43,329 nt of DNA from NCBI GenBank assembly GCA_020832225.1, contig JAFIFA010000222.1, positions 1 to 43,329 of the forward strand. Reading direction: 5' to 3'. A program made the translations under genes and the position numbers. This document shows, one piece after another, positions 1 through 43,329 of this stretch. The notes under the pieces were generated by a model, which worked only from the letters and a program-made list of their open reading frames with translations, was not told the origin of the DNA and searched no databases. Positions within the stretch are counted from its first letter, which is position 1. Every line of letters begins with the position of its first letter. This stretch comes from Balneolaceae bacterium (GTDB lineage: Bacteria > Bacteroidota > Rhodothermia > Balneolales > Balneolaceae).

Positions 1-63
1 GATCAGCACCCATATAGCAAATCCGGTACTAAAGGATAATATTCCGTTTGCGAAGAAAATCAT
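1..63 (-). CDS. atpF: ATP synthase F0 subunit b, N-terminal fragment
   Basis: The first 21 codons of an ORF run off the left edge of the window and are too short for the ORF track. The translation starts MIFFANGILSFSTG and continues into a hydrophobic stretch, as expected for the membrane anchor of subunit b, which links the F1 head to subunit a in the membrane. It begins 26 bases after the atpE stop, which is the usual E-F gene order. The identification rests mainly on this position; the fragment is too short to show the coiled-coil stalk. Confidence 0.75.
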   Translation of the reverse strand, partial: MIFFANGILSFSTGFAIWVLI

Positions 64-89
64 TATCAGATCTGTTCTGTTCTTCTAAT

Positions 90-338
<249 letters not shown>

Positions 339-348
339 TTAATTAAAA

Positions 349-1407
349 TTACACCTTGACTTCTGTTGTAGTCGCAACAGCAGAAGTTTCATCATGGTGA
401 TCGTGTTCATGTTCTTCAACTGCCAGACCAATAAACACTGCCGACAGCAGCGTAAAGATATAGGCCTGAAGCAGCGCAATAAAAGCCTTCAGAATTGTTA
501 GCAGTGCCGTGAGAAGCACCCAGATCACACTAGATCCCACACCAACTGCAGGGCCAAAGATATCCGTAAAGATGAAGATCAGGCCAAGAATACAGACAAT
601 CATGATTTTACCTGAAAGCATGTTTGCAAAGAGACGTATGGCTAGTGCAAATGGCTTGGTAAAGAGACCCAGGATCTCGACCGGGGTCAAGATTACACGC
701 ATTAGCGGTGGAACACCAGGGAATACAAATACGTGCTCCCAGTGATCTTTAGAGGCATTAAACTGCGTAATAAAAAATGTAATAAATGCCAGAGTTGCCG
801 TAACCGTCAAGTCTGCAGTTGCCGATGCACCCCATGGCATGAGCCCAAAGAGGTTCATGAAAGAGATCGCCATAAAAACTGAAAAAAGATAGGGCACAAA
901 CTTCCGGTACTTATCATCAACAATATATTCTTTAGCGATCTGATCCCGGATAAACACAAAAAAGACCTCAAAAAGATTCTGACTCGTCCCTTGGGGCTCT
1001 GATTCTGCACCAATGCCGCGCTTATAGCGACCGGAAGCCCAAATTGTGATCAGCAGAGTTAAAAGAATGCCGATCCAGACAAACATCAGATGCTTGGTGA
1101 TCGACATATCCAGGGAGATGCCTGCACCGTCTGCACGCACAAGGTCGCCATCAGCCATTACAAAAGTACCGGAGTCGACGGCACGCTGCGTGGAAGCGTA
1201 GAAGTACCAATCGCCATCAACCAGTAAAATTCTTGGAAGAGGAATTTTGAATCCGACCAGCTCAAAGTAGTCCTGATTCACCACCTTCCCCATTACATCA
1301 ATAACAGGCTCTTCGCCTCCCGATGAATCTGCCGCCGACAAAAGCACTGGGTTGATAACCAGTAGAAGCAGAGTAGTTCCGATAACTCGGCGCAATAATT
1401 GAGACAT
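349..1407 (-). CDS. atpB: ATP synthase F0 subunit a
   Basis: This is the stator subunit that provides the proton half-channels against the c-ring. The 352-residue protein has an N-terminal signal-like hydrophobic segment and about 100 residues of extra N-terminal sequence before the first core helix. This long form is familiar from Bacteroidota-type bacteria. The core contains the conserved helix FALAIRLFANMLSGK with the essential arginine, followed by further membrane helices. The C-terminus is rich in His and Glu (EEHEHDHHDE), which might bind metal, although this is only a guess. It lies 16 bases after the AtpI-like gene and precedes atpE. Confidence 0.97.
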   Translation of the reverse strand: MSQLLRRVIGTTLLLLVINPVLLSAADSSGGEEPVIDVMGKVVNQDYFELVGFKIPLPRILLVDGDWYFYASTQRAVDSGTFVMADGDLVRADGAGISLDMSITKHLMFVWIGILLTLLITIWASGRYKRGIGAESEPQGTSQNLFEVFFVFIRDQIAKEYIVDDKYRKFVPYLFSVFMAISFMNLFGLMPWGASATADLTVTATLAFITFFITQFNASKDHWEHVFVFPGVPPLMRVILTPVEILGLFTKPFALAIRLFANMLSGKIMIVCILGLIFIFTDIFGPAVGVGSSVIWVLLTALLTILKAFIALLQAYIFTLLSAVFIGLAVEEHEHDHHDETSAVATTTEVKV

Positions 1408-1423
1408 TACTTGCTTAGGGTAT

Positions 1424-1801
1424 TTAACCGTGTTGTTTAGTTAGCTGATCGTTCAGAAAAATCATATCTGTCACAGAATGGAAAATATAAGAAATTAGAA
1501 AACTAACAGTAAAGCTCAATTGTTCAAATTTTTCTGAAAGAATTAAAAGCACGAACAGACCGAGGACGATGAAAAAACGGAGGGTAAGGCTGAGAAAGAA
1601 AAGCTTAAAAAAGCTGTCGTTATCTAATTTTTTTGTGAATTGATTGGTTGCAAAATGGAGCAGAATTGCCAGAAATCCGAGGCCATATCCCGCAAGAATT
1701 CCTCCTTGCGATTCTGATGGAACCAGGAATGAGAGCGTGACAGCCAACAACCCAAAAAGCACCAGTGACAAAATCAGTTTTTCGCGGGGACTATTTATCA
1801 T
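1424..1801 (-). CDS. AtpI-like small membrane protein in the ATP synthase operon
   Basis: The product has about 125 residues with four predicted membrane segments and basic loops (for example TKKLDND) and no enzymatic motif. By size, topology and position directly before atpB it matches the AtpI-type accessory protein that helps c-ring assembly in other bacteria; sequence similarity within this family is weak, so the function is inferred. The ORF track starts at 1882, deep inside the upstream gene. I prefer the start MINSPREK at 1801, which overlaps the AtpZ-like gene by only 11 bases and drops an odd Trp/Phe-rich leader. Confidence 0.75.
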   Translation of the reverse strand: MINSPREKLILSLVLFGLLAVTLSFLVPSESQGGILAGYGLGFLAILLHFATNQFTKKLDNDSFFKLFFLSLTLRFFIVLGLFVLLILSEKFEQLSFTVSFLISYIFHSVTDMIFLNDQLTKQHG

Positions 1802-2021
1802 CTTTTTCCTCTTTCCCATCAAATTTTCGCACCAGCCGAACCATGGTGAAAATGAGCAGAACAATCCCCAGCCCAACACCACTCATCGTGTAGACAGGCA
1901 GTGTTTCGAAGCGGGTATCGAGCCAGTAACCAATCATAATCGGAGCACTGATTGAGAGTGCAATTTCACTCCCAAGCGTGAGATATTCCAGATAGGCTTT
2001 TAGCCGAGGATCGTTCAGCAA
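1791..2021 (-). CDS. AtpZ/AtpQ-like F0F1 ATP synthase accessory protein
   Basis: The 76-residue protein has two hydrophobic helices (LTLGSEIALSISAPIMIGYWLD and a second one around residues 42-62) and a charged tail FDGKEEKDDK. The motif GYWLDTRF is typical of the small AtpZ/AtpQ (AtpI-related) subunits encoded at the front of ATP synthase operons. These are thought to help assemble the c-ring or to act in Mg2+/Ca2+ uptake; the precise role here is unknown. It begins 2 bases after the bactofilin stop and overlaps the AtpI-like gene by 11 bases, so translational coupling is likely. Confidence 0.8.
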   Translation of the reverse strand: MLNDPRLKAYLEYLTLGSEIALSISAPIMIGYWLDTRFETLPVYTMSGVGLGIVLLIFTMVRLVRKFDGKEEKDDK

Positions 2022-2023
2022 CG

Positions 2024-2461
2024 TTACGCCTTCTCGCTCTTTGGCTTTGATTGTGCTGGAGTGGCAGATTTGCCTGATGCTTCAGACTGTACACCCATTT
2101 TGCAGGCGCCATTCATCTGAGCACCCTCTTCAACGACCAGTGTTTTCGTAAAGATATCTCCGTTGATTACGGCAGACTGTCTCAGGTTCAGTTTTCCGGT
2201 TACCCTTATGGTTCCATCGATCTTGCCGGCAATATCGGCTTCGCCTACATTTACTTCACCATCGATCACACCCGAAGAGGTGACGATCAGTTTACCTTTG
2301 GCAATGGCTTCGCCTTCCACGAATCCTGCAATGCGGATATCGTTTTGAGAGTTGATGGTTCCTTTCAGTTTTGACCCTTCACTAATCATGTTTAGCGCAG
2401 GAGATTGGCTTGATGTTCCGCTCACGGTTTTGCTCTTTTTGTTATTTTTATTGTTGAACAT
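2024..2461 (-). CDS. Bactofilin (polymer-forming cytoskeletal protein)
   Basis: The 145-residue product has the bactofilin (DUF583) layout: a short Lys/Ser/Asn-rich N-terminal tail, a central right-handed beta-helix of about 100 residues with regular Gly/Ile/Val repeats (for example VIDGEVNVGEADIAGKIDG), and a disordered C-tail rich in Ser, Lys and Pro. Bactofilins polymerise without nucleotide and position cell-wall enzymes at the inner membrane. The gene follows an M23 peptidase by 12 bases, a pairing also known from other bacteria, and lies 2 bases ahead of ATP synthase accessory genes. A role in localising that peptidase is a reasonable inference. Confidence 0.93.
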   Translation of the reverse strand: MFNNKNNKKSKTVSGTSSQSPALNMISEGSKLKGTINSQNDIRIAGFVEGEAIAKGKLIVTSSGVIDGEVNVGEADIAGKIDGTIRVTGKLNLRQSAVINGDIFTKTLVVEEGAQMNGACKMGVQSEASGKSATPAQSKPKSEKA

Positions 2462-2473
2462 ATCCTTCTTACT

Positions 2474-3325
2474 TCAGTTGATTAAATACATAATTGGGTT
2501 TTGAGGCACTCCGTTTTTCCATATCTCAAGATGGAGATGAGACCCGGAGCTCAGCACTCCCCGATCACCCACTGCCCCAAGAATGTCACCTTTCATTACA
2601 AAATCACCCTTCTCTTTCGACAATCTGGCACCATGCTTGTAGACACTCATAATTCCGCCTGCGTGCTGAACATAGATTACATAACCATAACTGATCGTCC
2701 AGCCGGCGTTCATCACCGTCCCGTCTGCGAGCGCCCGAAATTCGGTATCGGGCCTTGCAGCAATGTCAATACCAAAGTGACCTTCTTCTGACGAGAAACC
2801 TTGTGATAATGTTCCTTGTATCGGGAAATTTGCCGGGAAGTCGGGTGTTCGGTCCAATCGGCCTGAAATGGCAATTTCACTCTGCGATAACATTTCATAG
2901 GCGTGCATATCCGGTATTCTCTGCCCGGCTCCCCGAGAGGGTCCCCCCTGAGTAGTAAGATCCTGTGCAAATCGCACTTCATAGGTCGTGTCTCGCGATG
3001 CCCTTAGAACCTCTCTCAAATCCTCCAGCTGAATGTCCCTGGCATAGAGAGAATCTTGTAGTGCCGTCACTCTTTCACTGATCTCAATCACAGAGCTTCT
3101 CAGCGATTCATCCTGCTGATGCTGATAGAGTGAACCAAGGGGAGTCGCAAAAAACATGAAAATGGTGATAGCTACCGAAACCACGATCACCAGAAGCACC
3201 ATTTTAATCACTTCCTTCGACTGTAGCTTGAACGTAGAGGACCCATCCGGGTCCTGCTCATCGAGCACCACGACTGTCACTCCGCCTTCTCTTTCTGAGA
3301 AGATTTTTTTAAGAAAATCCCACAT
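2474..3325 (-). CDS. Membrane-anchored M23 family metallopeptidase
   Basis: The 283-residue protein has a cytoplasmic N-tail of about 40 residues, one membrane helix (about 41-62), a periplasmic coiled-coil-like segment (about 70-110) and a C-terminal M23/LytM domain. The zinc and catalytic residues are present: H183 and D187 in GHFGIDIA, H231 in VYKHG, and H263/H265 in GSHLHLE, so an active peptidoglycan endopeptidase is expected. It is the first gene of a run into bactofilin and the ATP synthase genes. M23 enzymes paired with bactofilins shape cells in other bacteria (established for Helicobacter and some Alphaproteobacteria); the same role here is inferred. Confidence 0.93.
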   Translation of the reverse strand: MWDFLKKIFSEREGGVTVVVLDEQDPDGSSTFKLQSKEVIKMVLLVIVVSVAITIFMFFATPLGSLYQHQQDESLRSSVIEISERVTALQDSLYARDIQLEDLREVLRASRDTTYEVRFAQDLTTQGGPSRGAGQRIPDMHAYEMLSQSEIAISGRLDRTPDFPANFPIQGTLSQGFSSEEGHFGIDIAARPDTEFRALADGTVMNAGWTISYGYVIYVQHAGGIMSVYKHGARLSKEKGDFVMKGDILGAVGDRGVLSSGSHLHLEIWKNGVPQNPIMYLIN

Positions 3326-3338
3326 GGTTCAGTAATTG

Positions 3339-3376
3339 ACGGCTCCGCTTCAAAGTAAAAGAGAAACGGGAGCCGT
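3339..3376. repeat. 8-bp inverted repeat between guaB and the M23 gene
   Basis: A perfect dyad ACGGCTCC ... GGAGCCGT with a 22-base spacer fills most of the 63-base gap. It could be a weak guaB transcription stop without a T-run, or a regulatory hairpin in the leader of the M23-bactofilin-atp operon. No known riboswitch pattern is visible. Confidence 0.5.
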
Positions 3377-3388
3377 GTTTGTTACGAA

Positions 3389-4864
3389 TCAGGATACAGA
3401 GTAGTTTGGAGACTCTTTGGTGATCTGCACTGTGTGCGGATGACTCTCTCTGTAGCTGGCTGCGGAGATCTGTACAAACTCCGCCTTCTTTAATTGATCA
3501 ATGGACTCTGCACCACAATAACCCATAGCAGCCCTAAGTCCGCCGGCCATTTGGTGAACAACTTCATTGAGGTGACCTTTGTATGGTACTCTTCCCTCGA
3601 TTCCTTCAGGTACAAGTTTCAGATCATCTTCCACATCCTGGAAATAGCGGTCTTTGGATCCTTTTGCCATAGCGCCCAGACTACCCATTCCGCGGTATGA
3701 CTTATATTTTCTCGACTCATAAATAATTGTTTCGCCGGGACTCTCATCAACTCCGGCAAACATGGAGCCCATCATCACAGCGTCTGCTCCACCGGCAATC
3801 GCCTTTGGAATATCACCTGTCTGCTTGATTCCGCCGTCTGCAATGAGTCCAATCCCCTGCTCTGCAGTGAACTCAGCAATCTCCATAATGGCTGATAGCT
3901 GAGGAACTCCAACACCGGTTACCACACGAGTGGTACAGATCGAACCCGGCCCAACACCTACCTTCACAATATCGGCTCCCACATCAGCAAGTGCCTCAGC
4001 TGCAGCGCGGGTAGCAATGTTGCCACCAACTACATTCAAGTCGGAATATTTCTGCTTAATTTTTTTAACTGTCTGAATCACTCCCTCTGAATGGCCATGT
4101 GCGGTATCGACCGTGATAACATCAACGCCGGATTCAACCAATGCAGCAACACGCTCCAGCGTATCCGGGGTTACACCAACAGCTGCCCCAACCCTCAGTC
4201 TTCCCATGCTGTCTTTGCAGGCGTGCGGGAAGTTCATCTTCTTTTCGATATCCTTGAATGTGATGAGGCCTACCAGCACGTTGTTCTCATCCACAATCGG
4301 GAGTTTTTCAACCTTGTATTGCTGAAGAATCTCTTCCGCTTCTTCCAGATTTGTATTCTGCCTGGCCGTAACAAGGTTGTCCCTTGTCATTATATCACCA
4401 AGCTTTTTATCAACGTAGTGCTCAAACCGGAGGTCGCGATTTGTAACAATTCCAACCAGGGAGTTGTCGCTCTCTACAATCGGGATACCACCAATCTTGT
4501 GCTTTCTCATTAGCGCACGGGCATCCTTCACAGTAGCCTCTGCCGGCAGTGTAACGGGATCTACAATCATTCCGCTCTCACTTCTCTTCACCAGCCTAAC
4601 CTGCTCTGCCTGCTCTTCAATCGACATATTTTTATGCAGCATGGCGATTCCACCCTCTCTTGCAAGAGCAATGGCAAGCCGGTACTCCGATACCGTATCC
4701 ATCGCCGAACTGAATATTGGCACATTGAGCTTCAATGTTGGAGTGATCTGAACCGAGGTACTGACATCGCGGGGCAGAACAGTAGAGTGATTAGGTACAA
4801 GAAGAACATCGTCGTAGGTTAATCCCTGGCGGGTTACCTTTGGAAAGGGAGAGAAATGACTCAT
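3389..4864 (-). CDS. guaB: Inosine-5'-monophosphate dehydrogenase
   Basis: It converts IMP to XMP with NAD+, the committed step of guanine nucleotide synthesis in the cytoplasm. The 491 residues match the usual length. The (beta/alpha)8 barrel is interrupted by a CBS pair at about residues 100-210. The catalytic loop [11 protein letters not shown] has the nucleophilic cysteine at about C310, and the flap is recognisable near [10 protein letters not shown]. The start MSHFSPFP is the only good ATG. It stands alone with 86 bases upstream, where TATCTTTA (4896-4903, minus strand) resembles a Bacteroidota -7 box, although no convincing -33 element is seen. Confidence 0.98.
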
Positions 4865-4950
4865 GGAAAAAAGATTCGCTTCGTTTACATTTTAGTAAAG
4901 ATAACAAATCATTAAACACTTCTTCATCCCGAATCGGAAATTAATCCCTA

Positions 4951-5274
4951 TCAGAACGGTTTTACCCTGAGAGCATCCACAGCCGTTTTTTCGGAGCAAA
5001 TACCGTCTAAAAAGCAGTTAACCCAGTAGTCTACCCGCTTGCGTCTGCGCTGAACATATGCACAGCTTGTGCAGTAACTGCCTTCAAGTTCATCTACATA
5101 ACCCTTCACATCTTGTTCGATTGTGAGCTTAAGCTCTTCCGGTAGTTCACCCCAGCCCATCATCTCAAACATCTGCTGGGTTTTCCGGTACTCGATAGCC
5201 GCCTTCCGGAATATGGAAAAGATGTGACGGTTTTCGGTTGATGGTCTGGTTGATCTGATTATTGCCTGTGCCAT
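4951..5274 (-). CDS. Hypothetical Cys4 protein, 107 aa
   Basis: I do not recognise the family. The product is soluble and charged, with no signal peptide or membrane segment. The second half has four cysteines: CTSC at about residues 68-71, then C in WVNCFLDGIC and a final C six residues later. The spacing fits a zinc-binding or structural site. A basic run QRRRKRVDYW lies between the cysteine pairs and could contact nucleic acid (speculative). The gene stands alone between guaB and purB with a perfect dyad about 50 bases upstream. Codon use looks like its neighbours and an ATG start is present, so I regard it as a real gene. Confidence 0.7.
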   Translation of the reverse strand: MAQAIIRSTRPSTENRHIFSIFRKAAIEYRKTQQMFEMMGWGELPEELKLTIEQDVKGYVDELEGSYCTSCAYVQRRRKRVDYWVNCFLDGICSEKTAVDALRVKPF

Positions 5275-5319
5275 GGTAATCTGTAGTTTGGTTTGAATTT
5301 ATAACCAATATATACCAGA

Positions 5320-5340
5320 GGTGTGACACCTTAATGTCAC
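5320..5340. promoter_or_regulatory. Operator-like dyad upstream of the Cys4 gene
   Basis: Two overlapping perfect inverted repeats occur here: GGTGTGACACC (5320-5330) and GTGACA-N6-TGTCAC (5323-5340). The site lies 46-66 bases upstream of the 107-aa gene start, a normal distance for a repressor or activator site. The cognate regulator is not identified. Confidence 0.45.
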
Positions 5341-5391
5341 CCCTATCAATAAAATTTTACCAGGCTCTTAAGTACAATATTATCAGATATA

Positions 5392-5420
5392 AAAAAGGCC
5401 GCCCCATTGGCAGCCTTTTT
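5392..5420 (-). terminator. Rho-independent terminator of purB
   Basis: On the minus strand the sequence reads AAAAAGGCTGCC-AATGG-GGCGGCCTTTTTT, a GC-rich stem with one G-T wobble followed by a T-run. It sits 22 bases after the purB stop. Confidence 0.85.
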
Positions 5421-5441
5421 CAATTCATAAGGTAGGTTTGG

Positions 5442-6734
5442 TCAAAGACCAACTCGTTTGAAAATCTCATCCACACGGCGTGTATGGTGCTTCAGGTCGA
5501 AAGCCGCCTCTATCTCGGCCGGTGTAAGATTTTCAGAGATAACGGAATCGGTAACTACCAGATCGCGGAACGGACGTTTCTCTTCCCACGAGCGCATGGC
5601 AAGTGGCTGTACGGTATCGTATGCCTTCTCTCTGGAGAGCCCTTTTTCAATCAGCATGAGCAGAAGCCTCTGAGAGAACACCAGACCGTGGGTCTTCTCC
5701 ATATTATCAAGCATATTTTCCGGATAGACCATCAGCTTCTCAATCACACCGGAGAAACGGTGCAGCATATAGTCGAGTAGGATGGTGGCATCCGGAAGAA
5801 TAATTCGCTCCACTGAGGAGTGGGATATATCCCGTTCGTGCCAGAGCGGCACATTTTCATAGGCGGAGATCATATATCCGCGAAGCACACGTGCACAGCC
5901 CGTAATATTTTCTGAGCTGATCGGATTCCTCTTGTGCGGCATCGCAGAAGAACCCTTCTGCCCCTTGCTGAAAAACTCCTCCGCTTCCCGCAGTTCTGTA
6001 CGCTGCAGATGGCGAATCTCCACGGCGATCTTCTCCAGGGTTGCGCCAATTATAGCGAGCGTGGCCATGTAGTAGGCATGACGGTCGCGCTGAAGCGTCT
6101 GTGTGGAAATTGGTGCAGCTTCCAGTCCCAGATAGTCACAAGTGTACTTCTCCACCTCGGGCGGAATGTGCGCAAACGTACCCACTGCGCCCGACAATTT
6201 TCCAAATTCCACATCTTTTGCAGACCGATCGAATCGCTCTATATTGCGTTTCATCTCGGCATACCAAAGAGCGCATTTGAGGCCAAAGGTTGTCGGCTCA
6301 GCGTGTACTCCATGGGTTCTTCCCATCATCACGCTCAGCTTGTGTTCATGTGCCTTCTCTGCAAGAGCATGTGTAAATCGTTCAATTCCGGTGCGGAGAA
6401 GTTTGTTTGCCTGAAGCAGCCTGTAGCCATTTGCGGTATCGACCACATCCGTCGAAGTGAGTCCATAGTGAACCCATTTTTTTTCATCACCCAAAGTTTC
6501 GGAGACCGCTCTGGTGAAGGCTACCACATCGTGTCGAGTCTCCTTTTCGATCTCTTTAATTCGGTCGATATCGAAAGAGGCAGACTCATATAGCTTATCT
6601 ACGTCTTCAGATGGTATTTTACCGAAGCGACTCCATGCCCTGCATGCAGCCAGTTCCACATCGAGCCAGGCCTGAAACTGATTCTGTTCAGACCATATCT
6701 CGGTCATTTCCTGTCTTGAATAGCGTTCAATCAT
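5442..6734 (-). CDS. purB: Adenylosuccinate lyase
   Basis: This enzyme catalyses two steps of purine synthesis: SAICAR to AICAR, and adenylosuccinate to AMP, both releasing fumarate. The 430-residue product has the fumarase/aspartase superfamily signature [11 protein letters not shown] at about residues 261-271, which includes the catalytic serine loop, and the conserved histidine in [12 protein letters not shown] near residue 141. The length is typical of the short bacterial form. It starts 9 bases after the stop of the M48 protease gene, so the two are probably co-transcribed, and it ends at a clear terminator. Confidence 0.98.
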
Positions 6735-6743
6735 TGGTTAGTT

Positions 6744-8234
6744 CTATTGTACGGGTATTTTGATGTATCGTCCCGGCTCGATCATATCATCCAGGTCTAC
6801 CTGATTTATGATAGCCACTTCGTCTGCTTCTATATTCATCGGCAGCTCAGATGGGAGCAGGTCGCTAAACCGGATCCGCTCTTCAACCTGAATTATCTGT
6901 AACCGCACCGGATTGATATTTAGGATTCGTTCCTCTGTAAGTTCGTCAAATGCACCGGTAACATTTCGAAAGGTTTCCAGTGTATCGGAGAATCTGTTTT
7001 GCTGGGTATAGTTAATAAATCGGTAAATGCGGCCATCATACTCCACCGCGTAGATGTTTACGCCAAGATTCCCCTGCTCATCACTAACAGTAAAGTTTGC
7101 CTCATATGCGGTCAACCCTTCACTGCTAACGGCTTCCTGCTGATCGATCAGCTCAAAACCCTCCTGCCCGATAAAGTTCTCCACCGACGCTTTGGCGGTT
7201 GAGGATTGAGAGTCGATGCGAAGTATCATAACCGATTGCCCCTCATGACCTACATATACAACTTGAGATGGTTGATTAATTACCTGCCAGCCAGACGGAA
7301 CGGGGTACTGAAATTTCAATTCAGGATGAACAAATCGCTCCCCATCAACAAAACCCTGACGCGGGTCTTCGCCGTAAGTTATCCCGTCAATCATCTGCAT
7401 ATACTGTTCTGTATTCTTGCGGGTCTGTTCATATCCGCGATCGGCCCACTCCTGAGCCATTCTTGGAATGTTCTTCTCCCGTTCACCCGGGTTCGGGTGT
7501 GAAGAGAGCATATTAGGAATGCTCTGTCCCGATCTTTCGGAAAGACGGCGCAAACTTGTGAAGAAGGCCGCCCCTTCAGCCGCCTCAAAACCGGCCATGG
7601 CTGCATACTCTACACCCAGTCTGTCCGACTCTCTCTCATGATTCCTGCTATAGCTCAAAAAGATAAGCTGGGCAGCCTGGCCGCTTAAATTCAGAATCGA
7701 CTCCCCAGGAAGTCCAAGAAGCTCTTGCCCAAGTATAGCTCCACCAATTACGGCAACCTGCCCGATGGTCTGCTGCAAACCCCGTTGAGATGCGTGCCTT
7801 GCCGCAACGTGCCCGATTTCATGGCCCTGAACCATAGCCAGTTGGGCGTCATTATTCAAATGCGCAAGAAGTCCGCGTGTTACGTAAATATATCCACCGG
7901 GGAGTGCAAATGCGTTTACAACGGGACTATCGAGCACCCTGAAGGTGAATTCTGTTTCACGAAACCGTTCAGATGTATCTTCCCGGCGCATGTGGCTCAC
8001 ACTCAGAACCTCTTCGCTGAGGTCAACTACATATTGTAAAACATCATCGTCATCATAGAGGCCAAACTCTGCAATAATTTCACGATCAACTTCCTGCCCA
8101 ATCTGAACTTCCTGAGACCATGAATATGCATATGCCCTTTGGTTCCCTGTAACAGGACTCTCTTGTACAACACAGGAGGATATAAAGAGAGCGATCGCAA
8201 TGACGAAGGGTATGGTAAACAGATATTTTTTCAT
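6744..8234 (-). CDS. M48 family metalloprotease, lipoprotein
   Basis: The 496-residue protein begins with a lipoprotein signal (hydrophobic run to residue 20, lipobox ISSC with C21). The M48 zinc motif HEIGH is at residues 138-142, and the third ligand region NHERESDRLG is near residues 199-207. This resembles BepA/LoiP-type envelope proteases that control outer-membrane protein quality. After the protease domain come about 220 residues with no recognised catalytic site; the last 50, ending DDMIEPGRYIKIPVQ, resemble a LysM-like unit. Its substrate is not known. It is the first gene of a two-gene unit with purB, and no purine-related role is evident. Confidence 0.92.
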   Translation of the reverse strand: MKKYLFTIPFVIAIALFISSCVVQESPVTGNQRAYAYSWSQEVQIGQEVDREIIAEFGLYDDDDVLQYVVDLSEEVLSVSHMRREDTSERFRETEFTFRVLDSPVVNAFALPGGYIYVTRGLLAHLNNDAQLAMVQGHEIGHVAARHASQRGLQQTIGQVAVIGGAILGQELLGLPGESILNLSGQAAQLIFLSYSRNHERESDRLGVEYAAMAGFEAAEGAAFFTSLRRLSERSGQSIPNMLSSHPNPGEREKNIPRMAQEWADRGYEQTRKNTEQYMQMIDGITYGEDPRQGFVDGERFVHPELKFQYPVPSGWQVINQPSQVVYVGHEGQSVMILRIDSQSSTAKASVENFIGQEGFELIDQQEAVSSEGLTAYEANFTVSDEQGNLGVNIYAVEYDGRIYRFINYTQQNRFSDTLETFRNVTGAFDELTEERILNINPVRLQIIQVEERIRFSDLLPSELPMNIEADEVAIINQVDLDDMIEPGRYIKIPVQ

Positions 8235-8303
8235 AACGGTCGGGCTAAATAGAGATTGAATAGGAAAAGGTACGGGATAGCAAAAGCTTTATCGAATACT
8301 ATT

Positions 8304-10181
8304 TTAAAAGATAACAAGATCATCCTCATCCAATTTTGGTAAGAGCTCCATCAGATGGTTCCAAATGATGACAAGTGCATAGGTATCCAAACAGCAATAT
8401 CTGTTCAACAGACCCGGCAATAGTTCACTTTCATCTGGTGAAAGCAACCCATTTCTCATGGCGATATAAGCGTTCATGGCAACCGCTCCTTCATCCACTT
8501 TGATATCGGGATGTTGAATCAGACCGTATGGATCAGGTGCAGTTCCATTCTTTTCACTTAATAGGTCAATCTCTTTTCCTGCAAGTTTTACCTGAAGTTC
8601 ATCGCGGCCAGCGAACTCTTTCTCATAGGCCAGAACCGACTGCAGGGTTTCTTTCAAGCCAAGACTTCCCCTGAACCACCCGTTGAAGTAGTAATCGCGA
8701 AGTGATCTACTGATATCAAATATCCTATTATGCACTCCACTGCCTCCGTTAATAAACTTTCTGAGCTCCTCCGATCTCTCCCTGCCGTTCCCACCTTTCT
8801 GCCTGAACTCTCGCACCAGGCTATGGAGAGCCTGGCTTTCGAAAGGTGAGTACTGAATCAAGGTTCCTTTCCATATGTCAGGTACAGACATCAGCTTTTG
8901 CGTAAACTGTTCATGCTGATCGTTTCCGGATCTCCCCTGATCGAGCCAGGAGGTATGAGACAAGGTTCCGTCCTCACTCAATGAATGGCAGGAAAACTGA
9001 AACAGTAGCGGCTTGTAGGGTTCCTGTCCCTTCAACATTGGAATTGCGTACGTTGCCGCTTCAAAATCGATGAAGTGTAGCGGATAGTTTAGTTTTTTGA
9101 TATCCAAAAGCCCTGGCTTAATCCATACTCCCGGTATCTGCTCCCCTCTGGCCTGGGCAAGCTGAAGCATTCTTCTCTGGCTAATCGAAATAGAGGGGCT
9201 CCGTGGCAGGCGGATAGCTTCAAATGTATCTCCCCCCGGCCTTTTTGGCACTTGTTCCTGAAAGTGTGAGCCGTTTTCCGATTCATCGCTATTTCCATGG
9301 CCAATCAATTCAAAGATGTGCCTGTCTGGTTCAGATAGGGTCTCATCAAAGAAGTAGGTCTCCCAGCACCCTTTCTCTCCCTCCTTTTCAGATCTTCTGA
9401 AACCACAGTACCCGCAAGCCTTATTGATTTTAATCTGTAGAGGATTACCGCTGGCTATATCAGACCGGCTCAGAACTTCACAGGCATTGGCAACAGACCT
9501 TCCCGCAAACTTCGGATGGGCTACCTCATCAGTCAAAGATTCAGACATTTGTTCTACGGCATCAGTGGCATCAACCACGGCAAAAAGCCTTTTTGCTTCA
9601 TCAGCAATCTCTTCAGAAATGGTGTCCAAATTATTCCATCTCTGATCGGAAAGGCTCTCCAATCCCGCCCTGAATCCTCTTTGAGGAAAAACGAGATTTA
9701 TCTTGCAATCAGCATCCGGATAGAGACGGCGAAGCACCTCTAATCTGAATGAAGCCTTCAGCAGATAAACCTGCTCTGCCCGCCTACCGTATGTTCCTGC
9801 GATAACAAAAGGGTCAGAACGTCTTCTGAGCTTTCCGTGGAGCTGCCAGATCGTAAACCGGTCATCTTCCCTTCTCAACAGAGGCACTCTCGATACAAAG
9901 TTTTCATGCCTGAGTACAGCTCCCAAAATGGTAACATCGCCCGGCTTTGACAAAACTTCTCCCGTTTCAGAGGCTGCAGTTTCTGTATCATTTGATGTTT
10001 GATAGAGATCAGGTAGAGTGGTTGCAAAGAAATCGCGAAGTCTTAGCTTGTTTCTCTGCCGGAAGGGAAGGTGTTCTTTTTTATTGGATCGATTCTCCCG
10101 GATATGGGTGAGCTTTAGCGGACAAGATACACCACTCTGAAAACGGTTGTCGGTGATCAGCATTAAGTCACTATCTGCCAT
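8304..10181 (-). CDS. DUF2779 protein: RecB-like N-terminus plus DEDD exonuclease-like C-terminus
   Basis: The 625-residue protein resembles the DUF2779 family. The N-terminal part looks like a RecB/Cas4-type PD-(D/E)XK fold: a cysteine in FQSGVSCPLKL (C20) and a cluster CGYCGFRR...GC near residue 255 could hold an Fe-S cluster as in AddB or Cas4. The expected acidic active-site residues are not obvious (RVPLL and WQLHGK stand where R-x-D-x-L and E-V-K would be). The C-terminal domain has DEDD-type landmarks: LHFIDFEAATYA near residue 370, FDISR in the middle and YCCLDTYA near residue 595. The substrate is unknown. It starts 2 bases after murB, so it belongs to that operon. Confidence 0.82.
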   Translation of the reverse strand: MADSDLMLITDNRFQSGVSCPLKLTHIRENRSNKKEHLPFRQRNKLRLRDFFATTLPDLYQTSNDTETAASETGEVLSKPGDVTILGAVLRHENFVSRVPLLRREDDRFTIWQLHGKLRRRSDPFVIAGTYGRRAEQVYLLKASFRLEVLRRLYPDADCKINLVFPQRGFRAGLESLSDQRWNNLDTISEEIADEAKRLFAVVDATDAVEQMSESLTDEVAHPKFAGRSVANACEVLSRSDIASGNPLQIKINKACGYCGFRRSEKEGEKGCWETYFFDETLSEPDRHIFELIGHGNSDESENGSHFQEQVPKRPGGDTFEAIRLPRSPSISISQRRMLQLAQARGEQIPGVWIKPGLLDIKKLNYPLHFIDFEAATYAIPMLKGQEPYKPLLFQFSCHSLSEDGTLSHTSWLDQGRSGNDQHEQFTQKLMSVPDIWKGTLIQYSPFESQALHSLVREFRQKGGNGRERSEELRKFINGGSGVHNRIFDISRSLRDYYFNGWFRGSLGLKETLQSVLAYEKEFAGRDELQVKLAGKEIDLLSEKNGTAPDPYGLIQHPDIKVDEGAVAMNAYIAMRNGLLSPDESELLPGLLNRYCCLDTYALVIIWNHLMELLPKLDEDDLVIF

Positions 10182-10183
10182 CG

Positions 10184-11242
10184 CTATTCCAGAATATTGA
10201 CTTCGGGAACAAGCTCAATGTCAAACTTCTGCTGCACCGATTTCTGAATTCGAATTGCATGACCAAAGATCTCCTCTCCCGTTGCATCACCGTGATTAAC
10301 GATAACAAGGGCCTGATTTCTGTAGGTGCCCACGTTGCCAATTCGCTTCCCTTTCCAACCGGCCTGCTCAATCAGCCAACCGGCAGGTATCTTTATTAGA
10401 CCATCACCTGCCGGAAATGAGGGCATCTCAGGATATCTCTTTTCCAGAGTCTCAAAAAAAGATTTATCAACCACCGGGTTCTTGAAGAAACTGCCGGCGT
10501 TGCCCAGAACGGATGGATCGGGTAGTTTGGAGCGACGAATAGATACAACAGCATCATACACATCCCTGATTACTGGTCTTGAGACTCCCGCCTCATTAAA
10601 GTGGTTTTTCAGAGCGTAGTAGGAGTCATTGATCCGATGGGGGCTTTTCCTCAGCTTTAGTACAATGCCGGTGATAATCGCCTTTCCCTTCAGTTCACGC
10701 TTGAAGATGCTGTCGCGGTATCCAAATTCACAATCGGTATAATAGAATGTATTAAATTCACCACTCTCCGGTAAGAAAGCTCTTAACGACTCGAAGGTAT
10801 CGGAGAGCTCCACGCCATATGCTCCGATATTCTGAATGGGAGCCGCGCCGGTCGTGCCGGGAATCAGTGCAAGATTTTCAATCCCGCCAAAGTTTCTCTC
10901 TACTGCCCATGTCACGAGTTCGTGCCAGTTTACGCCAGCCCCCGCCTCTATTCGGACGAAATGATCGCTCTCATCGGTGACCCGGATGCCCGGAATTGAT
11001 ATTTTCAGAACCGGACTTTTGGGATCACCCTTCAGTAGAACATTACTGCCGCCACCTAATATAATGGGGAATTTTTGATCGCTGAAAAAACCCTCCTTAT
11101 ACAGCTTTCCAAGGGTATCCTGATCGGTAACTTCGATAAAGGAGTTGGCTACCGCATCGATTCCGAGCGTGTTATATGGCTTTAGACCTACATTTTGCTG
11201 CACAGTCACATTTTTACTTATTTCCCTGTCGGGGTGTGTCAT
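10184..11242 (-). CDS. murB: UDP-N-acetylenolpyruvoylglucosamine reductase
   Basis: MurB uses NADPH and FAD to reduce the enolpyruvyl group and produce UDP-MurNAc for peptidoglycan. The 352-residue product has the FAD-binding loop GGGSNVLLKG (about residues 63-72), the segment ALIPGTTGAAPIQNIGAYG, the loop GNAGSFFKNP with the catalytic serine, and a C-terminal VPEVNILE carrying the acid glutamate. Length and loop content fit the type I (E. coli-like) enzyme. Its ATG overlaps the stop of the upstream CBS-domain gene by 4 bases, suggesting coupled translation, and the DUF2779 gene follows 2 bases after its stop. Confidence 0.97.
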   Translation of the reverse strand: MTHPDREISKNVTVQQNVGLKPYNTLGIDAVANSFIEVTDQDTLGKLYKEGFFSDQKFPIILGGGSNVLLKGDPKSPVLKISIPGIRVTDESDHFVRIEAGAGVNWHELVTWAVERNFGGIENLALIPGTTGAAPIQNIGAYGVELSDTFESLRAFLPESGEFNTFYYTDCEFGYRDSIFKRELKGKAIITGIVLKLRKSPHRINDSYYALKNHFNEAGVSRPVIRDVYDAVVSIRRSKLPDPSVLGNAGSFFKNPVVDKSFFETLEKRYPEMPSFPAGDGLIKIPAGWLIEQAGWKGKRIGNVGTYRNQALVIVNHGDATGEEIFGHAIRIQKSVQQKFDIELVPEVNILE

Positions 11243-12636
11243 ACGGAGGCTTCGGGTGATGTTTTTACAGAAGGTATCGGTTTTACCCGCAACTTTTTAA
11301 CCCGGTTGTTCTTTACAGAGTGCACGGTGAGTTCAAGGTTTTTGTATACCATTCTCTCGCCCACATTGGGAATCCGCTCCGTGAGGTGGTAGATCAAACC
11401 GCCGAGCGTTTCGAATTCGTCATCATCGGATGTGATGGTGGTACCGAGAATTTCATCCACATCGTCCAGGTCAATTTTGGCATCAAAGATATAAACTCCA
11501 TTTTTGAAACGCGTATAGAGCTTCTCCTCCTGGTCGTCATACTCATCGCCGATGTCGCCAACAATCTCCTCCAGAATATCATCCAGCGTCACAATCCCTT
11601 CGGTTCCGCCATACTCATCCACCACAATGGCTATGTGAGTTTTCTCGTGCTGGAAGTCTCGGAGCAGGTCGTCCAGTTTCTTCGTCGCCGGAATAAAGAG
11701 GGCCTTTCTGGCGATGGTGCGCCAGTTAATCGGAGAGTCCTCCATCTCTGTATTGATGTATGGAAGCACATCTTTGGAGTAGATAACGCCCAACATATTG
11801 TCCAGGTCGTTCTCAAAAAGCGGCATTCGTGACAAACCCTTTTCTCGTATCAAATTGATTACATCCTGAAGGCTCGACTCCACCGATACAGCAACGATGT
11901 TCACCCTCGAGGTCATTATTTCGCGAACGGTGATATTACCAAACTCAATCACATTTTCGATAATCTCTCGCTCATCTCCTTTAATTGATCCCTCCTGCTC
12001 ACTCATCTCAGCCATTGTTTTGAGGTCCTCTGCCGTCATACGATTGTTAGGTCTGGGAAGAGTTCTTTCAATACTCATTGTACTCTCGGCAATCAGCTTT
12101 GAAATTGGGGTGAGAAGGAAAAAATTCACATAGATAAATGGGGTCATCCTTCTTGACACCTTGATCGGATTATTAATGGCAATCACCTTTGGAGTAATTT
12201 CGGATAAAATCAGAATCATGAAGGTGAGCACAACGATTTCAATTGAGTAGACGATGGTTGCCGGAAAACCATAGTATGCAACAATCTTACCGGTGAGAAC
12301 AGCCGCCATTACGGAACTGACAATGTTGGCAAATGTATTGCCGATCAGAATAGTGGCAAGCAGGCGCCGTGGCTTCTGTAGCATTTTCAGAATCCTGGAA
12401 TCTACAGAGCCATATTCCCCCTCTGTATCGAGCTGATCCAGCTGATTGACCAATGAAAAGTAGGCAACCTCCGATCCTGAATAGAGAGCACTGATCAGGA
12501 GACCGGCAAACATGATTGCAAGCTCTATTGAAATTTCACCAAAACTCAGACTGCTCATCTGCTCCGAGGAGGCAAGAAGCAGCTGATTCATGAATGTAAT
12601 CACCGGGCTACCCGGAGGTTCGTCAATCGTTTCCAA
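11239..12636 (-). CDS. CNNM/CorC-HlyC-type membrane protein with CBS domains
   Basis: The 465-residue protein has an N-terminal DUF21 (CNNM) membrane domain with about four helices (residues 35-205, including ALYSGSEVAYFSL), a CBS pair (about 235-350, EREIIENVIEFGNITVREIM then VVDEYGGTEGIVTLDDIL) and a C-terminal CorC_HlyC domain. Family members are linked to Mg2+/Co2+ efflux, and GldE of gliding Bacteroidota has this same architecture; the role here is open. The first ATG gives a Pro-rich leader; the internal start MNQLLLASS (about 12591) is an alternative. It heads the murB-DUF2779 operon. Confidence 0.9.
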   Translation of the reverse strand: METIDEPPGSPVITFMNQLLLASSEQMSSLSFGEISIELAIMFAGLLISALYSGSEVAYFSLVNQLDQLDTEGEYGSVDSRILKMLQKPRRLLATILIGNTFANIVSSVMAAVLTGKIVAYYGFPATIVYSIEIVVLTFMILILSEITPKVIAINNPIKVSRRMTPFIYVNFFLLTPISKLIAESTMSIERTLPRPNNRMTAEDLKTMAEMSEQEGSIKGDEREIIENVIEFGNITVREIMTSRVNIVAVSVESSLQDVINLIREKGLSRMPLFENDLDNMLGVIYSKDVLPYINTEMEDSPINWRTIARKALFIPATKKLDDLLRDFQHEKTHIAIVVDEYGGTEGIVTLDDILEEIVGDIGDEYDDQEEKLYTRFKNGVYIFDAKIDLDDVDEILGTTITSDDDEFETLGGLIYHLTERIPNVGERMVYKNLELTVHSVKNNRVKKLRVKPIPSVKTSPEASV

Positions 12637-12767
12637 GAAGCGAAACTGAGTTTACGGTTAAATGAATGGCAGTTTGAGGTTCGATGCCGCTGATCATTGT
12701 TATCTGAAACTGACGGCTTACTGCCTTTCAGCATATTGATGAATATGGGTAATATGAATAAAAAAAA

Positions 12768-12792
12768 GTGACGATCAAAGAGTGACCGTCAC
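12768..12792 (-). terminator. Rho-independent terminator after ssb
   Basis: The minus strand reads GTGACGGTCACTCTTTGATCGTCAC followed by eight T residues. The 6-bp outer stem GTGACG/CGTCAC closes a 13-base loop region. It lies 42 bases downstream of the ssb stop and isolates this block from the CNNM operon. Confidence 0.8.
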
Positions 12793-12834
12793 CTCTAAAG
12801 TTACGAAATCAGAAAGTAGGATACTGCCTTCTGC

Positions 12835-13281
12835 TTAAAATGGCAGATCATCATCCATGTCATCGAAATTATTATCGATTTCAACACTTTTAGCAGGCTG
12901 AGGTCTCTGCTGCGATTGATCTCCGCCCTGTTGGCCGCCGCCGTTGCCACCACGGCTGTCGAGCATCTGCATGTTGAGCGCTTTAATCTCGGTAGTATAG
13001 CGCTTCTGTCCATCTTTATCTTCCCATGAACGGGTCTGGATAGGGCCTTCAAAGTAGGCCAGTGAACCCTTTTTCAGATACTGCTGACAGATCTCTGCAA
13101 GCCGGCCGAAGCATACAATACGATGCCACTCCGTACTCTCCTGCTGCTCACCATTTCGATCTTTATATCTCTCTGATGTTGCCACACTAAGTGTTGCAAC
13201 TGCAGTATTCGACTGTGTATACCGTACCTCTGGATCTTGTCCGAGCCGGCCAATCACCATTGCTTTATTTAATGAACTCAT
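12835..13281 (-). CDS. ssb: Single-stranded DNA-binding protein
   Basis: The 148-residue product has the SSB OB-fold in residues 1-110 ([22 protein letters not shown], then [24 protein letters not shown]), a flexible linker rich in Gly and Gln, and the acidic tip DDMDDDLPF that recruits replication and repair partners. Length and layout are standard. It follows dapD by 86 bases with a possible own promoter in that gap and ends at a hairpin terminator. Confidence 0.97.
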
Positions 13282-13348
13282 CTTATTACCTCATTTAATT
13301 TGAATGATTGTTCTATTTATAAGAACAGAAAATTTCGGATGCCTTACA

Positions 13349-13376
13349 CAAAGTTAACACAAAATTATTACCTCAA
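13349..13376 (-). promoter_or_regulatory. Possible Bacteroidota-type promoter for ssb
   Basis: On the minus strand TAACTTTG (13349-13356) matches the Bacteroidota -7 consensus TAnnTTTG exactly, with a TTG (13374-13376) 17 bases upstream, close to the usual spacing. The TTG lies in the last codons of dapD. The match is by eye. Confidence 0.4.
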
Positions 13377-14114
13377 TGCACTTTCCAGCTCCAGGGATGC
13401 GGCACTGCCCTCATCTCTGTACTTAATAATTATGGGGCACTGTGCAGAAAGTCGCTGGCTTTTGGCCCATTCGTTGTTAATTGGCCTCGTTCCCGGCACC
13501 ACAACAGCACGTTCGGGGATGGGTGCCCCTTTACCAAGCAGAACTTCATTTACGCAGTCGTAAACCGGAACTGATTTGGATAACGTAACTCCGGGTGCGA
13601 TTACCGCTCCTTTTTTCACCAGTATACCCTCTACAATAACCGAACCTGCGCCTATAAAGCAGTCGTCCTCAATCACGACCGGGCTCAACCCAACCGGTTC
13701 CAGAACTCCACCAAGCTGAACTGCGGCACTCAGGTGGACATTTTTACCAACCTGTGCGCACGAACCAACAAGTGCGTGGCTGTCTACCATCGTGCCCTCA
13801 TCAACATATGCCCCAATGTTGATATATGCCGGTGGCATGATGATAACACTTTTGGCAACGTAGGCTCCCCTTCGAACCGAAGAACCACCCGGAACCAAAC
13901 GAACACCATCCTCCGCTTCAAAAATTCTGGGTGGAATGTTGTGTTTATCTACAAAACCTTCATAAATACCGGCATAATTAACGTTATCGCCCGCTTTGAA
14001 CGCTTCAAGGATTGCATTCTTCACCTCAACATTGGCCTGCCAGGTCTCCCCCTCAGGGTTTGCAGCCCTGATGGTTCCCGCTTCCAATTGATCTAATATC
14101 TCTTTCCAACTCAT
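13368..14114 (-). CDS. dapD: Tetrahydrodipicolinate N-succinyltransferase
   Basis: DapD transfers a succinyl group from succinyl-CoA to tetrahydrodipicolinate in the DAP/lysine pathway. The protein has the left-handed beta-helix of hexapeptide repeats, with the hallmark stretch INIGAYVDEGTMVDS and GSCAQVGKNVHLS. I choose the start MSWKEIL at 14114, 4 bases after the dapA stop; the tracked start at 14189 adds 25 residues that overlap dapA. The resulting 248 residues are slightly shorter than the 274 of E. coli. It is the last gene of lysC-dapB-dapA-dapD. The acyl donor (succinyl versus acetyl) is assigned by similarity only. Confidence 0.93.
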   Translation of the reverse strand: MSWKEILDQLEAGTIRAANPEGETWQANVEVKNAILEAFKAGDNVNYAGIYEGFVDKHNIPPRIFEAEDGVRLVPGGSSVRRGAYVAKSVIIMPPAYINIGAYVDEGTMVDSHALVGSCAQVGKNVHLSAAVQLGGVLEPVGLSPVVIEDDCFIGAGSVIVEGILVKKGAVIAPGVTLSKSVPVYDCVNEVLLGKGAPIPERAVVVPGTRPINNEWAKSQRLSAQCPIIIKYRDEGSAASLELESALR

Positions 14115-14118
14115 AGTT

Positions 14119-15000
14119 TCAGTTTTGATTGTACCATTTATTGATTTTTTCATCAGCCGCCAAAAGTTCTTCCACCACAACCTCTTCATTTTCTGTAAGA
14201 GGCGGTCTCAGGCTTGCCGACTCGATCATACCTTTTGCTTTCATGAGCACCTTCACCGGAACAGGGTTGGGTGCTGTAAACAGTGCCCTGGAGGAGTTGC
14301 TCCATGGACTAGTCAATCCAATCAACTCTCCGTCCTGTCCCTTATCTACATAGAGCCGGGTCTGCTCCGGCCACACATTTGATGCAACCGAAACCAATCC
14401 CGCACAATCACTCACGCAAAGGTATGGATAGAGAGCGTCATCACCAGCATAAAACGGAAGGTCAGGAAACTGTGCCTTCATCTGTTCAAACCCAACGATA
14501 CTGCCACCAGCCTCTTTCACACTCCAGCAATTTTCGTGATCTGCGATCTGTTTCAATGCCTCAGGCGAGAGCTCAACTCCGGTTCTTGAAGGAACGTTGT
14601 AGATCATACAGTGCGCATCGGCTTCATCCAGCAGAACGCTAAACCATGCTGCCTGCCCAACAGCGCCGGGCTTGGCATAGAAAGGTGTAACTAAAAGAAA
14701 AGCATCAACGCCAATATTGTTGCAGTACCCAATCCACTCTTTCTGCTCGTCCAGATTGAAACCACCAACACCGGCCATAATGGGTATTTTTGGTGAGAGG
14801 GCGCAAACATAGTCAACTACAGTTCGTTTCTCAGACTCTTTTAGAGCCAGACCTTCTCCCGTACTGCCAAGAAGCAGCACACCATTTCCGGCCTGTTCCT
14901 GCTGTTTAATCAGTGCGTTCAGATCATCAAAATGGATCTCACCGTTCTCTTTCATTGGAGTAATCAGCGCAGTCCAGAGTGTGCATTCAGTTGCTTTCAT
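14119..15000 (-). CDS. dapA: 4-hydroxy-tetrahydrodipicolinate synthase
   Basis: DapA condenses pyruvate with aspartate semialdehyde, the branch-point reaction towards diaminopimelate and lysine. The 293 residues form the class I aldolase-type barrel: the motif GSTGEGLALKESEK, the tyrosine/arginine motif MIYNVPSRTG, and the Schiff-base lysine in SVKEAGG. Length is normal. Its ATG overlaps the dapB stop by 4 bases and its stop is 4 bases ahead of the preferred dapD start, so translation of the whole operon is probably coupled. Confidence 0.97.
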   Translation of the reverse strand: MKATECTLWTALITPMKENGEIHFDDLNALIKQQEQAGNGVLLLGSTGEGLALKESEKRTVVDYVCALSPKIPIMAGVGGFNLDEQKEWIGYCNNIGVDAFLLVTPFYAKPGAVGQAAWFSVLLDEADAHCMIYNVPSRTGVELSPEALKQIADHENCWSVKEAGGSIVGFEQMKAQFPDLPFYAGDDALYPYLCVSDCAGLVSVASNVWPEQTRLYVDKGQDGELIGLTSPWSNSSRALFTAPNPVPVKVLMKAKGMIESASLRPPLTENEEVVVEELLAADEKINKWYNQN

Positions 15001-15671
15001 ATTGTTTCGCTATATGCCCTGTCAAAAATATCTTCAAACTTATAAAAACCCGGGGCGATGTGCGGATGTTTAAGCAGATAGTTTGCTGTCCAGACCGCAC
15101 CTTCAGCAAAAAGCCGTCGTGTCTCGGCTTCATGGGTCAGTGTAATCGTTTCATTTTCTGTCTTAATCTCAAGCGTGTGAATTCCTTTCACGTCACCTTG
15201 TCGGTCTGATGAGATTGTCGCATCGCGATTCAGCCACTGTTGCCAGGATATTGCCGTTCCGCTTGGGGCATCCTTTTTATGAACATGGTGCACCTCATGA
15301 ATATGGAATTTTGCATCCTTCAGAAGGGAAGCCCCCTTTCCAAATAGTGTAATGGCTTTACGCACCAGATTCATTCCGAGGCTAAAGTTTGAGCCTATCA
15401 CCCACCTGGCATTGGCTTCTTTTACACGCTCCGGTAGGTCGCCGTGCCACTTATACCCTGTTGTTCCCCAAACCGCAGGAATACCGGCCTCCAAAAGCTC
15501 TTCCGACACAGTTTCTGCAGCATCAGCATTGACAAAAACAATGGCTATATCGGTTTCTGATAGTTTGTCTGCGTTCGGTTTGTTTGAACTGTTAAACAGT
15601 ACAGCATCCTCCCCAAGAAGTTCAGCTACTGCACTGCCTGTTTTACCTGTTCCGATTACGGAAACTTTCAT
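14997..15671 (-). CDS. dapB: 4-hydroxy-tetrahydrodipicolinate reductase
   Basis: DapB reduces the DapA product with NAD(P)H. The 224-residue product is shorter than the 270 residues of E. coli but has all the key motifs: the nucleotide-binding loop GTGKTG at residues 7-12, GTTGY near residue 70, and the substrate-binding signature EVHHVHKKDAPSGTA near residues 129-143. Compact versions of this length occur in Bacteroidota-type genomes. It overlaps lysC and dapA by 4 bases on each side. Confidence 0.96.
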   Translation of the reverse strand: MKVSVIGTGKTGSAVAELLGEDAVLFNSSNKPNADKLSETDIAIVFVNADAAETVSEELLEAGIPAVWGTTGYKWHGDLPERVKEANARWVIGSNFSLGMNLVRKAITLFGKGASLLKDAKFHIHEVHHVHKKDAPSGTAISWQQWLNRDATISSDRQGDVKGIHTLEIKTENETITLTHEAETRRLFAEGAVWTANYLLKHPHIAPGFYKFEDIFDRAYSETI

Positions 15672-17029
15672 TTGATTCGGTCTGTAATAAATTTTTTGTG
15701 TAAAACTTGTACCACACCCTCAGCACTCTTTGAGTCTACCAGAAAACAGAGATTGTGTGAGCTTGCGCCGTGGCAGATCAGGCGAACGTTAATATCTTCG
15801 AGAGCTCCGAAAACCGGACCGCTGAGTCCCGATGTAGTGTGTAGATTATTGCCGACGAGTGCAATCAGAGATAGGTTATTCTCGATCTCAACCTGACAAA
15901 ATTCACTCAGCTCTTTTCTCACCTCTTCATTGAAATTCTCTCGTCCCGGTGCATTCGCGCCGGTATCCAGTGTAAGTGAGACACTCACTTCACTGGTGGT
16001 TACCAGATCCACACTTATTTTATGTTTTGAAAGCACCCTGAAGAGGCGTGCCAAAAAACCGTGCTGATGAAGCATATCCAGGCTGTGAACCGTAATCAGG
16101 GTTTGATCCCGGCGCAGGCTGATCGCCCTTATAACCGGATGGCTACGTGTCTCCTTCAAAATCCAGGTTCCCGGTTTCTCCGGCTGTATGCTAGAGCCCA
16201 CATAGACTCTGATATTTTTTCGAACAGCCGGCACCATCGTTGCCGGGTGGAGAACCTTGGCTCCAAAAACGGAGAGCTCCGCTGCCTCATCAAAACTGAT
16301 CTCTGTAATTGGCCTGGCATCCGGTACAATTCTTGGATCGGTGGTGTAAACCGCGGTCACATCGGTCCATATTTCGAGCACATCAGCATTGATCGCTTCT
16401 GCAAAGAGTGCCGCAGAGTAGTCACTCCCCCCACGTCCAAGCGTAGTGGTGCGCCCGTTTTTAGTGCTTCCGATAAACCCTTGCGTTACGACCCTTCCCT
16501 CACTGATCAGCGGAAGCAGGACCTCTTCGGCCTTCTCTGCAATCGCCTCAATATCCGGCTCTGCAGCCGTATGGTGATGATCAGTGATCATCACCTCTCT
16601 TGCGTCGAGCCAATAGACCTCTTCGCCGGTCACCTGACTCACAACCTCTGCAAAGATAGTTGATGAAAGCATCTCACCGAATGAGAGCAACTTGTCTTTA
16701 AGCTGTGGTGTCACGGTTTTGGCTGAAAGGGAGACTTCATCTAATTCATCAAGCAAATTGATCAGCTTGACCGAAATCTCAGCTTCCCTGTCAAGAGACT
16801 TTGCAATGGTGAGATGCCTTTCGCGAATCTGTTTGAGTATTCCCCGCTTTTCATCTGCACATGTACTGTCAAAAAGCTGCGTGAGAAGATTTGTGGTTCC
16901 TGAAGTGGCGCTAACCACCAGTACTTTTTTGTCAGGGTCTTTCTTTACGATTTGGGCACAGCGAGTCATAGCCAGGAAATCGGCCATACTGGTGCCACCG
17001 AATTTTGCAGTCTTGATCAGGTCAGGCAT
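15668..17029 (-). CDS. lysC: Aspartate kinase
   Basis: This enzyme phosphorylates aspartate, the first step for lysine, DAP, threonine and methionine. The 453-residue monofunctional enzyme has the N-terminal kinase motif KFGGTSMADF, the motif TTLGRGGSDYSAAL, and two C-terminal ACT domains (about residues 300-453), which usually provide feedback inhibition by lysine. No homoserine dehydrogenase is fused. Position ahead of dapB, dapA and dapD indicates a role in DAP/lysine synthesis. The first in-frame ATG fits the KFGGTS motif at the usual distance. A structured leader lies upstream. Confidence 0.96.
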   Translation of the reverse strand: MPDLIKTAKFGGTSMADFLAMTRCAQIVKKDPDKKVLVVSATSGTTNLLTQLFDSTCADEKRGILKQIRERHLTIAKSLDREAEISVKLINLLDELDEVSLSAKTVTPQLKDKLLSFGEMLSSTIFAEVVSQVTGEEVYWLDAREVMITDHHHTAAEPDIEAIAEKAEEVLLPLISEGRVVTQGFIGSTKNGRTTTLGRGGSDYSAALFAEAINADVLEIWTDVTAVYTTDPRIVPDARPITEISFDEAAELSVFGAKVLHPATMVPAVRKNIRVYVGSSIQPEKPGTWILKETRSHPVIRAISLRRDQTLITVHSLDMLHQHGFLARLFRVLSKHKISVDLVTTSEVSVSLTLDTGANAPGRENFNEEVRKELSEFCQVEIENNLSLIALVGNNLHTTSGLSGPVFGALEDINVRLICHGASSHNLCFLVDSKSAEGVVQVLHKKFITDRIK

Positions 17030-17202
17030 ATTTTGAAATCTTTTAGATCATTAAAAGATAGAAAAAATACGCCTCCATTTCAGGTCATCAGACCTTCTAT
17101 TTTTTCCTGAAAAGAGCGATGTTTTTCACGGCAAAAGGTGAATGGGCAATGCACCTAATGCTTTTTCAAAAATCAGAAATTCGTTTTCACTGAAACTTTG
17201 TT

Positions 17203-17210
17203 TATCTTTC
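17203..17210 (+). promoter_or_regulatory. Weak -7-like box upstream of the 30-aa ORF
   Basis: TATCTTTC resembles TAnnTTTG with one mismatch, and TTCG lies 19 bases upstream where TTTG is expected. If used, it would give a leader of about 70 bases. By-eye match only. Confidence 0.3.
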
Positions 17211-17225
17211 ATAACTAAGCAGGTG

Positions 17226-17244
17226 GCGATACCGAGTATGTCGC
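17226..17244 (+). repeat. Hairpin in the presumed 5'-UTR of the 30-aa ORF
   Basis: GCGATAC-CGA-GTATGTCGC folds into a 7-bp stem with a two-base bulge (TG) on the right arm. It lies 46 bases before the ATG. A regulatory role is not shown. Confidence 0.45.
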
Positions 17245-17289
17245 TCAAGTAACAGGAAGTTTTAATTAAAAACCACCGGGTGATTATTC

Positions 17290-17382
17290 ATGCCAAGCGG
17301 AAAGAAAAGAAAGCGCGCAAAAATTGCTAAGCATAAGCGGAAAAAAAGACTCCGCAAAAACCGACACAAGAAGAAAAAGTAA
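17290..17382 (+). CDS. AURKAIP1/COX24-domain (mS38-like) 30-aa basic protein
   Basis: This ORF is too short for the ORF track. Its 30 residues are MPSGKKRKRAKIAKHKRKK followed by RLRKNRHKKKK: about 60% Lys/Arg, no acidic residue, and the KHKRKKRLRKNRHK core of the AURKAIP1/COX24 domain. In mitochondria AURKAIP1 is the small-subunit ribosomal protein mS38, so an rRNA-binding ribosomal role is a good inference for the bacterial version, which I know as a common tiny ORF in Bacteroidota genomes. Its strong terminator 20 bases after the stop and an isolated position between divergent genes support a real, separately transcribed gene. Confidence 0.85.
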   Translation: MPSGKKRKRAKIAKHKRKKRLRKNRHKKKK

Positions 17383-17402
17383 TCGGTTTTAAAAGATATT
17401 CA

Positions 17403-17426
17403 GGGCGCCATTGGCGCCCTTTTTTA
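17403..17426 (+). terminator. Rho-independent terminator after the 30-aa ORF
   Basis: GGGCGCC-ATT-GGCGCCC is a perfect 7-bp GC stem followed by TTTTTTATTT. There is no A-run on the left side, so it acts mainly on the plus strand. Confidence 0.92.
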
Positions 17427-17458
17427 TTTGGTCAACTTTTCTAAAACGCTGAATCTGC

Positions 17459-18109
17459 TCAGGCTGCAGCAACCGAAACCTGTTTATCCGCAATCTTAAT
17501 AACGCGATTAGCTTTATAAAGAAGGTGGGTCAGTTTCCTGTCCACATAGCTGTGAACGTGATTCAGACTTTTGAGCTCCTCCATTGAGAACTGGAAGTAA
17601 GAGATCAGGTTAATGGCTGAGAGATATTTCCCGTCCGGATCGCCCTCAATTTCAAGGTGCCACCGGGTGATTATATCGTCACTGATCAAAAATTGATTGA
17701 CCTCTCGGCTAACGCTGTCCATCCACTCTCCGGCTTGCTGAACTCTGTAGTTCACCTCGCCGTTGGTTTTCTGTGGTTGCGACTTTTCAACATTGAAATG
17801 CCAAACCAATTCGATATCTATCGATGGTTTCACACTAACATCAGTGAGGTGCTTCTGCTTCAGAATTGGGTGCTTATCCGTTCCCATGAGCTGATTAGCC
17901 AGGGCAGCTTCACGAAACATGTCCCAGTCGAAATTAATATTGAGGCGTTTGAGGTGCTCACTTGAGCCCTCCAGACCGATCTCAATTTCGAGACCGGCGG
18001 CGTTAATTTTCGCCTCTTCCCATGTCTTGAACTTAACAACGTTTATGTTTCTCTTGGCAAGTGAGCTGTTTATTTTATTGACTACACTTTGAAAAATTGG
18101 ATATTGCAT
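17459..18109 (-). CDS. Hypothetical protein, 216 aa
   Basis: I do not recognise the family. The product is soluble, without signal peptide or membrane helix, and mixes alpha and beta character. Visible patches are an N-terminal helix (IFQSVVNKINSSLAKRN), a strand-rich part around AAGLEIEIGLEG and SIDIELVWHFNVE, and a basic C-terminal helix (DRKLTHLLYKANRVIKIAD). There is no obvious catalytic motif. It is divergent from the rqcH gene with only 46 bases between the two starts, so both promoters share a small region and they may be co-regulated (inference). Confidence 0.75.
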   Translation of the reverse strand: MQYPIFQSVVNKINSSLAKRNINVVKFKTWEEAKINAAGLEIEIGLEGSSEHLKRLNINFDWDMFREAALANQLMGTDKHPILKQKHLTDVSVKPSIDIELVWHFNVEKSQPQKTNGEVNYRVQQAGEWMDSVSREVNQFLISDDIITRWHLEIEGDPDGKYLSAINLISYFQFSMEELKSLNHVHSYVDRKLTHLLYKANRVIKIADKQVSVAAA

Positions 18110-18155
18110 AGTGCATCGTGCTTCAGGTTAATGTCGTTGTTTACATACCACTCTG

Positions 18156-19745
18156 ATGAATAACTATTACATATTAATATACTTATCCCGCCACCTAAAA
18201 GACAAGTTGGCCGGCTCCCGATTTGATTTCAGTTACTCTCCCCATAAAGATGTATGGGAGGTCTACTTCACCAATAACTCTGAACAAAAAAGAGTAGTTT
18301 TCAGCACAAATTCAAGCGAGACAGCAATTTTCCTTGATCGCTACCGGTCTCCTAAAAAAAGCAATGTAACCACATTTTTCGACTCACTCCATCAGAATAT
18401 CCTAACGGACGTAACGGTTGCTGAAGCAGACCGGTTTATGACCTTCCACTACGACTCCGGAGCCTCCCTGTTGTTTCGCCTCTTTGGTAATCACCCCAAT
18501 GTACTAATGATACGTGACAACGAACTCAAAGATTCATTCAAAACAGGAAGTGACTCCCCGGGTGATGCGATCCCGGAGCCTCGTCCCGCAGGAAAAGCCA
18601 CCAGGCAACCCTCACCCGATGCATCACCAAAACGGATCATCACGTCACTTTTTCCGGCATTCCCGCGCCACCTTATCGCACCCATCATCGAGCACTACAA
18701 TCTTCAGGAGGCCGATATCGGTGAGATCACAAAACTGGCCGAGGCGATCACCAACAGCATGATGAATGACCCGGAGTTTCGGGTTCTCGAAGATGGCAAC
18801 ATCTGTCTGATTCCCGACCGTTTGCTGCCAATTCCCAATCAAAAAACGTTTGATAATGCCAATGACGCGGTTCGATTTGCCTACTATGAGACCTCAAAAG
18901 AGCGCAGGCTATCAACCAGAATACGGTCCCTGAAGCCCAAACTCGATGCAGCGGTTAATAAGAGCGAGTCTACGCTGAAACAACTCTCCAATGCGGACAA
19001 GGGAATTGAGAGAGCGGAAGAGTATGAACAGTACGGCCATATATTGATGGCCCATGCTCATGAGAAACTGAAACCGGATCAGACAGAGATTACCCTTTCC
19101 AACTTTTACGATGACGGAAACGAGATTACCATTCCCGTTAAACCGGAACTTTCGATTGCGGAGAATGCGCAGCGCTACTATGAAAAGTCGACAAAATCGA
19201 TACGCAACGTTGAGGAGTCGAAACGTAGAATGAAAGAGGTTCAAAAGCAGTATGAGGGCCTCAAAAAGCTTCAGAATTCGCTGAACAGTGTGGAAAAGAT
19301 TTACGAATTTGATGAGTGGTTCAAGGAGAAAAAGGAACGGCTCAATCAGTTGGGTGTTCTGTCAAAAACCCAAAAGCAGGAAAAGCTTCCCTACAGAAAA
19401 ACGATGATCGAAAACTATGAGGTCTGGATCGGAAAGAATGCAAAAAGCAACGATAAGCTTACCACCGATGCCCATAAAGAGGATGTCTGGCTTCATGCAC
19501 GTGGTGTTGGTGGCTCCCATGTGGTGATCCGGATGAACAACCAGAAAGATATGCCTCCTAAACATGTGATCCGAAAAGCCGCGTCCCTGGCCGCCTGGAA
19601 CTCTAAGGCGAGAGGGAGTAAACTGGCGCCGGTTATTGTGGCTAAAAGAAAATATATAACCAAACCAAAGGGATCTGCTGTTGGGGCCGTGCGCGTGCAG
19701 CGAGAGGAAGTGGAGATGGTTGAACCCCGTAAGGCCGTATCATGA
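18156..19745 (+). CDS. rqcH: NFACT-domain protein, RqcH-like ribosome quality control factor
   Basis: RqcH-type proteins bind stalled 50S-peptidyl-tRNA complexes and recruit tRNA-Ala to add C-terminal alanine tails that mark the peptide for degradation. The 529 residues show a partial NFACT-N region (1-230) with a D92-R93 pair that may correspond to the tRNA-contacting DR of the Bacillus enzyme, two coiled-coil arms (about 260-400), and the NFACT-R/DUF814 domain with DVWLHARGVGGSHVVIR from about residue 443. The protein is compact for the family (about 570 residues in Bacillus). It overlaps aroK by 4 bases (ATGA) and heads a long plus-strand run. The symbol is given by domain content. Confidence 0.88.
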   Translation: MNNYYILIYLSRHLKDKLAGSRFDFSYSPHKDVWEVYFTNNSEQKRVVFSTNSSETAIFLDRYRSPKKSNVTTFFDSLHQNILTDVTVAEADRFMTFHYDSGASLLFRLFGNHPNVLMIRDNELKDSFKTGSDSPGDAIPEPRPAGKATRQPSPDASPKRIITSLFPAFPRHLIAPIIEHYNLQEADIGEITKLAEAITNSMMNDPEFRVLEDGNICLIPDRLLPIPNQKTFDNANDAVRFAYYETSKERRLSTRIRSLKPKLDAAVNKSESTLKQLSNADKGIERAEEYEQYGHILMAHAHEKLKPDQTEITLSNFYDDGNEITIPVKPELSIAENAQRYYEKSTKSIRNVEESKRRMKEVQKQYEGLKKLQNSLNSVEKIYEFDEWFKEKKERLNQLGVLSKTQKQEKLPYRKTMIENYEVWIGKNAKSNDKLTTDAHKEDVWLHARGVGGSHVVIRMNNQKDMPPKHVIRKAASLAAWNSKARGSKLAPVIVAKRKYITKPKGSAVGAVRVQREEVEMVEPRKAVS

Positions 19746-20293
19746 GCTCAATTAAACTAACGCAACCGCTCTTTCTTTGTGGTATGATGGGTACCGGAAA
19801 GTCAACCATCGGCAGAAAACTTGCCGGCCATTACAATCAACCCTTCGAGGATCTGGATGAGGTGATCGAAAGAGAGGCCGGAATGCCCATCCCTGAGATC
19901 TTCAAACGCCATGGCGAAGCCCATTTTCGAAAACTGGAACGCGATCTGCTGATCCGTAAATCTCAGCAGACTGAGGGTGTTCTTGCACTTGGCGGCGGGT
20001 CGCTTCAAAACCAGCACCTTACCGACCACATCAAATTAAATGGCTGGCTGATCTTTATCGATACACCTGAAGAGGAGCTTCTTCGCAGACTTCAGGCTTC
20101 TGAAAACCGCCCTATGATTGCTGGGAAAGACCAGGATGAGAGGGCAGAGAAGATCAAAGCCCTGCTAAATGAGCGTCGACCGCTCTACAGCCAGGCTCAC
20201 ATCACGGTGAAAACAGAAGGGCTCAACGTCCAAGAAATCATTGAACAGATCACAACGAAACTCGCTTTCTATGAGCAGCAGCATCGACATTAA
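19742..20293 (+). CDS. aroK: Shikimate kinase
   Basis: It phosphorylates shikimate with ATP in the pathway to chorismate. The 183-residue product has the Walker A loop GMMGTGKST (residues 14-22), the shikimate-binding aspartate in FEDLDEVIE, and the motif ALGGGSLQN. An arginine in the lid (SENRPMI) is also conserved. Its ATG overlaps the rqcH stop by 4 bases and its 3' end overlaps the preferred aroB start by 23 bases, consistent with coupled translation of both aromatic-pathway genes. Confidence 0.96.
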   Translation: MSSIKLTQPLFLCGMMGTGKSTIGRKLAGHYNQPFEDLDEVIEREAGMPIPEIFKRHGEAHFRKLERDLLIRKSQQTEGVLALGGGSLQNQHLTDHIKLNGWLIFIDTPEEELLRRLQASENRPMIAGKDQDERAEKIKALLNERRPLYSQAHITVKTEGLNVQEIIEQITTKLAFYEQQHRH

Positions 20294-21380
20294 ATCGGCT
20301 TCCGGTACCTATCAGGCGCACGTTGGCCGCGGCATTTTGGATGAGTATCTCAAAAAAGAGATAGCAAGCTTAAACCCCAACAATCTATTCGTGCTGATCG
20401 ACGAAAATGTTCGAAAGCATCACAGTCAGCACCTTGAACCACTTTTCGATAAACTCTCAGAGAGAGTGCACCTTCTCTCTGTTCCGGAGGGAGAATCGAG
20501 TAAGTCTCTGGCTTTCTGGAGCGAAATCCTCGATTTTCTGCTGCAGAACCATCTCCAGAGAAGTGATGCCGTCGTGGTGATTGGCGGGGGCGTAACCGGC
20601 GATGTTGGAGCATTTGCTGCCGCATCGGCTCTGCGCGGCGTACCGCTGATTCACATCCCAACTACTCTTCTGGCGATGGTCGACAGCTCAATAGGTGGGA
20701 AGACCGGTATCAACCATGAAATGGGAAAAAATCTGATTGGTGCCTTCTATCAGCCAAAAAGTGTTATTGCCGACACACGTTTCCTGGACACGCTGCCAGA
20801 AATGGAGTGGTCTAACGGGTTAAGTGAAGTTCTGAAATATGGAGCAATTCGGGATCGCGTCATATTTGATGAGTGCGAACGTTTTCTGGATGGAAATCGA
20901 AACAAAATTCCTGCCAAAACGCTGATCAGCCTCATAACCAGATGCATCCGCGTGAAGGCCGATGTGGTGGCAGAAGATGAATTTGAGGGTGGAATTCGCG
21001 CATTCCTGAATTACGGGCACACCTTTGCCCACGCGCTTGAACGGGCGTGTGACTATGGTAAAATCAGCCATGGCGAAGCGGTATGGCTCGGTATGATCGC
21101 CGCCCAGCATCTCTCAAAATTGAGAGGATATGAGGCAGAGGGTGATTTTATTCGTAAATTCAGACCTCTTTACCACTTCAGAGTATCCGCAGAAGAGTTA
21201 TCTTCAGATGAGCTAAACAGACATATGAAGTCTGACAAAAAAAGAGATGGTGACCACATCCGGTTTATTTTGCTCAAAAAGTGGCAACATCCCGTAATCG
21301 AAACAGTTATGGATGAGGACCAGGTAAATGAAGCCTGGCAGATGGTGTTCCGTCAAATCTCTCCATCAACTAAACAATGA
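20271..21380 (+). CDS. aroB: 3-dehydroquinate synthase
   Basis: AroB converts DAHP to 3-dehydroquinate using NAD+ and a divalent metal, the second step of the shikimate pathway. Motifs include the NAD-binding loop VIGGGVTGDVGAFAA, IPTTLLAMVDSSIGGKTGIN, and the metal ligands in NYGHTFAHALE and downstream SHGEAVWLGM. I choose MSSSIDIKS at 20271 (369 residues) over the tracked start at 20241, whose extra ten residues overlap aroK further and look like a shadow of it. The TGA stop at 21378 is only 9 bases before the TTG start of the next gene. Confidence 0.96.
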   Translation: MSSSIDIKSASGTYQAHVGRGILDEYLKKEIASLNPNNLFVLIDENVRKHHSQHLEPLFDKLSERVHLLSVPEGESSKSLAFWSEILDFLLQNHLQRSDAVVVIGGGVTGDVGAFAAASALRGVPLIHIPTTLLAMVDSSIGGKTGINHEMGKNLIGAFYQPKSVIADTRFLDTLPEMEWSNGLSEVLKYGAIRDRVIFDECERFLDGNRNKIPAKTLISLITRCIRVKADVVAEDEFEGGIRAFLNYGHTFAHALERACDYGKISHGEAVWLGMIAAQHLSKLRGYEAEGDFIRKFRPLYHFRVSAEELSSDELNRHMKSDKKRDGDHIRFILLKKWQHPVIETVMDEDQVNEAWQMVFRQISPSTKQ

Positions 21381-21389
21381 TTCAACTCT

Positions 21390-23510
21390 TTGTTCTACCG
21401 ACTACTATATAAACTCTGGAAATATTTCTGGATTACCCTTGGCACACTTGTCGGTGTGTTTCTAGCCATTGCTCTGTTTATCATAGTTCTGATCCAGCTG
21501 CCTCCGATTCAGTCTTATATTGTTTCTGAAGTGACCGTAACCTTTAATGAGCAGTTTGAAGGTGAGCTTGAGATTGAACGCATCGGTGGATTTCTACCAT
21601 TTGTAGCTGAAGTGCATAATGGACGCGTGGATGCCCCCGGCGATACCACCGGGCCAGTACTTCGTTTCAAAAAGGCTTCGGTCTCTGTTAGCTGGTGGGA
21701 ACTTCTCCGTCAAAACCTTACTGTCTCCTCACTTGAGATAACAGAGCCAGTAGTCGACCTGAGGATGATAGATGATGAGCTCAATTTTGACCGTGCATTT
21801 CGTCAGCGTATTGAGAGAAGAGAACTAAGCCTGACCGAACCCGGAACCCCTCCACTTTTTCAGAGACTCGATATTTTTGCTCCGTTTCTCTCCGTTCTTG
21901 ATGGGGTTCTCACCATGGACGAATCGATCGATCTGCCGTCCGAAATGCGTCTACCCTCCCCTTTGACACTGGATGAAATCAATGCAACACTCTTTCTGGA
22001 GGTGACAGAGTCTCAGCTTTTTGCCGATTTCATGAATGTGAGCGCCGCCATCCCCGATAGTGAATACCGGTTTCTGCAGCTTCAGGGACAGTTTTTTAGT
22101 GATGATGTCTACATGGAGCTTAACCGATTCCGGGTAGCAACCGAGGTTTTTGAGCTTGCCTTCAGTGCAGAAGCCACTCCGATCGATCTATTCCAATACA
22201 ATCTTGCTGAGCAGTTCAGGCAGGCAGAATATCGTGCTGAACTGCGTGAATCATCCTTTTCATCCTCTTTCCTGAACCACTACCTGCCCGCATATCCCGG
22301 ATTTGAATCTCCTCTGGAACTCGAGCTTTCACTTGAAGGTACACTCTCTGAACTATTTGTTGACAGGTTTCAGGCAAATGTGAATCAAAGCGCCGTTATT
22401 CTTTCAGGGAGACTCACCGATCTGCTCAACGAACAGCTCGCATACTCCATTTTGCTGGAGAATATGGTCCTGAATCCCGGCGAACTCCGTACCCTTACAG
22501 CCGAACGTGCAATTACTGCAAGTTTGGAGCAGTATGAATTGAGCACTGTTCGTGGTGAACTCAACGGAAATCTCGATTCACTCAGTACCGATCTCAGATT
22601 TAATACGGAGGCCGGATCCTTCTCTATGGATGGAGATCTGGCATTTGCCGATCCACTCCGCTACCGCGTAAACGCTGTTCTCGACTCACTAGACATCACC
22701 CCTTTCCTTCAGGATACTTCAGCAACTACTATCCTAAACGGAGAGCTTGCTGCAAGTGGCTCTGGAACCGATCGGGATAGCGATTTTTCCGCTGAATTGG
22801 GGTTCACGAACTCCGTTCTGTTCAACAGGCCACTCTCATCGTTTATCGCAGATTTAAGCTATTCCGGCAGGGAACTCACCTATCGCCTTCAGGCAAGTGA
22901 TGATCCCGGCGAGCTTGAAGCCGATGGTACATGGTCTTTGGTGAACGACAATCCCCGAATCTCAACTCAAGGATTGGTCAGAAACCTTGACGTGAGCCGC
23001 TACTCTGACATTTTTGGTGAAGAAAACAGCGACTTTAGCGGTACATTTTCTGCCTCATTCCAGGGGTCCGATATCGAAACTCTTTTTGGCAGAATCAGCC
23101 TTGAGATTGATGAGTCTACGATCGGAGCTGATACGCTCCGTGCACATCAGCTCTACGCAGATATTAACTCTCCCGACAACGAGACTCGCACGCTGCGTTT
23201 CACAAGTTCCTTTTTTGATGGTGAACTGAGCGGTACTCTCTCTCCTTCACTGCTGCAGGACATGGGTAGCCACTGGGCAGAATACTCTCTTCAGAGACTC
23301 CGGGAAGAGCTGCTGTTTGGCTTTGATGATGAACTCACACTTGACCGTTTAGTGACGCTTGACGAAGAGGACGACCGAGGTGCCGAACTGGCCCTTCAAA
23401 TCTATATGAAAGATCTGGAGCTGCTGAGGAAGTATATCCCCAACCTCCCGGAGATCAAGAGTCGAGCCAGGATGAACGCAAACCTGCAAGCAGATCGAGA
23501 ACGCCTTTAA
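21390..23510 (+). CDS. TamB-like translocation/assembly protein, 5' part cut by an in-frame TAA
   Basis: TamB-type proteins are long beta-rich bridges from the inner to the outer membrane that take part in lipid transport and outer-membrane assembly. This 706-residue piece has an N-terminal membrane anchor (about residues 8-36, ITLGTLVGVFLAIALFIIVL) followed by repetitive beta-taco-like sequence (AsmA/DUF490 style). It lacks the C-terminal TamB domain, which lies in the next ORF in the same frame. The ORF starts with TTG; no in-frame ATG exists between the aroB stop and this codon. As it ends at TAA 23508-23510, the product alone would be truncated. Interruption may be a nonsense mutation or a sequence error. 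Confidence 0.85.
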   Translation: MFYRLLYKLWKYFWITLGTLVGVFLAIALFIIVLIQLPPIQSYIVSEVTVTFNEQFEGELEIERIGGFLPFVAEVHNGRVDAPGDTTGPVLRFKKASVSVSWWELLRQNLTVSSLEITEPVVDLRMIDDELNFDRAFRQRIERRELSLTEPGTPPLFQRLDIFAPFLSVLDGVLTMDESIDLPSEMRLPSPLTLDEINATLFLEVTESQLFADFMNVSAAIPDSEYRFLQLQGQFFSDDVYMELNRFRVATEVFELAFSAEATPIDLFQYNLAEQFRQAEYRAELRESSFSSSFLNHYLPAYPGFESPLELELSLEGTLSELFVDRFQANVNQSAVILSGRLTDLLNEQLAYSILLENMVLNPGELRTLTAERAITASLEQYELSTVRGELNGNLDSLSTDLRFNTEAGSFSMDGDLAFADPLRYRVNAVLDSLDITPFLQDTSATTILNGELAASGSGTDRDSDFSAELGFTNSVLFNRPLSSFIADLSYSGRELTYRLQASDDPGELEADGTWSLVNDNPRISTQGLVRNLDVSRYSDIFGEENSDFSGTFSASFQGSDIETLFGRISLEIDESTIGADTLRAHQLYADINSPDNETRTLRFTSSFFDGELSGTLSPSLLQDMGSHWAEYSLQRLREELLFGFDDELTLDRLVTLDEEDDRGAELALQIYMKDLELLRKYIPNLPEIKSRARMNANLQADRERL
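23508..23510 (+). other. In-frame stop TAA inside the TamB-like gene
   Basis: Reading CGC CTT TAA ATA TCC GCC AAT GTT AGC, the frame continues 16 sense codons to the TTG/ATG of the next ORF. Restoring the codon (CAA, AAA or GAA are each one base away) gives one continuous protein of about 1,576 residues. The flanks match the same sequence style. Confidence 0.85.
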
Positions 23511-23558
23511 ATATCCGCCAATGTTAGCGACCAGGAGCTGGTTCTGGGAGATAATCGT

Positions 23559-26120
23559 TTGATGAATCTAAACTCCACATTTTCAGCAGGTTTCCGGCAT
23601 GAATCTGCGCTAAGTGAGTTTGGGAATATCGACTTTCAGATCAATGCTTCCGGAGCGGATTGGAATGGAATGGAGTTCAACGACAGCTACGCCAACATAT
23701 CAGTTCGAAACGACTCTCTTCAGGTTAAGCAGCATTTTGTAAGAAGTGATGATATCGCACTCGAAACATCTCTCAGCGGAAAAATGAGCCGGGGTAAGCT
23801 GGAGATGGCCATCAATGAATTTATGGTGGGTTCACCCGACTATAACTGGCGCGCTGAAAATCGTCCGCTCATAACCTATACAGAAGATAACCGCCTCACA
23901 TTGGACCGATTCAGGCTAACCAGTGATAATGATCTGGTTGAGATAAATGGCACGTTCAGCTCCAGCCATGAAGACTCTGTGCAATACCGCCTGGAGAATT
24001 TCGATCTGAGCCGGGTTTCGGATCTGATTGGTGGCAGAATAACCTTTTCAGGGATTACGAATGGTGATTTTGTGACCCGATCACTTCTGGATGCACCCAC
24101 AATTCAGGGACAGATTGAGGTTGATAACGGCCGTATTCTGGATCGGGTGATTGGTGATGTCTCATTAAATAGCGTCTATAATCCGGATGAGGATCGCTTT
24201 GATACCGATCTTCTCATCTACACCGATCCTGAAAAGTATGGCGACTATCTTGAGGAGAATGATGGAAACGGGCATGATCTCCGCTTCACCGGCTATTTTA
24301 AAGTGCCCGAATATGAGGAGGATGACTTCCTCTACTTTGATGCTGATCTCCGTCAGATCGATATGTGGATTGTCACATTTATTGCACCCGTAGTTGTAAT
24401 CGACATGGAGGGAAGCTCAAGCGGTACCGGGTTTGTAAGGGCCTCTCCTTCCGATTACGACTTTGAAGGCACTTTTGATATCACCGATGTCTATGGCGTA
24501 CCCTTTTTCACCAATGTAGGGTACAATCTAAATGGAGAGCTGATTTTCAACCGGGAGGATGGTCTGCTGTTCAACGATATCCGTCTGGAAGATCGCAACG
24601 GGGGTACAGGTACACTCTTTGGCCAGGTGGATCTGGATGACTTCTCTCCGGAATCATTTCTTGATCTCACCCTCGATATGAATAACCTGGAGTTTATGAA
24701 CAATCCGCCCGATCCGGATGTACCGTTCTACTCCAATCTCTATGGAACCGGGCAGGCAAGAATTACGGGGTCCAATTTCAGTCCGTTTCTGAGAAGCGTC
24801 TCCACCATCAATCTCACATCGGATTCAAGAATCTCAATTCCGCTTGAAGAGGAGATCGAGTTTGAACAGGATCGTCGATTCATTCAGTTTGTCGATTCGT
24901 TTGATCTCTCTCTTCTCGAACAGCGCTCCCGTGAGCGAGATGAAGCGGGGGGCAATGGAAATGGCGAAGAGGAGGAGCTTACCTTTATTGAACGCTTTAC
25001 GATGGACCTCAGCTTTGCAGCGAATGATCCAATCAACGTCCGGCTCATTTTTGATCCTGTCACCAATGAAATTCTCAACTCCAACGGTACCGGTCAGATG
25101 CGGCTCTTACTGGAGGATCAGGATTTGAGCATGTTTGGCCGATACAACATCCAGAGCGGAGACTATCAGTTTGTGAGTGGCGATATTTTTACCCGTCGCT
25201 TTACCCTTCAGGAAGGCGGGTCGATTAGCTGGCAGGGAGATTTGATTGATGCAGGTCTTAACGTAACTGCCGTCTATCGGGCGCGCCCGAATATCAGCTC
25301 ACTGCTGTCCACTCAGGCTGCAGCACAGCAGGATACCGGCCAGCGGATACCGGTTGAGCTCGTACTTCAGATTGGCGGAACCATAACTGAGGTTGAAAAC
25401 GACTTCTTCTTCCGTGTGCCAACCGGTGTTGAGGGAACACTCGATCCAACCATCGCCACCCAGATCAATAATCTGAATCAAAATGAGGAGCTTAAACTGA
25501 TCCAGGCGACCAGTATTTTGTTAAGTGGGAATTTCCTGCCATATTCAGATGCACAGGGGTTAGGGCTCGGAGAAGGCATTACAGGCACTTCAGCCGTGGT
25601 TAACCCCCTGCTGAGCAGCCAGGTTATTAACCCTCTGCTCTCAGATCAGATTAATTCTCTCCTGAGAAGTGATATAACATTTGATATTGACCTGAACCTG
25701 ACCGCATTTAATGAAGTGGATTTGGGCGTTGCACTCAGACTATTTGACGATAGAGTGATCCTGCGGCGGGAAGGACAGATTACAGGTGAACAGAGTGATA
25801 TTGGTGATTTAGGGGCAACTTACCGAATCAACCGGATTTTTTCTTTAACAGCTTTTCACAGACAGGACCCCACACTGAGTTATACAAGCGGTGTGGAGAC
25901 AAGACAGTCTCAACAGATGAACGGAATGGGACTTGAAGCTCAGGTACAATTTAATACCTGGCAGGGATTCAGGCAGAGAATGTCTGCCGCTATACGGGGC
26001 ATGTTTGGCCTCAGGCGGGATGATGACGAGAGCGAGAGCGAACGCGAAGCTGAAGAACCAGCTACGGTTGCCGGAAATCAAAATATAATCCGAATAGAAA
26101 ATATTTCAATAGATGAGTAA
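23559..26120 (+). CDS. TamB-like protein, 3' part with the conserved C-terminal domain
   Basis: This 853-residue ORF continues the preceding one in the same frame. It contains more beta-rich repeats and, from about residue 500, the conserved TamB C-terminal domain (for example GRYNIQSGDYQFVSGDIFTRRF and EGGSISWQGDLIDAGLNVTA). Alone it has no signal peptide or membrane anchor, so it could not reach the periplasm; this argues that it belongs to one full-length protein. The first codon is TTG (23559) with ATG directly after it (23562). GGGAG lies 11-12 bases upstream, so reinitiation cannot be excluded. The 3' end overlaps rnr by 8 bases. Confidence 0.85.
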   Translation: MMNLNSTFSAGFRHESALSEFGNIDFQINASGADWNGMEFNDSYANISVRNDSLQVKQHFVRSDDIALETSLSGKMSRGKLEMAINEFMVGSPDYNWRAENRPLITYTEDNRLTLDRFRLTSDNDLVEINGTFSSSHEDSVQYRLENFDLSRVSDLIGGRITFSGITNGDFVTRSLLDAPTIQGQIEVDNGRILDRVIGDVSLNSVYNPDEDRFDTDLLIYTDPEKYGDYLEENDGNGHDLRFTGYFKVPEYEEDDFLYFDADLRQIDMWIVTFIAPVVVIDMEGSSSGTGFVRASPSDYDFEGTFDITDVYGVPFFTNVGYNLNGELIFNREDGLLFNDIRLEDRNGGTGTLFGQVDLDDFSPESFLDLTLDMNNLEFMNNPPDPDVPFYSNLYGTGQARITGSNFSPFLRSVSTINLTSDSRISIPLEEEIEFEQDRRFIQFVDSFDLSLLEQRSRERDEAGGNGNGEEEELTFIERFTMDLSFAANDPINVRLIFDPVTNEILNSNGTGQMRLLLEDQDLSMFGRYNIQSGDYQFVSGDIFTRRFTLQEGGSISWQGDLIDAGLNVTAVYRARPNISSLLSTQAAAQQDTGQRIPVELVLQIGGTITEVENDFFFRVPTGVEGTLDPTIATQINNLNQNEELKLIQATSILLSGNFLPYSDAQGLGLGEGITGTSAVVNPLLSSQVINPLLSDQINSLLRSDITFDIDLNLTAFNEVDLGVALRLFDDRVILRREGQITGEQSDIGDLGATYRINRIFSLTAFHRQDPTLSYTSGVETRQSQQMNGMGLEAQVQFNTWQGFRQRMSAAIRGMFGLRRDDDESESEREAEEPATVAGNQNIIRIENISIDE

Positions 26121-28269
26121 AGACAGATTAAGTTCATTAGAAAAGAAAATTATAGAGCTTCTCAAATCGTATCCAGACGCCTCAATACCAACTCCACTCC
26201 TTCTCGACGCGCTTTCATTGAAGAATAAAAAAGGTGGTAAAAAACTGAAAACCGCTATCAACAGGCTTAAACAGCTTGGCCACATACGCGTAAGCAAGGG
26301 GAACCTTGTACGGCTGAACGAAGCCGTAGAGAGCGATAAAAATATTTATGTAGGTAAACTGGACGTTACCAGCCACGGTGATGGCTATGTAATTGTTGAA
26401 GGGCGCGACCAGGATATCAAAATTTCAAGACGTTACCTGGGAACCGCACTGAATGGTGATAAGGTAAAAGTACGTCTTACCGGATATCACAGAAAAAACA
26501 ACAAACCTCTCGGAAGGATTGAAGAGATTGTGAGCCGTGCCAATACAACATTTGTTGGTAAACTAAAGGAAGAGGCAAAAAACACCTTCCTCATTGAGGC
26601 CGACATGCAATCATCAAGGGTAGACTTCTTTGTGGACCCAAAAGATCTGAACGGAGCCAAACCGGGCGAAAAGGTATCGTTCAAACTGGTGCAGTGGGAA
26701 GATGTGCGAGGGTACCCTCAGGCAGCCATTACGGCCTCACTCGGAAAAGCCGGAAGCAACGAAGCCAATGTTCTTTCCATACTAGCTGAAAAACAGTTCG
26801 CACCTCAGTTCCCCCGTGAAGTAGAGGCTTTTGCGGAGAATATCCCGGAAGTTATAACCGAAGAGGAGATCGGACGGCGTCGAGATATGCGTGAAGAGGT
26901 CGTTCTCACGATTGACCCTGCCGATGCCAAGGATTTTGACGATGGCCTGAGTATTGAAATGCTGGACAACGGCAACTACTATCTCGGTGTTCACATTGCT
27001 GACGTAACTCACTACATGCCGGTAGCCACAGTATTGGATGAAGAGGCATTTGAGCGCGGTACCAGTGTCTATCTGGTAGACCGCGTGATCCCAATGATGC
27101 CGGAAAAACTGAGTAACGGTGTCTGCAGCCTCCGCCCCCACGAAGATAAACTGGCATACAGCTGCTTCATGGAGATTGCACCAAATGGAAAGCTCGAAAA
27201 CTACACCATTGAAGAGACGGTAATCCACTCCAAACAGAGATTTGTCTATGATGAGGTTCAGGAGATTCTTGATGGAAAAGCAGATCATAAGTTTAAAAAA
27301 GAGCTGCAAATTCTTGAAAAGCTCGCAAAAACACTGCTGGATAAGCGCTTTAAGGAAGGCTCCATCAACTTTGAGACACCTGAGCCCAAATTTGTACTGG
27401 ATGATGAGGGCAGGCCCATTGATGTGATCGTAAAGGAACGTCTGTTCGCTCACAAGCTGATTGAGGAGTGCATGCTTATGGCCAACAAAACGGTATCACT
27501 ATACATTGACACACTCAGAACGAAGGTACGCGGTAAAAAGAGTGAAAAGAACGACCATCCGTTTCTCTACAGGGTTCACGGTCAGCCCGATCTCGAAAAG
27601 CTTCACAACATCAAGGAGACTGCAAGTCCGCTTGGCATCAACTTTGAACTGGACGGTGTAGTCTCTGCCTCAAAAATAAACAAGCTTTTAAAGCAGGTTG
27701 AGGGAACATCGGTTGAAAATATCATCAACGGTCTGATGTTGCGTTCCATGGCGAAAGCAGAGTATTCACCTAAGAATATTGGTCATTTCGGACTCGGTTT
27801 TTCACATTACGCACACTTTACGAGTCCAATCCGCCGTTACCCTGATGTTATCGTTCATCGATTACTCAAGCGATATCACTCAGGTGCGAACGAATATACG
27901 TTTGATCAGCTTGTAGAGATCGGCGCTCATTGTAGTGAAAGAGAGCGTTTTGCTGTAGAAGCCGAACGTGACTCTGTGAAACTCAAGCAGGTTGAGTATC
28001 TTTCAGAAAGGCTTGGCCAGACATTTGATGGAACCATAAGCGGAGTAACGGAGAACGGCATTTACGTACAAATAAACGACATATACTGTGAAGGAATGAT
28101 ACGCGTTAGCGATCTTAAAGATGATTACTACGTATATCACCCTAAGCTGCACTGCTTAACGGGCCGTTCCAAGGGCAAACAATTTCGTCTCGGGGATTCC
28201 ATTAAAGTTAAAGTGGTGCGAACAGATCTGGACCGGCGCCAGATCGATCTCGAACTTTCAGCCCATTAA
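26113..28269 (+). CDS. rnr: Ribonuclease R
   Basis: RNase R is a 3'-to-5' exoribonuclease able to degrade structured RNA, and it removes non-stop and rRNA fragments. The 718-residue protein has an N-terminal winged-helix-like segment, cold-shock-type OB folds (about residues 75-220), the RNB catalytic domain with TIDPADAKDFDDGL (about 263-276) and a C-terminal S1 domain. The basic C-tail of E. coli RNase R is absent. Its ATG lies inside the end of the TamB-like gene (8-base overlap). Presence in the same run as rqcH is notable because both act on stalled translation. Confidence 0.96.
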   Translation: MSKDRLSSLEKKIIELLKSYPDASIPTPLLLDALSLKNKKGGKKLKTAINRLKQLGHIRVSKGNLVRLNEAVESDKNIYVGKLDVTSHGDGYVIVEGRDQDIKISRRYLGTALNGDKVKVRLTGYHRKNNKPLGRIEEIVSRANTTFVGKLKEEAKNTFLIEADMQSSRVDFFVDPKDLNGAKPGEKVSFKLVQWEDVRGYPQAAITASLGKAGSNEANVLSILAEKQFAPQFPREVEAFAENIPEVITEEEIGRRRDMREEVVLTIDPADAKDFDDGLSIEMLDNGNYYLGVHIADVTHYMPVATVLDEEAFERGTSVYLVDRVIPMMPEKLSNGVCSLRPHEDKLAYSCFMEIAPNGKLENYTIEETVIHSKQRFVYDEVQEILDGKADHKFKKELQILEKLAKTLLDKRFKEGSINFETPEPKFVLDDEGRPIDVIVKERLFAHKLIEECMLMANKTVSLYIDTLRTKVRGKKSEKNDHPFLYRVHGQPDLEKLHNIKETASPLGINFELDGVVSASKINKLLKQVEGTSVENIINGLMLRSMAKAEYSPKNIGHFGLGFSHYAHFTSPIRRYPDVIVHRLLKRYHSGANEYTFDQLVEIGAHCSERERFAVEAERDSVKLKQVEYLSERLGQTFDGTISGVTENGIYVQINDIYCEGMIRVSDLKDDYYVYHPKLHCLTGRSKGKQFRLGDSIKVKVVRTDLDRRQIDLELSAH

Positions 28270-28287
28270 CTATCTTAATCAAACGCC

Positions 28288-30012
28288 ATGCGTATGTTGA
28301 AAAAAACGCTACTGATTGGCATCCTTACACTTTTCATCGGAACTGTTGCAGCTGAAGAGCTGCTTGCCCAGTATTTCTTTTTCGGAAAAAACCGGGTTCA
28401 GTATGAACGCTTCGACTGGCGCTATATCGAAACAGAGCATTTCGATATCTACTACTACGACTCCAAAAACTACCACCTGGCACAGTTTACGGCAGAAACA
28501 GTAGAAAGCTCTCTGAAGCAGTTAAATGAGGATTTTGGCGATCAGCTTACTGACAGAATCCCCGTTATCATCTATGATTCGCACAGCGACTTCTCCCAAA
28601 CCAATGTGGTTAGGTTACCGGTTGATGCTCAGGGAATCGGGGGTGTTACCGACAAGTTCAAAAACCGGATGACACAACCTTTTATGGGAGACTATGCCGA
28701 TTTCCGGCGTACCATTCAGCATGAGCTTGTTCACGCCTATATAAACGATGTTTACTATGGCGGTTCCGTTCAATCAATCGTTCAGAATAACATTCAGCTC
28801 GTCTTTCCGCTTTGGTTTGAGGAGGGGCTTGCAGAGTATCTGGCTCTCGGTTGGGATACCCAGACCGATATGTACATGCGCGATGCCGTTCTCAACAACT
28901 ACCTGCCTCCAATACCTCAGCTTCGTGGATTTTTTGCATACAGAGGAGGTCAGGCTTTCTGGTACTACATCGCCGACCAGTATGGGCGGCCAAAAATTAC
29001 CGAGATTCTTCAACGAATTAAGAGCACCCGAAATATCCGACAGTCTCTTGTCCAGTCTTTGGGTCTTGAAATCGATGAGCTATCTGAACGATGGCATGAA
29101 TACTGGCGCCAGCGCTACTTCCCTGAAGTGGCCGAGCGACAGTCCCTCAGCAGCGTAGCTACCCAGATTACAACACGTGCGCGTTCGGGTTCATACAATA
29201 CAAGCCCTGCGATTTCTCCCCGTGGAGACAAAATTGCCATGATCTCCAACAGAAGGGGTGTATTTGATGTTATTGTGGTTGATGCCAACACCGGAGAGAG
29301 GCTCAAAACTGTGATCAGCGGTGCAGATAACCCGATGTTTGAGGAGCTTAACATCCTCAACCCGAATCTAAGTTGGTCGCCTGATGGTAGCCAGATTGCC
29401 CTCTCAAGTAAATCTCAGGGATCATACAATCTCGCTATAGTGGATTATGAATCCGGCAGGTCATCCACTATTCGATTCCCGGATTTGGATGCTATCAACT
29501 CGGTTGCATGGTCTCCCGATGGGCAAAAGATCGCTTTTGATGGTAATATCGGACCGTACCAGGATATATTTGTTTACAACCTGGAAACCAGTGAATTTAA
29601 AAATCTGACTAATGATGTCTTCACAGACAAGGAACCTGCATGGGGACCAAATTCAGATTTCGTCTACTTTGTATCCAATCGTGGCGGGGTACTTCGCCCG
29701 GGTCAGGCCTTGGCAGGTTACTCGATTATGCAGGACGACTCCTTCTATGAGACCGACCTCTACAGGGTTCGCGTTGGAAACAGCCGAATAGAGCGCCTTA
29801 CAAACACTCCTACATGGTCAGAAACCCAGCCAACGCTTACCAGAGATGGCAGATTACTTTTCGTATCTGATCAGAACGGAATTCCAAATATCTATGAGTA
29901 TGATCTTTCTAGCCGTACGGTACACCCAATTACTGATCTTCAGTCAGGTGTTATGCAGATCTCCGTTTCGGCTGATGGTACCAGACTTGCCTTTAACTCA
30001 CTGAACCGGTGA
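28288..30012 (+). CDS. Peptidase-MA-like / PD40 beta-propeller protein, 5' part cut by an in-frame TGA
   Basis: The 574-residue piece starts with a signal peptide (residues 1-28), then a gluzincin-like domain with HELVH at 145-149 and the downstream WFEEGLAEY near 176-184, as in peptidase-MA-like proteins. From about residue 300 come TolB/PD40 propeller repeats (for example LSWSPDGSQIALSS, AWSPDGQKIAFDG). The last blade stops at TGA 30010-30012 in the middle of its hairpin. The following ORF is in the same frame and holds a beta-barrel. Proteins of about 1,100 residues with exactly this domain order are familiar in this group, so this is probably one gene. Confidence 0.85.
   Translation: MRMLKKTLLIGILTLFIGTVAAEELLAQYFFFGKNRVQYERFDWRYIETEHFDIYYYDSKNYHLAQFTAETVESSLKQLNEDFGDQLTDRIPVIIYDSHSDFSQTNVVRLPVDAQGIGGVTDKFKNRMTQPFMGDYADFRRTIQHELVHAYINDVYYGGSVQSIVQNNIQLVFPLWFEEGLAEYLALGWDTQTDMYMRDAVLNNYLPPIPQLRGFFAYRGGQAFWYYIADQYGRPKITEILQRIKSTRNIRQSLVQSLGLEIDELSERWHEYWRQRYFPEVAERQSLSSVATQITTRARSGSYNTSPAISPRGDKIAMISNRRGVFDVIVVDANTGERLKTVISGADNPMFEELNILNPNLSWSPDGSQIALSSKSQGSYNLAIVDYESGRSSTIRFPDLDAINSVAWSPDGQKIAFDGNIGPYQDIFVYNLETSEFKNLTNDVFTDKEPAWGPNSDFVYFVSNRGGVLRPGQALAGYSIMQDDSFYETDLYRVRVGNSRIERLTNTPTWSETQPTLTRDGRLLFVSDQNGIPNIYEYDLSSRTVHPITDLQSGVMQISVSADGTRLAFNSLNR
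30010..30012 (+). other. In-frame stop TGA inside the PD40/barrel gene
   Basis: The frame reads AAC CGG TGA TTC CCG GAT ATC TTC ATG. Aligned by eye with the other blades (SSKSQGSYNLAIV, SNRRGVFDVIVV), the stop occupies the position of the conserved turn glycine, so GGA to TGA is the simplest explanation. TGA is used as a normal stop by aroB, dapA and rqcH in this window, so it is not a reassigned codon. Confidence 0.85.
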
Positions 30013-30027
30013 TTCCCGGATATCTTC

Positions 30028-31656
30028 ATGATACGTTCGCCTTTCGATCGGAGAATGGATCGCACGCTCACCAGAAATGCATGGGCGCGCGAACGTGATG
30101 AAACCACTCCGGGCGACAGGGTTCCTGCCATTCGATATGTACAGGAGATGATTGCCAATCGCGAGCGAGGTAACATGATTACCGCACGCACATTGACAGA
30201 CGCCCCCGTTACAGGACACGATCGAATGATACAGGTAGAGCCACCTGATACAGCTGAGGCTGATACCACAAGACCCCGAAACGAGCGTGTTGATTTCCGT
30301 AACTATCAGTTTGGAGAAGCCGTTGTTCGCGATACCACTATTACCCTTCGCGATGATCCCCGCAAGTTTGAACCGGACGATAATCTAACCGAAGATGGAT
30401 ACTATCAGCCTAAACGTTACAGGCTGCAGTTCTCCCCCGACTTCAGTTACGCGGCCGGACAGCTTAGCACCTACTACGGAACATCGGCTTTCGCTTTTGT
30501 TTCATTAACCGATCTGTTTGGTGATCACGAGATCTCCTTCGGTTCAAACCTGGTATTTGATCTCAGGAATAGCGATTACACATTCCAATATGGATACCTG
30601 AGAAACAGAACCAACTTCTTTGCCTCATTTTTCCACCAGTCTCAAAACTTCCAGACATTTTTCGGCGAGCTTTTGAGATTCAGGACATACGGAATGTCGA
30701 TTGACTTTCAGTACCCACTCAATCGTTATCAGCGATTTGATTATGGAGTGTCGGGTATAGGTATTGCCAGAGACTTCAGCTCTGTTCGTGGTGTGGGTAA
30801 TCAGCAACTCAGTAATGAGCGAAGCTACTTTCTCTACCCGCAGGTTACATTTACCGGAGATTACACTATTCCCGGCTTTATAACACCCCGGGGCGGAAGC
30901 AGGTACTCCGTACGTCTCTCAGGAAGCCCGCCACTCGGTTCACAAACGCCACAGTTTGCTACACTTCTTGGTGATTATCGACAATACTTTGATCTCGGAT
31001 CAGGCTATTCGTTCGCATTAAGAGGTTCTGCTGCTGCATCAGTAGGCCGGGACTCCCAAACTTTCTTTATGGGTGGTATGCTTGGCTGGATCAATCAGCG
31101 ATGGAGCGACGCCGAAATTCCGTTTGAACGGCTGACTGATACATTCTTTACACAGCCGGCAACCCCACTAAGAGGGCACGAATTTAATAGTCTCTTTGGT
31201 GATAAGTTCACTCTCTTAAACGCAGAGTTCCGGTTCCCCTTATTTGCAGCAATCCTGCCCGGTCCGGTTCCGATATTGCCTCTATACAATATTACGGCTA
31301 CAGCCTTTGTTGATGCAGGTACCGCATGGGGCTTCGATATTCCTTACTCAAGGTTCACGGATCAGAACAACAACCCGATTGTCTACTTTGAAAACCCGTC
31401 TCGTTTTGAAGGGCGTTTAGCGGACAAACGGGAAGAGTTCTTAAACCCGAATACCGGTCTGTTACGAGAAGGAACACCACAGGATGGAGATGTCCCGGTT
31501 ACCTTTGTGGATGGTGATATCCTGGTTGGTGCCGGATTTGGCCTTCGCACAATACTTCTGGGGCTCCCTTTCCGATATGATATTGGCTGGCCTTACCAGA
31601 GAAGCGGATTTGGAAGCCGACCTATCCACTACTTCTCCATAGGCATCGATTTCTAA
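30028..31656 (+). CDS. BamA/TamA-like outer-membrane beta-barrel, 3' part of the PD40 protein
   Basis: This 542-residue ORF continues the frame of the previous one. After about 120 residues of linker it is built of alternating amphipathic strands with aromatic girdles, for example NYQFGEAVVRDTTI and RYRLQFSPDFSYAAGQ, and ends with HYFSIGIDF, a C-terminal phenylalanine typical of outer-membrane barrels recognised by BAM. It has no signal peptide of its own, so export would require the upstream piece. Separate function as a free ORF starting at ATG 30028 is therefore unlikely. A terminator follows 21 bases after the stop. Confidence 0.82.
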   Translation: MIRSPFDRRMDRTLTRNAWARERDETTPGDRVPAIRYVQEMIANRERGNMITARTLTDAPVTGHDRMIQVEPPDTAEADTTRPRNERVDFRNYQFGEAVVRDTTITLRDDPRKFEPDDNLTEDGYYQPKRYRLQFSPDFSYAAGQLSTYYGTSAFAFVSLTDLFGDHEISFGSNLVFDLRNSDYTFQYGYLRNRTNFFASFFHQSQNFQTFFGELLRFRTYGMSIDFQYPLNRYQRFDYGVSGIGIARDFSSVRGVGNQQLSNERSYFLYPQVTFTGDYTIPGFITPRGGSRYSVRLSGSPPLGSQTPQFATLLGDYRQYFDLGSGYSFALRGSAAASVGRDSQTFFMGGMLGWINQRWSDAEIPFERLTDTFFTQPATPLRGHEFNSLFGDKFTLLNAEFRFPLFAAILPGPVPILPLYNITATAFVDAGTAWGFDIPYSRFTDQNNNPIVYFENPSRFEGRLADKREEFLNPNTGLLREGTPQDGDVPVTFVDGDILVGAGFGLRTILLGLPFRYDIGWPYQRSGFGSRPIHYFSIGIDF

Positions 31657-31677
31657 CATAAATCTAATTCACAAAAA

Positions 31678-31704
31678 GGCAGGGCAAACAACCCTGCCTT
31701 TTTT
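31678..31704 (+). terminator. Rho-independent terminator after the barrel gene
   Basis: GGCAGGG-CAAACAA-CCCTGCC is a perfect 7-bp stem followed by TTTTTT, with AAAAA on the left. It ends the long plus-strand run that starts at rqcH. Confidence 0.93.
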
Positions 31705-31750
31705 GTTTCCGGTTATTTATTTTAATAAAAAAGTAATCAACCCAGAGAGT

Positions 31751-32551
31751 ATGAAATTCCTTTTTACACTGATGATCTTTTGCGGTACCCTTCTTGCCAA
31801 TTCTACTTACAGCTATTGTCAGAATTCTTGGGAATTGGTTTGGAGTGAAGAGTTTGATGGAGATGAGCTGAACACGGAGATATGGAATTACTGGTATGGA
31901 CCGGCATACAACAATGAACTACAGTTCTACACCGGCAGAGAAGAGAATATCTTTTTAAAAAATGACAAACTACACATCCGTGCACTCGATGATGGGTATA
32001 GAGGGTATGACTACACTTCTGCCAGAATTTCTACAGACAGTACCCGAATCGGGTGGAAAGAGGGACGTTTTGAGGCACGCATCAAGATGCCGGAGGGTAA
32101 CGGATTCTGGCCAGCGTTTTGGCTGATGCCCATTAGGGATGATGGCTGGCCCAAAGGTGGCGAAATAGACATCATGGAGTATCGTGGTAATGAAACCAGA
32201 ACAACAACAGGTGCACTTCACTATTGGATTGAAGATTGCGATGGAAATCCTGTGGAGTGCAGGGAGTATCAAACCTCGAGCCACACCGTTGATGGGAAAC
32301 CGTTGAGTGAGGAGTTTAATATCTATGCCTTGGAATGGGAAGGTGATAAACTCACATGGTATTTAAACGATCATCAGTTCATGCAGGTTTCACTTTCCGA
32401 TCTGGAAACAGAGTTTGAACCGTTCTCCACCCCATTTTACATTATTCTCAATCTGGCTGTGGGCGGCGATTTCCTTCCAAATCCTGATGAGACTACACCA
32501 TTTCCTTCAGATCTGGTTGTAGATTATGTGCGGGTCTATCAAAGACCATAA
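31751..32551 (+). CDS. Secreted GH16 family beta-glucanase (laminarinase-like)
   Basis: The 266-residue protein begins with a signal peptide (MKFLFTLMIFCGTLLANS...) and has a single GH16 domain. The catalytic motif GGEIDIMEYRG gives E138 as nucleophile, D140 as helper and E143 as acid/base. The sequence after the motif (GALHYW) and the C-terminal DYVRVYQRP are typical of bacterial laminarinase-type members, which cut beta-1,3 or mixed beta-glucans; the exact substrate cannot be told. I prefer the ATG at 31751, preceded by AGAGAG, over the tracked start at 31703, which lies within the upstream terminator. No polysaccharide-utilisation genes surround it. Confidence 0.92.
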   Translation: MKFLFTLMIFCGTLLANSTYSYCQNSWELVWSEEFDGDELNTEIWNYWYGPAYNNELQFYTGREENIFLKNDKLHIRALDDGYRGYDYTSARISTDSTRIGWKEGRFEARIKMPEGNGFWPAFWLMPIRDDGWPKGGEIDIMEYRGNETRTTTGALHYWIEDCDGNPVECREYQTSSHTVDGKPLSEEFNIYALEWEGDKLTWYLNDHQFMQVSLSDLETEFEPFSTPFYIILNLAVGGDFLPNPDETTPFPSDLVVDYVRVYQRP

Positions 32552-32555
32552 ATAG

Positions 32556-32585
32556 AAAAACCCGGAAGCGAGGCTACCGGGTTTT
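32556..32585. terminator. Bidirectional terminator between the GH16 and bacilliredoxin genes
   Basis: AAAAACCCGG-A-AGC-GAG-GCT-A-CCGGGTTTTA forms an imperfect hairpin (CCCGG/CCGGG plus AGC/GCT) flanked by A- and T-runs, suitable for the two convergent genes. Confidence 0.85.
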
Positions 32586-32614
32586 AATTTTAAATACCAG
32601 AGTACTGAGAAAAA

Positions 32615-33091
32615 TTATTTCTCGCTCTCCTCTTTATCAGCAAAAGCATCGAATACCATCAGAAGATCTTGCGCAATCTCTTCCTTTGTTCTGCCTTCAA
32701 TTCGGTGTCTTGGGATCATTGCTTTAATCTCACCATTTACAAAGTATGCAAAAGCAGGTGAGGAAGGAGGATATTCGGAGAAATACTCACGCGCTTTTGC
32801 CGTAGCCTCTTTATCCTGACCTGCAAAAACAGTTACCATATAATCAGGTTTTACTTTCGTCTTCTCTAGTGCTATACTAGCACCCGGTCTTGCATTACCG
32901 GCTGCACACCCACAAACGGAATTGATCACCATTAACATGGTACCGTCGCCATACTCTTTCATGGCTCGGTCTACATCTTCCGGGGTTTTGAGCTCTTCAA
33001 TGCCAAGGTCTGTAAGTTCCGATCTCATCCAGGATGTGTCGGGACCGACTCCAAATCCAAATTGCATATGCTTATTAATTTTGATTTTCAT
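32615..33091 (-). CDS. BrxA/BrxB family bacilliredoxin (YphP/YqiW-like)
   Basis: Bacilliredoxins remove bacillithiol from protein thiols or act as thiol-disulfide isomerases in Bacillus. The 158-residue product has the family signature NSVCGCAAGNARPG, with the unusual C60-G-C62 active site, and TVFAGQDKEATAKAREYF. It is a little longer than the 144 residues of BrxA; MQFGFG at residue 9 is an alternative start. Whether this organism makes bacillithiol cannot be judged here. It is divergent from the following lipoprotein gene, with 108 bases between. Confidence 0.92.
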   Translation of the reverse strand: MKIKINKHMQFGFGVGPDTSWMRSELTDLGIEELKTPEDVDRAMKEYGDGTMLMVINSVCGCAAGNARPGASIALEKTKVKPDYMVTVFAGQDKEATAKAREYFSEYPPSSPAFAYFVNGEIKAMIPRHRIEGRTKEEIAQDLLMVFDAFADKEESEK

Positions 33092-33199
33092 ATTTGCTTC
33101 AGTGGAATATAAGGATAATTACAGACTTTTTAATATCGTTACCCATTCATACCGGACTATCACCGGATACCCCAACATGACTAAATAAACCCGTTTCAA

Positions 33200-34018
33200 A
33201 TGACGTATCGTTCAATTTTACTCTTTGGAGCAACACTACTGTTGCTCTCGGCCTGCGGTAGCACCAATACCATTCAAACAGCCAAAGCTGACCGGGAAAT
33301 GACCATTGACGGCAGTATTTCTGATTGGAATACAAGCGCAACCCGGATTCAGGCAAAAGATAATGCCAACTACTATGCCGCTTATGATGAAGATTTCATC
33401 TATATTTTTATTGATATCCGTGATATTCGAAAAGATCGCGCCGTTCGCCAATCGGGCTTAATTGTCTATCTCAGCGATGATGAAGACCGACGTCGACAGG
33501 TGGGAATCGGAGTTCCTCCCGGAACTTTCAACCTTCTGCGTGAGAATCCGCAAACATACAACAACTTTATCCGTGAGGCAGACTGGACCAGTAAACCTGA
33601 AAATCGTGAGATTCTCAATCGACTTGAAGGAGAACTATTTGACCGGGTAATGATCGTGGAACGAGAAGATGGACGCTCAAATCCTGAACACGGTTTTGTG
33701 GATTTCTCTCAACTCGAGGTGGACGGGATCGAGATCGCCATGGATACAAGCAGCCGGTTTCTCTCTGTAGAGATGAAAATTCCGAGAGATGGGTCCACGA
33801 TCTTTCCGTTTAGTGGTGATGAAGTCTGGTTAGGCTTTGCCTTAGAAACCCCAAACTTCCGTCACAGTCAGTCGAATGAGTATGAGGCTAGCCAAGCCAG
33901 CCGTGGTGGCTATGGAGGCGCAAGCAGGCAGCAAAGACAGCCATCCAGCCGAGATATGTCACGCGCTTTAGGTGAGTTTGACGACTGGTATTTATTACAG
34001 ATGGGAAATAACGATTAA
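33200..34018 (+). CDS. Lipoprotein with a CBM9-like beta-sandwich domain
   Basis: The 272-residue product has a clear lipoprotein signal (lipobox LLSAC, cysteine at residue 19). Next comes DREMTIDGSISDWN, the opening of CBM9/DOMON-like domains, with YAAYDEDFIYIFIDIRD as the matching second strand pair. The middle part (VERED..., EIAMDTSSRFLSVEMKIPRDG) continues the sandwich. The C-terminus is low-complexity (SRGGYGGASRQQRQPSSRD). Carbohydrate binding is not demonstrated: CBM9-like domains in lipoproteins of this type often lack known ligands. It is monocistronic and ends at a bidirectional hairpin. Confidence 0.82.
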   Translation: MTYRSILLFGATLLLLSACGSTNTIQTAKADREMTIDGSISDWNTSATRIQAKDNANYYAAYDEDFIYIFIDIRDIRKDRAVRQSGLIVYLSDDEDRRRQVGIGVPPGTFNLLRENPQTYNNFIREADWTSKPENREILNRLEGELFDRVMIVEREDGRSNPEHGFVDFSQLEVDGIEIAMDTSSRFLSVEMKIPRDGSTIFPFSGDEVWLGFALETPNFRHSQSNEYEASQASRGGYGGASRQQRQPSSRDMSRALGEFDDWYLLQMGNND

Positions 34019-34020
34019 AA

Positions 34021-34048
34021 AAATAAGGCACCCAAAGGCGCCTTATTT
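34021..34048. terminator. Bidirectional terminator between the lipoprotein gene and sodA
   Basis: AAATAAGGCACC-CAAA-GGCGCCTTATTT is an almost perfect 12-bp stem with A- and T-rich flanks, between two converging genes. Confidence 0.85.
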
Positions 34049-34074
34049 GTAATGGATCACTTTTGCAGTTCTGC

Positions 34075-34683
34075 TTACTTAGCAGCCTGATAGTTTTTTT
34101 CAACCTGATCCCAGTTAACTACATTCCAAAACGCGCTCAGGTAGTCTGGACGTCTGTTTTGGTAGTGCAGATAGTAGGCGTGCTCCCATACATCAACGCC
34201 AAGAATCGGAGTCAATCCATCCATGAGCGGACTATCCTGATTGGCGGTTGAGAGTACTTTGAGGTTGCCGCTTCCATCAACACAGAGCCATCCCCACCCG
34301 GAGCCGAACTGACCGGCTGCAGCAGAGCTGAACTTCTCTTTAAATTTATCGAAAGAGCCGAACTCTTTGCTAATTGCATCAGAGACTTCTCCTTTTGGGC
34401 TTCCACCGCCATTCGGCGAAAGAATTGTCCAGAAAAGTTTATGATTTGCATAACCACCGCCGTTATTAATAACAGCTTGTCTCTTTTCTTCAGGAACTTC
34501 ATCAATTCGCGTTAGTACTTCTTCAATAGAATGATTAGCAAATTCGTGTCCTTCCAGAGCAGCGTTTAATTTGTTAGTATATCCCTGATGATGCTTGCCA
34601 TGGTGAATCTCCATTGTTCGTGTATCAATGTGAGGCTCCAAAGCATTGTGCTTGTATGGTAAATCGGGAAGTTTGAAAGACAT
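34075..34683 (-). CDS. sodA: Superoxide dismutase, Mn/Fe type
   Basis: This cytoplasmic enzyme converts superoxide to oxygen and hydrogen peroxide. The 202-residue product has all four metal ligands: H27 in [10 protein letters not shown]81 in [11 protein letters not shown], and D164 and H168 in [12 protein letters not shown]. The combination of GGGYANH with glutamine Q149 in TANQDSP is the manganese-type arrangement, although cambialistic use cannot be excluded. No signal peptide is present. Upstream, a dyad (34725-34747) may be an operator. Confidence 0.95.
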
Positions 34684-34724
34684 ATCGATTTATCTGTTTT
34701 AGGTTAGTAATTTGAAGTTTCTGT

Positions 34725-34747
34725 AACACGCTTAACTTCAACGTGTT
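34725..34747. repeat. Inverted repeat upstream of sodA
   Basis: AACACG-CTTAACTTCAA-CGTGTT, a perfect 6-bp dyad with an 11-base spacer, lies 42-64 bases before the sodA start in the divergent region towards sthA. It may be a regulator site or a leader hairpin. Confidence 0.35.
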
Positions 34748-34901
34748 AACGATTCCTTCTCTTCAATGACTATAAGATAGTAAATGAAGAAAACGTTCCA
34801 TCTATTTTATTTATGAACACTATAAGTTTTGTTTGATGTTGGGACCTTCAGATCACTAAATTAATCAGTCTGATATTAAGGTTAAACCGACTGGAAAAAT
34901 T

Positions 34902-36347
34902 ATGGCTTTCGATTACGATGTAATCATTATTGGTAGCGGCCCTGCCGGCTTTTCATGCGCAATGCAAAGCACTAAATTCGACAAAAAAGTATTAATTGTG
35001 GAGGCAGACTCCAATCATTTGGGCGGCACATGGCTGAACAAGGGTACAGTACCGAGCAAGGCACTTCGTGAAGCGGCGAACCTGATTCAGAAGTTCCACT
35101 CTCAGTTTGGTGATGAGAGAGGACGAAAACCATACGAACGCTTTAGAATGGAAGACCTCATGCTCTACAGAGAGACCATTCTCGAGAGCAAGAACAAGAA
35201 GGTGAAGAATGACCTGATCAAGAATGAAGTTGATACCGCCAGAGGAGTTGGGAAAATCATTGACGATCATACCGTTGAAGTGACCGACTCCCTGAGTCAG
35301 TCCAGAAAGTTCACCACAGAGAACATTCTCATCTCGACAGGAACCAGTCCCATCAACCCCGAAAATATAGATCTCGAGAGTTCAGATATCCTGAACTACG
35401 ACTCGATTCTGGATCTTACCCACATACCCCGTAGACTGGTTATCATTGGAAGCGGTCTAATCACGTTCGAATATGCCACAATTTTTGCCGCACTTGGTAC
35501 AAGAATTACCATTTTGAGCGACACGGATGATGTTCTCCCCTTCCTCGATCGTGAGATTAAAGATCACCTCACCGACATTCTAAAAAGACGGAATATTCAG
35601 GTCTATTATGAATCCTCTGTTCAGAAAATCGCTGATAACAACCTCAGAACCTGTACAGAAGTAGTTTTTAAACAGAAAGGGAGCGATCGCACCCACGTTT
35701 CGGAGACCGATCAGGTGCTCTATATTGGCGGCAAAAAACCAAACACCTCTGGCTTAATGAGCAGCGGACTGGAGATGACGACCGACGAGAAAGGCTTTAT
35801 CAAGGTAGATGGTAATTACCGTACATCTGTTGAGAACATCTTTGCTGCAGGCGATGTGGTGGGTGATCCATCCTCTGCTGCGGCCTCTTTTGTTCAGGGG
35901 CGCCTCGCAGCCTGCTCCATGTTCGACATACCATCAGACACTCCATCCGGAGATATCCCTTACGGTATCTACTCTATTCCGGAAATATCGGGTATCGGCT
36001 TAACAGAGCTTAAAGCTGAGGAACTGGGCATCGATGTCACTGTTGGAAGAGCCTATTATGAAAATCTTACACAGGCAGACATTAACCACCAGAAAGAGGG
36101 CCTGCTTAAGCTTGTATTTGCCACTGAGGATCTGAAGCTTTTAGGAGTTCACATCATTGGAGAGAATGCTTCCGACCTGATCCATCTCGGTCAAAGTATC
36201 ATGGCTCAGAATGGTACCATCAAATACTTTATTGAAAATGTGCTCAACTACCCAACCTATTCCGAAGCCTACCGGATAGCCGCATTCAACGGCGTGAACC
36301 GTGTATATAAGGCCGGCGTGAAGTACAAAAAAATACTCGAAAGGTAG
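34902..36347 (+). CDS. sthA: Soluble pyridine nucleotide transhydrogenase-like flavoprotein
   Basis: The 481-residue protein belongs to the pyridine nucleotide-disulfide oxidoreductase fold: FAD site GSGPAG (residues 11-16), NAD(P) site IIGSGLITFEYA, second FAD motif NIFAAGDVVGDP and a C-terminal dimerisation domain. The redox-active CxxxxC of lipoamide dehydrogenases is absent (GGTWLNKGTVPSK), and the C-terminal catalytic histidine is asparagine (NYPTYSEAYR). Both features match SthA, which exchanges hydride between NADPH and NADH. E. coli SthA keeps one of those cysteines; here both are replaced. The symbol is by similarity. Confidence 0.85.
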   Translation: MAFDYDVIIIGSGPAGFSCAMQSTKFDKKVLIVEADSNHLGGTWLNKGTVPSKALREAANLIQKFHSQFGDERGRKPYERFRMEDLMLYRETILESKNKKVKNDLIKNEVDTARGVGKIIDDHTVEVTDSLSQSRKFTTENILISTGTSPINPENIDLESSDILNYDSILDLTHIPRRLVIIGSGLITFEYATIFAALGTRITILSDTDDVLPFLDREIKDHLTDILKRRNIQVYYESSVQKIADNNLRTCTEVVFKQKGSDRTHVSETDQVLYIGGKKPNTSGLMSSGLEMTTDEKGFIKVDGNYRTSVENIFAAGDVVGDPSSAAASFVQGRLAACSMFDIPSDTPSGDIPYGIYSIPEISGIGLTELKAEELGIDVTVGRAYYENLTQADINHQKEGLLKLVFATEDLKLLGVHIIGENASDLIHLGQSIMAQNGTIKYFIENVLNYPTYSEAYRIAAFNGVNRVYKAGVKYKKILER

Positions 36348-36372
36348 ATACTCAACTCTCAGGTATTATAAA

Positions 36373-36408
36373 AAAAGGCAGTCAATTCATCTCAATTGAC
36401 TGCCTTTT
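36373..36408. terminator. Bidirectional terminator between sthA and the DUF429 gene
   Basis: AAAAGGCAGTCAATT-CATCTC-AATTGACTGCCTTTT is a perfect 15-bp stem with A/T flanks, between two converging genes. Confidence 0.95.
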
Positions 36409-36434
36409 CTATTCCAGATAACTCTTTGGTTACG

Positions 36435-37142
36435 CTACACGTAGTGAATGGCCATTTTTAGGCCTTCCGAGTCTTTAGCAGGCTCGTCTGGAAGCGTCTT
36501 GATGCCCTTCTCAACAGAACGCTTAGCTGCCAGTGCGAGCACCATTGAATCAACGATATCATCCTCTCCCACTTCATTGCGCCGGTACTCCTCTTTGATA
36601 TCACGGAAAAAGTCATCAGCTGCAGCTTCAACATCGGCGATTAAGCTCAATCGATGGCGCAAACCTTTTTTCGTATTCTTTTTCTGGTAGATCATGCCGC
36701 CATTCAGATTCATAAAAAGAAGTTCAGGGTGGCTCTCCAGAACTTTCTCCCTCAACTCCTCTTGCGCCTGAAGCAACATATCGAGTGTCTTGATCTTTGG
36801 GGTGATATTCCAGGACTGTACGCTCAGTTTCTTCTCGGTGTACTCGTAGCTCTGCATGTTAGCCTCAACGTAAGAGGGTGCATGCAGGGCAGGCCTGATT
36901 GGCGGGCTGAACACACTGCTCGCGTACTCGCTTCCCAGTTTCTTTCTAAGAAGCCGGTCGCACTCACGTGTGTAGTTCTCATCCTCGAGGCCAATCGGCA
37001 TATCGATAAAGATGCGGTCGAAAGAGAGAAGCTTCTCTTTAAGCTCTTCATCGGTTCTGAGAATGTGATAGCCCTCCTCCCCTTCATCAAATGTGATGGC
37101 AATCCATCCGGCCTTACAGCCATCTATTCCAAGCGTTTTCAA
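36435..37142 (-). CDS. DUF429 family protein (RNase H-like fold)
   Basis: The 235-residue protein has the DUF429 landmarks: GIDGCKAGW at the N-terminus, IFIDMPIGL near residue 45, ESHPELLF in the middle and GEDDIVDSMVLALAA towards the end. Aspartates in these motifs give an RNase H/actin-like fold with an acidic centre, suggesting a metal-dependent nuclease, but family function is unproven. Its start lies 13 bases after the aspS stop, so the two are probably one transcription unit. It ends at a strong hairpin. Confidence 0.85.
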   Translation of the reverse strand: MKTLGIDGCKAGWIAITFDEGEEGYHILRTDEELKEKLLSFDRIFIDMPIGLEDENYTRECDRLLRKKLGSEYASSVFSPPIRPALHAPSYVEANMQSYEYTEKKLSVQSWNITPKIKTLDMLLQAQEELREKVLESHPELLFMNLNGGMIYQKKNTKKGLRHRLSLIADVEAAADDFFRDIKEEYRRNEVGEDDIVDSMVLALAAKRSVEKGIKTLPDEPAKDSEGLKMAIHYV

Positions 37143-37155
37143 TGTTTCGTAATCG

Positions 37156-38931
37156 TTAGGTTAAAGCTGATTTTCTAAGTGAAATGTGCAGTTCCTTAAG
37201 CTGCTCTTCATCCACGGAATCGGGACAGTTATCCATCAGGCTCTGTGCCTTCTGGTTTTTAGGAAATGCAATCACATCTCTCAGGCTTCCGGCACCTGCC
37301 ATCAGCATAATGATCCGGTCGAGCCCCAGTGCAATTCCTCCATGAGGAGGTGCGCCATATTTAAAGGCACTCAGCAGAAAGCCAAACTTCTCTTCAGCTT
37401 CCTCTTTTCCGATTCCAAGCACGCGGAACATCTTCTGTTGAGTTTCAGAGTCGTGAATACGGATGGAACCTCCTCCTATTTCACTTCCGTTCAGAACTAA
37501 ATCATACGCCTTGGCATTCACTGAAGCGGGGTCGCTATCCATCTTCTCCAGGTCCTCATCTCGTGGCGCAGTGAACGGATGGTGCAGCGCGTAGTAGCGC
37601 TGATCTTCCTTCGACCACTCTACCAGCGGGAAGTCGGTAACCCAGAGAAAACGGTTCTGGCTGTGGTCAATCATTTCAAACTGCTCACCAACAATCAATC
37701 TAAGTGTACCCATCTGTTTGTAGACATCGGGCTGCGGGCCGGCTAAAATCAATACCAGATCTCCATCTTTTGCGCCTGAGCTATCGGCCATCTTCTGCAT
37801 CGTCTCTTCATCAAGAAACTTTCCGACGCTGCAAGTAATTTCGCCCTCGTTCAGTTTCATAAAGATCATACCGGCTGCACCCGCTTCATTTTGTGCTTTG
37901 TCGGTGAGACGGTCGAGCGCTCCGCGCCCCATGGTCCCTTCACCGGGAACCGTAATGGAGAGTACCTTCCCTCCTTTACTCACGGTGGTATTGAAGATCT
38001 TAAAGCCGGACTGAGCTACATCGTCAGAGATATCGTTAATCTCCACGCCAAACCTAAGTTCGGGTTTATCTGAACCATAACGACTCATCGCCTCATGATA
38101 TGTGAGGCGCTTAAATGGAGTTTCGATCTCCTTACCGAGATGCTTCTTCCAAATCTTCGCCATCAACTCTTCGTGAGTGGAGTAGATTGTTTCCTCATCA
38201 ACAAATGACATCTCGACGTCGATCTGGGTGAACTCAGGCTGTCGGTCGGCGCGAAGATCCTCATCGCGGAAGCACTTTACAATCTGGAAATAGCGATCCA
38301 TCCCGGAAACCATCAGCAACTGCTTGTAGGTTTGCGGACTTTGTGGCAGCGCGAAGAATTTACCCGCATTAACCCTGCTTGGCACCAGGTAGTCCCTGGC
38401 TCCTTCCGGGGTAGATCGCATCAGAACCGGTGTTTCAACTTCAACAAAAGAGCGTTCATGATAGAAATTACGTACGGTGTGAGCCACATCTGAACGGAGC
38501 AACAGGTTCTCCTGCATCTGAGGTCTCCGCAGATCCAGATAGCGGTATCGCAGCCTCACTTCTTCATTTGTTGGAATATCATTCTTGATCTCAAAAGGAG
38601 GTGTCTCTGCTTTTGAATAGACTTTCAGACCTGAAACCTCCACCTCAATCTGCCCTGTTTTCATATCGGGGTTGATCGTCTCCTTGCTTCGGCTGATCAC
38701 CTTACCCCTCACACCAATGGTATATTCAGAGCGCAGCTGCTCCGCCATGCCGTGGAGATCTGAATTTGACTCATCAAACACAATCTGGGTAATTCCGTAC
38801 CGATCACGCAGATCTATAAAGATCAGACCACCCAGATCTCTCCGGGTAGCAACCCATCCATTTAATACAACCTCTTTTCCTTTATCATCCGTCGTTAACT
38901 CTCCGCAGGTGTGGGTTCGTAGCCAGCTCAT
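37156..38931 (-). CDS. aspS: Aspartyl-tRNA synthetase
   Basis: It charges tRNA-Asp with aspartate. The 591-residue bacterial-type enzyme has an N-terminal OB anticodon domain (MSWLRTHTCGEL, VVLNGWVATRRDLGG), the class II core with motif 2 FRDEDLRADRQPEFTQID, an inserted GAD domain (about 290-430) and motif 3 GIALGLDRIIML. Whether it is discriminating or also charges tRNA-Asn depends on the anticodon domain and on the presence of a GatCAB system elsewhere. DUF429 follows in the same unit. Confidence 0.97.
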   Translation of the reverse strand: MSWLRTHTCGELTTDDKGKEVVLNGWVATRRDLGGLIFIDLRDRYGITQIVFDESNSDLHGMAEQLRSEYTIGVRGKVISRSKETINPDMKTGQIEVEVSGLKVYSKAETPPFEIKNDIPTNEEVRLRYRYLDLRRPQMQENLLLRSDVAHTVRNFYHERSFVEVETPVLMRSTPEGARDYLVPSRVNAGKFFALPQSPQTYKQLLMVSGMDRYFQIVKCFRDEDLRADRQPEFTQIDVEMSFVDEETIYSTHEELMAKIWKKHLGKEIETPFKRLTYHEAMSRYGSDKPELRFGVEINDISDDVAQSGFKIFNTTVSKGGKVLSITVPGEGTMGRGALDRLTDKAQNEAGAAGMIFMKLNEGEITCSVGKFLDEETMQKMADSSGAKDGDLVLILAGPQPDVYKQMGTLRLIVGEQFEMIDHSQNRFLWVTDFPLVEWSKEDQRYYALHHPFTAPRDEDLEKMDSDPASVNAKAYDLVLNGSEIGGGSIRIHDSETQQKMFRVLGIGKEEAEEKFGFLLSAFKYGAPPHGGIALGLDRIIMLMAGAGSLRDVIAFPKNQKAQSLMDNCPDSVDEEQLKELHISLRKSALT

Positions 38932-39032
38932 AAAATCTTTTTGAATATATCCGTTAAAAGTCGTTTTCTGTTCAAGTCTGATAAAATAAACAATCTGTAA
39001 ACCATTCGCTTACTCCATTAGCAACATTGATC

Positions 39033-39458
39033 ATGACCACAATTCTTTTAATCAACCTTTTCAGCTCATTTTTTCTGTGTGGATTGATCTGGACTATCCA
39101 ACTGGTTCACTATCCTATGTTTCGCTATCTGGACAGCTCTGAGTTTCTATCCCATATGAACCAGCACAAAAGCCGCATCTCTCTCATTGTTGTTCCTGTG
39201 ATGGTTATCGAACTGGTGAGCTCGGGATGGCTCGCTCTCTCGGCTGAAATATTGAGGGTATATCACATCACGGGACTAGTGGTTGTAATAGCAATCTGGT
39301 TGGTTACCTTCCTGGTTCAGGTACCTCAGCACAACCGGCTCTCGGCGGGTAAGGATGATGAGATAATAGGAAAGCTTGTACGAGGGAACTGGATCCGGAC
39401 GCTGCTCTGGAGCGCCAAAAGCCTGATTGGAATAGCAATTCTCTATCAACTACTCTGA
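39033..39458 (+). CDS. Small membrane protein with four helices (DUF1772-like)
   Basis: The 141-residue protein has four membrane segments. Between the first two are WTIQLVHYPMFRYL, and later VPQHNRLSAG and RGNWIRTLLWSAKS, a pattern reminiscent of the DUF1772 group (N-rich loop, then W-x3-N-x-x-R). The assignment is tentative and the function unknown. I start at ATG 39033; the tracked start is a TTG two codons earlier. The gene is divergent from aspS and ends in a shared terminator with ettA. Confidence 0.75.
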   Translation: MTTILLINLFSSFFLCGLIWTIQLVHYPMFRYLDSSEFLSHMNQHKSRISLIVVPVMVIELVSSGWLALSAEILRVYHITGLVVVIAIWLVTFLVQVPQHNRLSAGKDDEIIGKLVRGNWIRTLLWSAKSLIGIAILYQLL

Positions 39459-39465
39459 AAATAGA

Positions 39466-39494
39466 AAAGCCCCCGGTTGTAAACCGGAGGCTTT
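39466..39494. terminator. Bidirectional terminator between the small membrane protein and ettA
   Basis: AAAGCC-C-CCGGTT-GTA-AACCGG-A-GGCTTT: a 12-bp stem with one mismatch, between convergent genes. Confidence 0.88.
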
Positions 39495-39520
39495 GAAAGT
39501 TTGTCTCGTCAAAGATCTCC

Positions 39521-41194
39521 TTACGAACGCATCAGTTTCTTATAGCGAATTCGCGTTGGCTGAGTCTCCTTAATGCCAAGTCTTTCCCTGCGATTCTCCT
39601 CATACTCCTGGTAGTTCCCTTCAAACCAATAGACCTGGCTATCCCCTTCATATGCCAAGATATGTGTAGCCACACGGTCGAGGAACCAGCGATCGTGAGA
39701 GATAACCACGGCGCAGCCGGCAAATTCGAGCAGGGCTTCTTCAAGCGCCCGTAGTGTATTCACATCCAGGTCGTTCGTCGGCTCATCCAGAAGCAGTACA
39801 TTGGCTCCCTCCTTCAGCATCTTGGCAAGGTGCACCCTGTTTCTCTCACCACCGGAAATTTCGTTCACTTTCTTCTGCTGATCACTCCCGCTGAAATTAA
39901 ATCTCGCTACATAGGCGCGTGAGTTTACTTCACGATTTCCGAGTTTGAGAACATCATGACCACCGGAGATCTCTTCCCAGATTGTTTTTTCCGGATTGAG
40001 AGGCCGTTTCTGATCTACGTATCCCAATTCAACCGTCTCTCCGACCTCAAATTCGCCTGCGTCGGGTTTCTCCTCTCCGGTAATCATCTTAAAGAGGGTT
40101 GTTTTACCCGCTCCATTCGGTCCAATCACTCCAACAATGCCACCCGGGGGCAGGTTGAAGTTCATATCCTCCATTAGGAGCCGATCTTCAAATCCCTTCT
40201 TCACTCCGTTGGCAACGATCACTTTATCGCCCAGACGCGGACCGGCAGGGATAAAGATCTCCATATCGTCCCGTCGTTTCTGATGCTCTTCGGAGAGAAG
40301 CTTCTCATACTGATTGATCCGTGCCTTGCTTTTAGCACGCCGGCCTTTCGGGTTTTGCCGGATCCAATCAAGTTCCTGCTCCAGTGTTTTCTGACGTTTC
40401 GACTCCTGCTTCTCTTCCTGCTTCAGTCGCTGCTGTTTCTGCTCCAGCCAGGATGAGTAGTTACCCTCAAACGGAATTCCCTCACCACGATCCAGTTCCA
40501 GAATCCAGCCTGCAACGTTGTCCAGAAAGTACCGGTCGTGAGTTACCGCAATAACGGTTCCCTCATATCGATCCAGATGCTGTTCGAGCCACTCTACAGA
40601 CTCTGCATCGAGGTGGTTGGTGGGCTCATCCAACAGAAGCACATCAGGCTTTTTGAGCAAAAGCCTGCAGAGAGCCACCCTACGCTTTTCTCCACCGGAG
40701 AGCACATCAATTTTGGCATCACCCGGAGGGCAGCGCAGTGCATCCATCGCTTGCTCCAGCTTCGAGTCGATATCCCATGCCCCGATCCGGTCGATCTTCT
40801 CCTGAAGCTTGGTCTGCTTTTCAATGAGAGCTTCAAAGTCGGCCTCAGGATCACTAAACCCTTCGTTAACGGCTTCATACTCTTTAATCAGGTCCATCGT
40901 CTCCTGTACCCCCTCTTCCACAATCTCCTTCACCGTCTTATCGGGATCGAGCTGTGGTTCCTGTGAGAGATAACCAAATGTAATGCCTTTCTGACGGGAG
41001 ATTTCCCCAATGTAGTTTTCATCCTCACCTGCAATGATCCTTAGCAATGTACTTTTACCCGCACCATTGAGGCCCAGAACACCAATTTTGGCTCCGTAAA
41101 AGAATGAGAGATAGATATCTTTCAGTACCGTTTTGTTGGGTTTATAAACTTTACTGACCCCAACCATCGAAAAAATAATTTTTTGATCGCTCAA
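39521..41194 (-). CDS. ettA: Energy-dependent translational throttle protein EttA (ABC-F)
   Basis: EttA binds the ribosomal E site and controls entry into elongation according to ATP level. The 557-residue product has two ABC domains without membrane segments: Walker [10 protein letters not shown] and GPNGAGKTT, signatures [16 protein letters not shown] and [15 protein letters not shown], and DEPTNHLD and DEPTNDLD. Between them lies the charged linker ([22 protein letters not shown]), the P-site tRNA interaction motif. The length matches EttA (555) better than other ABC-F branches. Confidence 0.95.
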
Positions 41195-41221
41195 TGTATT
41201 AGCGCTTTTTATGGATGAAAA

Positions 41222-41252
41222 TTAAGCCGAAATATAACTCTGTTATGGCTAA
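41222..41252 (-). terminator. Possible weak hairpin after the phosphodiesterase gene
   Basis: On the minus strand ATAAC-AGA-GTTAT is nested in TTAGCC ... GGCTTAA, followed by TTTTC. There is no long T-run, so activity is doubtful. It lies between the phosphodiesterase stop and ettA. Confidence 0.3.
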
Positions 41253-41284
41253 ATCGACAGATTTGAATCAAAATGTAATACTCC

Positions 41285-42895
41285 TCAAAAATCGAAACGA
41301 ACACCAAGTGAGTTAAAATTCACACTCTCTATAGCCAACCAGGGTGTGGCTTCATAAGATGTACGGAAGTAGAACTGCCGGTTCGTTGCAATGGAGCTTT
41401 GAAAAACAAACTTCCGTATATGGAGATCTTGCTGGAACATCAGCATAGGTTTGATATCCCCTCCCGATAGTTCGACGCCCGTTCCAATCCACATTCGATT
41501 GAGGTAGGAGCGGAAGATGTCCGTTTTACCCCAAATATCAACCCGTTCAGGCTCGAATGTACCAGATTCCATATAAAAGTTAGCGCCATATCGAACCCTG
41601 TAAATGGGGGAGAATGAAAGTTCGGATACCGCTCTGTCGCGTCGAAAATCATAACGGGAAGTAACTGTATGTCGCTCCCTTTGCGGGCGACTTTCAAAAT
41701 CTATGTCTGAAAGGTCTGAAAAAAGATCGGGAAGCCAGTAATACTCTCGACCTCTTAGCTCCTCCACCTCTGAACCACGCAGGAAAAGTGGCGTTGTCAT
41801 ATCCTGATAGGTAAATCCACCATGATTTCCCATTCGGCTGTAGCCGGTTTGATGGTACTTGTTTTTTCCAAAGAGCGTGATGATATCTCCCGCACTTGGA
41901 TTATTCATGTGGGTTTTCAGACTGATCGGCGCCATTGGATACTTAGAGTTGTAGGATTGTTTGAGCCACCCCTCTCGATTCAGATACTCTCCTTTGTAGC
42001 CGTTACTGTAGTAACCAAGAAGGTCCTCGCCTTCAAATTCATAGTTAACCAGATCCCCATCTATATTCAGGATGACTTTTCCATTATTATGAAAGCCAAT
42101 AATTCTTCCATTCTCCACATCTTCGATGAAGGTAAAGTCTATCTCTGTTTCATCAACCAGGCGAATTGCATAATACTCTGCAAGGCTACTATCTTCCAGG
42201 TAGAGTGTTGGATAAGAAAAGATGGCCAGATCATCTCCCAGTATCTCTTCAATAACAGGGTCGATCTCCACACCCTGGCCGAAGGTCATACCATGGTCTG
42301 AGTAGATTACCACGTTTACGTCGTCGTCAAGTCGCCTTATGAGTTTACCGAATTGCCGGTCAAATTCAATTAGCTCGCTGATAAATGCTTCTTCACCATT
42401 AAAATGGCCTTGCGTATCAACATTGTACCAATAGAATTGGATAACATCGTAATCTTGTAAGTAGTAGGCAGAGTTAACCAAAGCTGGTCCGGCCATCCAA
42501 TGAAAGGCAGGTAATCCGTAAATTAGGTTCGTCATAGAGAGTCTCGATTTGGAGAATGCCATATCCAGAAAGGTCCCGATCATACCTATGGTACGACCAT
42601 TGTACGGTGAAGGGCGCTTCCAACCGGGCAGAACAGCATCATCCGGGCTTAGCCCATCTCTGAGACTTGAAATAACAGTTGGGGTTTTACTTGGAAAGTA
42701 GGTAATGGTATAGTTTATCAGACCATCTTCACCAAAGAACTCCTTCAGATTAGGGAGATTCCCTTTTGCCATCTCATCCTGGACGTAAAAGCTGGATCCT
42801 GCATCGAGATGAATTAGTATAAATTTCGGGTCATCAGAAGCCTTCAATGGTAAGGCAATGAGCAAAAAAAGAGTTGTAATAAGTGACCTTAACAT
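41285..42895 (-). CDS. Secreted type I phosphodiesterase/alkaline phosphatase-superfamily protein with beta-rich C-terminus
   Basis: The 536-residue product has a signal peptide (residues 1-19) and an alkaline phosphatase-fold core: D31 in HLDAG, the nucleophile loop SKTPTVISS (T71/T73), D160 and H164 in NVDTQGHFN, D200-H201 in YSDHGM and H358 in GNHGGF. These are the two-metal ligands of nucleotide pyrophosphatase/phosphodiesterases. Residues 420-536 are a separate strand-rich part (RYGANFYMESGTF, FVFQSSIATNRQFYFRTS) ending in GVRFDF, similar to an outer-membrane strand series. The substrate is unknown. It is monocistronic with a promoter-like box upstream. Confidence 0.85.
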   Translation of the reverse strand: MLRSLITTLFLLIALPLKASDDPKFILIHLDAGSSFYVQDEMAKGNLPNLKEFFGEDGLINYTITYFPSKTPTVISSLRDGLSPDDAVLPGWKRPSPYNGRTIGMIGTFLDMAFSKSRLSMTNLIYGLPAFHWMAGPALVNSAYYLQDYDVIQFYWYNVDTQGHFNGEEAFISELIEFDRQFGKLIRRLDDDVNVVIYSDHGMTFGQGVEIDPVIEEILGDDLAIFSYPTLYLEDSSLAEYYAIRLVDETEIDFTFIEDVENGRIIGFHNNGKVILNIDGDLVNYEFEGEDLLGYYSNGYKGEYLNREGWLKQSYNSKYPMAPISLKTHMNNPSAGDIITLFGKNKYHQTGYSRMGNHGGFTYQDMTTPLFLRGSEVEELRGREYYWLPDLFSDLSDIDFESRPQRERHTVTSRYDFRRDRAVSELSFSPIYRVRYGANFYMESGTFEPERVDIWGKTDIFRSYLNRMWIGTGVELSGGDIKPMLMFQQDLHIRKFVFQSSIATNRQFYFRTSYEATPWLAIESVNFNSLGVRFDF

Positions 42896-42923
42896 AGCTT
42901 TGCTGTTAAATCATTCAAGCCTG

Positions 42924-42950
42924 TAAATATACACATTTTATACACACCAA
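42924..42950 (-). promoter_or_regulatory. Possible Bacteroidota-type promoter of the phosphodiesterase gene
   Basis: On the minus strand TATATTTA (42924-42931) matches TAnnTTTG at seven of eight positions, with TTG (42948-42950) 16 bases upstream. It lies about 28 bases before the ATG. Confidence 0.38.
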
Positions 42951-42977
42951 TACAGCAAACTATTGAAACGTAAACAA

Positions 42978-43011
42978 AAAAAGCTCCTTCACCGAAGCAA
43001 AGAAGCTTTTT
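42978..43011 (-). terminator. Rho-independent terminator after nuoK
   Basis: AAAAAGCT ... AGCTTTTT forms the outer stem with an inner CTTC-ACC-GAAG hairpin. On the minus strand it is followed by seven T residues. It lies 20 bases after the nuoK stop. Confidence 0.75.
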
Positions 43012-43031
43012 ACCATTCCTGTAAATCAGCG

Positions 43032-43329
43032 CTACCAACGCAACAGATTTACTTTGGTGATATCCACAGAAAGATTATTTCTGAAAATCGCGATAATGAT
43101 TGCCAATCCGACTACGGCTTCTGCGGCAGCTACGGAGAGCGAAAAGAAGACCAAAATCTGTCCGGCTACGTCACCATGGTAGGCACTAAATGAGACCAAG
43201 CTGAGGTTTACAGCATTCAGCATCATCTCAACACACATAAAGATGACGATTGCATTCCTTCGAATAAGTACACCAATAACGCCAATTGTAAATAAAATCG
43301 CACTCAGGGCGCGGTACCAATCAATTCCT
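43032..43329 (-). CDS. nuoK: NADH-quinone oxidoreductase subunit K (partial, 5' end outside)
   Basis: NuoK is a three-helix membrane subunit of complex I. Starting in frame from the window edge, the translation reads [25 protein letters not shown], then [22 protein letters not shown], with the conserved glutamate in the second helix, and ends [14 protein letters not shown]. The ORF track begins only at the internal ATG 43238; the gene really enters from the right edge and lacks about the first eight residues. A terminator follows directly, so no nuoL is attached downstream. Confidence 0.93.

Follow-up and report, generated by a model that had tools for sequence, protein, structure and literature searches.

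An Interrupted Gene for an Outer-Membrane Protein

The question raised by this locus in the window (the whole 43,329-nucleotide stretch of DNA that was analysed, from a member of the Balneolaceae) is whether a single in-frame TGA in a large envelope gene marks the loss of a protein, an unusual reading of the codon, a division into two proteins, or a stop that the organism does not carry at all. The gene forms a single frame of 1,122 codons in which the TGA is the sole interruption, and the two open reading frames on either side of it lie in one and the same frame (Table 1). In the AlphaFold model, strands 566-572 and 577-583 form a hairpin in the last propeller blade, with the TGA at the turn between them, and the truncated protein would thus be without the last strand of that blade.

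The stop codon aligns to glycine in all 41 genus and family relatives covering the site, with GGT (14), GGC (12), GGA (8) and GGG (7) all in use, which bears out the initial annotation in its claim of a gene cut at a conserved blade glycine. Its further proposal of a GGA to TGA event stands in so far as a nonsense codon has replaced that of a conserved glycine in the turn; GGA as the starting codon is plausible, but the sister genome has GGC. The gene was found in 125 of the 129 genomes of the order, including all 84 of high quality, and is probably important. An internal stop is present in the window genome only (0 of the other 124), and the partial matches in other genomes mostly look like contig ends. 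One genome, G050, at first seemed to be broken at this junction too; it was rejected, the apparent break being NN in its assembly.

These comparisons bear directly on the possibility that propeller and barrel are truly two proteins, the second re-initiated at the ATG at 30028, 15 bases past the stop. The presence of an ATG just downstream is in keeping with such a split, but a natural boundary was found here in none of the homologues compared across the propeller-barrel junction, the cut lies inside a blade rather than between domains, and no Shine-Dalgarno-like run was seen by eye. In addition, nothing resembling a signal peptide occurs in the 3′ ORF, where hydropathy over 12 residues peaks at 0.7 (versus 2.5 for the 5′ ORF), in agreement with the earlier view that the barrel half is not viable alone. 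A true split is accordingly very improbable. With no internal stop in any relative, and a 3′ half that is constrained and free of a signal peptide, the locus is best read as a single gene with a stop that is either very young or not real.

Table 1. Coordinates of the interrupted gene, its neighbours and the further in-frame stops of the draft genome
Feature	Position	Strand	Evidence or remark
Interrupted gene, peptidase-MA/TolB-like propeller/putative Omp85-type barrel	28288..31656	+	Frame continuous except codon 575
5′ ORF, 574 aa, ends with the TGA: signal peptide, zincin, propeller minus last strand	28288..30012	+	
Peptidase MA (zincin) domain, residues ~40-290, HELVH and EEGLAEY	28405..29157	+	Pfam PF13485, E 7.5e-11
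TolB-like beta-propeller, residues ~297-583, cut in last blade	29176..30036	+	PD40, E 4.5e-23
In-frame TGA, stands for invariant glycine codon	30010..30012	+	
3′ ORF, 542 aa: linker and outer-membrane barrel, without signal peptide	30028..31656	+	
tamB homologue, 1,576 codons	21390..26120	+	One interruption, TAA 23508-23510 (codon 707)
Ribonuclease R gene, intact, between both broken genes	26113..28269	+	RNB domain, E 6e-114
TAA in pgsA, beside the CDP-alcohol phosphotransferase motif	L192 13414 (G000:C8:12962-13549)	-	One match in genome; intact in 27/27 genus mates
TGA in rmlA (RmlA-like sugar nucleotidyltransferase)	L301 5066 (G000:C8:24613-25323)		Intact in all matching genus mates
Two TAG in a SusC/RagA gene	L221 15680 and 16553 (G000:C38)		Single model spans both
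TAA in an alpha/beta hydrolase gene	L204 5516 (C20)		Pfam match spans the stop
TAA in a gene for another barrel protein	L295 934 (G000:C51)		

Architecture of the Encoded Protein

The locus encodes an exported outer-membrane protein in which a periplasmic zincin and a TolB-like propeller precede a putative BamA-type barrel. The zincin has the HExxH motif of peptidase MA with its downstream glutamate, the PF13485 match is above the cut-off, and residues H145, E146, H149, E179 and E183 are invariant in 23 sequences. The propeller is matched by TIGR02800 and, by Foldseek, resembles TolB (E about 1e-12). For the barrel, Foldseek pointed to BamA (E 4.5e-10), along with a weak TIGR03303 match (E 1e-4, well below the cut-off); the Pfam scan gave no Omp85 match for the barrel and no POTRA family, and in the model the propeller and a linker directly precede the barrel. 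The model has a mean pLDDT of 71, with the zincin and propeller mostly at 80-95 and the barrel moderate, and consists of a helical zincin domain, a propeller that extends as far as residue 583 and a barrel that starts at about 700.

Heinz and Lithgow (2014; PMC4104836) described a WD40-Omp85 subfamily of the Omp85/TpsB superfamily, POTRA-free proteins with an N-terminal TolB-like beta-propeller and a C-terminal 16-strand Omp85 barrel. The architecture found here fits that group plus a zincin: a TolB-like propeller is likewise fused to the N-terminal side of a barrel, here putatively of Omp85 type, and POTRA domains are likewise lacking, whereas the present protein adds the peptidase-MA domain at its N-terminus and has a barrel recognised by its fold and the weak TIGR03303 match, without a Pfam match.

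Constraint Downstream of the Stop

The 547 codons 3′ of the TGA contain no further stop or frameshift, and none of the 120 columns in this part that are invariant in 40 sequences is altered in the window. The dN 3′ of the stop is about 0.12, with pairwise dS saturated, for which reason a branch-specific dN/dS was dropped and the comparison was limited to dN and assigned replacements. As judged from these alignments, the 3′ half is still under strong purifying selection. The lack of a second lesion, the intact invariant columns and the low dN indicate that the stop is either very young on its branch or absent from the organism. The loss of constraint and the additional lesions that characterize a pseudogene were not found, although a lesion too young for decay would look alike.

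A genuine recent nonsense mutation, by which the strain lost the full-length protein along with TamB and retained at most a secreted zincin-propeller fragment, is a possible, if doubtful, explanation. It draws on a slight acceleration 3′ of the stop on the window branch, where the assigned replacements on the window and sister branches number 29 versus 21 in the 3′ half and 11 versus 32 in the 5′ half. This excess could reflect a slight relaxation after a real mutation; no weight was put on the imbalance, since similar ones occur on other branches. It is also in keeping with a mutation that the cuts fall in two envelope genes only 6.5 kb apart, with about 20 further genes compared in the window being intact. 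Against it stand the presence of the gene in every high-quality genome of the order, the absence of accompanying frameshifts and of visible decay 3′ of the stop, and a similar stop in the sole copy of pgsA, a gene of the generally essential kind.

The tamB Gene and Its Neighborhood

When the window's syntenic genes were compared with those of nine relatives, two proved to be cut by one in-frame stop each, the barrel gene and the tamB homologue (PF04357 TamB, E 1.8e-35, in the 3′ piece of the latter). The tamB gene is continuous at the TAA site in all nine syntenic relatives, and the ribonuclease R gene is intact against the same nine. Across about 125 genomes of the order, a mid-gene tamB break comparable to that of the window was noticed in G005 alone. 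The G005 gene (L314, G005:C9, about 856,600) goes out of frame at codon 706/707, the same codon as the window stop.

By its coordinates, the barrel gene closely follows tamB in genomes of several families of the order, with a gap of roughly one ribonuclease R gene between them, and the order and spacing of all three genes (tamB, ribonuclease R and the zincin-propeller-barrel gene) appear to be kept across several of these families. This apparent conservation of gene order suggests that TamB and the barrel protein may act together, and a functional link is a fair guess.

The Genetic Code and the Context of the Stop

The stop occupies the position of an invariant glycine, and UGA is read as glycine in SR1/Gracilibacteria. 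A changed code of this kind, or selenocysteine, is nevertheless essentially refuted: the interruptions elsewhere include TAA and TAG, and all three stop codons end long ORFs normally, TGA doing so in 104 of 284 in the sample, which upholds the initial annotation in treating TGA as an ordinary terminator. A SelA match was lacking in the genome, and the search for tRNA-Sec found none: the RF01852 matches whose anticodon was read were ordinary tRNAs, the best of them a serine tRNA. Among the tRNAs found, which form an incomplete set, none had a UCA anticodon or another anticodon that reads a stop. Class I release factors were matched as well, once in full and twice in part at contig ends. A code change, selenocysteine and a suppressor tRNA were all rejected on these grounds, given that TGA terminates normally and neither SelA nor such a tRNA was found.

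Scattered Stops Across the Draft Genome

The comparison was extended to about 695 kb of the same assembly, and eight in-frame stops in seven genes were counted in about 20% of the genome, four of them TAA, two TGA and two TAG. This count is a lower bound: of the coding-potential scans, the stricter one found neither of the stops in the window, and the relaxed one, which found the tamB stop, missed the TGA at 30010 and is of limited sensitivity. Frameshifts were absent among the genes compared by homology. In 1.21 Mb from relatives, the relaxed scan listed only entries that were judged by eye to be gene junctions or antisense frames, with no stop in mid-gene among them. A ninth candidate, a TAG in the gene for a probable envelope protein (L213 12140, C30), was noted from frame and codon usage only. 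With several in-frame stops scattered over the draft genome, what had looked like an event specific to one gene now reads more like a property of the assembly; the earlier reading of a single gene with a nonsense substitution stands, but it had missed the further stops.

The use of all three stop codons, the varied gene contexts, the lack of frameshifts and the cut in the only copy of pgsA, which is probably essential, point to scattered substitution errors. The TGA at 30010 is probably one of these, an error in the draft consensus rather than a mutation. It is not an evolved feature; most likely it belongs to a set of single-base errors scattered over the consensus of a draft of 231 contigs, and failing that, it arose very recently as a nonsense mutation among the cells sampled. 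An erroneous base or a mutation of very recent date, with no special mechanism, is the most likely reading. Roughly 4-5% of random coding substitutions yield a stop, and the eight stops found would correspond to errors at a few per 10,000 bases, which is an estimate only. The missense counterpart of such errors was sought among radical singletons, and radical replacements at otherwise invariant sites numbered 12 of 139 in the window versus 11 of 115 in the sister genome G024, no clear excess over background in a comparison of low power.

The stops might alternatively be read through at a useful rate, by a near-cognate tRNA or a suppressor, to give full-length protein. Purifying selection that persists 3′ of the stop, the interruption of an essential-type gene such as pgsA and the bacterial in-frame stops under selection already on record (PMC7918605) are all consistent with readthrough. 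It is nonetheless improbable, as the stop is absent from every relative, where programmed readthrough would have it conserved in orthologues (0 of 124 other genomes), all three stop codons are involved and normally terminate long ORFs, the RNA structure around the TGA at 30010 is unremarkable (z -1.0), and the genome yielded no SelA and, in its incomplete tRNA set, no stop-reading tRNA. A tolerance of UAA, UAG and UGA within important genes, whether by a general suppression of nonsense codons or by leaky termination, with full-length proteins still made from the cut genes, is hardly probable.

Known Parallels and Broader Meaning

The locus offers a caution, in that a striking lesion of one gene proved to have counterparts in several other genes of the same draft, and claims of gene loss or recoding made from that draft need checks at the level of the reads. 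Should the reads back all of the stops, including that in the sole pgsA copy, this bacterium, represented by a draft genome only, would become a test case for nonsense tolerance.

Two known cases can be set beside the stops described here. Belinky et al. (2021; PMC7918605) examined in-frame stops in bacterial genes and focused on those common to at least two species, which reduces artefacts; here too an isolated stop interrupts a gene on which purifying selection continues to act, but, unlike their cases, it was found in no second genome. In Deinococcus radiodurans, tamB (DR_1462-1460) appeared split in the database, and re-sequencing gave one ORF (PMC5382914). There too a large envelope gene was seemingly split, through gaps and base errors that shifted the frame, whereas the interruptions described here are single in-frame stops only.
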